This document shows, piece after piece, positions 1-64,000 of a stretch of DNA of 64,000 nucleotides. The stretch's first letter is position 1, and each line of letters opens with the position of its first letter. Where the stretch lies: NCBI GenBank assembly GCA_038993745.2, contig CP160629.1, forward strand, positions 744,001-808,000. Direction: 5' to 3'. Origin of the DNA: Aliivibrio fischeri (GTDB lineage Bacteria; Pseudomonadota; Gammaproteobacteria; Enterobacterales; Vibrionaceae). The notes under the pieces are model-generated. The model had not been told where the DNA came from, did no database searches, and saw only the letters and a list, made by a program, of their open reading frames with translations. Position numbers and translations under genes: made by a program.

Positions 1-1
1 T

Positions 2-775
2 TATGATTGGTTAACCAAATTGGTTGTTTTAGATTTGGGTGAGTCTACTCGTTATTATGAACCAGTTTGGGACATGATAGCCGAACGTTTACCTGTTTCT
101 CTCTTTTATGGAGGGATGACGTTTCTGCTTAGTTATCTCATATCCATTCCGCTTGGTTACTTAAAAGCGCTAAAACACGGTTCTATCTTAGATTCAACTT
201 CGTCAATTGCCATCTTTGTTGGTTTTGCTTTACCCGGTTATGTCATTGGGGTTTTTTTGATTAGCTTGTTTAGTTATCAATTAGAGTGGTTTCCAATGGG
301 CGGTTTTATTAGTGATGACTTTGATGATTTTGGTGCGTTTGAACAGCTCAAAGACATCATGTGGCATGCCATTCTTCCTCTCTTTTGTTATTTGATTGGT
401 GATTTTGCCTTACTCACCATGACGATGAAAAATAATTTAATGGAGAACTTAGCGTCTGATTATGTTCGTACTGCTATTGCTAAAGGGTTGCCATTTAGAA
501 AAGCAGTTCGTAAACACGCATTGCGTAATAGCTTAATTCCTGTTGCGAGTCATTTTGGTAATTCGTTAATGTTCTTTATGACGGGGTCATTCTTAATTGA
601 GGTTATTTTCAATATTGATGGTATTGGATTGCTTGGATACGAAGCCATTATGGAGCGTGATTATCCTGTGGTAATGGGATTGTTTGCGATTAATGCCATG
701 ATGTTAATGATAGGCAATATTTTGTCTGATGTGTGTGTTGCTGTGGTGGATCCACGCGTGAAGTTTGGAGCCTAG
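2..775 (+). CDS. yejB: YejB-like peptide ABC transporter permease (5' end outside window)
   Basis: Inner-membrane permease subunit of a Yej/Opp-type importer for oligopeptides; in E. coli YejABEF also brings in the peptide-nucleotide antibiotic microcin C. The reading frame is open from base 2, so the N-terminal part lies outside the window and about 258 residues are visible. Several hydrophobic segments are seen, and the binding-protein-dependent permease loop appears around the stretch reading DYVRTAIAKGLPFRK. The C-terminus (GLLGYEAIMERDYPVVMG ... DPRVKFGA) matches what I recall of YejB. It is followed after two bases by yejE. The family call is firm; the substrate is inferred from the family only. 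Confidence 0.85.
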   Translation, partial: YDWLTKLVVLDLGESTRYYEPVWDMIAERLPVSLFYGGMTFLLSYLISIPLGYLKALKHGSILDSTSSIAIFVGFALPGYVIGVFLISLFSYQLEWFPMGGFISDDFDDFGAFEQLKDIMWHAILPLFCYLIGDFALLTMTMKNNLMENLASDYVRTAIAKGLPFRKAVRKHALRNSLIPVASHFGNSLMFFMTGSFLIEVIFNIDGIGLLGYEAIMERDYPVVMGLFAINAMMLMIGNILSDVCVAVVDPRVKFGA

Positions 776-777
776 TT

Positions 778-1830
778 ATGACATTATCATTCAATTTAAG
801 TCCATTAACGCAAAAGAAAATCCAACGTTTTAAAGGGATCAAAAGAGGTTATTGGTCATTCTTAATTTTATCGGCTTTATTGGTTCTTTCTATTTTTGCA
901 GAGATGTTTGTCAATAGCCGTGCTTTATTGGTGAGTTATCAAGGTGAATGGCATTTTCCAACTTATACAGATATGAAGCCGGGAAGTACCTTTGGCCTTG
1001 ATTACGTCCATGAGACCAACTATCGAGATTTGAAAGTTAAATTTGAACAAGAGGGGAAAGGGAATTTCGTTATCATGCCCGTTGTTCCTTGGAACCCTTA
1101 TGAACAGGATTTTTCAGGGAATTTTCCTCCTACTGAGCCCAGTCTTGAAGGACAACATTATTTAGGCACCGATACGATTGGTCGAGATATTGTATCTCGC
1201 TTGGTTTATGGCTTTCGGATTGCCATGGGCTTTGCCTTAATTACCTTGGCAATATCTTACGCCATTGGTGTCTCTGTTGGTTGTGCTATGGGATTCTTTG
1301 GTGGGAAGTTTGATTTGTTTTTTCAACGCTTTATCGAAATTTGGTCTATGGTGCCTTTCTTATATGTCATCATGATCTTAGTCTCTATCATGAAGCCAAG
1401 TTTTATGCTCTTTACCTTAATCAATGTCATGTTTGGCTGGATGGGGATGACATGGTATATGCGAACCATGACTTATAAAGAGAAAGCTCGGGAATACGTA
1501 ATGGCTGCTAAAGCATTAGGTGCATCAAATACACGAATTTTGTTCCATCATATCTTGCCAAACACCATGGTAATGATTGTTACCTTAGCGCCATTTACCA
1601 TTGTCGCCAATATCACTGCCCTTACTGCTTTGGATTATTTGGGACTAGGTTTAATGCCACCGACACCAAGTTGGGGTGAACTATTGCAACAAGGCAAATC
1701 AAATTTAGATTCACCATGGATAGCGAGCTCGGTTGTGACGGCAATTGTCACCGTATTAATCATGGTGACGTTTATTGGGGAAGGGATCCGTGAGGCGTTC
1801 GATCCAAAAAAACACACAAGATATGTTTAA
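778..1830 (+). CDS. yejE: YejE-like peptide ABC transporter permease
   Basis: Second inner-membrane permease of the importer, 350 residues. The ATG at 778 is chosen because the product then starts MTLSFNLSPLTQKK and aligns with YejE (RRGYWS near residue 20); an upstream GTG at 733 would overlap yejB heavily. One membrane segment near residues 22-42 is followed by a long periplasmic region and a C-terminal block of about five segments. The coupling loop reads REYVMAAKALGASNTRILFHH. A YejE-type insertion between the first and second membrane segments (about residues 45-130) separates it from ordinary OppC. The gene sits between yejB and the binding-protein gene. Confidence 0.85.
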   Translation: MTLSFNLSPLTQKKIQRFKGIKRGYWSFLILSALLVLSIFAEMFVNSRALLVSYQGEWHFPTYTDMKPGSTFGLDYVHETNYRDLKVKFEQEGKGNFVIMPVVPWNPYEQDFSGNFPPTEPSLEGQHYLGTDTIGRDIVSRLVYGFRIAMGFALITLAISYAIGVSVGCAMGFFGGKFDLFFQRFIEIWSMVPFLYVIMILVSIMKPSFMLFTLINVMFGWMGMTWYMRTMTYKEKAREYVMAAKALGASNTRILFHHILPNTMVMIVTLAPFTIVANITALTALDYLGLGLMPPTPSWGELLQQGKSNLDSPWIASSVVTAIVTVLIMVTFIGEGIREAFDPKKHTRYV

Positions 1831-1864
1831 TACCTATCGAAAATAAATAATAAGAAAGGAATCG

Positions 1865-3706
1865 ATGATGAAAAAAGGACTGACAACATTAGCGGTATCA
1901 ATCGCTGCATTATTTAGCTTTCAAACGTTATCTGCTGATTTACCCAATAATCTAGAGTGGGAAACGAATGATTCAGCACCGACATTTGCATCACCAAAAG
2001 CGACCTTTGGTGGGACGTTTCGAACCTATACGTTGAGTTTTCCTCAAACGTTTCGAACGGTAGGGCCGGACTCTAATGGTTCCTTTCGATCGTGGATATT
2101 ACAAGCCAACTTACCGCCATTAATTAAGCACCCAAACACCAATGAATGGTTGCCTGGATTAGCTCAATCTTGGGCGTTTGGTGATGATAACAAAACCGTT
2201 TATTTTAAGTTAAATCCTAAAGCCACATGGAGTGATGGCAAACCGGTTACAGCAGACGACTATCAGTTTATGCTTAAACTAATGCGTTCAAAAGATATTG
2301 TTGCTCCTTGGTATAACGACTTTTTTACCAATGAAATTGCAGATGTGATCTCTTTTGATAAACATACGATAGCGGTGGTTTCTGCAAAAGCTCGTAACCG
2401 AGATGAATTAATTGAATATACAAACTTAATGCCACGTCCTGCCCATTTTTATGGCAAGCCGAAAGTCGATAAAAATAACGACGGTATTGATGATAAGTTT
2501 GTTCGTAAATACAACTTCAAACCAGAGCCGGTGACTGGGCCTTATTACATCGACAAGATTAAAAAAGGCAAAAACATTGCGTTTAAACACGTTGGTGAGG
2601 ATTGGTGGGGGTATGAAAATAAATACAATCAACATCGTTTTAATGTCGAAAAAATTAATATTAAAGTGATCCGTGATGCGGACATTGCGCTTAAACATTT
2701 TGAAAAAGGCAATTTAGATTCGTTTGATTTGGTGCGACCTGATTTGTGGCATGAGAAATCAGATGGTAAAAATTATCAGAATGGATACATACAAAAAGCG
2801 TGGGTATATAACCAAGCTGCGGTTGGCGCTGGAGGGCTTTGGTTGAATACGGCAAAACCGATATTAGATGATATTAATGTTCGTAAAGGCATTATGTATG
2901 CAACGGATTTTGACATGATGATTGCTAAGGTTTTACGTAATGATTATTCACGTAAACCAAATGGTATGGGCTTTGGTCACCCGGGTTACGATAATACCGA
3001 CATAAAAGCGCCTAAGTTTGATGCTAAAAAAGCCATTGAGTATTTTGAAAAGGCAGGGTTTAGCAAAGTAGGCTCTGACGGTATCCGTACCAATGATAAA
3101 GGAGAGCGCTTGAGTTTTGCGGTTACTTATTCACAGCAGTCATTCACTCCTCGAGTTGCGGTATTAAAAGAACAGGCAAAATTAGCGGGTTTAGATTTTG
3201 AACTTAATCTGATTGATGGCTCTAGTATGTTTAAATACGTACTTGAGAAAAAACACGATATTTCTTTCCATAATATGGGGACGGGAGACATTCCTGCCTA
3301 TTGGGAGTATTTCCATTCAGATAATGCCAATAAGCCACAAACCAATCATTTCACCAACTTCACATCACCAGAGTTAGATGGGTTGATCGACTCATTTAAA
3401 AGTGAATTCGACATTGAGAAAAAACGCGCGCTTTCTCGTGAGATCCAACAAGTGATTGCCGATGCTAATGTTATTGTTCCTGGTTATATGGTGCCTTACG
3501 CTCGCGCTGGTTTTTGGCGCTGGATGAAGTTACCAGAGCAAATGGCAACGAAGCAGACTGGTTATCTGTTTCACGGTTGGGGTTTTGCTCAAACCTTCAG
3601 TACGTTCTGGATTGATGAAGAGATAAAGAAAGAAACAAAAGCGGCAATGAAGTCGGGTAAAACGTTTGAACCCGTTACGATTATCGATGATACCTATAAA
3701 TTATAG
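1865..3706 (+). CDS. yejA: YejA-like periplasmic peptide-binding protein (SBP_bac_5)
   Basis: Periplasmic solute-binding protein that delivers peptides to the YejB/YejE permeases; 613 residues against roughly 600 in E. coli YejA. The signal peptide MMKKGLTTLAVSIAALFSFQ is followed by a likely cleavage after TLSA. The SBP_bac_5 fold is indicated by LAQSWAFGDDNKTVYFKLNPKATWSDGKPVTADD near residues 99-131. An AAGAAAGGA-like ribosome site precedes the start; a second ATG three bases downstream is equally possible. The gene order here (permease, permease, binding protein, ATPases) differs from E. coli yejA-B-E-F. A strong intergenic hairpin follows the gene. Confidence 0.85.
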   Translation: MMKKGLTTLAVSIAALFSFQTLSADLPNNLEWETNDSAPTFASPKATFGGTFRTYTLSFPQTFRTVGPDSNGSFRSWILQANLPPLIKHPNTNEWLPGLAQSWAFGDDNKTVYFKLNPKATWSDGKPVTADDYQFMLKLMRSKDIVAPWYNDFFTNEIADVISFDKHTIAVVSAKARNRDELIEYTNLMPRPAHFYGKPKVDKNNDGIDDKFVRKYNFKPEPVTGPYYIDKIKKGKNIAFKHVGEDWWGYENKYNQHRFNVEKINIKVIRDADIALKHFEKGNLDSFDLVRPDLWHEKSDGKNYQNGYIQKAWVYNQAAVGAGGLWLNTAKPILDDINVRKGIMYATDFDMMIAKVLRNDYSRKPNGMGFGHPGYDNTDIKAPKFDAKKAIEYFEKAGFSKVGSDGIRTNDKGERLSFAVTYSQQSFTPRVAVLKEQAKLAGLDFELNLIDGSSMFKYVLEKKHDISFHNMGTGDIPAYWEYFHSDNANKPQTNHFTNFTSPELDGLIDSFKSEFDIEKKRALSREIQQVIADANVIVPGYMVPYARAGFWRWMKLPEQMATKQTGYLFHGWGFAQTFSTFWIDEEIKKETKAAMKSGKTFEPVTIIDDTYKL

Positions 3707-3740
3707 AGATATCAGTACGTATTGATAGCCAGTAATAAAG

Positions 3741-3762
3741 ACTAGGCGAGGGATCGCCTAGT
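3741..3762 (+). repeat. Intercistronic hairpin after yejA
   Basis: A perfect 9-bp inverted repeat, ACTAGGCGA and TCGCCTAGT, separated by GGGA. No U-tract follows on the plus strand (AT-rich ATAAATAATA instead), so it is not a standard intrinsic terminator. Its place between a highly expressed binding-protein gene and the ATPase genes suggests mRNA 3'-end stabilisation or partial termination. That role is inferred. Confidence 0.6.
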
Positions 3763-3793
3763 ATAAATAATAATAAAAATAGCGAAGAAGTAT

Positions 3794-4798
3794 ATGGATA
3801 GAGAAATTGTTTTATCAGTGGAAAATGTAGTCACTGAATTTCAAACGGATGAGGGAACGGTGAGGGTGCTTGATGGTGTCAGTTTTCAAGTCCCAAAAGG
3901 AAAAACCATTGGCATTGTTGGTGAATCGGGATGCGGAAAAAGTGTTACCTCAATGTCGATTATGGGGTTATTGCCTAAACCTTATGGCAATGTCGTCAGT
4001 GGGCGGATCTTGTATGGAGATACGGATTTAATTCAACTAAGCCCTGATAAATTATATGAAATGCGTGGTAATCGTATCTCAATGATTTTTCAAGATCCAA
4101 TGACAGCTCTTAATCCTGTTCATACCATAGGGAAGCAAATTAATGAGGTGTTAGAACTTCATCGTCCGGATTTTGATAAAAAACAGCGCCTTGCTTATTC
4201 TTTAGAAATGCTTGAAAAAGTGGGGATCCCATCGCCTGAATCACGTCTTCATGAATATCCTCATAATTTATCTGGTGGTATGCGTCAACGAGTCATGATT
4301 GCGATAGCGTTGGCTTGTGAGCCAGATATCTTGATTTGTGATGAGCCAACCACGGCGTTAGACGTTACGATTCAAGCACAAATTTTAGAGTTAATGAAAA
4401 AACTTCAAGATGAAACGGGTATGTCGATCATTTTTATTACCCATGATCTTGGCGTTGTCGCTGAAATTTGTGATGAAGTGGTCGTGATGTATGCAGGACG
4501 TGTCGCTGAACAAGCGGGGATCTTTGAATTATTTGATAACCCTAAACACCCTTATACACAAGGTTTGATGGCATCAATGCCGAGCTTACATTTAAAACCA
4601 AAAACCGAGTTAGATACCATTCCTGGAACCGTCCCTTCTTTAAATGAAATGCCTAGTGGTTGCCGTTTCTCAACGCGTTGTAAATACAAGCAGGATAAGT
4701 GCGAGGTAGAGGTGCCACCCATGAACCAAGTAGGGGCATTACATCAAGTAAGTTGTCATTTTAGTGAAGTATTAATCAGTAATGAGGAGGCAAAATGA
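3794..4798 (+). CDS. Peptide ABC transporter ATPase (OppD/DppD type)
   Basis: Cytoplasmic ATP-hydrolysing subunit of the same importer, 334 residues. The Walker A motif GESGCGKS is at residues 43-50. The ABC signature reads LSGGMRQR and Walker B ILICDEPTTALD, followed by the H-loop FITHDLG. The C-terminal oligopeptide-type extension carries CRFSTRCKYKQDKC, a cysteine pattern of this subfamily. In E. coli Yej the two ATPases are fused in one YejF chain; here they are separate. Its end overlaps the next ATPase gene by four bases (ATGA), implying translational coupling. Confidence 0.9.
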   Translation: MDREIVLSVENVVTEFQTDEGTVRVLDGVSFQVPKGKTIGIVGESGCGKSVTSMSIMGLLPKPYGNVVSGRILYGDTDLIQLSPDKLYEMRGNRISMIFQDPMTALNPVHTIGKQINEVLELHRPDFDKKQRLAYSLEMLEKVGIPSPESRLHEYPHNLSGGMRQRVMIAIALACEPDILICDEPTTALDVTIQAQILELMKKLQDETGMSIIFITHDLGVVAEICDEVVVMYAGRVAEQAGIFELFDNPKHPYTQGLMASMPSLHLKPKTELDTIPGTVPSLNEMPSGCRFSTRCKYKQDKCEVEVPPMNQVGALHQVSCHFSEVLISNEEAK

Positions 4799-5763
4799 GT
4801 GAATTATTACGAGTTGATGATCTGAAATTACACTTTAATTCAGGAAAAGGCATTTTTAATAAAGGTTACGTTGTTCATGCTGTTGATGGAGTGTCATTAA
4901 GTGTGAATAAGGGGGAAACTTTAGGTTTAGTTGGTGAGTCTGGTTGCGGTAAAAGTACGTTAGGCCGTAGTTTACTTAAATTATTTGAACCAACAGCCGG
5001 ACGTATCTTTTTTGAAGGAAAAGACATTACCCATTTGGGTAATAAAGAGATGCGTTCATTGCGCCAAGAAATGCAGATCATTTTTCAAGATCCAACCGAA
5101 TCACTAAACCCTCGCCATACAATAGAAATGATACTAGAAGAACCGTTTGTTATTCATGATGTAGGAACAAAGGAAGAGCGAAAGCTGTGGGTGGAAGAGT
5201 TACTGATTAAAGTAGGATTACCACCAAGTGCCGCTACTCGATATCCTCATGAGTTTTCTGGTGGACAAAAACAGCGTATTGGTATCGCTAGGGCAATAGC
5301 ATTAAAACCTAAATTAATTGTGTGTGATGAATCGGTTTCTGCATTAGATGTCTCTGTTCAAGCGCAAATCGTTAATTTATTACTCGATTTACAAAAAGAT
5401 ATGAATCTGGCGTTGATTTTTATTGCTCATGATTTATCAGTAGTAAAGCATATTTCAGATAAAGTGGCGGTGATGTATCTGGGTAAAATTGTTGAGTATG
5501 GGGATTCAGAGACGCTTTATCATTCACCTAAACATCCTTATACCAAGGCACTATTATCCGCTATTCCTGTGTCACATCCTAAGTTTCGAGGGAAAGAAAG
5601 GATTATATTAAAAGGCGATGTACCTTCTCCAATTAATCCACCAAAGGGATGTCGTTTTTCAACTCGTTGTCCAAAAGCGGAAGAAGCGTGTTTTCGTGAT
5701 GAGCCCAAAAGACAATTGCTTGATAATAATGCGCACGAAGTGGCTTGCCATTTATATAAATAA
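4795..5763 (+). CDS. Peptide ABC transporter ATPase (OppF/DppF type)
   Basis: Second ATPase of the importer, 322 residues, expected to pair with the preceding ATPase. Walker A GESGCGKST lies near residues 44-52; the signature is FSGGQKQRIGIARAIA, Walker B LIVCDESVSALD and the H-loop IAHDLSV. The C-terminal extension contains CRFSTRCPKAEEAC, the same oligopeptide-transporter motif as its partner. The start ATG overlaps the previous stop in an ATGA arrangement. Last gene of the transporter operon; I saw no obvious intrinsic terminator directly after it. Confidence 0.9.
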   Translation: MSELLRVDDLKLHFNSGKGIFNKGYVVHAVDGVSLSVNKGETLGLVGESGCGKSTLGRSLLKLFEPTAGRIFFEGKDITHLGNKEMRSLRQEMQIIFQDPTESLNPRHTIEMILEEPFVIHDVGTKEERKLWVEELLIKVGLPPSAATRYPHEFSGGQKQRIGIARAIALKPKLIVCDESVSALDVSVQAQIVNLLLDLQKDMNLALIFIAHDLSVVKHISDKVAVMYLGKIVEYGDSETLYHSPKHPYTKALLSAIPVSHPKFRGKERIILKGDVPSPINPPKGCRFSTRCPKAEEACFRDEPKRQLLDNNAHEVACHLYK

Positions 5764-5840
5764 ATATCTTTTTTGAAACATCTTAATGGCTCTGTTTTAT
5801 CCTATAGTTACAAGGTTAGAATTAACATAGGTTTAAAAGA

Positions 5841-6170
5841 ATGAAGAGATTATTGGTATTGGCTATTTTTGGCATTCTTGGCGGTTGTTCTTCAACAGCG
5901 ACACCTGATATGGGCTCGGCGAAACCAGTTCATTATGAATGTGAAGCGGGAAGAAATTTTGATATTACGTTCAATAATGATGACGCGTTGTTAACACTTC
6001 CAAAAGAGGAATACGTATTAAAGCGTGCCGTATCTGCATCAGGAATGAAGTATGTATTAAATGATGGTATGCCCGATGTTAGCTCTGCAATTGTATTTCA
6101 TGGAAAAGGTGATGAAGCGATGTTAGAGCTTGGTCGAGTCGTTTTGAAAAACTGTGCTGTTTCAGAGTAA
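5841..6170 (+). CDS. MliC-like lipoprotein (C-type lysozyme inhibitor family)
   Basis: A 109-residue predicted lipoprotein. The signal peptide MKRLLVLAIFGILGG ends at a lipobox with the lipidated cysteine in GGCSS (residue 16). The mature part VHYECEAGRNFDITFNNDDALLTLP ... SASGMKYVLNDG has the pattern of the MliC domain: Cys followed by a beta-rich stretch and an SASGxxY motif. A second cysteine near the C-terminus (LKNCAVSE) could pair with Cys in HYECE. Family members inhibit host C-type lysozymes at the cell envelope. The family call is by motif resemblance; the function is inferred. Confidence 0.65.
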   Translation: MKRLLVLAIFGILGGCSSTATPDMGSAKPVHYECEAGRNFDITFNNDDALLTLPKEEYVLKRAVSASGMKYVLNDGMPDVSSAIVFHGKGDEAMLELGRVVLKNCAVSE

Positions 6171-6217
6171 TACTAATTTAAGTAAATAATCAGATATTTT
6201 GTTGAAAATAGATTAGA

Positions 6218-6253
6218 TAAAAATGCCCATACATTCATTTGCATGGGCATTAT
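6218..6253 (-). terminator. Intrinsic terminator downstream of the yitT-like gene
   Basis: Inverted repeat AATGCCCAT (6222-6230) and ATGGGCATT (6243-6251). On the minus strand it is followed by TTTTT, fitting termination of the minus-strand YitT-family gene. It may also act weakly for the plus-strand lipoprotein gene. Confidence 0.7.
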
Positions 6254-6263
6254 TGTATTTAGC

Positions 6264-6880
6264 TTAAGAGCCGTAGGTAACAATATAACGAGTTGGTTTG
6301 TGGTTCATTGCCAATACAATATTGAGAACAACGGCACCTAATACTGAAACGAGGAGTAACCATGGAGTGATAAAGAAAAATGAAGCCGTTAAAATACAGC
6401 AATCAATGGCCATTTGAACTTTACCTACAGAGATCCCGAATTTCTCTTGAATAAACAGACATAGCACATTGAAGCCACCTAGACTTGAGCGGTGTCTAAA
6501 TAGAATCAACATACCTAACCCATCAATAGCCCACCAGCAACGGCACAGTAAATATCATTGATATGATCCACTGAAATCATCATATTTAAATGATCAGTCA
6601 TGATAGAAACAAGCGCCCCAGAAATTAAACTGGTTAATGCGAAACGTTTCCCAAAGCGTTGCCAAGCCAGTGCATAAAAAGGCAAGTTACATAGAAAATA
6701 AAGAATACCAAAGCTGATGCCACTCATTTGGCTAATTAATAAGGCTAGTCCTGTTGTTCCGCCAGTCAGTAAGTGTGCGGCTTGTAAAAAGAAAATCCCT
6801 TGTGATACTAAAAAAGTGCCTGTCAAAATAGCGATCACATCTTCTTTATGTGAATGTTTTATTTTTTCCACAGTGTGCAA
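6264..6880 (-). pseudogene. YitT-family membrane protein, broken by a one-base frameshift
   Basis: Two minus-strand frames together encode one YitT/DUF161-type membrane protein of about 205 residues. The first part runs from 6880 (or a GTG at 6871) with LTGTFLVSQGIFFLQAAHLLTGGTTGLALLISQ and ends in a stop right after AVAGGLLMG. The second resumes with MLILFRHRSSLGGFNVLCLFIQEKFG and ends at 6264. Adding one base to the AA at 6517-6518 (AAA in the repaired plus strand) joins them as LLMGLGMLILFRHRSSLGG, a continuous sequence. Either a recent null mutation or a sequencing error. YitT proteins are polytopic membrane proteins of unsettled function. The N-terminal start is uncertain (TTG or GTG). 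Confidence 0.75.
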
Positions 6881-7159
6881 TACCTTGCGACGAACATAAT
6901 AATGGTCGCTAGGATAGAGTGAATCGGAATTTATGCAATTAGCTAGACGTAAATAAATAGAGGGTTTGTAGTAAAGCCTTTACAGAGTGTAAAGCAAAAA
7001 AATTGACATATATAACAATATTAAAATGTCATACCTCTGTTTTCGTTCATGCAATTATTTGAATAACTAGTTATTTATATTGATGATTATGAATATATTT
7101 CATGTTGATAATAAGTAATCCGCAACAAAAATAACAAATTAATATGCAATTTAGGGTAT
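6881..7159. other. AT-rich intergenic region between yitT-like gene and glyA
   Basis: No convincing gene. It contains TTGACA at 7003-7008 inside an inverted repeat TGACAT (7004-7009) / ATGTCA (7026-7031); I cannot pair the TTGACA with a good -10 at normal spacing. The regulatory sites nearest glyA are listed separately. Confidence 0.4.
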
Positions 7160-7173
7160 CTGATCCAGATCAA
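7160..7173. promoter_or_regulatory. FNR-like palindrome upstream of glyA
   Basis: CTGATCCAGATCAA matches the FNR half-site arrangement TTGAT-N4-ATCAA at all but the first base. It lies about 100 bp before the glyA ATG, just upstream of a possible -10 (TAGAAT near 7180). A role in oxygen control of glyA is inferred; the match could be coincidental. Confidence 0.4.
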
Positions 7174-7206
7174 ATTATGTAGAATACATTGCAGTTAAGA
7201 CTGGTG

Positions 7207-7222
7207 ACGTAAACGTTTGCGT
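7207..7222. promoter_or_regulatory. PurR-type operator upstream of glyA
   Basis: ACGTAAACGTTTGCGT is a near-palindrome matching the PurR box ACGCAAACGTTTGCGT at 15 of 16 positions. It sits 48 bp upstream of the glyA ATG. glyA is a known PurR target in E. coli because it supplies one-carbon units for purine synthesis. Confidence 0.75.
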
Positions 7223-7270
7223 CATTGGGCTATTTTTGGGTTTTATATTTATCTGAGTCAGGAGATACAG

Positions 7271-8521
7271 ATGCTTAAGCGTGATATGAATATTGCCGAT
7301 TACGATGCAGACTTATTTGCAGCAATCCAGGAAGAAACAGTACGTCAAGAAGAGCATATCGAGCTGATTGCTTCTGAAAACTACACTAGCCCACGAGTAA
7401 TGGAAGCTCAAGGTTCACAATTAACGAACAAATATGCTGAAGGTTACCCTGGCAAACGTTACTACGGTGGTTGTGAGTACGTAGATAAAGTTGAAACACT
7501 TGCTATTGAACGTGCATGTGAGTTGTTTGGTGCAGAGTACGCAAACGTACAGCCTCACTCTGGTTCACAAGCAAATAACGCAGTTTACATGGCACTGCTA
7601 AATGCGGGTGATACTGTATTAGGTATGAGCCTTGCTCACGGTGGTCACTTAACTCACGGTTCTCCAGTAAACTTCTCTGGTAAACTTTACAACATCATTC
7701 CTTACGGTATTGATGAAAATGGTCAAATTGACTATGAAGAAATGGAAGCATTAGCAGTAGAACATAAGCCTAAGATGATCATCGGCGGTTTCTCTGCTTA
7801 CTCTCAAGTATGTGATTGGGCACGTATGCGTGAAATCGCAGACAAAGTTGGCGCTTACTTCTTTGTAGATATGGCTCACGTAGCAGGTCTTATTGCAGCA
7901 GGTGTTTACCCTAACCCTGTGCCTCATGCTCACGTTGTAACAACAACGACACACAAAACACTTGCTGGTCCTCGTGGTGGTCTTATCCTTTCTAATGAAG
8001 GTGAAGATCTTTACAAGAAGTTAAACTCAGCAGTATTCCCAGGTGGTCAAGGTGGTCCTTTAATGCACGTTATTGCTGGTAAAGCAGTTGCATTTAAAGA
8101 AGCGCTTGAGCCTGAGTTCAAAGAATATCAAGCACGTGTTGTTGCTAATGCAAAAGCAATGGTTGCTGAATTCTTAGCTCGTGGTTACAACATCGTTTCA
8201 GGTTCAACAGAGAACCACCTGTTCTTAGTTGATTTAATTGATAAAGATATTACTGGTAAAGAAGCGGATGCTGCACTGGGTTCTGCTAACATTACTGTAA
8301 ACAAGAACTCAGTACCGAATGACCCTCGTAGCCCGTTTGTTACTTCTGGTATTCGTATTGGTTCTCCTTCAATTACGCGTCGTGGTTTTACTGAAGAAGA
8401 TGCGAAAAACCTTGCCGGCTGGATGTGTGACATTCTAGATAACATGGGTGATGAGTCTGTGATTGAAGCGACAAAAGTAAAAGTATTAGAAATCTGTAAG
8501 CGTCTACCAGTTTACGCTTAA
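7271..8521 (+). CDS. glyA: Serine hydroxymethyltransferase
   Basis: PLP enzyme that converts serine and tetrahydrofolate to glycine and methylene-tetrahydrofolate, the main source of one-carbon units; cytoplasmic. It is 416 residues, the usual length. The ATG at 7271 follows CAGGAGAT and gives the conserved start [12 protein letters not shown]; an earlier in-frame start near 7217 would run through the PurR operator and is rejected. The PLP-lysine motif [14 protein letters not shown] is intact. Other family motifs seen are [13 protein letters not shown] and [12 protein letters not shown]. Single-gene unit bounded by the PurR operator and a strong terminator. Confidence 0.97.
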
Positions 8522-8542
8522 TTTTTTACTTTATTAAATATT

Positions 8543-8574
8543 AAAGGCTAGCCTGTAATGGGCTAGCCTTTTTT
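8543..8574 (+). terminator. Intrinsic terminator after glyA
   Basis: Stem AAAGGCTAGCC (8543-8553) and GGCTAGCCTTT (8561-8571) with a seven-base loop, followed by a T-run. Perfect 11-bp stem. Confidence 0.9.
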
Positions 8575-8822
8575 ATTGATAGTTTTAACTATTTCTTTTT
8601 TATACGATTATTTTGTGTTTAATCAGTTATTAGTATGGTTTTTTACGTTAACAAGTGTGAAATAAAGTACAGATAAATAATGATAAATATGCAAAGTAAT
8701 TTCTGTTTCATGATTTTAATTCTATTTCTGTATTATTTTTGAGAATAACTGAAAATAGTTGTGGTATGTTTCGATCTTAGTGAACTGAACGTTTAGTTTC
8801 AGCACTTTTCAAAGGTGGAATC

Positions 8823-11800
8823 ATGAATAAAAAACTATTATTAGCATCATTGATACCAATGTTGCTTGCTGGCTGTAATCAAGAAGAAATAAATATAGGA
8901 AGTGGATCGGATGGTGGAGCTACAACGCCTCCGACTCCAGCTATTCCTACTACTTATATAAGTACATTAATGGCATCAGGGAAAATTATTACTGGTGACG
9001 TTCATTGTAATGGGAAGTCTTTAAATACAGATTCTGGAACTTTTACAGTAAAAGAAGGTTCGGTATTTGATTGTTCTTTAGGTGGGGTGACTTTAGGTGA
9101 ATTTAAAGCGCCTACTCCAGAAGCTAGGGTTTCAGGTGTAACAAATACTACATCAGAAGCCTCTTTTGACCTTCAAGCAGTAAAAGGCTCGAATGCAACG
9201 AGAATTCTTCAGTCTATTTCTACATGTACTCAAGAAGATAGCATTTGTTTGGATGATTTAGATTCTATTGATATTCAAGATATTTATTCTGATTTAGATA
9301 ATAACGAATCTGTTAATGCATTTTTGAAGTCAAAAGAAGAAGAAAAAACGGATGAAGTAGGTAAAGCACCTAGTTCACACGTTGATGCTGAAATTGTTCC
9401 TGAAGTAACACCAGGTACAAGTAATGATTTAAATAGTGGTTTTGTTTCTGCTAATGCAGAAGATAGCTATGCCTATAAACCAAGCGCTGAAGCGAAAGTA
9501 TTAACTAAGAGCCAGTTAACGGATAGTACAGGTACACCATTAGCAGGAGTTAATTTTTTCTCTGCTAATGCGGTAGGTATAACGGGCGAAAATGGTGAAT
9601 TCGAATACTTGTGGGGCGATAAGCTTACCTTTGGTATCGATACCTTTGAATTTGGCAGTGTTGCTGGTAACCAAGTTAGTTATAAGATCACAGACGTTAG
9701 TGATAATGCAGTTGTTAAAGCGAATATCCAATCGTTAATTACACGCTATGCAGAGAATAATCATAATGGGTTACTTATCTCTGAAAAAGTTCAAGATACA
9801 TTTTCTCTTTATCCAAATGTAATTAATGAATTAATTAATTTGAGTTTACCTAATGGTGGACAAATTGAAGGGACGAATTTTTCATTACCTGATGAATTTG
9901 ATGCACAGTTCCAAAATGGGCTAACTGCTGCTATCGATGCTGAGTTACAACAGCAACGAGCATCGTTTTATTTTTCAGATTTCCCGCATGTATTTTCATT
10001 GGATAATGGCACTTATGTGACCGATTCTTTGACGAAAATATTCAATGGAGTAACGAGCTTTCATGTCTTCAATGACAACGGCAGCTTTTATGGTGCTACG
10101 GGCTATACTCGAGGAATGCGAGCCTTAAATTTATCTAACCGAGCATTTCCTATAATGATGCCTCGCGCGGATATCAATAAGGATATTCCTTTTGGTGAGC
10201 AGCAAGCATGGACTCGTGAAGGCCGTCCTTATATTGCAGTTCATCCAACTATTGAGATGCCACCGATCCCTCTAGTTTCAAAAGATAACGCTACTTTTGG
10301 TTTTCCTTTTGTTACCGCTGGCGAAATTGGTTCTGGTAAAGTGGTATTTATGGGTAATAGCATGTACCCAAGCATTATTTCATGTCCAGATAACTATTGG
10401 GCTAATGATGCACTAAGAATAGACCCTGCATTACAATCATGTACATCATCGTTTGATTTAGCTAACGATCCTCGTAATGATAATGGCAGTATGAAGACTT
10501 TCTTTAATAACCTTTTTACGTGGTTAAATAATGATAAGTCAATCAAAGGCATTAATGTTGCAACGAATATCGACGTTGCTACAGCCTTACGTTCTGGTAC
10601 TTCTCACGGCAACGCATATGACTTCTTTGTAAACCCATCTTTTGGTTTTTCATCTGTTGAAAAATTAACTAAGGATGGTTTTTCTGGACGTCTATCAGCA
10701 AGTGAAACGCCATTATTAATCCTTCAAGCTTATCCTCCTAAGCCTCAAGGCGACGGCATGAGTCACCGCTTTATCGCTGATTTAGACAACCCAAATCTAA
10801 GCCAAGATGATATTACTGCTTTAATTACTTATATTAATGAAGGTGGTAGTGTTTTATTTATGGATGCGATTGATAAGGTGACTAACCCTGAACCAATTGG
10901 ACGTTTAGCTGACTCTGCGGGTGTTTCATTGGGAGGAAGTAACGTTACTCCAACATCACAAGCATTTTGTGGTTCGTCATATTACTGCCAAGCGCCATCT
11001 CCAAACCTTCATGTGAAGAGCCAATATGAGATGGTGGTTCTTGAGCGTTTCCAAGATGTGGATGGACAGCAACCTTATACCGTGAATCAAGATGGTTCGG
11101 TAGAATGGACTAAAGATGAAACTAAGATCAAGTTTGAAATTCCAACGTATGAAATTATCAAACGTGATGATAAAGGTGATCCTTTATTAGACAAAGATGG
11201 CAATCCTGTAATGGAGACTAAGTTCGCTCGTATTTTCGTTAAGAATGGTGAAGAGAGAGCTGCTGCTATATCTGAATTACAAGAAGCATTTGAAGGAACG
11301 CCTTTATGTTCTCATTCTTATGAGTATGAGTTTAACTGTATAGAAACTCGTCAGGGTGATGGTATACAAGTTCGTGGCGCATATTGGCGTGCGGATTTCG
11401 ATCGTTATCAAATGAACCAAGATGTTGTAGAAAGTATGGTTAAAGCTGCAAACCTTGGCGATAACTTCAATGCTCTAATGGAGCATGAAATGTATTACCG
11501 CACTAAAGGTAAGCAGGGTGCTCGTTTATCTACCGTTGAGCTAAATCAGACGTACGATAATCTTTCAATTTGGATGTGGAACGATAACCCATACGCTTAT
11601 GATCCTAATGTTCAAGATGAGTTAGGGTTTAAGACTGCGGTTAACTTCTTAAATTGTTATACAGATAATCAACATCAGACTGATGTTCCAGAAGCTGCGT
11701 GTCCAGTTGATCTAAAAGCGACATTAATTGCAAATGGTATGATTCATGGTGAAGGTGAATTAGCAGGACAAATGAATCCTAGTTATCCGCTAAACTACAT

Positions 11801-13271
11801 GGAGAAACCGTTAACTCGCATTATGTTAGGTCGATCTTTCTGGGATCATGAAATAACGGTTGATACAACTAAGTACCCAGGCCGAACTATTGGCGCTACA
11901 ACATCTGAAGTTGTTAATATCGAAACAGCAGGCAAGGCGGTAAGTTATTCAGCAGGAAATAACCAATCAACGGGCTTATGGGCTCCTCAATTAAGTGAGG
12001 TGACAGTTCGTGGTGGTGTAACTGCAATGATTACCGTTATGATGGCGGATGATTTAACTGGTAAGCCACAACATGAGACAAGTTTAAATCGTCCTCCTAG
12101 AATGCAGATGAGCTTTGCTCACGATGGTTATACAACAACATTTAAAGTTCCTTACGGTGGTTTAATTTATATTAAACCTACAGAAACATTAAGTGGTGCT
12201 TCAACCGTCGCTGAATTTAGTTTGGACGGTGTTGAAAAAGCGGCATGGTGGAAGAAAGATCCAGCTAATAACCTTGGTGAGTGGGTAAATACACCTGATT
12301 CTTCAACTGCGCCAATCGCAGAAATTGATACAGGTTCATTTATTTATACCACTGCTCTAAATAACGTTAAGACTGCTGATCTAAATGAATTCAGTAAAAA
12401 TATGAACCGCTTTGCTGATGCAGCAAGTGATTTTTACGGTCGTGATGAAGAGAGTGCAGATGGTAAACATCGTCGCTTTACTTACCCAGAGCTAAAAGAG
12501 TTCCGTCATCGTTTTGTGAATGATGTGCAGATTTCGATTGGTGCGGCGCATTCAGGTTACCCTGTGATGAGTAGCTCATTTAATGCTAACTCAAATAAAA
12601 TACCAACAAATGCAATTGATGATTGGTTGGTATGGCACGAAGTTGGTCATAACCTTGCTTCTGCACCATTCTCAGCACCGGGTAGTACAGAAGTAACGAA
12701 TAACCTTCTAGCTCTGTATATGCAAGAATTGGAAGGTCGTAATGCTAATCCAGAAATGGATCGAATTAGAACGAGTATTCAAAAAGCGCCAGCTTGGTTA
12801 AGCTCAAATGATGGCCATGCATGGAGTCATGGTGATGCCGGTCTTCGTCTAGTTATGTTTGGCCAACTGAAGATTTGGGCTGAAAATCATTTCGAAATTG
12901 ATCGTTGGTATGTTGATAGTGAAACTAAACCTGCTATCTACAATCAAGATCAAGGCTGGAATATGATTAAGCTGATGCACCGTAAGGCTCGTGGTGATCA
13001 ACAAGGTGATGAGGGTATCAATTACTGTAGCTCTCGTGACACAGGCTTAAGTGCTGGTGATCTAATGATGGTGTGTAGTTCTTATGTATCTGGTTATGAT
13101 TTAGGTGAGTTCTTCCAAGCATGGAATGTTGGTGAAACATCAGTGACTAATGCCGATGGTACTAAAGTCTACTCTGGTGGTATTAGCTCAGCTGGTTTAA
13201 GTAAGCTTGCTGAATTGAAGTTGAGTAAACCGAAGAAAGATCCACTATCTATCAATGCATTACCTAAATAA
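8823..13271 (+). CDS. acfD: AcfD/SslE-like M60-family metalloprotease lipoprotein
   Basis: A very large (1482-residue) surface lipoprotein resembling V. cholerae accessory colonisation factor AcfD and E. coli SslE/YghJ, secreted mucin-degrading M60-like zinc peptidases. The signal peptide MNKKLLLASLIPMLLAG ends at lipidated Cys18, followed by a low-complexity linker rich in Gly, Thr and Pro. The zinc motif HEVGH is at residues 1272-1276 (WLVWHEVGHNLASAP), with a glutamate-containing stretch downstream. The C-terminal part has many acidic and aromatic blocks typical of SslE. It is a single gene with its own terminator and an RBS AAAGGTGGAATC before the ATG. Likely role: mucin breakdown during host or particle colonisation (inferred). 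Confidence 0.85.
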   Translation: MNKKLLLASLIPMLLAGCNQEEINIGSGSDGGATTPPTPAIPTTYISTLMASGKIITGDVHCNGKSLNTDSGTFTVKEGSVFDCSLGGVTLGEFKAPTPEARVSGVTNTTSEASFDLQAVKGSNATRILQSISTCTQEDSICLDDLDSIDIQDIYSDLDNNESVNAFLKSKEEEKTDEVGKAPSSHVDAEIVPEVTPGTSNDLNSGFVSANAEDSYAYKPSAEAKVLTKSQLTDSTGTPLAGVNFFSANAVGITGENGEFEYLWGDKLTFGIDTFEFGSVAGNQVSYKITDVSDNAVVKANIQSLITRYAENNHNGLLISEKVQDTFSLYPNVINELINLSLPNGGQIEGTNFSLPDEFDAQFQNGLTAAIDAELQQQRASFYFSDFPHVFSLDNGTYVTDSLTKIFNGVTSFHVFNDNGSFYGATGYTRGMRALNLSNRAFPIMMPRADINKDIPFGEQQAWTREGRPYIAVHPTIEMPPIPLVSKDNATFGFPFVTAGEIGSGKVVFMGNSMYPSIISCPDNYWANDALRIDPALQSCTSSFDLANDPRNDNGSMKTFFNNLFTWLNNDKSIKGINVATNIDVATALRSGTSHGNAYDFFVNPSFGFSSVEKLTKDGFSGRLSASETPLLILQAYPPKPQGDGMSHRFIADLDNPNLSQDDITALITYINEGGSVLFMDAIDKVTNPEPIGRLADSAGVSLGGSNVTPTSQAFCGSSYYCQAPSPNLHVKSQYEMVVLERFQDVDGQQPYTVNQDGSVEWTKDETKIKFEIPTYEIIKRDDKGDPLLDKDGNPVMETKFARIFVKNGEERAAAISELQEAFEGTPLCSHSYEYEFNCIETRQGDGIQVRGAYWRADFDRYQMNQDVVESMVKAANLGDNFNALMEHEMYYRTKGKQGARLSTVELNQTYDNLSIWMWNDNPYAYDPNVQDELGFKTAVNFLNCYTDNQHQTDVPEAACPVDLKATLIANGMIHGEGELAGQMNPSYPLNYMEKPLTRIMLGRSFWDHEITVDTTKYPGRTIGATTSEVVNIETAGKAVSYSAGNNQSTGLWAPQLSEVTVRGGVTAMITVMMADDLTGKPQHETSLNRPPRMQMSFAHDGYTTTFKVPYGGLIYIKPTETLSGASTVAEFSLDGVEKAAWWKKDPANNLGEWVNTPDSSTAPIAEIDTGSFIYTTALNNVKTADLNEFSKNMNRFADAASDFYGRDEESADGKHRRFTYPELKEFRHRFVNDVQISIGAAHSGYPVMSSSFNANSNKIPTNAIDDWLVWHEVGHNLASAPFSAPGSTEVTNNLLALYMQELEGRNANPEMDRIRTSIQKAPAWLSSNDGHAWSHGDAGLRLVMFGQLKIWAENHFEIDRWYVDSETKPAIYNQDQGWNMIKLMHRKARGDQQGDEGINYCSSRDTGLSAGDLMMVCSSYVSGYDLGEFFQAWNVGETSVTNADGTKVYSGGISSAGLSKLAELKLSKPKKDPLSINALPK

Positions 13272-13286
13272 TAGAACGTAATGATA

Positions 13287-13323
13287 AAAAAGCCCCCGAA
13301 CCATCACGGTTCGGGGGCTTTTT
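13287..13323. terminator. Bidirectional intrinsic terminator between convergent genes
   Basis: Stem AAAAAGCCCCCGAACC (13287-13302) with its perfect complement to 13323 and a five-base loop. It has T-tracts on both strands and so can serve acfD and the minus-strand lipoprotein gene. The strongest GC hairpin in the window. Confidence 0.92.
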
Positions 13324-13365
13324 ATTGTCAGCTATTTAATAAATAGAAACGTATTTTAATTAGTA

Positions 13366-13692
13366 TTACTTGTTAATATTAATTAACGCGCCAGATTTAC
13401 ATTGGAAAGTGTAGTAGCGGCTAGTTTCGTTAAATTTACCTAGGCCTTCACCAGTACAGTAATCAACATTGATATCACGCATGATATCTAATGTTTTTTC
13501 ATTATTCAGTTGGAATTTAGAACCATCGCTACATACGATACGAACACGGCCATCATCACTTACAGAATAAACTTTTACTTCTGTATTACACAGTTCAAAA
13601 GAGGCGTCTTGGTAGTTATCTTGTTGTTTTGGTGCACTGCTACAACCGGCTAAAACAAGCGTAAATAGGCACGCTAAACTGATTTTTTTCAT
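13366..13692 (-). CDS. Small putative lipoprotein, unknown function
   Basis: A 108-residue predicted lipoprotein: MKKISLACLFTLVLAG followed by the lipidated Cys17 and SSAPKQQD. The mature part has four further cysteines (LCNTE, IVCSDG, DYCTGEG, FQCKSG), suggesting two disulphides in a small periplasmic domain. I do not recognise a named family. It is convergent with the acfD-like gene and shares its terminator; its own start is preceded by AAAGGAATTATCAC on the minus strand. Confidence 0.75.
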   Translation of the reverse strand: MKKISLACLFTLVLAGCSSAPKQQDNYQDASFELCNTEVKVYSVSDDGRVRIVCSDGSKFQLNNEKTLDIMRDINVDYCTGEGLGKFNETSRYYTFQCKSGALININK

Positions 13693-13776
13693 TGTGATAA
13701 TTCCTTTAAACTAGACTATCTATTAAATATATCGTTTATACGCAATGAAAGCGAATTTCTGCTTAACAAATATGCA

Positions 13777-15765
13777 TTAAACTCGAATTGTATTAATTTG
13801 AATACTTAACTCAGACATCGTTTGTTCAATATTGTGCATTTCGCTCTCAAGATGCTGAATTAATTCATTTGTTCCATTAGCCAGCGAGGCAAGTTCATCA
13901 ATATCAGCGTTAACAGAGTTTGCTGTTTCAGACTGCTCTAAGGTTGCAGCAGAAATACTGGTATTAAAACTGTCTATTTCTGTTACTGCAGAGTGTAGAG
14001 AATCAATATAACTAGAAGAATTAATTACGCTGTCTTGAGTCTTACTACTCAGTGTTTTACTTTCTTCCATTAAAATAAAAGATTGTTTTGCGCTGTTTCC
14101 AATAGCATCAAGTAATTGGCGAATATCATTAGTAGCTTCTTGGCTGCGTTGAGCTAGTTTTCTAACTTCATCAGCGACAACGGCAAAACCTCGTCCTTGA
14201 TCACCAGCACGAGCCGCTTCGATTGCTGCATTTAATGCAAGTAAGTTAGTTTGTTCTGAGACTGCTGTTATCGTGTCCAAAATCTCAGAAACATTCAGCG
14301 TTTCTTTTTCTAAATTTTGAATATGCTCATGTGTATTGATAATGCTGTGGTGTAAATCATTCACAACACTTGTCGTTACTTGAGTATGATCTTTGCAAGT
14401 TGTAGCGTTGGTTGTTGCTTGAGTTGTTGTTTCGTGTGCGTTATTAGTTACGCCTGCAATCTCAGAACTGGTTTGTGCCATTTCAGTCATTGCTGTTGCA
14501 ATACTATCGCAATGACTTAACGTTGTTTGGCTTGATTGAGTTGCTTGTTTTAAATGATGGCTTAATCTATTCAACTCATCTTGGGTTTTCGATGCCACAC
14601 TATGAGCGGCTCTTAATGGCAAGGAAATACTTTCAATTAAAGAATTAATATCTTTTGCTATATGGTCAAATTCATTTTCATTATTATCTTCAAGAGTCAG
14701 CGTGAGATCTTTTGTTGCAGACATTTCATTAATGCGCTGACTAAATGATGTCATACGATTACTGATAGAGCGTGTTGTTAATAAGCTAACTACAGCAATA
14801 GGAAGTATCAAACATACAGCAATAGCAATGTAAATATTGCGAGTAAGTTTGGCGGCGTTCATATTATGCTTTGCTGCATCATTTAATTCAGCTGAGATAT
14901 TATCGGTTATTGCTTTTATTAAACCAATACGTTGAGTTGCTAGAGAGAACCATTCATTAGTATTAGGTCCATTAAGAGCATTTAAGTTATCTTTTTGAGA
15001 TAAATATGATGCTTGAATATCAGAGACTTGCTTCCATGTTTTCGATTCAATGGTGGTGTTTAATGTTTTTGTAAAACGGTTAGATAACACGGATTGAGCT
15101 TGTCGAATCGCTAGAGATTCTGTTGAAATATAACTATTTATATCGGCAAATTTATCTAAGCTTGATCTTTTTCCAGCAAATGCCCCATTAAGCGCCCCTC
15201 GAACTTTCCCTGCCTCTTCTTTTACTTGTAATAGTGCAGAGAGACCAAGCATTTCATTACGAATAAATTGGTCATCAATATTACCAATGATGATTGATAT
15301 TGAATCAAGAGAAAGTTGATTGAGTGTTGAATAATAGATAAACGGAGAATCTTGGATAGAGAGATTATCAACTTGTGAGCGAATGGTTGATTTATAATTG
15401 AGTTGCTGGATGATATCTGAAAGAAGAGCGTTGATTAACTGTTTGTCTAGGTAGAGAGGAGTAAAGCTTCGTAGGATTTGTTCTGCTTGGTCTGATTTCT
15501 GTCGTTGTGAGAGCAGTTTATCTTTTCCTGAACGCCCTTTTGAGGCGATAAAACCAGCGGTTAATCCGCGCTCAACTGCAAAGTTATGTGCCACATTATC
15601 TAAGGCATTAAAAAGGGTCACAGCCTCTAAAGAGTAATTGGCATCATAAACATTTTCATTTTCTTGTAATAACAGTTGAAATAAGAATGTTGAGATAATC
15701 AATGTCGGTAGAAGTGATATGATTAATAATCGATGTTTTATACTTTTAAATACAGACAAAATCAT
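13777..15765 (-). CDS. Methyl-accepting chemotaxis protein with NIT sensor domain
   Basis: Transmembrane chemoreceptor signalling to CheA/CheW. Starting at the ATG at 15765 (AAAAGG six bases upstream), the product [14 protein letters not shown] has 662 residues; a longer frame starting 33 bases earlier would begin inside the predicted sigma-28 promoter. A first membrane segment (about residues 14-33) is followed by a periplasmic NIT domain (nitrate/nitrite sensor type; [24 protein letters not shown]). A second membrane segment ([19 protein letters not shown]) precedes a HAMP linker and the MCP hairpin tip [23 protein letters not shown] suggests nitrate/nitrite or a related small ligand; this is inferred. 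Confidence 0.92.
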
Positions 15766-15798
15766 AGTTAACCTTTTAATTAATGTGGGTATATACAT

Positions 15799-15825
15799 TT
15801 ATCGGTTGCATTAATTGATACTTTA
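15799..15825 (-). promoter_or_regulatory. Sigma-28 (FliA) type promoter for the chemoreceptor gene
   Basis: On the minus strand TAAA (15825-15822), 15 bases, then ACCGATAA (15806-15799). This matches the flagellar sigma-28 consensus TAAA-N15-GCCGATAA with one mismatch. It lies about 33 bp before the chosen chemoreceptor ATG and puts the gene in the late flagellar class. Confidence 0.75.
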
Positions 15826-15933
15826 ATAATTAAAACTGGGTTTTTCTTTTGGTTTAAACAGGAACTTAATGAAGGGACATAGGCAGGCATCTGCTTTTCT
15901 TGTACACTAATTGAAAAAACTAGGAGGCAAGTA

Positions 15934-16383
15934 ATGCATTGTCCATTTTGTAGCGCAACAGATACTAAGGTTATTGACTCACGACTCGTGTCTGATGGAC
16001 ATCAGGTTCGTCGACGTCGCCAGTGTTTGGCGTGCAGTGAGCGATTCACTACGTTTGAATCAGCTGAATTAGTGATGCCAAAAGTGATTAAATCAAATGG
16101 TAATCGTGAACCTTTTGATGAAGATAAATTATCAGGTGGCCTATATCGTTCATTGGAAAAAAGACCAGTTAGCGCTGACTTAGTTGAACTCGCATTAAAT
16201 ACGATAAAATCACAGCTTCGAGCGACTGGTGAACGTGAAGTTCCATCAGATATGATTGGTAACCTTGTTATGGACCAATTAAAAGAGCTCGATAAAGTGG
16301 CTTATATTCGTTTTGCCTCTGTTTACCGAAGCTTTGAAGATATTAAAGAGTTCGGTGAAGAAATTGCAAAACTAGAGAAATAA
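15934..16383 (+). CDS. nrdR: Transcriptional repressor NrdR
   Basis: Nucleotide-sensing repressor of ribonucleotide reductase genes, 149 residues. The N-terminal zinc ribbon [13 protein letters not shown] ... [10 protein letters not shown] has its four cysteines intact, followed by an ATP-cone domain ([16 protein letters not shown] ... ). A strong Shine-Dalgarno AGGAGGCAAGTA precedes the ATG. It heads the riboflavin cluster, one base before ribD, the standard gammaproteobacterial arrangement nrdR-ribD. Confidence 0.97.
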
Positions 16384-16384
16384 C

Positions 16385-17503
16385 ATGACATTTACTACCC
16401 AAGATTATCTGATGATGCAAAAAGCTATCTTATTAGCTAAGCAAGGCATTTATACCACAGCCCCTAATCCAAATGTGGGGTGTGTATTGGTTAAAAATGG
16501 GAAGATTGTTGGGGAAGGGGCGCACTTAAAAGCAGGTGAACCCCATGCTGAAGTTCATGCATTAAGACAAGCAGGAAAGGAAGCGCAAGGGGCAACGGCT
16601 TATGTGACGCTTGAACCTTGCTCTCATTATGGACGCACACCACCTTGTGCTGAAGGACTTATAAAAGCGGGCGTAAAAAAAGTAATTTGTGCCATGGTTG
16701 ATCCAAACCCTCAAGTTGCTGGTCGTGGCCTTGCTATGTTAAATGAAGCTGGAATTGAAACTGCATCAGGTCTGCTTGAAGCCGATGCTAGAGCCTTAAA
16801 CCCTCATTTTTTAACTCGAATGGAAACAGGAAAACCATTTGTACAGTTAAAAATGGCTGCGAGTCTTGATGGAAAAACCGCATTAAAAAATGGAGTGAGT
16901 CAATGGATCACTTCAAAAGAAGCAAGACAAGATGTTCAACGCTATCGTGCGCAATCTGGTGCAATACTCTCAACAGCGAAAACCGTGATTGACGATGACG
17001 CCTCATTAAATGTGCGTTGGAGCGATCTTTCCCCCTCAATTCAAGAAAGCTACCAACAAGCTGCTATTCGACAGCCAATGCGTTTTATTTTAGATCGTCA
17101 GCATTCATTAACATCCGATTTAAAACTGTTTCAAGCCTCTGGTGAAGTAGTTACGATCTCTCCTCAAAACACACATCCAGTAGGGACTTCTGAAAATCAT
17201 ATGCAATGCCGTATTGATGATGGTCAATTGGATCTTAAAGAAGTCGTAAATAAAATTTCTCGTGATTTTAATGTAAATCATATTTGGGTAGAAGCCGGTG
17301 CGACATTAGCTGCAAGTATGATTAACGATAATTTAGTTGATGAATTGATCATTTATCTCGCCCCTAAATTAATGGGAGCGGATGGGCGTAGCATCATTAA
17401 TTTAATTGGATTAGAAACGATGTCTGAGGCAATTGACTTGGATATAAAAGACATACGTATGGTCGGTAAAGATATTCGAATTACCGCAACAATAGCAAGG
17501 TAA
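16385..17503 (+). CDS. ribD: Bifunctional riboflavin deaminase/reductase RibD
   Basis: Carries out deamination and then side-chain reduction of the GTP-derived pyrimidine in riboflavin synthesis; 372 residues. The N-terminal deaminase zinc site is visible as HAEVHAL and PCSHYGRTPPC. The C-terminal reductase domain starts around KPFVQLKMAASLDGKTAL (residue 150 onwards) and contains WVEAGATLAASM. The start follows the nrdR stop by one base, so translation is probably coupled. I found no FMN riboswitch ahead of this cluster. Confidence 0.96.
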   Translation: MTFTTQDYLMMQKAILLAKQGIYTTAPNPNVGCVLVKNGKIVGEGAHLKAGEPHAEVHALRQAGKEAQGATAYVTLEPCSHYGRTPPCAEGLIKAGVKKVICAMVDPNPQVAGRGLAMLNEAGIETASGLLEADARALNPHFLTRMETGKPFVQLKMAASLDGKTALKNGVSQWITSKEARQDVQRYRAQSGAILSTAKTVIDDDASLNVRWSDLSPSIQESYQQAAIRQPMRFILDRQHSLTSDLKLFQASGEVVTISPQNTHPVGTSENHMQCRIDDGQLDLKEVVNKISRDFNVNHIWVEAGATLAASMINDNLVDELIIYLAPKLMGADGRSIINLIGLETMSEAIDLDIKDIRMVGKDIRITATIAR

Positions 17504-17506
17504 CCC

Positions 17507-18163
17507 ATGTTTACAGGAATTATTGAGTCAGTAGGTACACTGCAAGCCATTACACCAAAGGGTGAAGATATTAGCGTAACGGTTAATGTTGGTCAGTTAG
17601 ACATGAGTGATGTAAAGCTTGGAGATAGCATTGCAACTAATGGCGTTTGCTTAACTGTTGTTGCAATGACTGAACGCACTTATACCGCAGACTTATCATT
17701 AGAAACACTTAAACGTACAGGTTTTGTTGATTATAAAGCCGGTGATAAAGTGAATCTTGAAAAGGCGATGTTACCAACCACCCGATTTGGCGGGCATATT
17801 GTTTCTGGTCACGTAGATGCTGTTGGTGAAATTATTGAACGTCACCAGACCGGTCGTGCTATTGAATTTTGGATACAATTACCTCAAACACTCGCTAAGT
17901 ATGTTGTAGAAAAAGGTTCTATTACTGTGGATGGCATTAGCTTAACGGTTAATGATATTCGAAAAAATGCATTTAAATTGACCATTGTTCCGCACACGGC
18001 AGCAGAGACTACGATGGATAACTTTTCTGTTGGACAGAAAGTTAACTTAGAAGTTGATGTGATCGCTCGATATTTAGAAAGACTTGTGATCGGGCAGAAA
18101 GAAGATCAACCAGAGTCTTCTGTTACGATGGATCTTTTGGCAAAATCAGGCTTCTTAAATTAA
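17507..18163 (+). CDS. ribE: Riboflavin synthase alpha chain
   Basis: Dismutation of two 6,7-dimethyl-8-ribityllumazine molecules to riboflavin; 218 residues, the normal length. Two tandem lumazine-binding barrels are visible: MFTGIIESVGTLQAI and, in the second half, FGGHIVSGHVDAVGEI, each with a GD/SI-x-NGVCLTV or GSITVDGISLTVND stretch. The start MFTGII is the conserved family start. It lies three bases after ribD in the operon. Named ribC in E. coli; ribE in much of the Vibrio annotation. Confidence 0.96.
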   Translation: MFTGIIESVGTLQAITPKGEDISVTVNVGQLDMSDVKLGDSIATNGVCLTVVAMTERTYTADLSLETLKRTGFVDYKAGDKVNLEKAMLPTTRFGGHIVSGHVDAVGEIIERHQTGRAIEFWIQLPQTLAKYVVEKGSITVDGISLTVNDIRKNAFKLTIVPHTAAETTMDNFSVGQKVNLEVDVIARYLERLVIGQKEDQPESSVTMDLLAKSGFLN

Positions 18164-18203
18164 GCCTCACCACTTAACCTAATTAATATAAAAGGTATTT
18201 CAC

Positions 18204-19313
18204 ATGGCAATTAGCTCAGCAAAAGACATTATTGAAGATATTCGTTTAGGTAAGATGGTTATTCTTATGGATGACGAAGATCGTGAGAATGAAGGTGATT
18301 TAATTATTGCCGCTGAGAAAATCACTCCTGAAGCCATTAACTTTATGGCAACTCATGGACGTGGTTTAATCTGTTTAACGATGACAAAAGATCGTTGTGA
18401 AAAACTAGGTCTACCTCCTATGGTACAAGACAATAATGCACAATTTACAACGAATTTTACGGTATCAATTGAAGCGGCAGAAGGCGTAACAACTGGTATT
18501 TCAGCTGCAGACCGTTCTCGCACCGTTGAAGCGGCAGTAGCCAAAAATGCAGTTGCTGCAGATTTAGTTCAACCAGGGCATATTTTCCCATTAGCAGCAC
18601 AAGAAGGCGGCGTATTAACTCGTGCTGGTCATACAGAAGCTGGGTGTGATTTAGCTCGTTTAGCTGGCTATGAGCCTGCTGGTGTGATTGTTGAAATCTT
18701 GAATGATGATGGAACAATGGCTCGTCGCCCTGATTTGGAAATTTTTGCTGAAAAACACGGCATTAAATTAGGTACGATTGCTGATTTAATTGAATATCGT
18801 AATAACAACGAAACGACAATTGAACGTGTAGCTGAGTGTAAATTACCAACAGAGTTTGGTGAGTTTGATTTGGTGACTTACCGTGACACGATTGATAATC
18901 AACTGCACTACGCTCTTAAGAAAGAAAATACGTCAAGTGAAGCGCCGTTAGTTCGTGTTCATTTACAAGATACATTTACTGATATTTTGCATTCAGACCG
19001 TTGTGCAGAACGCAGCTGGACATTGCCAACAGCAATGCAGCGTATTGCCAATGAAGGTGGTGTATTAGTGATTCTTGGTAATGAAGAATCAACAGATAGT
19101 ATCGTACATAAAGTGAAAGTTCTTGAGCGTCAAGACAGTGGTGAAGCACCAACAATGGCGAAGAAGCAAGGAACTTCACGTCGTGTAGGTGTTGGCTCTC
19201 AAATTTTGGCTGATATTGGTATTTCTGACATGCGTTTACTTTCATCAACGTCAAAGCGTTACCATGCCTTATCTGGCTTTGGTTTGAACGTTGTTGAATA
19301 CGTAACGAAATAA
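18204..19313 (+). CDS. ribBA: 3,4-dihydroxy-2-butanone-4-phosphate synthase with GTP-cyclohydrolase-II-like domain (RibBA)
   Basis: The N-terminal RibB domain (about residues 1-205) has [19 protein letters not shown] and [16 protein letters not shown], the DHBP synthase motifs. The C-terminal RibA-like domain (about 210-369) lacks the zinc-binding triple cysteine signature of GTP cyclohydrolase II: the region [26 protein letters not shown] has only one cysteine. The second domain is therefore probably inactive in cyclohydrolysis, a situation common in proteobacterial RibBX-type proteins. GTP cyclohydrolase II would come from a separate ribA elsewhere. Third rib gene of the operon. Confidence 0.9.
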
Positions 19314-19327
19314 AAGCATAAATATAT

Positions 19328-19350
19328 GGCCCTATTCGATGAGTAGGGCC
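19328..19350 (+). repeat. Intercistronic hairpin between ribBA and ribH
   Basis: Inverted repeat GGCCCTA / TAGGGCC with a nine-base loop and no U-tract after it. It could pause RNA polymerase or protect mRNA ends; it is not a standard terminator. Confidence 0.5.
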
Positions 19351-19466
19351 TAAATAATTAGATATTTGTCACAAAGCTGTGATAGAATCCGGCGATTCTC
19401 ACTATGAATGCGTAGTTGATAAATAGAAACCAGTTTAATTGGAATAAAACAGATACAGGAAGGCTC

Positions 19467-19937
19467 ATGAACGTAATCGAAGGCGGCGTTGCTGCTCCTA
19501 ATGCGAAAATTGCAATTGTTATTTCTCGCTTTAATAGCTTTATTAATGAAAGTCTACTTTCAGGTGCTATCGACACTCTAAAGCGTTTTGGTCAAGTATC
19601 TGAAGAAAACATCACCGTTGTTCGCTGCCCAGGTGCCGTAGAATTACCGTTAGTTGCTCAACGAGTAGCTAAAACAGCAAAGTATGATGCTATCGTTTCA
19701 TTGGGCTCTGTTATCCGTGGTGGCACACCACATTTTGACTATGTATGTAGTGAATGCAATAAAGGTCTAGCACAAGTATCTCTGGAATATAGCATTCCAG
19801 TAGCATTTGGTGTTTTGACTGTTGATACTATCGATCAAGCAATCGAGCGCGCCGGTACCAAGGCTGGTAATAAAGGGGCAGAGGCTGCACTAAGCGCACT
19901 CGAAATGATTAATGTTCTGTCTCAAATCGAATCCTAA
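19467..19937 (+). CDS. ribH: Lumazine synthase (6,7-dimethyl-8-ribityllumazine synthase)
   Basis: Condenses the ribityl-pyrimidine with dihydroxybutanone phosphate to lumazine, the substrate of riboflavin synthase; forms large oligomeric shells. 156 residues from the ATG at 19467, which follows AGGAAGGCTC and gives the conserved [23 protein letters not shown]. An upstream frame extension is rejected on RBS and family grounds. Substrate-site motifs seen are GAVELPLV and [15 protein letters not shown]. The stop overlaps the nusB start (TAATG). Confidence 0.96.
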
Positions 19938-20404
19938 TGGGGGTTAGTGTGAAACCAGCCGCACGTCGTAATGCACGTCAATTTGCTCTTCAAGCAATCT
20001 ATTCATGGCAACTAAGCAAAGAAAATGTTGCAGATATCGAAGAGCAGTTTTTAACTGCTGAAAAATATGATGAAGAAGAGCATCATGCAAATGAGCCTAA
20101 GCTACAAACTCCAGAGACAGATGTAGCGTATTTCCGCGATCTTTTCTCAGGCGTAGCTCTAAATCATATGAAATTAGATGGGAAAATGCGCCCATACTTA
20201 TCTCGTCCGCTTCAAGATCTTGACCAAATGGAACTTGCGTTACTACGTATGTCTATTTACGAGATGATGAATCGTGATGATGTACCATACAAAGTTGTTA
20301 TCAATGAAGCGATTGAACTTGCAAAAGTATTCGCAGCAGAAGATAGCCACAAGTTTGTAAATGGTGTATTAGATAAAGCGGCTCCAACTTTACGTAAAAA
20401 ATAA
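19937..20404 (+). CDS. nusB: Transcription antitermination factor NusB
   Basis: RNA-binding factor that works with NusE (S10) at boxA for rRNA antitermination; 155 residues, all-helical. Family start [23 protein letters not shown] and C-terminal [25 protein letters not shown] are clear. The ATG at 19937 overlaps the ribH stop by one base; a GTG four codons downstream is an alternative. ribH-nusB pairing is typical. A terminator follows, separating it from thiL. Confidence 0.96.
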
Positions 20405-20432
20405 GTTGGTCGTAGCATACTAATTAAATCGT

Positions 20433-20461
20433 AAAGGTCAGCCTCGTTGCTGGCCTTTTTT
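20433..20461 (+). terminator. Intrinsic terminator after nusB
   Basis: Stem AAAGGTCAGC (20433-20442) with GCTGGCCTTT (20449-20458), one G-U pair and a six-base loop, then T-run. It closes the nrdR-rib-nusB transcript. Confidence 0.85.
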
Positions 20462-20488
20462 ATAACTAAAAAACAGTATTAATCGAAT

Positions 20489-21483
20489 ATGTGTAGTGAA
20501 TTTAATTTAATCGATCGATTTTTTGTTCAAGAAAATGTTTCGCGTGATGATGTTGATTTAGGTATTGGGGATGATTGCGCATTAGTAACTGTACCTGAGG
20601 GTTACCAAGTAGCGATAACCACAGATACTTTAGCCGCCGGAACGCATTTTTTAGCTGATGCAGATCCTGTTAGTGTGGGGCATAAAGCACTAGCGTCTAA
20701 CTTAAGTGATTTAGCGGCTATGGGAGCAAAACCAACGTGGGTGTCTTTAGCATTGACCCTACCTCAATCTGATGAAAAGTGGTTAGAAGGATTTTGTAAA
20801 GGGTTCTTTGATTTAGCTAAGCAATATCAAGTTGAGCTCATTGGCGGTGATACAACAAAAGGACCTTTAAGCATAACGATTATGGTACAAGGAATTATAC
20901 CTAAAGGAGCAGCATTAACTCGAAGTGCAGCACAAATAGGTGATGATATTTATGTTACTGGTAATTTAGGTGATAGCGCCGCTGGTCTCGAAGTTATTTT
21001 AAATTCACACAAAAATGTGAAGGGGGAGTTAGAAAAGGAGTTAGAAAAACGTCATTATTACTCAACACCACAAGTTGAGCTTGCGCAAGATATTCGTCAT
21101 CTATGTCATGCAGCATTAGATATTTCTGATGGTGTAATTTCGGATCTAGGCCATATATTAAAGCAATCAAATGTGAGTGCTGTTATTAATGTTAATAACT
21201 TACCTATTTCAAGTGAACTTGTTACGTATTATCGCCAAGATAAAGAAAAATGTCAGAAACTTGCATTAACTAGTGGTGAAGAATATGAACTTTGTTTCAC
21301 TGCATCTAAAAAAAATCGTAAAGCAATCAAACAAATAGCTACTATTTTAAATGAAAAAATTAGTATAATTGGAGAGGTAATTGATAAGCCATTTAACGGT
21401 TTACCAGATAGTGTACAATTGTTTGATAATAATAAACTATTAGATTGGCAATTATTAGGTTACGACCACTTTAGGAGAGAACA

Positions 21484-21487
<4 letters not shown>
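20489..21487 (+). CDS. thiL: Thiamine-monophosphate kinase
   Basis: ATP-dependent phosphorylation of thiamine monophosphate to the active cofactor thiamine diphosphate; 332 residues. Motifs are clear: GDDCALVTVPEGYQVAITTDTLAAGTHF at the N-terminus, SNLSDLAAMGA, IGGDTTKGPLSIT and DISDGVISDLGHI. It starts a new unit after the nusB terminator and overlaps pgpA by four bases (ATGA). thiL-pgpA is a common pair; here it continues into luxP-luxQ. Confidence 0.95.
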
Positions 21488-23104
<1,617 letters not shown>

Positions 23105-23106
23105 TA

Positions 23107-25341
23107 ATGAATAAAGGTAAAGCCTCATTAGCGGATCTTATTTTTCGATCAATTTTTATTATATTTTCTATTTTAACAGTAGGTATAACCATACATACCT
23201 ACCAGTTAAGTGTGAATACGATAAATGAAGAAGTTAAACGAAACTTACAACAAACTTCAGGCATAATTAATAATTTCTTTGAACATAGATTATCCATTCT
23301 TCAAATTAGACAAGATACTGATGCTGAAAGCCTTGCTATTTATGATCAATATATAGAGAGTGATTATAAAAATAAATTAAATACATATTTTTCTAATATT
23401 GAAGCTAAATCTCCTTATAATTCACCAGATTTTAGATTTATAGAAGTAAATAATAAACTGTACTGGGATGATGGAAATAGTTCATTTTTAAGTTTAAATG
23501 AAAATTGTCTGAAAATTATCATTAAAAAGAACCTTAATATAAATACTTGGTATTATATTAAGATGGAAGAGCCTTTATCAGAAGCTGATTTTTTAATTAG
23601 AAAAACGCCTATAGTTAATAATGATTCAGGTAGAATTGTTGCATTCATATATAATGCAGTAATGTTGAATAATAATATCTCATTTTTGAATAAACTTAAA
23701 AAGCTAACGAATAGCCAAGATGTATTTATTATTAATGATAATAAGATATTAGCATCAAGTGTAAGTTCCAATACAGAAATATATCAAGAAGTTACTTCTA
23801 TTTTAAATGGCACAAGAAAAAGAATACCAAGTAAAATATTAAACTTTACACCTATAAATATTAAATCAATGTCAGGTGAGATATCAATATTGTCATTAAA
23901 AAATAAAGATAATATTGAATTATTAGAGCAACGATTTATTTATAGTGTTGTTCTCTCGTTTTTTGTACTTATAGCTATCGCTGTATTAATTCGAGGATTA
24001 TTTGAGCATAAAATACTCTTGTCATTAAATTCGTTATTAAAATACACAAATACAGTATCAAAAAATGAAACTCGAAGTGAGTATCAAGGTTGTGGTATTT
24101 TAGAGTTTGACCAAATTGGGGAAAAATTAGAGCAGACATTTTCTGAATTAATTGAAGCTAAAGAAGACAGTTATAAAGCTCAAAGAGCAGCAGAAAAATT
24201 GGCCCAAGTGAAATCTGACTTTTTAGCAAGAATGAGTCATGAAATAAGAACGCCCTTAAATGGGATTTTAGGTATATCTAGCCTATTAAAGAGTAGTAAC
24301 TTAACTAGAGAGCAGCTAAAACAAGTAAATATTCTCCATCAAGGGGGAGAGCACTTGCTTGCGGTCTTAAATGATATTTTAGATTTTTCACAGATAGAAC
24401 AAGAGAAGCTAAAAATAAATAGCGCTCCTTTTAAACTGAGTGATGTATTAGAAAATATTAATGCAATTTATTTTCCTCTTTGTAAAAATAAAAACGTACT
24501 TTTTTCAATTGAAAACCATGTTAATCCAGATGTATTCATTAATTCTGATCAGGTAAGACTAACGCAGATACTTTTTAATCTACTAAGTAACGCAGTTAAA
24601 TTTACAGAGAAAGGTAAAGTAAAGTTAACCTTATCTCTTAATAAGCACAATTCCGATTATTACTTACAATTTTCGGTTGATGATACTGGGGTCGGGATCT
24701 GTGCTGAAGAACAAACAAGAATGTTTGAGCCATTTGAACAGTCAGGTTTTTCTGAATCGAGAAAATTTGGCGGAAGTGGGTTGGGGCTGGCTATTGTTAA
24801 GCAATTACTTGATTTGCTTAAAGGAAAAATAACAATAAACAGTACGCTAGGTGTAGGTTCTACATTTAGTGTTCTTATTCCTGTCTTGATTTGTGAAGAT
24901 AAAGCCGATATTTCGGATGCTAAAGCTGAAAATCAGATAACGTCATTACCAACAGGTTTAAAGATTTTATTAATTGAGGATAATAAATCGAATGCTTACA
25001 TTGCTAAGGCTTATTGCCAAAAGTATGGACTAAACGTGACGTGGCGAAATGACGCTGCTCAAGGTATTGCTGAGCTTTCTAAATCTGAGTTTGATTTGAT
25101 CTTAATGGATAACCAAATGCCGGGAATGAGCGGTATTAAAGCAACCAAATATATTCGTAATCATTTAAAAATAATGACACCTATTTATGCGTATACTGCT
25201 GATGCACTAGAGGAATCCAATCAAGAATTTTTCTCGGCAGGGGCAAACTATATTATTACTAAGCCAATAAAAGAAAAGTCAATACTGGATGCATTGGCTT
25301 TTTATAAATCAGAGAACGGTTTGCCACCTTTTGACTCGTAA
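23107..25341 (+). CDS. luxQ: LuxQ hybrid sensor kinase/phosphatase of the AI-2 pathway
   Basis: Inner-membrane hybrid kinase that binds LuxP and feeds phosphate to LuxU/LuxO. 744 residues: membrane segment about 12-33, periplasmic LuxQ sensor to about 275, second segment about 276-297, HisKA with H378 in ARMSHEIRTPLNG, N-box near 491-500, DDTGVGI and GGSGLGLAI ATP boxes, and receiver with D668 in LILMDNQMPG. V. harveyi LuxQ has its phospho-sites at H492 and D785, so about 115 residues are missing between the second membrane segment and HisKA, the place of its PAS domain. It starts two bases after luxP. Confidence 0.93.
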   Translation: MNKGKASLADLIFRSIFIIFSILTVGITIHTYQLSVNTINEEVKRNLQQTSGIINNFFEHRLSILQIRQDTDAESLAIYDQYIESDYKNKLNTYFSNIEAKSPYNSPDFRFIEVNNKLYWDDGNSSFLSLNENCLKIIIKKNLNINTWYYIKMEEPLSEADFLIRKTPIVNNDSGRIVAFIYNAVMLNNNISFLNKLKKLTNSQDVFIINDNKILASSVSSNTEIYQEVTSILNGTRKRIPSKILNFTPINIKSMSGEISILSLKNKDNIELLEQRFIYSVVLSFFVLIAIAVLIRGLFEHKILLSLNSLLKYTNTVSKNETRSEYQGCGILEFDQIGEKLEQTFSELIEAKEDSYKAQRAAEKLAQVKSDFLARMSHEIRTPLNGILGISSLLKSSNLTREQLKQVNILHQGGEHLLAVLNDILDFSQIEQEKLKINSAPFKLSDVLENINAIYFPLCKNKNVLFSIENHVNPDVFINSDQVRLTQILFNLLSNAVKFTEKGKVKLTLSLNKHNSDYYLQFSVDDTGVGICAEEQTRMFEPFEQSGFSESRKFGGSGLGLAIVKQLLDLLKGKITINSTLGVGSTFSVLIPVLICEDKADISDAKAENQITSLPTGLKILLIEDNKSNAYIAKAYCQKYGLNVTWRNDAAQGIAELSKSEFDLILMDNQMPGMSGIKATKYIRNHLKIMTPIYAYTADALEESNQEFFSAGANYIITKPIKEKSILDALAFYKSENGLPPFDS

Positions 25342-25629
25342 CTAGCTTCGCTTAATTCGAACGACTCTCATTATTTCAATATCAAAGCCTGCAATTTTTT
25401 CATTACTTGGGTAATAGGTTAGATTAACTTTTGCCCCTTTGAGAGATTGGTAGGCTTTTTTTCTATTAAATTTAAATGGAACATTACAACCTTCAATCAT
25501 AATAGTATGCTGTATCCAATCACCGATATCTCTTTGAGTATGAGAGGTAACTTTGACATCAACACTATGGGTGAGTTGTTGATGTTTATTTAGCATTTTA
25601 TCTACGTCTGATTTCATTATTAGGCTCAT
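25342..25629 (-). CDS. Conserved hypothetical small protein, unknown function
   Basis: 95-residue basic protein with no signal peptide or membrane segment. Sequence features are a charged N-terminal helix (MKSDVDKMLNKHQQL) and a beta-rich remainder (VDVKVTSHTQRDIGDWIQHTIMIEG). An internal ATG at 25617 is an alternative start. I do not recognise a family. Its stop codon lies directly against the luxQ stop, tail to tail with no gap and no hairpin, so the two transcripts must overlap. Confidence 0.6.
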   Translation of the reverse strand: MSLIMKSDVDKMLNKHQQLTHSVDVKVTSHTQRDIGDWIQHTIMIEGCNVPFKFNRKKAYQSLKGAKVNLTYYPSNEKIAGFDIEIMRVVRIKRS

Positions 25630-25692
25630 TAATTAAATACACCTAATGATGAGATATATCCTCATTTCAGTCAATATAACAAGGAAAGCTGT

Positions 25693-26043
25693 ATGTCTAA
25701 AAAAGTATATTGTGTTGCTCAGTTTTTACCAAAAGAAGGTAAATTAAATGAATTGTTTAAGGTATTACAAAGCTTAGAACCAAACACAATAAGAGAGGAT
25801 GGATGTCTTCAATATATTGTTACTCGTCATATTCAAACACCATTTGCAGAAGGTGAAAGCTATCCTATTGCTTTTAATGAAATTTGGGCAGATAACGAAG
25901 CATTTGAAGCGCATTGTCAGCGTGATGAAATTAAACAATTTTTCGAGCAGCAATGTATTGCAGATGATGGATTAGTTGCAAAATGGAATGTGTGTATTTA
26001 TACGGATGAGCCCATTGATTTTGATGCTCCTAAGCTTTCATAA
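25693..26043 (+). CDS. Antibiotic-biosynthesis-monooxygenase (ABM) domain protein
   Basis: 116-residue cytoplasmic protein of the dimeric ferredoxin-like ABM/YgiN superfamily. The pattern VYCVAQFLPKEGKLNELFKVLQSLEPNTIREDGCLQYIV, then FNEIWADNEAFEAHCQRDEIKQF, is characteristic: one barrel-forming strand, helix, EDGCLxY, then the E-x-W-x-x-x-x-A motif. Members act as quinol monooxygenases or in stress responses; the substrate cannot be told from sequence. RBS AAGGAAAGC precedes the ATG. A hairpin follows the gene. Confidence 0.8.
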   Translation: MSKKVYCVAQFLPKEGKLNELFKVLQSLEPNTIREDGCLQYIVTRHIQTPFAEGESYPIAFNEIWADNEAFEAHCQRDEIKQFFEQQCIADDGLVAKWNVCIYTDEPIDFDAPKLS

Positions 26044-26055
26044 AATATAAATGAA

Positions 26056-26080
26056 AATGCCACCAAACGGTGGCATTACT
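26056..26080. terminator. Hairpin terminator between ABM gene and dxs
   Basis: Stem AATGCCACC (26056-26064) / GGTGGCATT (26069-26077) with AAAC loop. On the minus strand it is followed by TTTTCATTT, fitting termination of xseB-ispA-dxs; on the plus strand the tail ACTTT is weaker. Confidence 0.7.
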
Positions 26081-26105
26081 TTAGGAAACTAAGATGGACA
26101 TGAAA

Positions 26106-27989
26106 TTAGAGATCAAGGTAATCTCTAATTTGTTGCTCAATGCCATTTGCATCAAGTTTTAGTTCCGTATGCATTTCTTCTTGCGTACCTTGAGCTATGA
26201 ATTCATCTGGTAAGCCTAGTTGAAGAACTGGTTTAACAAGGCGGTTTTTCATTAAAAATTCAATGACACCTGAACCTGCACCACCGGAAATCGCATTTTC
26301 TTCAATAGTCACTAAAACATCGTGATTGGTCACTAACTCACAGATCAGTGCTTCATCAAGAGGTTTAGCAAAACGCATATCTGCAACGGTAGCATCTAAT
26401 TTTTCTGCCGCTTCTAAGCTATTTGCTAAGAAGGTACCAAAGTTTAAGATAGCAACTCGCTCTCCTTTTTCCGTCACTTTAGTTTCACGGAGTAAACGCC
26501 CCTTACCAATTTCAAGTGCCTGCATTTCATTATTTACTTGGATACCTGTTGCACTCCCTCGAGGGTAACGAACAGCGCTAGGTCCTGTGTGCTTATGGCC
26601 TGTGTAGAGCATTTGGCGGCATTCGTTTTCATCACTTGGTGTCATGATAACCATATTTGGAATACAGCGCATATAGCTGATATCAAAGGCGCCTTGGTGT
26701 GTTTGCCCATCAGCACCGACTAAACCTGCACGGTCAATAGCAAACATCACGGGTAAATCCATAATCGCAACATCATGAATTAATTGATCGTAACCACGTT
26801 GTAAAAATGTTGAGTAGATAGCTACTATCGGGTTATAACCAGCAATCGCCATCCCACTCGCTAGAGTAACTGCGTGTTGTTCTGCAATGGCAGCATCAAA
26901 ATACTGGTTAGGATATTCTTTAGAGAAACGAACCATACCAGAGCCTTCTCGCATTGCTGGCGTAATGGCCATAAGCTTATTGTCTTCTTTCGCCATATCG
27001 CAAAGGAAGTCGCCAAAAACAGCAGAGAAGGTTGGTTTACCACCAGACGATTTTGGTAACGAGGTGTTACTTGGATCAAACTTAGGTACACCATGGTAGC
27101 TGATTGGATCTTTCTCAGCAGGCTCATAGCCTTTACCTTTTTTCGTCATGATATGTAAAAATTGCGGCCCTTTTAGGTTACGCATATTTTTAAGGGTTCT
27201 AACTAGTTCATTAACGTCATGGCCATCAACTGGACCAATGTAATTAAAGCCTAATTCTTCAAACATGGTGCCAGGAACAACCATGCCTTTTAAATGTTCT
27301 TCTGTGCGTTTTAGTAGTTCTTTAATCGTAGGCGTACCAGAAAGCACTTTTTTACCGCCTTCACGAATAGAGGTGTATAAGCTACCAGATAGTACACGCG
27401 CTAATTGATTGTTTAATGCTCCAACGTTTTCAGAAATTGACATTTCATTATCATTTAGAACAACAAGCATATCAGGGTGAATATCACCAGCGTGATTTAA
27501 TGCTTCAAATGCCATACCGGCTGTAATGGCACCATCACCAATAACACTGACTATTTTACGATTCTCTTGCTCTTTTTCAGCACAGATAGCTAGGCCTAAA
27601 GCGGCACTAATAGATGTTGATGAGTGGCCAACAGAAAGAACATCATATTCACTTTCACCACGCCATGGGAATGGGTGTAATCCGTCTTTTTGTCGGATTG
27701 TTGAAAGTTGTTCACGGCGTCCTGTTAATATCTTATGAGGATAAGCTTGATGGCCAACATCCCAGATAAGTTGATCGAATGGGGTGTTATAAACGTAATG
27801 CAAAGCGACGGTTAACTCTACGACACCAAGACCAGATGCTAAGTGACCACTTGTTTTACTTACCGAGTTTAAAAGGTAAGTACGTAGCTCATCGCATAAT
27901 GCTGGTAAGCTCTCTTTTGGTAAAGAACGTAATTCATCTGGTGTATTTGCCAAAGCCAGAATTGGGTATTTTGAAATATCTAATGACAT
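26106..27989 (-). CDS. dxs: 1-deoxy-D-xylulose-5-phosphate synthase
   Basis: Thiamine-diphosphate enzyme catalysing the first step of the MEP isoprenoid pathway (pyruvate plus glyceraldehyde 3-phosphate); 627 residues. Seen: the N-terminal catalytic histidine in [10 protein letters not shown], ThDP-binding [15 protein letters not shown] ... NDNEMSIS, and the catalytic glutamate in [12 protein letters not shown]. It lies 21 bases after ispA in the order xseB-ispA-dxs, which ties isoprenoid precursor synthesis to farnesyl diphosphate synthesis. Full length and undisturbed. Confidence 0.97.
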
Positions 27990-28010
27990 AGTAGTTAGCG
28001 CTTATCTGTT

Positions 28011-28907
28011 TTAGTTTTTACGCTCAATAACGTATTGAGCGAACGCTTGCATTGCATCCGTGTTATAAGGGATGTCGTTTAATGCTTCAATTGCTGTTTG
28101 ATACAGTTGTTCTGCTTTATGTTTAGCGCCTTCAAGGCCAAGTAAAGCAGGATAGGTACTTTTATCTAATTCTAGATCAGAACCTTGTGGTTTTCCGAGA
28201 GTTTCAGTATCACTAATGATATCTAAGATATCATCTTGTACTTGAAAGGCGAGACCAATAGCATCGGCATAGGTTTCTAATTGTGGAAGTATGGCTTTGC
28301 CTTTATCGCCAGCACAAAGAGCACCGAGTTGAACCGCACACTTAATAAGAGCACCCGTTTTATTAGCATGAATGCGCTCAAGAGAGGCAAGGTCAACTTT
28401 TTTACCTTCAGCTTGTAAATCTAATGATTGTCCCATGCACATACCTGATGCACCTGATGCTTTTGATAATACGCGGATCATATCAATGCGTGATGTTTCT
28501 GCATCGTCACTTAATTGACCATTCGCTAATATTTCAAAAGCAAGTGTTTGGAGTGCATCACCAGCAAGAATCGCTGTTGCTTCATCATATTTTATATGGC
28601 AAGTAGCATGACCGCGACGAAGATCATCATTATCCATTGCTGGTAAATCATCATGGATTAATGAATAAGAGTGGACACATTCAATAGCTGCGGCTGCACT
28701 ATCAGCAAATTCAGCTTTAATGCCAAGCATTTGTGCTGTGATATAAACTAAATATGGTCGAGCTCTTTTGCCACCTAACAACAATGAATATTTCATTGCT
28801 TCAGTTAGTGGTTGTTGCTGAATTTCGATTTTTTCAAGCCACTGATTTAATTGTTCAATGTTTCTATTTTGAAAAAATGTAAGTTGTTGTTTTAGTGAAT
28901 CAGTCAT
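28011..28907 (-). CDS. ispA: Farnesyl diphosphate synthase (geranyltranstransferase)
   Basis: Builds geranyl and farnesyl diphosphate from DMAPP and IPP; about 298 residues. Both aspartate-rich motifs are present: [16 protein letters not shown] (DDxxxxD) and QVQDDILD (DDxxD). The ATG at 28907 (MTDSLKQQL) is preferred as it matches what I recall of Vibrio IspA; an in-frame ATG at 28916 (MDKMTDSL) is possible. Either start overlaps the 3' end of xseB, indicating coupling. Middle gene of xseB-ispA-dxs. Confidence 0.95.
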
Positions 28908-29142
28908 CTTGTCCATCAAAAGGTGTTAGTTCTGCGTTATCGTCAGCTTGAAGAAGAATTTCTACTCGTTGTTCTGCTTGAGTCAGTTTTTCTTGTCCAG
29001 CTCGTGCTAGAGAAATGCCTCGTTCAAACTTCTTCAATGCATCTTCAAGAGGCAAATCGCCACTTTCTAATTGATTGACGACAGAATCCAGTTCTTCTAT
29101 TGCCGCTTCAAACGATAAATTTTCAGGTTTTTTTACAGCCAT
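28900..29142 (-). CDS. xseB: Exodeoxyribonuclease VII small subunit
   Basis: Small helical subunit that assembles with XseA into exonuclease VII, acting on single-stranded DNA; 80 residues. The family core [53 protein letters not shown] is complete. It heads the xseB-ispA-dxs operon and overlaps ispA by eight bases. The acidic tail ends at DGQDD. Confidence 0.95.
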
Positions 29143-29300
29143 AATGATTCACTCTTAAAATGATCCAAGAAAGGTAACTCAGAGAGAGGTGAGGGTCAAT
29201 TGAACAGGTGAGAAAGTCACGTATAAAAGTAAAATTTAGTGATTAAGGGCTACTTTTCAATCGATATCTTAATAGGACGAATCTTTTTGTACAAAAAAAT

Positions 29301-29327
29301 TAAACCATCCAACGCTTTGGTCGATAA
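29301..29327 (+). promoter_or_regulatory. Sigma-28 (FliA) type promoter for pomAB
   Basis: TAAA (29301-29304), exactly 15 bases, then GTCGATAA (29320-29327): the flagellar sigma-28 consensus TAAA-N15-GCCGATAA with one mismatch. It lies about 95 bp before the pomA start, so pomAB would be a late flagellar transcription unit. Confidence 0.8.
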
Positions 29328-29420
29328 GAAATAAGCGGCAAAAAAGCGATACAATTTTATGGCTTAAATTTTGCTTAGCACTTTGTAAGTAAACACAAGC
29401 AGCATATAGGGGAGCGCTCT

Positions 29421-30184
29421 GTGGATTTAGCAACGTTAATAGGCTTAGTTGGTAGTTTTGCATTTATTATTATGGCAATGGTACTGGCTGGTGGTTTAGC
29501 CATTTTTATGGACACAACATCGGTTTTAATCGTAGTTGGTGGTTCAATTTTTGTTGTTTTAATGAAATTTACCGTAGGCCAATTTTTTGGCGCTGGTAAA
29601 ATTGCAGGTAAAGCATTTATTTTTAAAACAGATGAACCTGTTGATCTTATTGTAACTATTGTTGAAATGGCTGATGCGGCTCGTAAAGGCGGTTTCTTAG
29701 CATTAGAAGAAAAAGAAATCAGTAACTCTTTTATGCAAAAAGGCATTGATTTATTGGTTGATGGTCATGATGCTGAAGTTGTGAAAGCAACATTACAAAA
29801 AGACATCGCATTAACGAATGAACGTCATGAACGTGGTGTTGGTGTATTTACCGCTTTTGGTGACGTAGCACCTGCAATGGGTATGATTGGTACCTTGGTT
29901 GGTCTAGTAGGTATGTTATCAAACATGGATGATCCTAAATCTATCGGTCCTGCAATGGCGGTTGCGCTATTAACTACACTATATGGTTCGGTTATTTCAA
30001 ACATGATTGCATTCCCTATTGCTCATAAACTTGAATTACGTAAAGAACAAGAAAAATTGAATCGCCGTTTAATTCTTGATGGCATTTTAGCGATTCAAGA
30101 TGGTCAAAACCACGTGTTATTGATAGCTACTTACGTAACTATTTAAATGAGAAAAAACGTGTTGTTGACACTGGCGAAGAATAA
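29421..30184 (+). pseudogene. pomA: Sodium-driven flagellar stator subunit PomA, frameshift near the C-terminus
   Basis: Four-helix inner-membrane stator subunit that with PomB conducts Na+ and drives the polar flagellum. The GTG at 29421 gives the conserved MDLATLIGLVGSFAF after GGGGAGCGCTCT. The sequence is intact through LAIQDGQN (codon 230), then turns to HVLLIATYVTI and stops at 30146 (241 residues). Inserting one C at the CC 30110-30111 restores PRVIDSYLRNYLNEKKRVVDTGEE and a stop at 30184, giving 254 residues, like Vibrio PomA. The conserved cytoplasmic loop and channel helices (GMIGTLVGLVGML, VALLTTLYGSV) are unaffected. Either a C-terminal truncation or a sequencing error. Confidence 0.9.
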
Positions 30185-30199
30185 GACTGGGAGTCACTA

Positions 30200-31129
30200 A
30201 TGGAAGATGAAAACGACTGCAAATGTCCTCCTGGTGCCCCCTTATGGATGGCAACATTTGCTGACTTAGCAACATTATTAATGTGTTTTTTCGTTCTATT
30301 ACTTTCGTTCTCAGAAATGGATGTATTGAAGTTTAAGCAGATTGCAGGGTCAATGAAGTTTGCTTTTGGTGTGCAAAACGTTTTAGAAGTAAAAGACATA
30401 CCAAAAGGGACAAGTGTTATTGCTCAAGAATTCCGCCCGGGACGACCTGAGCCTACGCCAATTGAAGTTATCATGCAGCAGACAATTGATATTCCACAGA
30501 AAACATTAGATTTTCATGATGGAGAGTCGGATCGTGCTGGTGGTACTAAACGAGAAGCGGGCAAGCAAACAGGTGGTGAGTCGCCATCTAACTCGACACA
30601 AACGAGTGCTCAAAGTAATTCAGAATCTGAAAGTCAAACTCAAAGCCAACAAGAGTTAGAAGATACGATTAAAAAAGCACTAGAGCGCGAGATTAGTGAA
30701 GGGGCGATTGAGGTTGAGAATTTAGGTCAGCAGCTTGTTATCCGTATTCGAGAAAAAGGCGCATTTCCTGCGGGATCAGCCTTTTTACAACCGAAGTTCC
30801 GTCCACTTATTCGTCAAATTGCTGAATTAGTTAAAGATGTTCCAGGTATCATTCGTGTATCAGGTCATACTGATAATCAGCCTTTAGATTCAGAGCTTTA
30901 TCGTTCTAATTGGGACTTATCTGCTCAACGAGCGGTATCCGTTGCTCTTGAGATGGAAAGAGTTAAAGGCTTTGAAAGTGACCGTTTACGTGTTCGTGGT
31001 ATGGCGTCAACAGAACCACTAGTTTCAAATAAAACTGCTGAAGGGCGAGCTCGAAATCGCCGTGTTGAAATCAGCATCATGCAGGGTAAACCTCATGAAA
31101 GTGATGAAGTACCTAGTGCTCAACCGTAA
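30200..31129 (+). CDS. pomB: Sodium-driven flagellar stator subunit PomB
   Basis: Single-pass stator subunit with a peptidoglycan-binding domain; 309 residues. The membrane helix PLWMATFADLATLLMCFFVLLLSF carries the ion-carrying aspartate (FADLAT, residue 23 here). After a Gln/Ser-rich linker (about residues 115-155, SNSTQTSAQSNSESESQTQS) comes a C-terminal OmpA-like domain with SGHTDNQPLDS and NRRVEISI. The gene is 15 bases after the restored pomA end and followed by a terminator. Confidence 0.96.
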   Translation: MEDENDCKCPPGAPLWMATFADLATLLMCFFVLLLSFSEMDVLKFKQIAGSMKFAFGVQNVLEVKDIPKGTSVIAQEFRPGRPEPTPIEVIMQQTIDIPQKTLDFHDGESDRAGGTKREAGKQTGGESPSNSTQTSAQSNSESESQTQSQQELEDTIKKALEREISEGAIEVENLGQQLVIRIREKGAFPAGSAFLQPKFRPLIRQIAELVKDVPGIIRVSGHTDNQPLDSELYRSNWDLSAQRAVSVALEMERVKGFESDRLRVRGMASTEPLVSNKTAEGRARNRRVEISIMQGKPHESDEVPSAQP

Positions 31130-31168
31130 TTCGAGTTAAAGAGCTCAGTGATAATTAAGATAATAATG

Positions 31169-31203
31169 AAAGGCGAGTTGAATTAGCAACTCGCCTTTTT
31201 TTC
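31169..31203 (+). terminator. Intrinsic terminator after pomB
   Basis: Stem AAAGGCGAGTTG and CAACTCGCCTTT with a six-base loop followed by a T-run. The thiI promoter (TATAAT at 31206-31211) begins right behind it. Confidence 0.9.
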
Positions 31204-31287
31204 GGTATAATCTTGCGCCTTAGATTAGGTCCTGAACCAACCTTATCTATCCTTTTGATTGTTTTCCTACATCAGTGAAGTCTATAT

Positions 31288-32736
31288 ATGAAGTTTATCG
31301 TTAAGCCACACCCAGAAGTTTTTGTTAAAAGTGATTCAGTACGTAAGCGCTTTATTCGTATTCTTGAATCTAACCTACGCAGTATTATTCAGCGTGAAAC
31401 CAAAGGTGTTGAAGTCATCAACCGTCGTGATCATATCGAAGTGACAGGACTGAGTGATGAATACCGTGATGTAACATTGGCGGTACTAACGCAAACTCCA
31501 GGTATTCATCATGTACTTGAAGTTAAGCAGTCAGGCTTTAAAGACATGCACGATATTTTTGAGCAATGTCTTGAAATGAACCGTGAAGTGATTGAAGGTA
31601 AAACGTTCTGTGTACGTGTTAAGCGTCGTGGTAATCATGACTTTACGTCTATTGAGCTTGAGCGCTACGTTGGTGGCGGTTTAAATCAATCAGTAGAAAG
31701 TGCAAGTGTTCGTTTAAAGAACCCTGAAGTGACGGTTAAATTTGAAGTAGCAAATGATAAATTGAACCTGATCATTGCTCGTCATAAAGGCTTGGGTGGT
31801 TTCCCTCTTGGAACTCAAGAAGATGTATTAAGTTTGATTTCTGGTGGTTTTGATTCTGGTGTATCAAGTTACTTACACATTAAACGTGGTTCAAAAGTAC
31901 ATTACTTATTCTTTAATTTAGGTGGTCCAGCTCACGAGATTGGCGTGAAACAAGTGTCGCACTTCTTGTGGAAAAAATACGGTTCATCAGCAAAAGTTAA
32001 ATTTATCTCTGTTGATTTTGATCCAGTTGTTGCTGAGATCTTAGAGAAAGTCGATGATGGTCAAATGGGTGTTATCTTAAAACGTATGTTTATGCGTGCA
32101 GGTGGCATGGTTGCTGAGAAGTTTGGCATTGAAGGATTAGTTACAGGTGAGGCATTAGGCCAAGTATCTAGCCAAACACTGACTAATTTACGCCATATTG
32201 ATAATGTAACTGATTCACTGATTCTACGTCCTCTAATTAACTGGGACAAAGAAGATATTATTGATTTAGCTCGTGAGATTGGCACTGAAGATTTCGCGAA
32301 AACAATGCCTGAATATTGTGGTGTTATTTCTAAGAAACCAACAGTAAAAGCAGTAAAAGAAAAACTAGAAAAAGAAGAAGCGAAATTCGATTTCTCTGTT
32401 CTTGAGCAAGCGGTTTATAACGCTCGAGTTATGGATATTCGTGATATTGAAAAAGAAAGCCAAGAGCAAGCTCCAGAAGTTGAAATGGTATCTGAGCTAG
32501 GTTCTGATGTTGTGGTTCTTGATATCCGTAGTGCTGAAGAAGAAGATGAGAAGCCTTTAGAGCTTGATGGTGTTGAGGTGACTCACATTCCTTTCTTCAA
32601 ATTAGCAACTAAGTTTGGTGATTTAGACCAATCTAAAGAGTACTTATTATACTGTGAGCGTGGTGTGATGAGCCGTCTTCAAGCATTATTATTAATTGAG
32701 AATGGCTACAAGAACGTAAAAGTTTACCGTCCATAG
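31288..32736 (+). CDS. thiI: tRNA 4-thiouridine synthase / thiamine sulfur-transfer protein ThiI
   Basis: Adenylates U8 of tRNA and inserts sulfur; also supports thiazole synthesis. 482 residues. Domains: N-terminal ferredoxin-like and THUMP (to about 165), PP-loop ATP-binding [14 protein letters not shown] near residue 190, and a C-terminal rhodanese domain with catalytic cysteine in [12 protein letters not shown]. The rhodanese extension is the gammaproteobacterial form. Promoter-like TTAGCA-17-TATAAT (31183-31211) overlaps the pomB terminator. Single gene with its own terminator. Confidence 0.96.
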
Positions 32737-32756
32737 TCAGTAAATATGCAGTATTT

Positions 32757-32790
32757 AAAAAGGGCGTTGATTATTCAACGCCCTTTTTTT
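32757..32790 (+). terminator. Intrinsic terminator after thiI
   Basis: Stem AAAAGGGCGTTGA / TCAACGCCCTTTT with TTAT loop and a T-run. It also lies just past the 3' end of the convergent yajL gene, for which the A-run on the left gives a minus-strand U-tract. Confidence 0.9.
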
Positions 32791-32808
32791 ATCTATAACC
32801 GGTTGGTA

Positions 32809-33399
32809 TTAAACCTGATGATAATTAAGATTAGGTAGCGTTACTAAATCAGCGGCTAATTTAGCTGTAAGCTCTTTTCCTGCAAGCGTTGTCACAATTT
32901 CCATCGCAAACTCAAGAGCCGAACCTGGACCCTGGCTTGTGATTAAGTGATTTAGCACATCCGTAAATACACGCTTAATACGACGGTTTTTCTCTGGAAT
33001 CGCTTCCATAAAGCTTGGGTAGCACGTCATTAATGCGTCTGGATATAAATTATGATGTTGTAAAACAATGGCTGGTGCAGCACAAATTGCAGCTACCCAT
33101 TTTTCATCGTATTTTTGTTGTTTTAACATCTCAATGAGTAGGGTACTGTCTCTGAAATTTTCAGATCCTTTTAGTCCACCCGGTAGAACAATACAATCAA
33201 ACTCTTCATCGGCAACTTCAACCAGTTTTACATCAGCGGTTAATACCACTCTTTGTGCTGCCTTCATTGTTAATGAACCATCAAAAGCAGTACTAGCAAC
33301 GGTTACATCAAATTTTGCTCGTTCTAGAATATCAATAACCGTAATGGCTTCTAATTCTTCAGTGCCGGGTGCTATACATACGAGAATTTTTTTCGTCAT
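32809..33399 (-). CDS. yajL: DJ-1/PfpI family protein YajL
   Basis: 196-residue cytoplasmic DJ-1 superfamily protein, described in E. coli as an oxidative-stress chaperone and protein deglycase. The nucleophile-elbow cysteine is in WVAAICAAPAIVLQHH (about residue 106), with the conserved glutamate near the N-terminus in CIAPGTEELEAI. Full family length. The start overlaps the stop of panE (ATGA on the minus strand), so panE-yajL form an operon, an arrangement also seen in enterobacteria. Confidence 0.9.
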   Translation of the reverse strand: MTKKILVCIAPGTEELEAITVIDILERAKFDVTVASTAFDGSLTMKAAQRVVLTADVKLVEVADEEFDCIVLPGGLKGSENFRDSTLLIEMLKQQKYDEKWVAAICAAPAIVLQHHNLYPDALMTCYPSFMEAIPEKNRRIKRVFTDVLNHLITSQGPGSALEFAMEIVTTLAGKELTAKLAADLVTLPNLNYHQV

Positions 33400-34301
33400 A
33401 ATGTGTTCTCTTCTAATTGTTTAATTTGATTATATAACGATTGATTGGTAGGTGCTGAAATTCCATGAAATTCGGCTCGCTGTAATAAGTAACCAGTAAT
33501 AAAATCAATTTCAGTCTTACGTTGATAAAAACAGTCTCGGTTCATTGATGAGTAATTAGCAGACGTTGCGGTTATTACTTGCGTGACCGTTGAGACTAAT
33601 TCATTCTCTGCCCATTCAATATTTTCTTCTTGTAGAACTTGATGTACTTCAGAACAAATGTTCATTACGTATTGATGGATGTCGGGTTGTGCTAATTGTC
33701 CATTCTTACATTGATGAATCGCTGTTAATGGGTTAATTGCACAGTTGATAGCGAGTTTTTTCCATAATGCGATATTAATTTCTGGGTTCCAATCGACACT
33801 TGGCAAGCTATGATTTAATACATCTTGAATAAACTGACACTGTTTACCTAGTGGGTTAAATGGGCCTACTGAGGTATCTCCATAACCTGTATGGATTACG
33901 TTGGTGTTATTTTCTTTTAATGCACCATGAGTCGTCGTTGCTTGCAAAATTGGGTGGTGATTAATGTGTTCTTTTAAGCCATCAATTGCTCCCATACCAT
34001 TATGCATAAATAGCAGTATGGTTTCTTTTGATAATGATGGAAGTAAAGGGAGTAAGGCACTTTCGACTTGCCAAGCTTTAACTGTAATTAATAGCAAATC
34101 ACAATCGTTCAAGGCTTGTTTATCATTGCACTTAAATTGGTGTGATGATTTTTCATTAGCGGATAATGAAAGTAGTTGCTCAGAAGGTGTTGAATTTCTT
34201 GTCCATAAACAGACATTGTGTCCTGCTTTTTGCAGATAGCATGCCCATAAAGAGCCGACTGCACCAGGACCAAGAATGGTGATATTCACAGATGAATCCA
34301 T
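33396..34301 (-). CDS. panE: 2-dehydropantoate 2-reductase
   Basis: NADPH-dependent ketopantoate reductase of the pantothenate/CoA pathway; 301 residues from the ATG at 34301 (MDSSVNITILGPGAVGSLWACYLQ). The GxGxxG dinucleotide site is GPGAVG. The catalytic-lysine region is LWKKLAINCAINPLTAI. A longer frame upstream starting with TTG would run towards the preceding terminator and is less likely. No clear Shine-Dalgarno is visible before the ATG. It overlaps yajL downstream. Confidence 0.92.
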   Translation of the reverse strand: MDSSVNITILGPGAVGSLWACYLQKAGHNVCLWTRNSTPSEQLLSLSANEKSSHQFKCNDKQALNDCDLLLITVKAWQVESALLPLLPSLSKETILLFMHNGMGAIDGLKEHINHHPILQATTTHGALKENNTNVIHTGYGDTSVGPFNPLGKQCQFIQDVLNHSLPSVDWNPEINIALWKKLAINCAINPLTAIHQCKNGQLAQPDIHQYVMNICSEVHQVLQEENIEWAENELVSTVTQVITATSANYSSMNRDCFYQRKTEIDFITGYLLQRAEFHGISAPTNQSLYNQIKQLEENTL

Positions 34302-34337
34302 TAAGAAGAAATAATGAAAGCAGTGTAATTGGTTTGC

Positions 34338-34371
34338 TACAAAAAACAAAGGCGCTCATAGTGAGCGCCTT
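34338..34371 (-). terminator. Intrinsic terminator after the Tsx/OmpK-like gene
   Basis: Stem GGCGCTCA (34351-34358) / TGAGCGCC (34362-34369), three-base loop; on the minus strand it is followed by TTTGTTTTTTG. Confidence 0.88.
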
Positions 34372-34396
34372 AGTAAAATAGATATTCTAAGTTAGA

Positions 34397-35113
34397 TTAG
34401 AAGTTATATTTTAGAGTGTAGATGATAGCGTCATCTAGATCGCCTTGACCTAGTTTATTATCAGCATAACGGTATTGAACACCTGTAGTGATGTGTTTTG
34501 TTGCATTCCACCAGAACGCTACAGCACCGTTGAAAGAGATATCATCTGTTTCACCAGATAGAGCCGTATAAGCGCTATCACGAGCAAATTCCATTTCATT
34601 CCAGTTACTGATAGAGAAAGATTGTTCACCAAGGTTAAAGTTATAACCTGTAACCCAACCAGCCATACCACCGTTCATATCAGAGAAACCGTTTGTATTA
34701 GTGTAGTGAGCACCAATGAATGGGTTGAAGAACCACTGTTCACCAGAAAAGTTGTAAGAAACACCTGCAACAGTATTACGAACATGCCAACCTAGGTTCT
34801 CAGTCGAATATGTTTGACCGTAAAGGCGTAATTCGCCAAGACCAGTTTTGTAAGTAATAGAACCTTTGCTTGAAGCAGCCATGCTGTCTTTTTGACCTTC
34901 TAAATCAAGGAAGCCGTATAGCTCACCCCAATCAAAACCAGCACCACCTTCAAACTCAAGGTATGCAAAATCATCTTTACCGCCATCATTTGAATGGTCA
35001 GACCAGTCAAGGTAGTTGATGTTCATGTTACCCCAAGTGTATAGATTTTCAGCTTGAGCTGGAATAGCAACAGTTGTAGCAAGAACAGATAGAGCTAAAA
35101 GGGATTTACGCAT
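34397..35113 (-). CDS. Outer-membrane channel protein of the Tsx/OmpK family
   Basis: 238 residues with signal peptide MRKSLLALSVLATTVAIPAQA and mature ENLYTWGNMNINYLDWSD. The chain is rich in alternating aromatic beta-strands and ends in the outer-membrane signature TLKYNF (terminal Phe). It resembles the nucleoside-specific channel Tsx and the Vibrio OmpK proteins, one of which is the receptor of vibriophage KVP40. Nucleoside specificity is inferred. A CRP-like site upstream agrees with CRP control of tsx in E. coli. Single gene with its own terminator. Confidence 0.8.
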   Translation of the reverse strand: MRKSLLALSVLATTVAIPAQAENLYTWGNMNINYLDWSDHSNDGGKDDFAYLEFEGGAGFDWGELYGFLDLEGQKDSMAASSKGSITYKTGLGELRLYGQTYSTENLGWHVRNTVAGVSYNFSGEQWFFNPFIGAHYTNTNGFSDMNGGMAGWVTGYNFNLGEQSFSISNWNEMEFARDSAYTALSGETDDISFNGAVAFWWNATKHITTGVQYRYADNKLGQGDLDDAIIYTLKYNF

Positions 35114-35283
35114 AATGGTATCTCTATAGTTATGTATTACAAAAAATGATAGAAGGACGATATGTATCGTTCTCGAATGACGCAGATAATATAGAGAAAG
35201 TTCACTTTTTTAAATGCAATTTATGTAATAGCAATGTTATATGTAGATCTCGATCGTGTTTATAAATTGAGCTAAGAAAATAA

Positions 35284-35299
35284 GGTGATCAATATCACT
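35284..35299. promoter_or_regulatory. CRP-like palindrome upstream of the Tsx/OmpK-like gene
   Basis: GGTGATCAATATCACT has the GTGA-N6-TCAC spacing of a CRP site, missing only the outer T/A bases. It lies about 170 bp before the minus-strand gene. CRP control is inferred from this and from E. coli tsx. Confidence 0.5.
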
Positions 35300-35335
35300 T
35301 ACTTGACAAAACTCTGACGTAAAAATGTGAACAGA

Positions 35336-35366
35336 AACAAAAAAGCCTCCTAGATTAGGAGGCTTT
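35336..35366 (-). terminator. Intrinsic terminator after ampG
   Basis: Perfect stem AAAGCCTCCTA (35342-35352) / TAGGAGGCTTT (35356-35366); the minus strand continues with a T-run. Serves the ampG-like gene. Confidence 0.88.
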
Positions 35367-35394
35367 GGTAGCACAGTTGTTACGTATAAGAACT

Positions 35395-36738
35395 TTAAGA
35401 GCTTTGATGCTTATCAAGAAGCGCTTTGAAATACCCTTTAAGCATAAGCAGCATAATTAGACTAGGGATAACCATTACCGCTGTTAATATAAAGAATAAA
35501 GGCCAGCTATTTAAATAGTCGGCTAACTCACCACTAAAAGACGCTAATGTTGTTCTGCCTAAGTTGCCTAATGAAGCCAGTAATGCATATTGAGTCGCAG
35601 AGAATGCTTCTCCAGTAAGTATGGTTAAGAAGGATACAAAGGCGACGGTTGAAAACGCCGTTGTGAAGTTATCAACAATAATCGTTGCTAGGAATAAATG
35701 TTCATTAGGACCGACATTAGCGATAAGCGCAAACATTAAATTACTTGCAGCCATAGCGACACCGCCAATCATTAAGCCTTTTACAACCCCAAAACGAACG
35801 TTGATTAAGCTGCCTAATAGGGTGAAGAATACGGTTGCTCCCCAGCCGATCAGTTTAGAGTAATAGCCAATTTGTTCGTTACTAAATCCGATTTCTTTAT
35901 AAAAAGTGATCGACATTCTTCCCAGAAAAGCCTCACCAATCTTAAATAAGAAAACAAATAGTAGAAGGGTACAGGCTGTCTTTACTCCATTTCGGTTAAA
36001 GAAGTCATAAAATGGTTCTATGATGGTTACTGTAAACCAAGCTGTTAGTTTGGATCTAACAATTTTATTGTGGCGTTCTTCTGCTTCGTGTTGAAGTTGG
36101 TCGCGTTTTGTTTTTGGCTCTCCAACTAATAATGTGAATACCATAAGTAAAGCAACAATTCCGGCCATACCATAGTAAACGCCATTCCATCCGATGCTGT
36201 CTGCATTAATAAAAGCGAGATAACCAGGTAATGAATAGCCAGTCCACCAACCAATGACAGCCATTGCTGATGCTTGAGGCATTTTAGTTGATTCTGATTT
36301 TGGGAAAGTATCAATACGAAATGCATCAATGGCAACATCTTGTGTCGCTGATGCTGTTGCAATAGCGAGTGCAAACATTGATGTTAGCATTAAATTTTTG
36401 GATGGATCTAAGCCCGCAATTTGTAATGTGCAAAAGAAAACAATAGCTTGGCAAACGAAGATCCAACTGCGACGTTGACCAAGTTTATTTCCAATAAAAG
36501 GAAGTTTTACACGATCAACCAGCGGTGCCCACATAAAATTAATGGCATATACAGCAAATACAGAACCAAAATAACCAATAGCAGCACGAGTCAGTCCTGC
36601 ATCTTTTAGCCAACCTGACATATTTGAGCCAATAAGCACCCAAGGAAAACCACTAGAACAACCTAGCATGAAAACCCAAAGTAAACGTTTATCCATGTAG
36701 CTTTTTATGGCTGTTTTCCATTGCATGGAATGAGACAT
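35395..36738 (-). CDS. ampG: AmpG-family muropeptide permease (MFS)
   Basis: Imports anhydro-muropeptides for peptidoglycan recycling; in some bacteria it also sets beta-lactamase induction. 447 residues with about twelve membrane helices. AmpG-type sequence LLWVFMLGCSSGFPWVLIGSNMSGWLKDAGLTRAAIGYFGSVFAVYAINFMWAPLVDRV near the N-terminus, and the family ATQDVAIDAFRID stretch. It is downstream of ppiA and yajG on the same strand (E. coli has yajG-ampG). A hairpin between ppiA and ampG terminates the other way round: ampG is read first to 35395 while ppiA ends at 36825, so they are separate units. Confidence 0.9.
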   Translation of the reverse strand: MSHSMQWKTAIKSYMDKRLLWVFMLGCSSGFPWVLIGSNMSGWLKDAGLTRAAIGYFGSVFAVYAINFMWAPLVDRVKLPFIGNKLGQRRSWIFVCQAIVFFCTLQIAGLDPSKNLMLTSMFALAIATASATQDVAIDAFRIDTFPKSESTKMPQASAMAVIGWWTGYSLPGYLAFINADSIGWNGVYYGMAGIVALLMVFTLLVGEPKTKRDQLQHEAEERHNKIVRSKLTAWFTVTIIEPFYDFFNRNGVKTACTLLLFVFLFKIGEAFLGRMSITFYKEIGFSNEQIGYYSKLIGWGATVFFTLLGSLINVRFGVVKGLMIGGVAMAASNLMFALIANVGPNEHLFLATIIVDNFTTAFSTVAFVSFLTILTGEAFSATQYALLASLGNLGRTTLASFSGELADYLNSWPLFFILTAVMVIPSLIMLLMLKGYFKALLDKHQSS

Positions 36739-36774
36739 GAAACGCTCCTTGTTATTTGTTCTTATTGAAATAGA

Positions 36775-36801
36775 TAGAAAAAGCAGCCCGAAAGCTGCTT
36801 T
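36775..36801 (-). terminator. Intrinsic terminator after ppiA
   Basis: Stem AAAGCAGC / GCTGCTTT (ending at 36801) around a six-base loop; the minus strand continues with TTTTT. It separates yajG-ppiA from ampG. Confidence 0.8.
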
Positions 36802-36824
36802 AGAGTAGTGCTATATTAACTAAA

Positions 36825-37385
36825 TTATTTAATTAATGTTGCTTTAGTTATGATAATTGGCTCAACTGGAATATCGCGCATACCATTTGATAGAGCTTTG
36901 GTTTTCTTAGTTGCCATTTTTTGAATCACATCAAAACCTTGTGTTACTTTACCAAACACTGCATAACCTGGTGGACGTTGACTTGCATTTAAAAAGTCAT
37001 TGTCATTTAGGTTGATGTAGAATTGACGAGTGGCAGAATCTGGGTTGTTAGTTCGAGCCATTGCAATTGTAGCAGTGTCATTACCTAAACCGTTATAGCC
37101 TTCATTTTTGATAGGACCATAGCTTGGCTTTTTCATCATATTTTTATCAAAACCACCACCTTGAGCCATGAAGCCTGGGATTACTCGGTGAAATTGAGTT
37201 CCAACATAACTGCCATCTTCAACATAGCGGATGAAGTTTGCCACAGAAATAGGAGCTTTCTCTGAATTTAGTTCAACAGTAAAGTTACCCAATGTGGTTT
37301 CAAATTTTACCGATTCTGCTAGAGCCATTTGACTCGTGCTAAGAGCTGCAATAACTAATGCGGCTTTTGAAATCATTTTAATCAT
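36825..37385 (-). CDS. ppiA: Periplasmic peptidyl-prolyl cis-trans isomerase (cyclophilin)
   Basis: Cyclophilin-type prolyl isomerase with a signal peptide (MIKMISKAALVIAALSTSQ, cleavage after MALA), 186 residues. The catalytic region FHRVIPGFMAQGGGF carries the cyclophilin Arg and the FMAQGG motif; MARTNNPDSATRQFYINL is also typical. It follows yajG with a one-base overlap (TAATG), so both are probably one transcript. Substrates are exported proteins. Confidence 0.93.
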   Translation of the reverse strand: MIKMISKAALVIAALSTSQMALAESVKFETTLGNFTVELNSEKAPISVANFIRYVEDGSYVGTQFHRVIPGFMAQGGGFDKNMMKKPSYGPIKNEGYNGLGNDTATIAMARTNNPDSATRQFYINLNDNDFLNASQRPPGYAVFGKVTQGFDVIQKMATKKTKALSNGMRDIPVEPIIITKATLIK

Positions 37386-37954
37386 TAAAAGTTACCTTTA
37401 ATGTATGTTTGTAATTCTTCATCAACAGCGATTTTATCTAATACTGCATTTAATAAGTCATTAAGAACTTGTTCAATGTCTTGATTGTCAGCACTCATAG
37501 AGCCTGTTTTTTCTGATACGCCATTATAGGTTTTAACAAACTTACCTTTTGGTGTTTCTGCTGTAATTTGAAGTTTAACCTGAGTTTTGATTTCATTACT
37601 CATTAGAGAATGCTGCACACTTACTAGAGCTTCAATAATATCTAAACGTAATGTGTTATCGCTATCTACTGTAATAACAAAACCTTGAGTTTTAAGTTGT
37701 GAAGATAATGCGTCTTCTAGAGTTACACGTAGATTTTGTTTTGCGTGAATTGGTTGTACATTTTGACGACCATTATCAATTACAGCGACGTATTGTGCTG
37801 TACGTAAATCGCTGCTATCTAATGTTAACTTAATACCATCAACGATTTGATGAGCATTTGATGATGGCTCAGGTTTAATATCCAATTGTGGATCTGATGG
37901 AGCACTACAAGCAGCTAAAAAAAGTGCAGAAAGGGCAATGATGACCTTTTTCAT
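37385..37954 (-). CDS. yajG: YajG-family lipoprotein
   Basis: 189-residue lipoprotein: MKKVIIALSALFLAAC with lipidated Cys16. The body matches the YajG family: LTLDSSDLRTAQYVAVI, then an N-terminal beta sheet and NDLLNAVLDKIAVDEELQTYIKGNF at the end. Function unsettled; the gene is commonly next to ampG or bolA in gammaproteobacteria, and bolA is close here too. Overlaps ppiA by one base. Confidence 0.88.
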   Translation of the reverse strand: MKKVIIALSALFLAACSAPSDPQLDIKPEPSSNAHQIVDGIKLTLDSSDLRTAQYVAVIDNGRQNVQPIHAKQNLRVTLEDALSSQLKTQGFVITVDSDNTLRLDIIEALVSVQHSLMSNEIKTQVKLQITAETPKGKFVKTYNGVSEKTGSMSADNQDIEQVLNDLLNAVLDKIAVDEELQTYIKGNF

Positions 37955-37968
37955 GGTGTAATCCTTTT

Positions 37969-39117
37969 TTATTTTGATTTTTCGGCTTTAACAGCTTCTA
38001 AAATAACGAATTTTGAATTGCTAGCAACTGTGGTGACATTTTCTTCACCAAATAAGCGACATAATTTACCATCATAATCAAGATGACGGTTTCCAATAAC
38101 TAATAATTTACCATCTTTGCACAAGATGTGCTTAGCATCACAGAACATTTGCCATGCAATATGATCGGTAATTGCCTGACCTTGATGGAATGGAGGGTTG
38201 CAAAGTACAAGGTAACTGCTGTGTTTTTTAAATCCATCCAAACAGTTATTAGCAATAAATTGGAATTGACGTTCTTTGCCTAAGTTTACTTCTAAGTTAC
38301 GGCGTGCAGATTCAACAGCCATAAAGCTTTCGTCAACACAAGTAATACGAGCTTCAGGGTTTAGTTGACCAGCTTTTATACTGAGAACACCATTACCACA
38401 ACCAAGATCTATGATATGTCTTAATTCGGGATCCGATGGGATATGCTCCAGCATAAAGCGAGCACCTTGGTCTAACTTTTCTCCAGAATATACGTTAGGG
38501 TAATTAAGAAGATCGATGTCTTCATTATCTACATTCCAACATACTGCTTCAGCAATGGTTTTTGGATTCGATGCATTTGCATTTGAAAACACTAAACGGT
38601 GCTTCTTCCAAGCAAGAGAAGTTTTAGTTTCCCCAAGGTAGTCTTCAAATAACTCAAGTGTTGAACTATGGATTTCTTTTGCTTTATTTACAGCGATAAT
38701 AGGGCAGCTACTGTCCATTGATTGACGTAATTGTTGTAGTTGCCATGTGAGCATTCGATTGTTTTTTGGGATTTGCATTAATACTAAATCGAAACCTTGT
38801 GGTATCTCTTCAGTTGATGTAATGAGCTGTACACGGTTACATTGGTTTCGTTGTAGGTTTTTTAATGTACCACGTTGTGAAACAAACGAATCGGTCATCA
38901 TTGTTACGTTATGCTTGTCTGAGAACCAGCATGATAATGCACCAAAATTATCATTTAAGATAAGGATGTTTTTGCCATCTTCTAGATTTAGCTCTTCTTC
39001 TACATATTTAATGATGTATTCATCACCTGCATCCCATGCTTGCAGTAGTTCTTGAGCACGTTTAGGGTAACGTTGTAAGTTTAGGCTTCGGTCAAGTAGA
39101 CTCAGTTCTGTTTTCAT
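37969..39117 (-). CDS. rlmG: 23S rRNA (guanine-1835-N2)-methyltransferase RlmG
   Basis: SAM-dependent m2G1835 methyltransferase; 382 residues. It has the duplicated-domain build of this family. The N-terminal domain is degenerate (LQAWDAGDEYII ... ILILNDNFGALSCWF). The C-terminal catalytic domain has the SAM motif IIDLGCGNGVLSIKAG and the active NPPF motif (LVLCNPPFHQGQ). It is divergent from bolA with about 95 bp between. Ends 14 bases before yajG starts, so it may head the rlmG-yajG-ppiA unit. Confidence 0.92.
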   Translation of the reverse strand: MKTELSLLDRSLNLQRYPKRAQELLQAWDAGDEYIIKYVEEELNLEDGKNILILNDNFGALSCWFSDKHNVTMMTDSFVSQRGTLKNLQRNQCNRVQLITSTEEIPQGFDLVLMQIPKNNRMLTWQLQQLRQSMDSSCPIIAVNKAKEIHSSTLELFEDYLGETKTSLAWKKHRLVFSNANASNPKTIAEAVCWNVDNEDIDLLNYPNVYSGEKLDQGARFMLEHIPSDPELRHIIDLGCGNGVLSIKAGQLNPEARITCVDESFMAVESARRNLEVNLGKERQFQFIANNCLDGFKKHSSYLVLCNPPFHQGQAITDHIAWQMFCDAKHILCKDGKLLVIGNRHLDYDGKLCRLFGEENVTTVASNSKFVILEAVKAEKSK

Positions 39118-39212
39118 AATGATTTGATCTTCAAATAGGGAAGGCTTCTAGCTATTGTCGCAAATGGTGTATAAAGTGGAAACAGAAGAATTCAAATAAA
39201 GAAAGGAATTAT

Positions 39213-39527
39213 ATGATTCAGCATCAAATTGAACAAAAATTACGCGAAGCGTTAGCGCCTTCTTATCTTAAAGTTCTAAATGAAAGCTATATGCATAACG
39301 TACCTGAAGGTTCTGAAAGCCATTTTAAGGTAATTGTAGTGAGCGACGAATTTGAAGGTAAACGTTTGATTGCTCGCCATCGAGCTATTAATAACATTTT
39401 AGCTGAAGAATTGTCAGACCATATTCATGCTTTAGCCATTCATACGTATACAGAAACAGAATGGCAAGCTCTAGATGCAGAGCAAGTTCCTCTTAGTCCC
39501 AACTGTATGGGCGTTGGAAAAGGTTAA
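39213..39527 (+). CDS. bolA: BolA family protein
   Basis: 104-residue BolA protein; family members bind [2Fe-2S] with monothiol glutaredoxins and influence morphology and stress response. The core [30 protein letters not shown] with a following histidine-rich [10 protein letters not shown] is characteristic. RBS AAAGGAATTAT. Divergent from rlmG. Confidence 0.93.
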
Positions 39528-39920
39528 AAATGAAACGTTAATGTTTATTTTTTAACATAAAATAAATATAAAATAAGTCTGTTTGTTAAAAAATGACTAA
39601 TATTTAATGTCATTGCTACTTATGGGGTATTTTTTGATTTTGAACAAGAATTGTGCAGTAGGTCTAAAATGCTCAACCTATTTCAATGATTTCTGACAAT
39701 GAATAGCAAAAAATAGCAGGAATCTAGTCATTGAACGTGGCATCTACACCATAAAAAATGATAGAATCCTCCGCCTTAAAACAGCTTTTTTCGTATTTAT
39801 GTAAAAAGCATATTACTAGGATGTTAATAGTGTTGCGCGATTTGTGTCGTCAATACTGGACACATGCAGTGTCGTGTCTTATATAGAATCTTTTTTCCCA
39901 TAAAATTAGTGCAAGTGCGT
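39528..39920. other. Intergenic region upstream of the nqr operon
   Basis: About 390 bp without a supported gene. It holds an inverted repeat AATGAC (39592-39597) / GTCATT (39609-39614) and AT-rich sequence. Near 39730-39767 a weak promoter-like TTGAAC and TAGAAT are spaced too far apart for a pair. The nqr promoter must lie here but I cannot place it firmly. Confidence 0.4.
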
Positions 39921-41261
39921 ATGATTACAATAAAAAAGGGTTTGGATCTTCCTATTGCAGGTGTTCCTACTCAGGTGATTAATGATGGTAAATCCATCAC
40001 TAAAGTCGCCTTGCTTGGCGAAGAGTACGTTGGTATGCGTCCTACGATGCATGTCCGCGTGGAAGATGTAGTAAAGAAAGGTCAGGTTCTTTTTGCTGAT
40101 AAAAAGAATCCAGGCGTAGTATTTACTGCTCCAGTAAGTGGTAAGGTTGTTGAAATTAACCGTGGTGCGAAGCGCGTACTTCAATCTGTAGTAATTGCAG
40201 TTGAAGGCGAAGAGCAGGTTACTTTTAATAGCTATGCAGCAAATGAACTAGTGTCGCTTGATCGTGAAACGATCAAAACACAACTGGTTGATTCAGGTGC
40301 ATGGACTGCATTACGTACTCGTCCGTTCAGCAAGGTTCCAGCGATTGATTCTGAAACAAAGGCTATCTTTGTTACTGCTATGGATACTAATCCACTAGCG
40401 GCTGATGCAGAAGTGATCATTAACCAACAAGAAGAAGCCTTTATTGCAGGCCTAGACCTATTATCTGTATTAACAGGTGATAAAGTTTACGTATGTAAGA
40501 AAGGAGGTAGCTTACCTCGTTCTTCTCAAAAAAATGTTGAAGAACATGTATTTGATGGCCCTCATCCAGCTGGTTTAGCCGGTACTCACATGCATTACTT
40601 GTATCCTGTTGATACAAATCATGTAGCGTGGAGCATTGGTTACCAAGATGTGATTGCATTCGGTCAACTGTTCTTAACGGGTGAAATCTACTCTGAAAGA
40701 ATCGTATCTTTAGCTGGCCCTGCAGTAAATAATCCTCGTTTAGTTCGTACTATTACTGGTGCAAGCTTAGTTGATTTAACTGACAGTGAAGTAATGCCTG
40801 GTGAGATTCGTGTGATTTCTGGTTCTGTACTTAACGGTACGCAAGCATCAGGTCCTCACGCTTACCTTGGTCGTTACCATCAGCAAGTTTCTGTTCTTCG
40901 TGAAGGTCGTGAGAAAGAATTGTTTGGTTGGGCTGTTCCTGGCAAAAACAAATTCTCAGTAACTCGTTCATTCTTGAGTCACTTATTCTCAGGTCAACTG
41001 TTTAACATGACGACAACTACTAACGGTAGTGATCGTGCAATGGTGCCAATCGGTAACTACGAACGTGTATTACCATTAGACATGGAAGCAACCATGTTAT
41101 TGCGTGACCTTTGTGCTGGTGATGTTGACAGTGCACAACGCTTAGGTGCATTAGAATTAGATGAAGAAGATCTAGGTCTATGTACATATGTGTGCCCTGG
41201 TAAATATGAGTATGGTCCAATGCTTCGTGAGATCTTGGATACCATCGAGAAGGAAGGGTAA
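39921..41261 (+). CDS. nqrA: Na+-translocating NADH:quinone reductase subunit A
   Basis: Peripheral cytoplasmic subunit of the six-subunit Na+-NQR, which oxidises NADH, reduces ubiquinone and exports sodium; NqrA is implicated in quinone binding. 446 residues from ATG 39921 ([21 protein letters not shown]), identical in style to V. cholerae NqrA; a frame extension upstream is not conserved. Sequence features include [14 protein letters not shown] and [14 protein letters not shown]. First gene of the nqr operon; the Na+ gradient it makes powers PomAB. Confidence 0.97.
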
Positions 41262-41264
41262 TTG

Positions 41265-42509
41265 ATGAGCCTTTTAAATTTATTTGAAAAAGTTGAACAT
41301 CATTTTGAGCCTGGCGGTAAATATGAGAAGTGGTTTGCTTTATACGAAGCAACAGCAACACTTTTCTATACTCCTGGTACAGTAACAAAAGGTGGTTCAC
41401 ATGTTCGTGATAGCGTTGACTTAAAACGTATCATGATCATGGTATGGTTTGCGGTATTCCCAGCAATGTTCTGGGGTATGTACAACGCAGGTAACCAAGC
41501 AATTGTTGCTCTTGAACATATGTATTCAGGCGCTGAACTTGCAGCAGTTATTTCTGGCAACTGGCACTACTGGTTGACTGAAATGCTAGGTGGCACAGTA
41601 AGTGCTGATGCAGGTTGGGGCAGTAGCATGCTACTGGGTGCAACATACTTCTTACCAATCTACGCAACAGTGTTCCTTGTTGGTGGTTTCTGGGAAGTAT
41701 TGTTCTGTATGGTGCGTAAGCATGAAGTTAACGAAGGTTTCTTTGTAACTTCTATCCTTTTCGCATTGATCGTTCCACCAACACTTCCACTATGGCAAGC
41801 AGCGTTAGGTATTACTTTCGGTGTTGTTGTAGCGAAAGAAATCTTTGGTGGTACTGGTCGTAACTTCCTAAACCCTGCGCTAGCGGGTCGTGCATTCCTA
41901 TTCTTTGCATACCCAGCTCAAATTTCAGGTGATACAGTTTGGACTGCTGCTGATGGCTTCTCTGGTGCAACAGCACTTAGCCAATGGGCACAAGGCGGTC
42001 AAGGTGGCCTAGTAAATACAATTACTGGCGACACAATCACTTGGATGGACGCATTCATTGGTAATATCCCAGGTTCAATTGGTGAGGTTTCGACTCTTGC
42101 TCTGATCCTTGGTGGTCTAATGATCGTTTACATGCGTATTGCTTCATGGCGTATCATTGCTGGTGTAATGATCGGTATGGTTGCAGTGTCTACACTGTTT
42201 AACCTAATCGGTTCTGACACAAATGCAATGTTCAGCATGCCTTGGCACTGGCACCTAGTTCTTGGTGGTTTCGCGTTTGGTATGATCTTTATGGCAACAG
42301 ACCCAGTATCGGCTTCATTTACTAATAAAGGTAAGTGGTGGTACGGTATTTTAATTGGTGGTATGGCTGTAATGATCCGTGTAGTTAACCCTGCATACCC
42401 TGAAGGTATGATGTTAGCTATTCTATTTGCAAACTTGTTTGCTCCACTGTTTGATAACCTTGTAGTTGAAGGTAACGTGAAACGGAGACTAAAACGCTAT
42501 GGCAAGTAA
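41265..42509 (+). CDS. nqrB: Na+-NQR subunit B
   Basis: Integral membrane subunit carrying covalent FMN; 414 residues. The FMN-attachment threonine is in [10 protein letters not shown] at T236, the same number as in V. cholerae. About ten hydrophobic helices and the motif [17 protein letters not shown], which contributes to the quinone/riboflavin region. ATG 41265 is chosen over the adjacent TTG. Its 3' end overlaps nqrC by 11 bases. Confidence 0.97.
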
Positions 42510-43266
42510 TAACGATAGCATTAAAAAGACTCTCGGTGTTGTTATTGGTTTGAGCCTAGTGTGTTCAATCATCGTATCAACGGCGGCAGTTGGTCTGCGT
42601 GATAAGCAAAAAGCAAACGCAGTTCTAGATAAGCAAAGCAAAATTGTTGAAGTTGCAGGTGTTACAGGTTCAGGTACTGTTCCTGAACTATTCGCTGCAA
42701 ACATCGAGCCTCGTCTTGTTGATTTCGCAACAGGTGAGTTCGTTGATGGTGACGCAGCTACTTACGATCAACGTAAAGCAGCTAAAGATCCAAAACAATC
42801 AATTAAGCTAACAGCTGAGCAAGATAAAGCAAAAATCATTCGTCGTGCAAACTTAGGTGTTGTTTACCTAGTTAAAGATGGCGACAAAGTGACTAAAATT
42901 ATCCTACCTGTTCACGGTACTGGATTATGGTCAATGATGTATGCGTTTGTTGCAGTTGAGACTGATGGTAACACTATTGCGGGTATCACTTACTACGACC
43001 AAGCGGAAACTCCGGGACTTGGTGGTGAAGTTGAAAACCCAACGTGGCGTGCACAATTCGTAGGTAAGAAACTGTTTGATGAAAATCATAAACCTGCAAT
43101 TAAGATCGTTAAAGGCGGTGCTCCAGCTGGTTCTGAGTACGGTGTAGATGGTCTTTCTGGCGCAACGCTAACAGGTAACGGTGTTCAACACACGTTTGAC
43201 TTCTGGTTAGGTAATGATGGCTTCGGTCCATTCCTTGCTAAAGTTCGTGATGGAGGTCTGAACTAA
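42499..43266 (+). CDS. nqrC: Na+-NQR subunit C
   Basis: Single N-terminal membrane helix plus a periplasmic domain with covalently attached FMN; 255 residues. The attachment site is [11 protein letters not shown] with T223, equivalent to T225 of V. cholerae. ApbE, encoded downstream, is the transferase that adds this FMN. The start overlaps nqrB by 11 bases and the end overlaps nqrD by one base. Confidence 0.97.
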
Positions 43267-43897
43267 TGGCTAGCGCAAAAGATATTAAAAAGAGCATTTT
43301 AGCGCCGGTGTTGGATAACAACCCTATCGCGCTACAAGTTCTTGGTGTTTGTTCAGCTCTAGCTGTAACAACTAAGCTTGAAACGGCTTTCGTTATGACT
43401 TTAGCGGTAATGTTTGTTACTGCTTTATCTAACTTATTCGTTTCGCTAATTCGTAACCACATGCCAAACAGCGTTCGTATCATCGTTCAGATGGCGATCA
43501 TTGCTTCTTTGGTAATCGTTGTTGACCAAGTATTGAAAGCATATCTATACGATATCTCTAAACAGCTTTCAGTATTCGTAAGCTTGATCATTACAAACTG
43601 TATCGTAATGGGTCGTGCGGAAGCGTTCGCAATGAAGTCTGCTCCATTCCATCGTTTATCGATGGTATTGGTAACGGTCTTGGTTATGGTTTTGTACTGA
43701 TGACAGTAGCATTTTTCCGTGAACTTCTTGGTTCTGGTAAGCTATTTGGTGTTGAAGTTCTTCCACTTGTTTCTAACGGTGGTTGGTACCAACCAAATGG
43801 TCTAATGCTTCTAGCACCATCAGCATTCTTCTTAATTGGTTTTATGATCTGGGCTATCCGTATCCTTAAACCAGAACAAGTAGAAGCGAAGGAGTAA
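43266..43897 (+). pseudogene. nqrD: Na+-NQR subunit D, interrupted by a one-base frameshift
   Basis: Membrane subunit NqrD, normally 210 residues. The first frame (43266-43700) reads normally to AFAMKSAPF, then becomes [16 protein letters not shown] and stops. A second frame starts at an ATG overlapping that stop (TGATG) and continues [22 protein letters not shown] to 43897. Adding one C to the CC at 43649-43650 gives [27 protein letters not shown] and exactly 210 residues. If real, the lesion would destroy Na+-NQR in an organism expected to rely on it; an error in the sequence is therefore quite possible. Confidence 0.9.
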
Positions 43898-43904
43898 GGT
43901 CGAA

Positions 43905-44501
43905 ATGGAACATTATATTAGTTTACTTGTTAAATCGATCTTCATCGAAAACATGGCGCTTTCATTTTTCCTAGGTATGTGTACGTTCTTAGCTGTATCT
44001 AAGAAAGTAAAAACATCGTTTGGTCTTGGTGTTGCGGTAGTTGTTGTTTTAACAATCGCTGTACCTGTGAACAACCTTGTTTATACGTACCTACTAAAAG
44101 AAAATGCGTTAGTTGCGGGTGTTGATTTAACATTCCTTAGCTTTATTACTTTTATCGGTGTAATTGCAGCACTAGTACAAATCCTAGAAATGATCTTAGA
44201 TCGCTTCTTCCCACCTTTGTACAATGCTCTAGGTATCTTCCTTCCGTTAATCACAGTTAACTGTGCTATTTTCGGTGGTGTATCTTTCATGGTTCAACGT
44301 GACTATAACTTTGCTGAATCTGTAGTATACGGTTTCGGTTCAGGTATTGGTTGGATGTTGGCTATCGTAGCGCTTGCTGGTATTCGTGAAAAAATGAAGT
44401 ACTCTGATGTACCTCCTGGTCTTCGTGGCCTTGGTATTACTTTCATTACAGTAGGTTTAATGGCGTTAGGCTTTATGTCTTTCTCTGGTGTTCAACTGTA
44501 G
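43905..44501 (+). CDS. nqrE: Na+-NQR subunit E
   Basis: Membrane subunit related to NqrD with inverted topology; together they hold an iron centre in the membrane. 198 residues, six hydrophobic helices. The N-terminal cysteine in [15 protein letters not shown] and the internal [13 protein letters not shown], both conserved in the family, are present. Starts seven bases after nqrD. Confidence 0.96.
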
Positions 44502-44530
44502 GGTAAGCACCCAATAATAAGGAATAACAA

Positions 44531-45757
44531 ATGCAAAGCATTATTCTTGGTGTAGCGATGTTTACCATTATTGTATTGGCTTTAGTATTAGTGATCTTAT
44601 TCGCTAAATCTAAGTTAGTACCATCAGGTGACATTACTATCTCTGTAAATGGCGATGCTGATAAAGCAATCATTACTCAACCAGGTGGTAAATTACTTAG
44701 TGCTCTTGGTAGCGCTGGTATTTTCGTATCATCTGCTTGTGGTGGTGGCGGCTCTTGTGGTCAGTGTCGTGTGAAAGTGAAATCTGGTGGTGGTGATATT
44801 CTACCTACAGAGCTTGATCACATTTCAAAAGGTGAGGCTCGCGAAGGTGAGCGCCTAGCATGTCAAGTTTCAATGAAAACTGACATGGAAATTGAACTTC
44901 CGGAAGAAATCTTTGGTGTTAAAAAGTGGGAATGTACTGTTATTTCTAATAACAATGAAGCTACTTTCATCAAAGAATTAGCGCTTGCTATTCCTGAAGG
45001 TGAAGAAGTTCCATTCCGTGCTGGTGGTTATATTCAGATTGAAGCTGAACCACACCACATTAAATATTCGGATTTTGATATTCCTGAAGAATATCGTGGT
45101 GACTGGGATAAGTTTAACTTGTTCCGTTACGAGTCAATCGTTAATGAACATTCAATCCGTGCTTACTCTATGGCTTCATACCCAGAAGAGAAAGGCATTA
45201 TTAAACTGAACGTTCGTATCGCGACTCCGCCGCCAAATAATCCTGATGTTCCGCCTGGTGTAATGTCTTCTTATATTTGGTCACTTAAGCCTGGTGATAA
45301 ATGTACTATTTCTGGTCCATTTGGTGAGTTCTTCGCTAAAGATACTGACAATGAAATGGTATTCATCGGTGGTGGTGCAGGTATGGCGCCAATGCGTTCT
45401 CATATCTTTGACCAATTATTACGTCTTAAGTCTAAGCGTAAGATGTCTTACTGGTATGGTGCACGTTCTAAGCGTGAAATGTTCTATGTTGAAGATTTCG
45501 ATGGCCTAGCGGCTGATAACGAAAACTTCGTATGGCACTGTGCACTTTCTGATCCAATGCCAGAAGATAACTGGGATGGTTACACAGGCTTTATCCACAA
45601 TGTTCTTTATGAAAACTACTTACGTGATCATGAAGCACCTGAAGATTGTGAATACTACATGTGTGGTCCACCAATGATGAACGCTGCTGTTATCGGCATG
45701 TTGAAAGATCTTGGTGTTGAAGATGAAAACATCTTACTAGATGACTTCGGTGGTTAA
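44531..45757 (+). CDS. nqrF: Na+-NQR subunit F (NADH-oxidising)
   Basis: Entry subunit taking electrons from NADH through FAD and a [2Fe-2S] centre; 408 residues. Structure: N-terminal membrane helix (about 5-25), ferredoxin domain with cysteines C70, C76, C79 and C111, then FAD-binding RAYSMASYP and an NAD-binding domain [14 protein letters not shown] with a C-terminal CGPPMMN. The gene is followed by a strong terminator. Confidence 0.97.
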
Positions 45758-45778
45758 TCTATCGAAGTAAGAAATATT

Positions 45779-45808
45779 GGCTGACTCAGTACTGAGTCAG
45801 CCTTTTTT
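45779..45808 (+). terminator. Intrinsic terminator after nqrF
   Basis: Perfect 24-bp palindrome (45779-45802) with arms GGCTGACTCA / TGAGTCAGCC around GTAC, then TTTTTT. Confidence 0.92.
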
Positions 45809-45914
45809 CGTATTTATGGTCCGTATTTAACCTGACAAAGTACAGGGTTATAGGTTTAGTAAACAAACTTAAATTTATATTCCTGTGTATTGTTTGTATT
45901 TAAAGGAGTTGGCA

Positions 45915-46949
45915 GTGTTTGTCAGTTTTACTCAGTTAATTCATAAAGCAAAACTTATTTTATTACCTTGTTTTGCCCTTATTTTACTTGCTGGTTGTGG
46001 TGAACAGCGTGAGCAAGTCTATCTGAATGGTCCTACGATGGGGACAAGCTATAATATTAAATATATAAGCAAAGATGGACTGCCTAAATCTGAAGACGTT
46101 CATGCGGAGATAGATAAGCGATTAGAGCTTGTTAATGACCAAATGTCGACATATAGAAAAGATTCAGAGTTGAGTCGATTTAACCAAAGTAAAGAACTGA
46201 CTCCATTTACAGTATCAAAAGATACGGCAACCGTTATTAAAGAAGCTATTAGATTGAATAAGGTTACTTTAGGAGCGCTTGATGTAACTGTTGGCCCTCT
46301 TGTTAATCTATGGGGATTTGGACCAGAAGCTCGACCAGAAGTCGTTCCTACTGATGAAGAATTAAATGCGCGACGTAAAATTGTTGGCATTCAGCATTTA
46401 GAAGCAACAGAAACTACAGTTACAAAAGATATCCCTGAGCTATATGTTGATTTATCAACGATCGCTAAAGGTTGGGGTGTTGACGTTGTTGCTAATTACC
46501 TAGAAGAGCTTGGCATCACTGATTACATGGTTGAAGTCGGTGGTGAGATGCGAGTGAAAGGTAAAAATAAAGAAAATGTTGCTTGGCGTATTGCAATTGA
46601 AAAACCATCAGTTGATGAGCGTGCGATTCAAGAGATTATAGAACCGGGTCATCATGCAGTAGCGACATCTGGTGATTACCGTATATACTTTGAGAAAGAG
46701 GGTATCCGTTACTCTCATATTATTAACCCAATTACAGGTTACCCTATTTCAAATAAGGTAGTATCTGTAACGGTACTCGATAAATCATCAATGACGGCCG
46801 ATGGACTTGCTACGGGTTTAATGCTTCTTGGTGAAGAGCAAGGTATAGAGGTTGCTAATAAACACAATATTCCTGTTTTCATGATAGTGAAAACGAAAGA
46901 TGGCTTTAAAGAGATAGCATCTGAAGCCTTTAAGCCTTTTTTGAAGTAA
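45915..46949 (+). CDS. apbE: FAD:protein FMN transferase ApbE
   Basis: Lipoprotein enzyme that transfers FMN from FAD to threonines of NqrB and NqrC on the periplasmic side. The GTG at 45915 follows AAGGAG with a six-base spacer, giving MFVSFTQLIHKAKLILLPCFALILLAGC with the lipidated cysteine at residue 28. Family motifs are GPTMGTSYNIKY, the Mg/FAD-site VDLSTIAKGWGVD and YSHIINPITGYPI. Placed right after the nqr operon; it starts an apbE-nqrM unit. Confidence 0.95.
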   Translation: MFVSFTQLIHKAKLILLPCFALILLAGCGEQREQVYLNGPTMGTSYNIKYISKDGLPKSEDVHAEIDKRLELVNDQMSTYRKDSELSRFNQSKELTPFTVSKDTATVIKEAIRLNKVTLGALDVTVGPLVNLWGFGPEARPEVVPTDEELNARRKIVGIQHLEATETTVTKDIPELYVDLSTIAKGWGVDVVANYLEELGITDYMVEVGGEMRVKGKNKENVAWRIAIEKPSVDERAIQEIIEPGHHAVATSGDYRIYFEKEGIRYSHIINPITGYPISNKVVSVTVLDKSSMTADGLATGLMLLGEEQGIEVANKHNIPVFMIVKTKDGFKEIASEAFKPFLK

Positions 46950-46960
46950 GTGAGTAAATA

Positions 46961-47194
46961 ATGAATACATTTCTGATTACATTTTTTGTTTTCTTAGCGG
47001 TGATTGCTGCAATGGCTATTGGTTACATCATTCAGCGTAAAGTTGTAAAAGGTAGCTGTGGTGGTCTTGGTGCCGTAGGTATTGATAAAGTTTGTAATTG
47101 CCCTGAACCATGCGATGCCCGTAAAAAGCGTGAAGCTAAAGCGGCACTTAGAGCTGAAAAATTAGCAGCATGGGAAAAAGACCGTATCGCATAG
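46961..47194 (+). CDS. nqrM: Na+-NQR maturation protein NqrM
   Basis: 77-residue protein (DUF539) required for Na+-NQR assembly and thought to deliver iron to the NqrD/NqrE centre. One N-terminal membrane helix (about residues 3-23) followed by four cysteines in VKGSCGGLGAVGIDKVCNCPEPCD and a charged tail. Lies 11 bases after apbE. Context and cysteine pattern make the call firm. Confidence 0.93.
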   Translation: MNTFLITFFVFLAVIAAMAIGYIIQRKVVKGSCGGLGAVGIDKVCNCPEPCDARKKREAKAALRAEKLAAWEKDRIA

Positions 47195-47218
47195 TTAATA
47201 CCTCATAATTCCATTTTT

Positions 47219-47248
47219 AAACAGCACCTATTATTGGTGCTGTTTTTA
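47219..47248 (+). terminator. Intrinsic terminator after nqrM
   Basis: Stem AAACAGCACC / GGTGCTGTTT with a seven-base loop and a T-run. Ends the apbE-nqrM transcript just ahead of dinB. Confidence 0.88.
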
Positions 47249-47281
47249 TTTGAATAAAAAATGGTTCAAAGTTATTATTAA

Positions 47282-47297
47282 CTGTGTTTTTATACAG
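47282..47297. promoter_or_regulatory. LexA (SOS) box upstream of dinB
   Basis: CTGTGTTTTTATACAG fits the LexA consensus CTG-N10-CAG with the AT-rich centre and inner T/A pairs. It ends 9 bases before the dinB ATG and overlaps a plausible -10 (TTTTAT) whose -35 would be TTCAAA at 47265-47270. LexA would block both. Confidence 0.85.
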
Positions 47298-47306
47298 TTA
47301 ATTTTT

Positions 47307-48404
47307 ATGAGTATCGACCACCTATCACCTTCTTCGAAGCAAGCAACTAGAAATCAAAAGATTATTCATATTGATATGGATTGCTTCTATGCGGCTGTTG
47401 AAATGCGAGATAATCCCAGTTTACGCAATGTACCTTTGGCGGTTGGGGGGCATGAACGTCAACGAGGAGTACTAAGTACTTGTAATTATGAAGCTAGGAA
47501 GTTTGGTGTTCGTTCTGCTATGCCAACAGGTAAAGCATTAAAATTATGCCCAAATCTCGTTGTGGTACCGGGCCGAATGCAAGTTTATAAAGAAGTATCC
47601 CACCATATTCATCGTATATTTCGACGATATACCGATAAAATTGAACCCCTCTCATTAGATGAAGCGTATTTGGATGTTAGTGATTGCTCACTTTTACATG
47701 GTTCTGCAACATTAATTGCAGAGCAAATCAGAAAAGATATTTTTAATGAGCTTCAGCTTACCGCTTCTGCTGGAATCGCCCCACTTAAATTCTTAGCTAA
47801 AATTGCATCAGATCTTAATAAACCAAATGGACAGTATGTTATTACTCCTGATTCCATGATGAACGAAATTAAGGGGTTGCCTCTAGAGAAAATTCCTGGA
47901 GTAGGAAAAGTGAGTTTGGAACGTCTTCATCAATTTGGGCTGTATACTTGTGAAGATATACAAAAGAGTGATCAAAGAGATTTATTACTGAAATTTGGGA
48001 AGATGGGAGCGTCATTGTGGAAAAGATCTCATGGTATTGATGAAAGAGAGGTTGTCACTGAACGAAACCGAAAATCTGTGGGAGTAGAGCGGACATTTAC
48101 ACATAATATCAGTAGTTTTAATGAATGTTGGGATGTTATCGAAAATAGGTTATTTCCTGAGTTAGAAAAAAGGTTATTAAAAGCGAATGGTTCAACTTTT
48201 ATTGCCAAGCAAGGGATTAAAATTAAGTTTGCTGACTTTCAACAAACGACAATTGAACATGTACATCATAACTTAACGCTACCATTTTTTAAGGAGCTGT
48301 TAGAAGAGGTGTTAGAAAGGCAAAAGGGAAGAGAGATTCGTTTAATTGGATTAAGTGTTACGCTCAAAGAGAAAGAGTATTTTCAACAATTACAACTCAT
48401 TTAA
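47307..48404 (+). CDS. dinB: DNA polymerase IV (Y-family translesion polymerase)
   Basis: Error-prone lesion-bypass polymerase induced in the SOS response; 365 residues from ATG 47307 (MSIDHLSPSSKQATRNQKIIHIDMDCFYAAVEMRDN). The catalytic acids are in HIDMDCFYAA and the SLDEAYLDV motif; the helix-hairpin-helix region reads IPGVGKVSLERL. An in-frame extension upstream would translate the LexA box and is rejected. The Shine-Dalgarno is weak and the leader very short, so translation may be inefficient. Near-certain call. Confidence 0.95.
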   Translation: MSIDHLSPSSKQATRNQKIIHIDMDCFYAAVEMRDNPSLRNVPLAVGGHERQRGVLSTCNYEARKFGVRSAMPTGKALKLCPNLVVVPGRMQVYKEVSHHIHRIFRRYTDKIEPLSLDEAYLDVSDCSLLHGSATLIAEQIRKDIFNELQLTASAGIAPLKFLAKIASDLNKPNGQYVITPDSMMNEIKGLPLEKIPGVGKVSLERLHQFGLYTCEDIQKSDQRDLLLKFGKMGASLWKRSHGIDEREVVTERNRKSVGVERTFTHNISSFNECWDVIENRLFPELEKRLLKANGSTFIAKQGIKIKFADFQQTTIEHVHHNLTLPFFKELLEEVLERQKGREIRLIGLSVTLKEKEYFQQLQLI

Positions 48405-48593
48405 TGATGAATAATATAATTTAGCGTTTCAATATTGAGATTTTAGTATAAATTTTATTTAAATTTATTGATTTTTGATTAAAGATAAAACAGTTGATTC
48501 TTATTTGCACTGTTTCTGTAGAGGTTAAAAAAACGACGATATATAATTCCCTTTCGAGTTTTCGAAATAATTATTATATAAAAACGGTTGTTT

Positions 48594-49805
48594 ATGAAGT
48601 TTACTAAATGTGCATTAGCGTTAAGTTTGGCATTACCAAGTATCGCTAATTCCGCTCCACTTCTTTCTTTAGATACATTAACAAATCAAGAAAAAATTCA
48701 ACAAACTAACGCATGGTTAGAGATCGATACCCAAGCTTTCCAACATAATATTGATACTTTAAGAGCATCATTAGAGCAAGACACAAAAGTGTGCGCCATA
48801 ATGAAAGCGGATGCTTATGGTAATGGTATTGAAGGTTTAATGGCCTCAGTTATTGAGCGCAATGTTGAATGTATTGGTATCACAAGTAATGAAGAAGCTC
48901 GTATTGTGCGTGCTAAAGGTTTTGTCGGCGAACTAATGCGCGTTCGTGCGGCATCACCGAATGAAATTGAATCTGGTTTACAATATAAAATTGAAGAGTT
49001 AATTGGTTCGAGTGAACAAGCTAATATTATTGCGAAATTAGCAAAACAGAACAACACGATTATTCCTGTGCATCTGGCTTTGAATGCTGGTGGTATGGGT
49101 CGCAATGGTTTGGATTTATCACAACCTCAGGGTAAGAAAGAAGCATTAAACATTGCCTTTAATGGACATGTGAACATTGTTGGCATTATGACCCACTTCC
49201 CAAATGAATCTGTCGATGAAATCCGCACTAAATTAGACCTTTTTAAACAAGAGAGCCAATGGTTAATTGATGAAGCACAATTAAACCGTGATGATATTAC
49301 ACTGCATGTTGCAAATTCATACACCACAATCAATCTACCTGAAGCACACTTAGATATGGTTCGTCCTGGTGGTCTTCTTTATGGTGATATGCCAAATAAT
49401 CCTGAATACAAACGCATTGTTCAATTCAAAACATCTGTGGCTTCTTTAAACTATTTACCAAAAGGGAGTACTATTGGTTATAGCAGTACTTATGTGCTAG
49501 GGCGCGATTCTATTTTAGCTAATTTACCATTAGGTTATTCTGATGGTTACGTTCGCTCTATTGGTAATAATGGTTACGTACTGATTAATGGCCAAAAAGC
49601 GAATGTTGTTGGTGTAACATCAATGAATACCACAATGGTAGATGTCACTGATATTAAAAATGTACAGCCTGGAGATGAGGTTGTATTATTTGGTAAGCAA
49701 AATGAATTCACTATTGAAGCAAAAGAAATGGAAGCTTTCAGTAGTCGTAGCATGCCAGAGCTTTATGTTATTTGGGGTTCTACAAATCCTAAGATCTACA
49801 AATAG
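48594..49805 (+). CDS. bsrV: Periplasmic broad-spectrum amino-acid racemase (BsrV-like)
   Basis: PLP racemase of the alanine-racemase fold with a signal peptide (MKFTKCALALSLALPSIANS, cleavage after A). About 403 residues from ATG 48594. The PLP lysine is in CAIMKADAYGNG and the catalytic tyrosine region in STIGYSSTYV. In V. cholerae BsrV makes non-canonical D-amino acids (D-Met, D-Leu) that are released and edit peptidoglycan in stationary phase. The signal peptide and Asn/Gly-rich NAGGMGRNG region separate it from cytoplasmic Alr. Single-gene unit; the 189-bp upstream gap holds no other gene. Confidence 0.88.
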   Translation: MKFTKCALALSLALPSIANSAPLLSLDTLTNQEKIQQTNAWLEIDTQAFQHNIDTLRASLEQDTKVCAIMKADAYGNGIEGLMASVIERNVECIGITSNEEARIVRAKGFVGELMRVRAASPNEIESGLQYKIEELIGSSEQANIIAKLAKQNNTIIPVHLALNAGGMGRNGLDLSQPQGKKEALNIAFNGHVNIVGIMTHFPNESVDEIRTKLDLFKQESQWLIDEAQLNRDDITLHVANSYTTINLPEAHLDMVRPGGLLYGDMPNNPEYKRIVQFKTSVASLNYLPKGSTIGYSSTYVLGRDSILANLPLGYSDGYVRSIGNNGYVLINGQKANVVGVTSMNTTMVDVTDIKNVQPGDEVVLFGKQNEFTIEAKEMEAFSSRSMPELYVIWGSTNPKIYK

Positions 49806-49870
49806 ACGTCGGGTTGCACCAATTTAAGTAAGAATAATTAGGTACTTATTTAAATTATAATTGCGTAAAT

Positions 49871-49902
49871 AAAAAACGGTCAGCATGTGCTGACCGTTTA
49901 TT
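49871..49902. terminator. Bidirectional terminator between racemase and pepD
   Basis: Stem AAACGGTCAGCA / TGCTGACCGTTT around TG, preceded by AAAAAA. The minus strand has a full T-run for pepD; the plus-strand tail (ATTGTTTAG) is weaker. Confidence 0.85.
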
Positions 49903-49918
49903 GTTTAGTTAGATAGCA

Positions 49919-51373
49919 TTATTTTTTAGGAATATTTTCTAAAATAGCCACCATTTGTTCCCAGTATAAAGCAACAGTATCAATTTTCACTTTCTCATCA
50001 GGAGAGTGAGGGAACTTAATAGTTGGGCCAAATGAAATCATATCCATTTCTGGATAAGGTTTCTTAAATAACCCACACTCAAGACCTGCATGAATTACCA
50101 TGATATTTGGTTTATTGCCGTAGATACCTTCATATACATCACGGAAAACGTGCATTATTTCTGAATCTGCATCAGGCTTCCAACCAGGGTAAGTGCCTGA
50201 GAAAGTGACTTGAGCGCCAGCTAGCTCAGCGACAGATGACAGCATACCTTCAACCATGCTACGGCCTGAATCCATTAATGAACGGATAAGACATAGAATA
50301 GTAATGCTATTTTCGTCAGTGGTGATCACACCAACATTTAATGATGTCTCAACTACACCTTCGATATCATCGCTCATGCGAATTACACCGTTTGGACATG
50401 CATTTAGTGTCGCAATAAAACGAGATTGAGTGATCTTTGTTAGTACTTGTTCTGCAGATGCTGTTTCGTTAAAGCTAACGATATCTGTTTCTACTTTGCC
50501 TAATTCATCTTTTAATAGGTTTGTATAGAAAGTAAATAATTCGGCTAACTTAGCTTCATTTTCGGCAGGAACTGCAATAGTAGCAAAAGCTTCACGTGGA
50601 ATTGCATTACGTAGACTACCGCCACGGAATTCAACAAGGCGTAAATCAAGCTCTTGTGCGTGACCAGCTAAAAAACGACCTAGTAGTTTGTTTGCGTTCC
50701 CACGGCCAGTATGAATATCACAACCTGAATGACCACCTTTTAAGCCTTTTAGTGTGATTTGTCGAGTGATGTAACCAGAAGGAAGAGCTTCACGTTCAAT
50801 GTCTAATTTGATAGCACCATCGGCACCACCAGCACAACCCATGTAAACTTCGCCTTCTTGCTCTGAATCTGTGTTTAAAAGGATATCACCTTCTAACCAT
50901 CCAGCTTCCAGACCAAAAGCTCCTGTCATACCTGCTTCTTCATCGATAGTTAATAATACTTCTAGAGGGCCGTGTTTTAGCTCTTTTGATGCTAACACTG
51001 CAAGACAAGATGCCATACCCATGCCGTTATCAGCACCAAGCGTCGTTCCTTTTGCCGTTACCCACTCACCATCAATGTATGGTTGAATTGGATCTTTAGT
51101 GAAGTCGTGCTCTGTATCTTCATTTTTTTGTGGAACCATATCGATATGAGCTTGTAGAACTACGCCTTTGCGATCTTCCATGCCTGGTGTTGCTGGCTTT
51201 TTAATAAAAACGTTACCAGTAGGATCACGGCGCACATCTAGACCTTCAGTTGTTGCCCATTCAATAATGTATTGAGCCAATGCTTCTTCATGTTTTGAAG
51301 GGTGAGGAATAGAACAGATTTTGTCAAAAAATTGCCAAAGAGGTTGAGGGGTTAGTTGACTGATCTCAGACAC
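49919..51373 (-). CDS. pepD: Aminoacyl-histidine dipeptidase (PepD, M20 family)
   Basis: Cytoplasmic zinc dipeptidase (carnosinase-like) with broad Xaa-His specificity; 484 residues. Metal and catalytic motifs: VVLQAHIDMVPQ, GTTLGADNGMGMA and LLTIDEEAGMTGAFGLE. The first contributes the His and Asp, the second a bridging Asp, the third the catalytic Glu pair. C-terminal IHAGLECG carries another ligand region. RBS AAGGAGAATC upstream. Its upstream side is the 830-bp regulatory interval. Confidence 0.95.
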   Translation of the reverse strand: MSEISQLTPQPLWQFFDKICSIPHPSKHEEALAQYIIEWATTEGLDVRRDPTGNVFIKKPATPGMEDRKGVVLQAHIDMVPQKNEDTEHDFTKDPIQPYIDGEWVTAKGTTLGADNGMGMASCLAVLASKELKHGPLEVLLTIDEEAGMTGAFGLEAGWLEGDILLNTDSEQEGEVYMGCAGGADGAIKLDIEREALPSGYITRQITLKGLKGGHSGCDIHTGRGNANKLLGRFLAGHAQELDLRLVEFRGGSLRNAIPREAFATIAVPAENEAKLAELFTFYTNLLKDELGKVETDIVSFNETASAEQVLTKITQSRFIATLNACPNGVIRMSDDIEGVVETSLNVGVITTDENSITILCLIRSLMDSGRSMVEGMLSSVAELAGAQVTFSGTYPGWKPDADSEIMHVFRDVYEGIYGNKPNIMVIHAGLECGLFKKPYPEMDMISFGPTIKFPHSPDEKVKIDTVALYWEQMVAILENIPKK

Positions 51374-51545
51374 AAGATTCTCCTTTATGAAAACGGTTTT
51401 TACTTATTAATGCTCTAATTATTTGAGTCATTGTTTGTTAATACAATTCAGTATACCTCTGAATCTAGCGAATTACTCTGTTTGATATTCTAAATGGAAA
51501 AACAATTTAAAATGATGAAATGACAGACGATTAAATGAGCAGTAT

Positions 51546-51561
51546 TCGCAAACGGTTTCGT
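51546..51561. promoter_or_regulatory. PurR-type operator in the pepD / leader RNA interval
   Basis: TCGCAAACGGTTTCGT matches the PurR box ACGCAAACGKTTNCGT at all but the first base. A TATAGT at 51581-51586 would have its -35 (TCGTAA, 51558-51563) overlapping the box, so PurR binding would block transcription into the leader region. The link to PurR is inferred. Confidence 0.65.
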
Positions 51562-51632
51562 AATAAAATTACACCATTAGTATAGTCAATAAGCTATTTT
51601 CTGTTTTTTATGTGAGGTTCGTCATGTTTTTG

Positions 51633-51660
51633 TTGTAATTTAATTTCCTGATGGTATAGT
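51633..51660 (+). promoter_or_regulatory. Candidate promoter for the leader RNA
   Basis: TTGTAA (51633-51638), 16 bases, TATAGT (51655-51660). Transcription would start about seven bases later, at the 5' edge of the foldable region. A second TATAGT at 51581-51586 is an alternative. Confidence 0.5.
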
Positions 51661-51777
51661 GATCTCATCTGCTGATAAGGCAGAAAAAAATGCTCATAGG
51701 ATGAGTCCGATTTATCGCCTCCAAGGAACCGAGATCAATTTAAAATGTTAAAAACTATCAATTGATAAGGTGATGTT

Positions 51778-51864
51778 ATGTCTTTTTTAAGTTCTTCAAA
51801 ATTCTGGAATCAACGCTCTGTATACACAAGTCAATTTGTGTACCCAATGTGCTTTGGTTACTAA
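51778..51864 (+). CDS. 28-residue aromatic-rich small ORF (candidate leader peptide)
   Basis: Starts at ATG 51778 with AAGG seven bases upstream. The peptide begins MSFLSSSKFWNQRSVYTSQF and ends VYPMCFGY. Eight of 28 residues are aromatic (four Phe, one Trp, three Tyr) counting conservatively. A hairpin lies inside the frame (51823-51842) and another covers the stop codon (51864-51881), with a strong terminator 78 bases downstream: the layout of translation-dependent attenuators. I do not recognise the peptide. Translation is inferred from the RBS and layout only. Confidence 0.45.
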   Translation: MSFLSSSKFWNQRSVYTSQFVYPMCFGY

Positions 51865-51942
51865 TAAAACTTCGGTTTTATACGTTAAAGTAATACCCCT
51901 ATAATTGGAATTCTATTCTACCCTTATGGGCAGTTAATTCTC

Positions 51943-51977
51943 CGCCATTCAAAACTATTTTGGATGGCGTTTTTTTT
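51943..51977 (+). terminator. Strong intrinsic terminator of the leader RNA
   Basis: Left arm CGCCATTCAAAA (51943-51954), loop CTA, right arm TTTTGGATGGCG (51958-51969), then eight T. One G-U pair, otherwise perfect. No annotated gene ends upstream of it on this strand, so it must terminate the leader transcript. Confidence 0.9.
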
Positions 51978-52159
51978 ATCTAAAAAATATTAATCACTTC
52001 TACACTCTTTTTATTTCTCATTCTAACTAATTGAATCATTAGATTAATTTCATGATCGTAAGATTAGTGCATTCACTTTATTTACTGTTTGCTTATTAAA
52101 AGGGCAACTATCGCTAGAAATTAGCATAATTCCACTTTATAATTCTCAGCCAATCGATT

Positions 52160-52175
52160 ACGCAAACGTTTAGAT
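52160..52175. promoter_or_regulatory. PurR-type operator upstream of the purine permease
   Basis: ACGCAAACGTTTAGAT matches the PurR box ACGCAAACGTTTTCGT at 13 of 16 positions, with the left half and centre perfect. It lies 28 bp before the permease ATG and just downstream of TATAAT (52138-52143), so it could act as operator or roadblock. Confidence 0.7.
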
Positions 52176-52203
52176 TGCATAAATTCACTAGGAAATTACT
52201 CTA

Positions 52204-53496
52204 ATGCTTGAGAAATTATTTCAACTAAAAGCTAATGGTACGACTGTTCGTACTGAAGTTATAGCTGGTATAACCACGTTTTTAACCATGGCTTATGTTA
52301 TTTTCGTTAATCCAGCTATTTTGGCGGATGCGGGAATGGATAAAGGGGCTGTATTTGTCGCAACTTGTATTGCAGCAGCTATTGGCTGTTTCATTATGGG
52401 GTTCGTTGCAAACTTCCCGATAGCTCAAGCTCCAGGTATGGGATTGAATGCCTTTTTTACTTATACCGTTGTTTTAGGTATGGGTCATACATGGCAAGTC
52501 GCTCTTGCTGCAGTATTTATGTCAGGGGTTTTATTTATTCTTCTTAGCTTATTTAAGATTAGAGAATTAATTATTAACTCAATTCCTCTTTCACTAAGAA
52601 CGGGCATTTCTGCTGGTATTGGTTTATTTCTGGCATTTATTGCACTAAAAAATTCAGGGATTGTTGTTGATAACCCAGCGACATTGGTTTCAATGGGCCA
52701 CATTAACAGTTTTCCTGCTGTTATGGGGGCACTCGCTTTCTTTTTAACAATTGCTTTAGTGCATCGTGGCTATAAAGCTGCTGTTATGATTGCTATTTTG
52801 GCTGTAACTGCACTGTCATTGCTTTTTGGTGATGTTCAGTATGCTGGTGTAATGTCAATGCCGCCAAGTATCGCACCTACCTTTTTACAATTAGACTTTT
52901 CTAGTGCGTTTGAACTAAGCATGCTAACCGTTGTATTTGCATTCTTATTCGTCGATTTATTTGATACAGCGGGCACTTTAGTTGGCGTATCACAGAAAGC
53001 GGGGATTATGGACAAAGACGGTAATATCCCTCGTTTAAATAAAGCGCTACTTGCTGATTCAACAGCGACATCAGTTGGTGCTTTATTGGGTACTTCAAAT
53101 ACGACATCGTATATTGAAAGTGTTGCAGGGGTAGCTGCGGGTGGTCGAACAGGTTTGACGGCTGTTGTTGTTGGTATTCTGTTCTTACTTGCATTGTTCT
53201 TTGCTCCATTAGCGGGTATGGTTCCGGCCTACGCAACGGCTGGAGCTTTGTTCTATGTCGCGATTTTGATGATGTCTGGTCTTGTTAGCATTGATTGGCG
53301 AGATCTTACTGAAGCAGCACCAGTTGTTGTGGTATGCTTATTAATGCCGTTAACCTTTTCTATTGCGGATGGTATTTCATTAGGCTTTATTTCTTACGCT
53401 GCAATTAAGTTGCTTAGTGGTAAAGGTCGTGAAGTTCACATCAGTGTTTGGGTTCTAGCTGCATTATTCACGCTGAAATTTATTTTTACGGCATAG
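52204..53496 (+). CDS. Adenine/guanine/hypoxanthine permease (AzgA/GhxP type, NCS2-like)
   Basis: 430-residue inner-membrane purine-base permease of COG2252. About 13 hydrophobic segments. Family motifs: TEVIAGITTFLTMAYVIFVNPAILADAGM at the N-terminus, APGMGLNAFFTYT in the substrate region, and the VDLFDTAGTLVGVSQKAG segment with TTSYIESVAGVAAGGRTGLT. Exact base specificity cannot be read from sequence; partnership with gpt suggests guanine/xanthine/hypoxanthine. A PurR-type box precedes the gene; gpt follows after 37 bases, probably in one operon for uptake and salvage. Confidence 0.9.
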   Translation: MLEKLFQLKANGTTVRTEVIAGITTFLTMAYVIFVNPAILADAGMDKGAVFVATCIAAAIGCFIMGFVANFPIAQAPGMGLNAFFTYTVVLGMGHTWQVALAAVFMSGVLFILLSLFKIRELIINSIPLSLRTGISAGIGLFLAFIALKNSGIVVDNPATLVSMGHINSFPAVMGALAFFLTIALVHRGYKAAVMIAILAVTALSLLFGDVQYAGVMSMPPSIAPTFLQLDFSSAFELSMLTVVFAFLFVDLFDTAGTLVGVSQKAGIMDKDGNIPRLNKALLADSTATSVGALLGTSNTTSYIESVAGVAAGGRTGLTAVVVGILFLLALFFAPLAGMVPAYATAGALFYVAILMMSGLVSIDWRDLTEAAPVVVVCLLMPLTFSIADGISLGFISYAAIKLLSGKGREVHISVWVLAALFTLKFIFTA

Positions 53497-53533
53497 TCGT
53501 TGATGACTGTGTCACTTAGAGGTTTTGTCAATT

Positions 53534-53992
53534 ATGGCTAATAAATTTGTAATCACTTGGGATAACATGCAGATGTATACTCGTCAGCTTGCTGAACAGT
53601 TACTTCCTGCCGATCAATGGAAAGGTATTTTGGCTGTGAGCCGTGGTGGTTTAGTTCCTGCTGCAATCTTGGCTCGTGAGTTAAATATTCGTCATGTTGA
53701 TACAGTATGTATCTCAAGCTATGACCATGATCATCAGCGTGATATGACGGTTGTTAAAGCGATGGAAGGTGATGGTGAAGGTTTCATCATCATTGATGAT
53801 CTAGTAGATAGCGGTGATACTGCGGTTAAATTACGTGAAATGTACCCTAAAGGTAAATTAGTAACGGTATGTGCTAAACCTGCAGGCGTTCATCTAGTAG
53901 ACGCTTATGTTGTAGATATCCCACAAGATACATGGATTGAACAACCTTGGGATATGGCGGTAACTTACGTCGATCCTATTGCTAAAAAATAA
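53534..53992 (+). CDS. gpt: Xanthine-guanine phosphoribosyltransferase
   Basis: Transfers phosphoribosyl from PRPP to guanine, xanthine and hypoxanthine; 152 residues, exactly the E. coli length, from ATG 53534 ([23 protein letters not shown]). The PRPP-binding motif is [14 protein letters not shown], and the flexible-loop region reads [10 protein letters not shown]. It is downstream of the purine permease and followed by a terminator, making a compact import-and-capture module. Confidence 0.96.
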
Positions 53993-54012
53993 TTAGCAAA
54001 AAATATTTTAAT

Positions 54013-54043
54013 AAAATGACTCTTTTATAGGGTCATTTTTTTT
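54013..54043 (+). terminator. Intrinsic terminator after gpt
   Basis: AATGAC / GTCATT stem with flanking A/T pairs and a loop of about ten bases, followed by a run of eight T. Confidence 0.8.
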
Positions 54044-54136
54044 ATTCAAAACTTAATTTTATTCGCTTCTTCATATTCCTTATTCTTCTTTCAGTATATA
54101 GTGAGAAGATGAATATGTTGTTGATTGGTGGTAGAT

Positions 54137-55375
54137 ATGCCTCAACCAGAGAGTGAAAACCTTTCAGTTAAATTGTTTAAAAATCATAAGCAAGCATTAG
54201 AGACGTCAGGCTTGGTTCCTTATCTTCCGAGTAGTTTGGAGCAATTGGAACAAAGTGGGCGTACTTGGTATCGTGAATTACGCCGACCACAATGGATATG
54301 GCAAGGCGTAGATGCAATAGAGCTTGAATCCATATTGGCTCGTATTGCAAATAGTCAAAAGCATCGTTCTCGTGATGAATGGTTAGATACCGTAAGCGGT
54401 TATCATTCTGGAAACTGGGCCTATGAATGGATCCATGCGGGAATGGAACATCAAAAAACGGCTTCGGAACTGGATGGTGATGAGGCTGCTGAAGCGTATT
54501 TTAAAGCAAGTTTGTATTTTAGTGTGGCAGGTTATCCTCATATAAAGGGAGATAATTTAGCAATTCAATCACAAGTGTTAGCTAGTCAAGCCTATGATAT
54601 GGCAGCAAAACAAACTTCTCATCGTGTTGAAAAAATACTTGTGCCGTATCAGGGAAGAAAAATAACCTGCTATTTGCATTTACCAAATACAGAAAAACCA
54701 TTGCCTGTCGTTATAGTGAGTGGTGGCATGGATTCACTACAAACGGACATGTGGCGTTTGTATCGTGACTTTCTTGCCCCTAATAATATGGCGATGTTGA
54801 CATTAGATATGCCATCAATAGGTCATAGTTCTCACTGGCCATTAAGTGAAGATTCAAGTTGTTTGCATCAAGCTGTATTGAATTATCTTCCGAATATTCC
54901 GTGGGTAGATCGTTTTCATGCTGCTGTTATGGGGTTTCGATTTGGCGGTAATGTCGCATTGCGTCTTTCTTTTTTAGAGCCAAGTCGATTAAAAGCATGT
55001 GTTGCATTGGGCGCTCCTGTGCATCAAATTCTGACTAATTCAGCAAGATTAAAAACCATGCCTAAAATGTATCTTGACGTGTTAGCTTCAAGGTTGGCTA
55101 AGCAAGTTGTTGATATAAATAGCCTTACAAGTCAAATGCAAGCATGGTCGCTAAAAAATCAAGGTTTTTTGTCTGGTGGGAGAAAAACATCAGTTTCCGT
55201 TTTAGCTATTGGTCTGAAGGATGATCCTGTTTCACCTAAGTCAGATAATAAATTAGCGGCGCTCTTTAGCAAATATGGCAAAGGTGTTGAGCTAAATAGT
55301 AAGACATTACATAGTGGCTATGAAGAAGCACTAAAGCAGATGATTGAATGGATCAAAGAGGAAATGAAGCAATAG
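54137..55375 (+). CDS. frsA: FrsA family esterase-like protein
   Basis: 412-residue alpha/beta-hydrolase-like protein of the FrsA (YafA, UPF0255) family, first reported as a fermentation/respiration switch protein binding IIA-Glc and later as an esterase. ATG 54137 (MPQPESENLSVKLFKNHKQ) is chosen; upstream TTG extension lacks support. Family stretch RTWYRELRRPQWIWQGVD, and the hydrolase region VVIVSGGMDSLQTDMWRL. The nucleophile elbow position reads MGFRFGGN rather than the usual GxSxG, as known in FrsA. Genomic position before proBA is the usual Vibrio/enteric one; no crl gene is visible between. Confidence 0.9.
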   Translation: MPQPESENLSVKLFKNHKQALETSGLVPYLPSSLEQLEQSGRTWYRELRRPQWIWQGVDAIELESILARIANSQKHRSRDEWLDTVSGYHSGNWAYEWIHAGMEHQKTASELDGDEAAEAYFKASLYFSVAGYPHIKGDNLAIQSQVLASQAYDMAAKQTSHRVEKILVPYQGRKITCYLHLPNTEKPLPVVIVSGGMDSLQTDMWRLYRDFLAPNNMAMLTLDMPSIGHSSHWPLSEDSSCLHQAVLNYLPNIPWVDRFHAAVMGFRFGGNVALRLSFLEPSRLKACVALGAPVHQILTNSARLKTMPKMYLDVLASRLAKQVVDINSLTSQMQAWSLKNQGFLSGGRKTSVSVLAIGLKDDPVSPKSDNKLAALFSKYGKGVELNSKTLHSGYEEALKQMIEWIKEEMKQ

Positions 55376-55543
55376 TTTCTCTATTTATTAATAGAATTAA
55401 AGTGAAATGTTATTAAATGCTATTTTAAGCTTGTACTGTTCTGATTTGCTTGCTAAAAGTAGTGTCAGTTTTACCAACAACGTTACGATGATTATCGTCG
55501 TAAAATTTACATCATTTATTTAAGTAAAATAGGTAGTAGGGAA

Positions 55544-56653
55544 TTGAATACACAATCTCAAACCATAGTCGTTAAACTTGGTACAAGTGTACTCACCGGT
55601 GGCACATTAAAATTAGATAGAGCACATATGGTTGAGCTAGTTCGCCAATGTGTTCAGCTAAAAAAAGCTGGCCATCAAGTTATTGTTGTTACGTCTGGCG
55701 CAATTGCTGCTGGCCGTGAGCATCTTAACTACCCCGAACTACCCAAAACCATGGCTAACAAGCAGTTATTAGCTGCTGTTGGTCAAAGTTGCTTAATTCA
55801 AGCGTGGCAAAGTTTGTTTGGTATTTATGGTGTTGACGTAGGTCAAATGCTATTAACTCGAGCTGATTTGGATGACCGTGAGCGTTATTTAAATGCACGA
55901 GATATGCTTCAGGCGCTATTAAAAAATAATATTGTTCCTATCGTTAATGAAAATGATGCGGTAGCAACCAATGAAATTAAAGTCGGTGATAACGATAACC
56001 TTTCTGCATTAGTCGGTATTTTAGCGGGCGCAGATAAATTATTATTGTTAACAGATCAATCGGGTCTATTTACCGCTGATCCACGTAAAGATCCAAAAGC
56101 AGAATTGATCAAAGAAGTTCATACTATCGATGAAACACTACGCAAGATAGCTGGCGGAAGTGGTACAACACTTGGTACCGGTGGTATGGCGACGAAGTTG
56201 CAAGCTGCTGATGTGGCGCGCCGAGCGGGTATCGAAGTAATTATTGCTGCTGGTAGTGCTGAGAATGTAATTACCGATGTGGTTAACTCTAAACCTCAAG
56301 GTACGAAGTTCTTACCTGTTGAGTGTGCTTTAGAGAGCCGTAAACGTTGGATCTTAGCTGGACCTCCATCAAAAGGTAGCATTGTTATTGATGAAGGTGC
56401 AGTTAATGCGGTTCAACAAAAAGGCAGCAGTTTATTAAGTAAAGGTATCACTGAAGTATCAGGCCATTTCGTTCGTGGTGGCGTAGCGAAAATTGTGAAT
56501 ACAAAAGGTGAATTGATCGCTCGTGGTATTTCACGTTATTCAAGTGATGACTTATCTAAGATTTTAGGAAAACACAGTCAGGATATTTACGCAGTATTAG
56601 GCTACGAATATGGCCCTGTAGCTATCCATCGTGATGATTTAGTACTGATTTAG
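55544..56653 (+). CDS. proB: Glutamate 5-kinase
   Basis: First step of proline synthesis from glutamate; 369 residues with an amino-acid-kinase domain ([48 protein letters not shown]) and a C-terminal PUA domain (from about residue 275). The start is a TTG at 55544, preceded by AGGTAGTAGGGAA; no nearby ATG fits the family N-terminus. The proBA operon is standard; proA follows after 14 bases. Confidence 0.94.
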
Positions 56654-56667
56654 TAAAAGGATATATT

Positions 56668-57924
56668 GTGAATTTAACAACTATGGGTCAAGCAGCTAAA
56701 GCCGCTGCATTTGACTTAGCTGTAGCTCCAACAGCACAAAAGAATAAAGCGCTTGCTATTATTGCTGATGAATTAGAAGCAAATAAAGATGCGATATTAG
56801 CAGCCAATGAAAAAGATATTAAAGCCGCAGTAGAAGCAGGCATTTCTGAAGCGATGCAAGATCGCTTATTACTAACTGAAGAGCGTTTGGTTGGTATTGC
56901 TAATGATGTACGTAATGTTATTAATCTGAACGATCCTGTAGGTAGTGAGATTGACAGTAAAGTACTTGAAAACGGTATGTCATTATCACGCCGCCGTGTA
57001 CCTATTGGGGTTATCGGTGTGATTTATGAAGCTCGACCAAATGTAACCATTGATATTGCTTCTTTGTGTCTAAAAACAGGAAACGCAAGCATTTTACGTG
57101 GTGGGAAAGAGACGTTTTTCTCTAATATGGAGTTGGTAAAAGTTATTCAAGTTGCTTTGGAAAAAGCAGGATTACCAGCAGCGTCTGTTCAATATATCGA
57201 AAAGCCAGATCGTGAATTAGTGTCTCAACTTCTGACTATGGATGATTATGTAGATATGATCATTCCACGTGGTGGTGCTGGTTTACATAAAATGTGTAAA
57301 GAAAACAGCTCTATTCCTGTGATCATTGGTGGCTTTGGTATTAGTCATGCGTTTGTTGATGAAAGCGCTGACCTAGAAAGAGCATTAGTTGTTGTTGATA
57401 ACTCGAAAGCACAGCGCCCATCTGCATGTAATGCGCTAGATACTTTATTGGTTCATGAAGCGGTCGCACCACAGTTTTTAGCACTACTTGCCGATAACAT
57501 GGCAGGCCGTGTTGAGTTAGTTGCAGAGCCTAAAGCTTACGGACTATTAAAAGAGTTTGAAGGCGTATCATTACGTGAAGCGCAAGAGGGCGATTTTGAT
57601 ACCGAATGGCTAAGTTACACATTAGGTGTGAAAGTAGTGGCAGATGTGAATGAAGCTGCTGCACATATGCAAAAGCATAACGCGAGTCACTCAGATACTA
57701 TTTTAACGAATAATATTGAATCAGCTGAGAAATTTATTAACACGGCTGGATCTGCTGCAGTATACGTTAATGCATCAACTCGTTTTACTGATGGGGCTCA
57801 ATTTGGTTTGGGTGCTGAAGTGGCGGTATCTACTCAGAAACTTCACGCGCGTGGTCCAATGGGCTTAGAAGAGTTAACAAGCTACAAATGGGTTGGTAAA
57901 GCGGATTATCTAATCCGTTCTTAA
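56668..57924 (+). CDS. proA: Gamma-glutamyl phosphate reductase
   Basis: Second enzyme of proline synthesis, reducing glutamyl phosphate to the semialdehyde with NADPH; 418 residues. GTG start after AAAAGGATATATT. The catalytic cysteine is in [20 protein letters not shown] motifs [15 protein letters not shown] and [10 protein letters not shown] are present. Followed by a strong terminator shared with the convergent lipA. Confidence 0.96.
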
Positions 57925-57950
57925 TTCAATACTCTAAAGTACCTATAAAC

Positions 57951-57984
57951 AAAAAAGGTTGACGCCAAAACGTCAACCTTTTTT
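57951..57984. terminator. Bidirectional terminator between proA and lipA
   Basis: Stem AAAAAAGGTTGACG / CGTCAACCTTTTTT with a six-base loop; T-runs on both strands serve proBA and the minus-strand lipA unit. Confidence 0.92.
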
Positions 57985-58003
57985 ATTATTCAGACCCTAG
58001 ACC

Positions 58004-58969
58004 TTACTTAACTTCTTCGCCTTTAGCTTGAAGATCGGCATGGTAAGAAGAGCGAACAAAAGGACCACATGCAGCGTGAGTGAATCCAAGCTCTAATGCG
58101 ATTTCTTTTAATTCATCAAACTCAGTAGGTGGAACGTAGCGTTCTACTGGTAAGTGGTGACGACTTGGTGCTAAGTATTGACCCAGAGTAAGCATGGTTA
58201 CACCATGAGCTCGTAAGTCTTTTAATACTTCAACAATCTCTTCTTTTGTTTCACCTAAGCCCATCATTAGGCCCGATTTAGTTGGAACGTTCGGGTGCTG
58301 TTCTTTGAACTTTTTAAGTAGATCTAAAGACCATTGGTAATTCGCTCCTGGGCGTACTTTACGGTAAAGACGAGGTGCGGTTTCTAGGTTATGGTTAAAT
58401 ACATCTGGCGGGTTATCGATCATCGCTTCAAGAGCACGATCCATACGGCCACGGAAATCTGGAACCAATGTTTCAATGCGGATTTCAGGATTTAATGCAC
58501 GGATTTCACGGTTACAATCTGCAAAATGCTGAGCACCACCATCACGTAAATCATCACGGTCAACCGAAGTAATTACAACATACTTCAATTTCATATCTTG
58601 AATTGTTTTAGCCAATTTTTTTGGTTCTTCTGCTTCTGGTGCAACAGGACGGCCATGGGCAACATCACAGAAAGGACAACGGCGGGTACAGATAGCACCT
58701 AAGATCATGAAGGTTGCAGTACCGTGGTTAAAACATTCAGCTAGGTTAGGGCAAGATGCTTCTTCACATACCGAGTGAAGGTTATTCTTACGCATTGCTG
58801 ACTTGATATCGTCGATACGTTTACTGCTAGCAGGAAGTTTGATTTTCATCCATTCAGGCTTGCGTAGTACTTCTTTTTGCTCTGTAGGCATGTTTTTAAC
58901 TGGAATTAGTGCCATTTTATCGGCATCGCGGTATTTTACACCTTTTTCCATTTGGATTGGCTTACTCAT
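58004..58969 (-). CDS. lipA: Lipoyl synthase (radical SAM)
   Basis: Inserts two sulfurs into octanoyl groups on lipoyl-dependent enzymes; 321 residues. The auxiliary cluster cysteines C68, C73, C79 and the radical-SAM C94, C98, C101 (CTRRCPFC) are at the same numbers as in E. coli. Ends with the conserved RSSYHA region. The start overlaps the end of lipB by eight bases, indicating coupling of the two lipoate enzymes. Confidence 0.97.
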
Positions 58970-59639
58970 GATTGCTGCTTTCCGTTAAATACTCAATATC
59001 AGTGTAATCAAGTAGTGTTGTTAATTCTTTAATCAGTAAAGGATGAACATCTTCGACGTGTTCTGCTTTATTCTCTACTGTCATGTTATCTTTAACTAAG
59101 TCATGAAGTTGGATCATTTCCATACCAGCATAACCACAAGGGTTTATACGTAGGAAAGGAGATAAATCCATATTAATGTTAAGTGCTAATCCATGAAATG
59201 AACATCCTTTACGGATGCGTAATCCTAATGAGCAGATTTTTTTGTTATCAACATACACTCCCGGAGCATCAGGACGTGCAGCTGACTCAACATTAAAATG
59301 ACGTAATGTATTGATTACGGTATTTTCAATATGCGTTACTAATTCACGTACACCAATGTTCTTACGTCGCAAATTAATTAATACATAAGCAACTAATTGA
59401 CCCGGACCGTGATAAGTCACTTGTCCACCTCTATCGCTTTTTACTATAGGGATATCACCAGCAGCAAGAACGTGTTCTTCTTTGCCTGCTTGTCCTTGTG
59501 TAAATACAGGGTTATGTTCCACTAGCCATACTTCATCACATGTATTTTCACCACGTTCATCGGTAAAAGTATGCATTGCTTTCCATACCGGTTCGTAATC
59601 TTGTCGACCAAGATTTTTAACCACTAGACGTTTGTTCAA
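58962..59639 (-). CDS. lipB: Octanoyl-ACP:protein N-octanoyltransferase
   Basis: Transfers octanoate from acyl carrier protein to lipoyl domains; supplies LipA. 225 residues. Motifs: [22 protein letters not shown] and [25 protein letters not shown], including the catalytic cysteine (NPCG) and lysine ([12 protein letters not shown]). lipB-lipA overlap by eight bases. A palindromic terminator (59729-59765) precedes it, ending ybeD. Confidence 0.95.
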
Positions 59640-59728
59640 TTAGATCACACTAGGTTGAAAATTTGCCTAATGATAGCAAGGATAGAAGGGAAGGAATAGA
59701 TAAGAAATGTAGGGGTATATCAAAAGAT

Positions 59729-59765
59729 CAAAAAGGTAGGCAATATTATCAACTAATATTGCCTA
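59729..59765 (-). terminator. Intrinsic terminator after ybeD
   Basis: Stem TAGGCAATATTA (59737-59748) / TAATATTGCCTA (59754-59765), five-base loop; the minus strand continues with CCTTTTTG. It separates ybeD from lipB. Confidence 0.8.
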
Positions 59766-59773
59766 TCATTTTA

Positions 59774-60055
59774 TTACAGAACCATACGAACGATTTCGAT
59801 TTCCGCTAGTTCTTTATAAAGCGTTTCTACTTGCTCAATAGAGGTTGCTGTAATGCTTACAGATACTGAGTGGTAGTTACCTTTGCCACTTGGCTTTACT
59901 GCTGGTGTGTAATCGCCAGGAGCATGACGTTGGATTACTTCAAGAACAAGCTCAGGTAGCTCTTCATGAGCAAGGCCAACGGCTTTGTAAGTAAATTTAC
60001 ATGGGAATTCTAGAAGATCTTTTAGCTTTGGTTGCTCTTGCATAACCGTCTCCAA
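59774..60055 (-). CDS. ybeD: YbeD-family (DUF493) small protein
   Basis: 93-residue ACT-like fold protein of the UPF0250/YbeD family, encoded between dacA and lipB throughout gammaproteobacteria. Pattern [35 protein letters not shown] ... [29 protein letters not shown]. An effector of lipoate synthesis has been proposed from context; function not established. Confidence 0.92.
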
Positions 60056-60128
60056 TCGAGAGTGGATAATATATGTTGAGAATATTACTGTGACCTAGGT
60101 CAGATAACAAGTGTTAATCCAGTAAATT

Positions 60129-60154
60129 AAAAAAGGCAACCGAAGCTGCCTTTT
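60129..60154 (-). terminator. Intrinsic terminator after dacA
   Basis: On the minus strand a stem AAGGCAGC / GTTGCCTT around TTCG followed by TTTTTT. UUCG tetraloop. Confidence 0.82.
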
Positions 60155-60178
60155 ATGTGTTTTAAGTTTAGCTGAATA

Positions 60179-61354
60179 TTAGCTTAACCAGCCTTTAAAC
60201 ATTAGAACAATGTAATCGATAAGACGGCTAAAGATGCCACCTTCTTCAACATCATTTAGAGCTAATAGTGGGTATTCAGCAATGTCTTCACCATCGATTT
60301 GGTAGTAAAGCTTACCAACAACATCACCTTTGTAGATAGGTGCTTCAAGCGTTTTTTCTAATACAAAGCTTGCTGTCATTTTCTTAGCTTGGCCACGTGG
60401 TAAAGTAACATACGTGTCTTCTGCAACACCTAAAGCAACTTCGTCAGTGCTACCCATCCATACTTTTTCAGTTACGAATGTTTCATTAGCTTTATGTGGA
60501 GAAACAGTTTCAAAGAAACGGAAACCGTAATTCAGTAACTTTTTACTTTCAGCTTTACGCGCATTACCAGATTTAGTTCCCATAACAACGGCAACTAAAC
60601 GCATTTTTCCTTCAGTTGCTGAACTTACTAGGTTAAAACCAGCACCGTTTGTATGGCCTGTTTTAATGCCATCAACGTTCATGCTTTTATCCCACAATAG
60701 ACCATTTCGGTTGTATTGAGTGATACCGTTGTAAGTGAATGATTTTTCAGAATATACGCGATATTCTTCAGGTACATCTCGGATTAATGCTTGACCAATC
60801 AATGCCATATCATAAGGCGTTGAGTATAGGTCATCACGATCAAGACCATGAACGTTAGCAAAGTGTGTGTTTTTCAGATTTAATGTTTTTGCCCACGCGT
60901 TCATTAGGTCAACGAATGCATCTTCAGAGCCGGCTACGTGTTCAGCCATAGCAACACAAGCATCGTTACCTGATTGAATGATAATACCTTTATTAAGTTC
61001 ACGAACTTTTACAGTACTACCCACTTCAATGAACATTTTTGATGAACCAGGGAAGTTTTTAGCCCAAGCATTTTTGCTGATAACTACATCGTCATCCATT
61101 GAAATGTTGCCACTTTCAATTTCTTGACCGATAACATAACTTGTCATCATTTTAGTTAAGCTTGCAGGGTTCATACGAACGTTCATATCTTTTTCAGCCA
61201 ATACTTTGCCTGAATGATAGTCCATTAATACGTAGCCTTTAGCTGCGATTTGCGGTGCATTTGGAATAACCGCAGGTGCTGCTACAGCAACGGTAGAGCC
61301 TAAAATAAAGCTCGATAAGATAAGTCGTTTTAACTGTTTCGCTGAATTTTTCAT
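60179..61354 (-). CDS. dacA: D-alanyl-D-alanine carboxypeptidase (PBP5 type)
   Basis: Low-molecular-mass penicillin-binding protein trimming pentapeptides; 391 residues. Signal peptide ends near VAVAAPAV. Active-site motifs: SLTK with S65, SGN at 128-130, and KTG in VDGIKTGHTNGAG. C-terminal amphipathic helix (SRLIDYIVLMFKGWLS) anchors it to the membrane. The gene is separated from rlpA by about 280 bp holding nothing gene-like. Confidence 0.94.
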   Translation of the reverse strand: MKNSAKQLKRLILSSFILGSTVAVAAPAVIPNAPQIAAKGYVLMDYHSGKVLAEKDMNVRMNPASLTKMMTSYVIGQEIESGNISMDDDVVISKNAWAKNFPGSSKMFIEVGSTVKVRELNKGIIIQSGNDACVAMAEHVAGSEDAFVDLMNAWAKTLNLKNTHFANVHGLDRDDLYSTPYDMALIGQALIRDVPEEYRVYSEKSFTYNGITQYNRNGLLWDKSMNVDGIKTGHTNGAGFNLVSSATEGKMRLVAVVMGTKSGNARKAESKKLLNYGFRFFETVSPHKANETFVTEKVWMGSTDEVALGVAEDTYVTLPRGQAKKMTASFVLEKTLEAPIYKGDVVGKLYYQIDGEDIAEYPLLALNDVEEGGIFSRLIDYIVLMFKGWLS

Positions 61355-61634
61355 AATAATAACTTTGCACTGTGAGGTAGTGAAACTGCGTACATAATAG
61401 CAGATTTGAATATCATAACCAGATGTGTAATTAAATAACTGATTTTATATGAAAAGAAAGATAATAAAAATTCATCTGCTCTTTTTATGAGACATCCCTA
61501 TCTTGTTGTTATCTAAAGACAATAAGATTCTGCATTAGTTCATTAATATTTACATCAATAAGAGATGCTGGATATTTACTTACAATATTTACTAAAGATT
61601 GACATTTCTGTTGATATTGTAATCTTTGAAATCA

Positions 61635-62444
61635 TTATTTCTTCAATTCTTGGATGATAAACGCTGAAGTATATTGTCCATTTTTTGCTTCGATCAATGT
61701 TTTATCTGCTCTGTCTCTATCAATAAAAGGCCCTAAACGAACACGGTAAACATTGCCTGATTTTATAATGTTTGTTGGAGCATTAAATTGAGCTTCTAGT
61801 TTCTTTGCTATTTTATCCGCACTTTGCTCATTTTTAACGGCGACCATTTGGATATGATATTGATTCGGATCTATTGCGTGCCATTCTTGTGGGTTAGTCG
61901 GTTTAGCTACAGAAATATATTCAATTTTAACATTTGCTGTACCGGTTTTTAATACATCAAGTTTGGCGGCAGCTGCAAAACTTAAGTCTATGATTCGACC
62001 TTCATGAAAAGGTCCACGGTCATTGACTCGAACAATGGCTGTTTTTCCATTGTCTTTGTTAGTTACTTTTACATAACTTGGAAGTGGCAGTGTTTTATGA
62101 GCAGCACTCATTGAATACATATCATACACTTCGCCATTTGATGTTTTATGGCCGTGAAATTTTTTACCATACCAAGAACTTATTCCTTCTTGAGTAAACC
62201 CTTTGGGTTCTTTCACTATCGGGTAATCTTTGCCTAATAAGGTGTAATCTTTATTGCCATACAAACTTTTTGGCTCATAGCGAGGGTGAGCATCTTCGAT
62301 ATGTTCAACTGAAATTGGCATATCAGGTGCAATATCATTATCTATTTGATAACGACCAGCATTTGGTTCATCACTAGAGTTTTTTGGTGGCTCAGAAGCA
62401 CAACCTGCTAATATAAGAGATACGACAAGTAGAAGTATGCGCAT
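61635..62444 (-). CDS. rlpA: Rare lipoprotein A (septal lytic transglycosylase-like)
   Basis: 269-residue lipoprotein: [15 protein letters not shown], lipidated Cys15. A double-psi beta-barrel domain (GISSWYGKKFHGHKTSNGEVYDMYSMSAAHKTLPLPSYVKVTN ... VRVNDRGPF) is followed by a C-terminal SPOR domain (YHIQMVAVKNEQSADKIAKKLEAQF) that binds denuded peptidoglycan. RlpA homologues act as lytic transglycosylases in some species. The start overlaps the rodA stop by one base (TAATG). Confidence 0.92.
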   Translation of the reverse strand: MRILLLVVSLILAGCASEPPKNSSDEPNAGRYQIDNDIAPDMPISVEHIEDAHPRYEPKSLYGNKDYTLLGKDYPIVKEPKGFTQEGISSWYGKKFHGHKTSNGEVYDMYSMSAAHKTLPLPSYVKVTNKDNGKTAIVRVNDRGPFHEGRIIDLSFAAAAKLDVLKTGTANVKIEYISVAKPTNPQEWHAIDPNQYHIQMVAVKNEQSADKIAKKLEAQFNAPTNIIKSGNVYRVRLGPFIDRDRADKTLIEAKNGQYTSAFIIQELKK

Positions 62445-63565
62445 TAATTTGCCTTTGAGTGAATTTTTCTATGAGTGTGGATTGACATTAGAATACCAAA
62501 ACCTGCCATTAGGGTAACCATGGATGTTCCGCCGTAACTAACTAATGGAAGAGGGACACCAACAACTGGAAGAATACCACTTACCATGCCAATGTTTACA
62601 AAAATATAAACAAAGAAGCTTAGTACAATACTTCCTCCCATCATTCGTCCAAATGCAGTTTGTGCTTGGCTTGCTAAGAATAAACCACGACCAATAATAA
62701 ATAGGTAAAGTGTAAGCAAAGCGATAACACCAATAAGTCCCCATTCTTCAGCAATCACTGCAAAAATGAAATCGGTATGTCGCTCTGGTATGAATTCGAG
62801 TTGAGATTGGGTTCCGTGTAACCATCCTTTTCCTAATAGGCCGCCAGAACCAATAGCTATCTTGGATTGAATAATATGATAACCAGCACCAAGTGGATCG
62901 GATTCAGGGTTAAATAATGTTTGAACACGAACTTTTTGATAAGGTCGCATCAAGAAGAACCATAAAATAGGGATAAAAGCGCCAACGGCAACTGCTGCTG
63001 CTGTGATTATTTTCCAACTGATACCTGCTAGAAAAATAACGAAGATACCCGATGCTGCAATCAGTATAGAAGTGCCTAGATCTGGTTGTTTAGCAATCAT
63101 AATGGTCGGAACAAAGACCATTAATAGAGCAAAAAATAGAGTTCTAACGGTTGGCGGTAATGGTTTATTGCCGATATAACGAGCCACCATTAATGGTACG
63201 GCTAATTTGATAAGTTCTGATGGTTGAAATCGAACAAAGCCGAAGTTCAACCATCGTTGAGCGCCTTTTGACGCCTCTCCAAAAAGGAGAACCCCTAATA
63301 ATAGGAAAATTCCTATAGTGAAAACATAGGGAGCTGCGGCTTCGTAGGCTCTTGGTGATATTTGTGCAAGAAAGAACATGACACCCAAAGAAAGCAACAT
63401 TCTCATTGCTTGCTTATCCATCATCAATAAGCTTTGACCACTAGCGCTATACATAATAACTAAGGCACATGCCATCAATAATAAAATGCCTAGCAATAGT
63501 GGTAAATCTAAATGGATACGATGAAAAAAGTCGCGATTCTTTCCTGATGCAATATCAACTCTCAT
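62444..63565 (-). CDS. rodA: Rod-shape SEDS peptidoglycan glycosyltransferase RodA
   Basis: Polytopic SEDS glycosyltransferase of the elongasome, working with PBP2; 373 residues, about ten membrane helices. Family motifs: [31 protein letters not shown], and the catalytic-loop [16 protein letters not shown]-terminal [17 protein letters not shown] is typical. It overlaps mrdA upstream and rlpA downstream by one base each. Confidence 0.95.
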
Positions 63566-64000
63566 TACTTCTTAGCTGCCTCTTCCGTTTTCGGTAGTAA
63601 TACATAATCGAAGACGTGACGAGCTATTGGACCACCTTGGCTAGAGCCACCACCACCATTCTCTAATACAAGAGAAATAATAACTTTTGGATCTTTTGCT
63701 GGTGCAAAACCGGTAAATAAAGCGTGGTCACGCAAATGCTCTGCAATTTCATCAGCATTATATTCTTCATCTTCTTTTAGACCGAATACTTGCGATGTAC
63801 CTGATTTACCAGCACTCACATAAGGCGTGCCTGCAAAAGCTCTTCTTGCTGTACCTTTACGTCCATTATTTACTAGAATCATGCCATCAATAGCTAATTG
63901 CCAGTAACTGTCTTTTACCCCTTCAATTGGTGGGTAAGGCTCTGGTTCATAAGGCACTTCTTTATTATTTTCAATAATGCCTTTTAATAAATGTGGCGCT
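63565..64000 (-). CDS. mrdA: Penicillin-binding protein 2, C-terminal fragment (runs off window)
   Basis: C-terminal 145 or so residues of the elongasome transpeptidase PBP2; the rest lies beyond the window edge and the frame is open to base 63999. The third transpeptidase motif is visible as [11 protein letters not shown] (KSGT), as is [36 protein letters not shown]. Stop overlaps the rodA start (TAATG). The gene is not broken; it is cut by the window. Confidence 0.92.

Follow-up and report, generated by a model that had tools for sequence, protein, structure and literature searches.

The vcdRP interval between pepD and the permease gene

The window analysed here, a stretch of 64,000 nucleotides from Aliivibrio fischeri, carries pepD on the minus strand (49922-51373) and a purine permease gene (52204-53496) as the left and right neighbours of an interval holding one transcription unit on the plus strand. 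The promoter of this unit consists of a -35 element TTGTAA (51633-51638) and a -10 element TATAGT (51655-51660, plus strand), and the transcription start was placed near 51667 from its spacing to the -10. Downstream of a leader follow an open reading frame of 28 amino acids, MSFLSSSKFWNQRSVYTSQFVYPMCFGY (51778-51864), with its Shine-Dalgarno sequence AAGGTGAT (51767-51774), the seed AUACCCC (51893-51899) and an intrinsic terminator with a 12-bp stem and a T run (51943-51977), all on the plus strand. In the predicted RNA the ORF starts at nucleotide 112, the CCCC occupies nucleotides 229-232 and the end lies at about 311.

The V. cholerae genes vc2279 and vc2278 we take to be pepD and the permease gene. 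Between these two genes lies vcdRP (Vcr082), which encodes a dual-function RNA of 306 nt whose ORF spans 104-193 and which has four Cs within a conserved stretch at 223-232 and ends in an intrinsic terminator (PMC8672173, available text). Comparison of the two units reveals the same locus, a similar length, the same order of leader, ORF, CCCC and terminator, and a CRP-type site in both, the small protein VcdP having 28 residues in Aliivibrio versus 29 in V. cholerae. The same gene was found at the same locus in V. harveyi (L033), V. splendidus (L071) and V. anguillarum (L077), three species of the alignment published there; V. cholerae's own locus was not identified among the genomes compared. 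The region is present throughout the genus (14 of 14 genomes). Across the Vibrionaceae, the permease lies downstream of pepD within the stretch in 79 of 80 pepD loci, 75 of these 79 having a VcdP-like ORF between the two genes. We conclude that the pepD-permease gap of Aliivibrio almost certainly holds the counterpart of vcdRP, in agreement with the last of the alternatives offered in a preliminary description of this DNA, a small-protein-encoding RNA. At one locus, in Vibrio sp. Of7-15 (L040), about 2 kb of extra DNA, including a chemoreceptor-like gene on the other strand, separates pepD from vcdRP.

The vcdP frame is under coding selection, with a pN/pS of 0.20 among nine distinct Aliivibrio coding sequences and 0.37 among 46 distinct Vibrio ones. 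The VcdP of the window matches a VcdP HMM that includes its own sequence with an E-value of 3.9e-20. A Pfam search of VcdP gave no match, and the sole PDB match had an E-value of 0.46. The 28-codon ORF with a good ribosome-binding site, as the preliminary description had it, and the near-perfect terminator were both confirmed, terminator-like sites numbering 8 in the 2.8-kb region versus 2.3 in shuffles. The hairpins that it had placed within the ORF and at the stop codon were not seen on reading the Vibrio sequences, and the whole predicted RNA is only mildly stabler than shuffles (z -1.41; 5/100). Two other frames were rejected: a five-codon upstream ORF in the leader (AUG CUC AAA GGA UGA), of which several relatives have lost the start or the frame, and a longer frame starting at AUGAGU, which shifts among species.

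In V. cholerae, where the four-C seed has been demonstrated, VcdR represses the ptsG, nagE, treB and ptsHI mRNAs, and VcdP binds and activates citrate synthase (PMC8672173). Pairing of the Aliivibrio seed was tested at 12 translation starts, those of 7 PTS genes and 5 others. The ptsH Shine-Dalgarno sequence GGGGTAT is a perfect 7-nt complement of AUACCCC, and TTATAGGGG of nagE is complementary to CCCCUAUAA, perfectly over 9 nt; the duplex energies are moderate, 7.7% (ptsH) and 8.7% (nagE) of shuffles being as good. Pairing of ptsG with the seed is weak, and treB was not found among the six EIIB genes. A citrate synthase gene is present in the genome (TIGR01798, 785.9 bits). By analogy, Aliivibrio vcdRP likely acts as in V. 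cholerae, blocking sugar uptake and boosting citrate synthase. As described in the same source, SgrST of enteric bacteria is likewise a dual-function RNA, combining repression of PTS mRNAs with a small protein encoded 5' of the seed, but differs in that SgrT blocks PtsG and SgrR is the activator.

Promoter boxes and leader RNA

Two HexR-type boxes, 75 bp apart, flank a CRP-type site, no strand being assigned to any of the three. The predicted distal box, CGTAATAAAATTACA (51559-51573), has one mismatch to TGTAATNNNATTACA; the CRP-type site, TGTGAGGTTCGTCATG (51611-51626), has two mismatches to TGTGAN6TCACA; and the predicted proximal box, TGTAATTTAATTTCC (51634-51648), has two mismatches and lies over the -35. 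Examination of 153 loci yielded the strict leader pattern in 145, corresponding to 115 distinct promoters. The distal box, of the form TGTAATTWAATTACA, has no mismatch in 55 of the 115, one in 45, two in nine and three or more in six (L014, L063, L155, L161, L171 and L182). The proximal box has one mismatch in 14, two in 52, three in 45 and more in four. The two boxes are 72-76 bp apart in 102 of the 109 promoters with usable boxes. The remaining spacings are 63 (two promoters), 52 (two) and 94 (one), plus two automatic picks that changed on reading the sequences, since the pick at L008 was tied with a box at the usual place and the true spacing at L164 is 63; at L171 the spacing is 53. The best CRP-type site has two or fewer mismatches in 106 of the 115 promoters (null about 8%), but in 22 of 44 loci negative for the leader (null 14%). 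CRP represses vcdRP in V. cholerae through a site upstream of the -35 (PMC8672173). Of the promoter elements proposed in the preliminary description, the support lies in their conservation and not in the number of matches, promoter-like matches amounting to 5 versus 8.4 expected by chance.

The genome encodes HexR (NF008451, 548.5 bits, cut-off 296). The HexR site of V. parahaemolyticus glgX, AGTAATTAAATTACA, has the same form as the boxes described here (PMC11906056, available text). The HexR-controlled genes of Vibrionales resemble vcdRP in box sequence and in their role in central carbon metabolism, but differ in that a small RNA is not named as a target in the available texts of PMC11906056 and PMC5343134. 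No paper treating VcdRP and HexR together was found in the open-licence PMC literature. One of the genome's two perfect HexR-type boxes (L096; G000 C1:976376-976390) lies at a distance of about 4 kb from the hexR gene and precedes, by 81 bp, an ORF for a membrane protein that has no NCBIfam name.

The leader, on the plus strand, has a 5' hairpin CTGC..GCAG (51669-51683), which is CTTC..GAAG in most Vibrio. It is followed by the hairpin GCUCA-UAGGA-UGAGU (51692-51706), with a GGA in the loop as predicted CsrA site 1, and by AUCGCCUCCAAGGAACCGAG (51714-51733), which comprises a stretch complementary to the vcdP Shine-Dalgarno sequence and an ANGGA, the predicted CsrA site 2. The GGA-loop hairpin is found in all 111 distinct contexts, including six from outside Vibrionaceae, with a fixed stem pattern, and in 105 of 105 by a freer search. 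It has a 4-bp stem and a loop of 5-8 nt. Within the 111 contexts, the first pair is G-U in 86 and G-C in 25, the second C-G in 98, U-A in 10 and U-G in three, the third always U-A, and the fourth C-G in 109 and U-A in two, so that the second and fourth pairs show compensatory changes. In the 53-sequence alignment A1, the two-sided changed cells exceed those of 500 of 500 shuffles, the other four measures of covariation being unremarkable. A further stem, AUCAAUU (51734-51740) with AAUUGAU (51760-51766), spans 51734-51766 and is unreliably aligned; it was misaligned in A1, with 60.7% of cells paired, and the model R1 was built without it.

The motif CGCCUCCANGGAACYGAG lies 3' of the hairpin in 145 of the 153 loci, which were chosen by a pattern that includes it. 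The eight loci off the pattern are L058, L092, L094 and L095, in which VcdP is lost or broken, and L173 and L178-L180, which are weak model matches. AUCGCCU may pair with the vcdP Shine-Dalgarno sequence, with a mean probability of 0.40 over 90 leaders; this helix scarcely varies in sequence, and we keep it only as a possibility. The genome contains csrA, and CsrA sites have been described as GGA in hairpin loops (PMC7858070, available text). As a predicted CsrA target, the vcdRP leader resembles the CsrA-bound leaders described there in having a GGA in a hairpin loop and a second GGA nearby. Vcr082 does not appear in the available main text of that paper, and VcdRP and CsrA were found together in the open-licence PMC literature, as far as its available texts go, only in work on Rickettsia.

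Alternative readings of the interval, promoter and leader

The preliminary description compared the layout to that of an attenuator or a riboswitch with a leader peptide. A purine riboswitch or leader-peptide attenuator for the permease and gpt would agree with the position of the interval, upstream of a purine permease and between two PurR-type boxes, both of which were matched as described, at 51546-51561 (no strand assigned; overlapping the distal HexR-type box) and at 52160-52175 (plus strand), and with the attenuator-like order of ORF, hairpins and terminator. However, the vcdRP terminator closes the gene's own transcript, and the permease has a promoter of its own, outside vcdRP: between the terminator and the permease lie a -10 element TATAAT (52138-52143, plus strand) and the second PurR-type box, both of them in 76 of 78 loci and the box on its own in 77 (L090 and L072, for which no permease start was found, were left out of this count). 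The 5' fold proposed to be closed by GATCTC/GAGATC does not stand either, as GATCTC (51661-51666) comes after the -10 element and before the predicted start, which puts the closing stem outside the predicted RNA, and Vibrio does not retain the helix; the isolated 91-nt 5' stretch does, however, fold better than its shuffled versions (z -2.59; 2/200). A covariance search of the interval against Rfam gave no match at the gathering score. In addition, the V. cholerae homologue acts in trans (PMC8672173), and relatives carry the gene away from the permease; in g14, a genus outside Vibrionaceae, the leader and a VcdP-like ORF stand beside other genes. Because the interval is a known dual-function sRNA gene with these properties, we consider the riboswitch or attenuator reading very unlikely. 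PurR control of vcdRP itself was also rejected, since the first PurR-type box, present in 8 of 14 distinct Aliivibrio promoters versus 3 of 101 others, is rare outside Aliivibrio. The sole Rfam match of the window is V_AS9 (RF02820, 63.4 bits) on the minus strand at 18301-18404. The gpt gene (53525-53992, plus strand) matches the xanthine phosphoribosyltransferase model NF006613 with 247.9 bits (cut-off 138) and, below cut-off, the Tet(34) model (278.6 of 345 bits).

Within vcdRP, the TGTAAT-type boxes might be read by a regulator other than HexR, or be merely AT-rich promoter sequence. The motif is indeed AT-rich, the proximal box is imperfect, and the HexR pattern with at most one mismatch occurs at 25 sites genome-wide versus 24 for a reversed control, which makes the count alone uninformative. 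Such an origin is hard to reconcile with a distal box of at most one mismatch in 100 of the 115 distinct promoters versus 0.3% in Markov shuffles, or with the retention of a box of at most one mismatch in 34 of the 44 leader-negative loci, which are devoid of intact VcdP (null 0.5%). The spacing classes 52, 63, 63 and 94 are also within 1 bp of whole helical turns from 74 (P 0.005, the classes being chosen post hoc). Among 20 of the 25 genomic sites that were examined, 8 are inside genes and 12 intergenic, one of the latter being that of vcdRP, and 6 of the other 11 intergenic sites precede genes of central carbon metabolism (adhE, gpmM, ppc, ptsH, malate synthase A and cydA). We regard the reading by another regulator or as AT-rich sequence as improbable, and predict with good confidence that HexR controls vcdRP. 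For the leader, the competing explanation is an entry site for Hfq or RNase E, or an enhancer or masker of vcdP translation. The V. cholerae RNA is bound by Hfq and cut by RNase E (PMC8672173), and AUCGCCU is able to mask the Shine-Dalgarno sequence. Against this, the GGA stays in the loop while loop length and stem letters vary, any of the four letters can stand at N in ANGGA (A 82, T 12, G 8 and C 3 of 105), as described for CsrA sites (PMC7858070), and the leader accompanies VcdP and not the sRNA part. A leader of this other kind is a possibility of some weight, though we lean towards the prediction that CsrA controls VcdP translation through the leader. For the combined reading, in which vcdRP carries VcdP and a PTS-blocking seed, is likely repressed by CRP and HexR and has VcdP under predicted CsrA control, we estimate a probability of roughly 85%.

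Separability of VcdP and VcdR and a proposed mechanism

The leader model matches 251 of 329 Vibrionaceae genomes, in 9 of 13 genera. A VcdP-like ORF accompanies the leader at all 145 strict-leader loci, at E 1e-3 in 144 and more weakly at L176. Forty-six of the 78 genomes negative for the leader were examined, and pepD was found in 44; none of these 44 pepD loci contains an intact VcdP by HMM. L194 retains a decayed VcdP remnant (E 1e-4), and the hits at L219 and L225 (E 0.04), far downstream, are probably due to chance. Without intact VcdP, 35 of the 44 loci, in Vibrio, keep a HexR-type box (two or fewer mismatches), CCCC and terminator, while five have only the box and four neither, the seed being counted by a loose rule, under which a CCCC situated 25-190 nt ahead of a folded terminator qualifies and the CCCC picked automatically sometimes differs from the likely seed. 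An intermediate state is seen in V. tetraodonis (L092), which has an in-frame stop in vcdP, an altered leader and an intact seed.

The opposite separation was also found. At L156, L157 and L161 leader and VcdP are followed by a terminator with no CCCC before it, and CCCC is also missing from L155, which forms the first part of a tandem copy. Outside Vibrionaceae, 13 leader matches were obtained among 295 order-sampled genomes, 11 in g14 and two in the genus g23. Both loci of g23 are situated between pepD and gpt and have VcdP and a C-rich stretch without CCCC. The four g14 loci read, out of 11, contain a VcdP-like ORF and neither CCCC nor a HexR-type box, so that seedless loci with leader and VcdP-like ORF include four outside Vibrionaceae; three g14 ORFs, scored within a set of seven, gave E-values of 4e-4 to 4e-3. 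A PepD tree of 111 loci, 34 of them without VcdP, gives at least five changes of VcdP presence, of which the strongly supported branches force only one. Copy number varies at some loci: in genome G287 (C1:732868-733222), L155 and L182 form a tandem duplication of leader and VcdP whose first unit is without seed and terminator, and two genomes have two vcdRP-like copies each (L156/L181 in G058, L157/L183 in G079), one of each pair being seedless.

In PMC8672173, as far as its available text goes, ORF and seed are conserved together in all species tested. In the wider sample each is found without the other, and the two functions can therefore be compared in natural variants. Judged by these sequences, the functions of VcdP and VcdR are separable. 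A further reading, which we hold as tentative, at somewhat less than even odds, is that two separately inherited genes are joined here, a VcdP micro-gene with a CsrA-gated leader and a HexR-driven VcdR, CsrA setting their ratio. If so, VcdP with its leader could exist on its own, also in a different bacterial family, the VcdR sRNA would survive the loss of VcdP, and in the fused form CsrA would set citrate synthase activation against the block of sugar uptake.

We propose the following mechanism. The predicted 311-nt RNA would yield VcdP from its 5' half, and the ACCCC seed in its 3' half would block PTS sugar-uptake mRNAs. At low sugar flux, cAMP-CRP and likely HexR, whose effector is KDPG, would hold vcdRP off, HexR sitting, as we infer, on the distal box and the -35 box, which face nearly the same side of the helix. 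Sugar entry and flux would release HexR and CRP and turn vcdRP on, with reduced PTS synthesis as the expected effect of VcdR and a flow of carbon into the citric acid cycle as that of VcdP. Binding of a CsrA dimer to both GGA sites might shift the pairing of AUCGCCU with the Shine-Dalgarno sequence, setting the amount of VcdP made per VcdR.

Three results go beyond the V. cholerae account: the available text of PMC8672173, which mentions neither HexR nor CsrA, does not contain the HexR-type boxes, the GGA-loop leader or the occurrence in nature of VcdP and VcdR without each other. An apparent orphan riboswitch thus becomes the counterpart of a studied dual-function RNA, with HexR (sugar flux) and CsrA gained as testable inputs. 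A leader linked to VcdP would explain how a cell could adjust the small protein independently of the sRNA.
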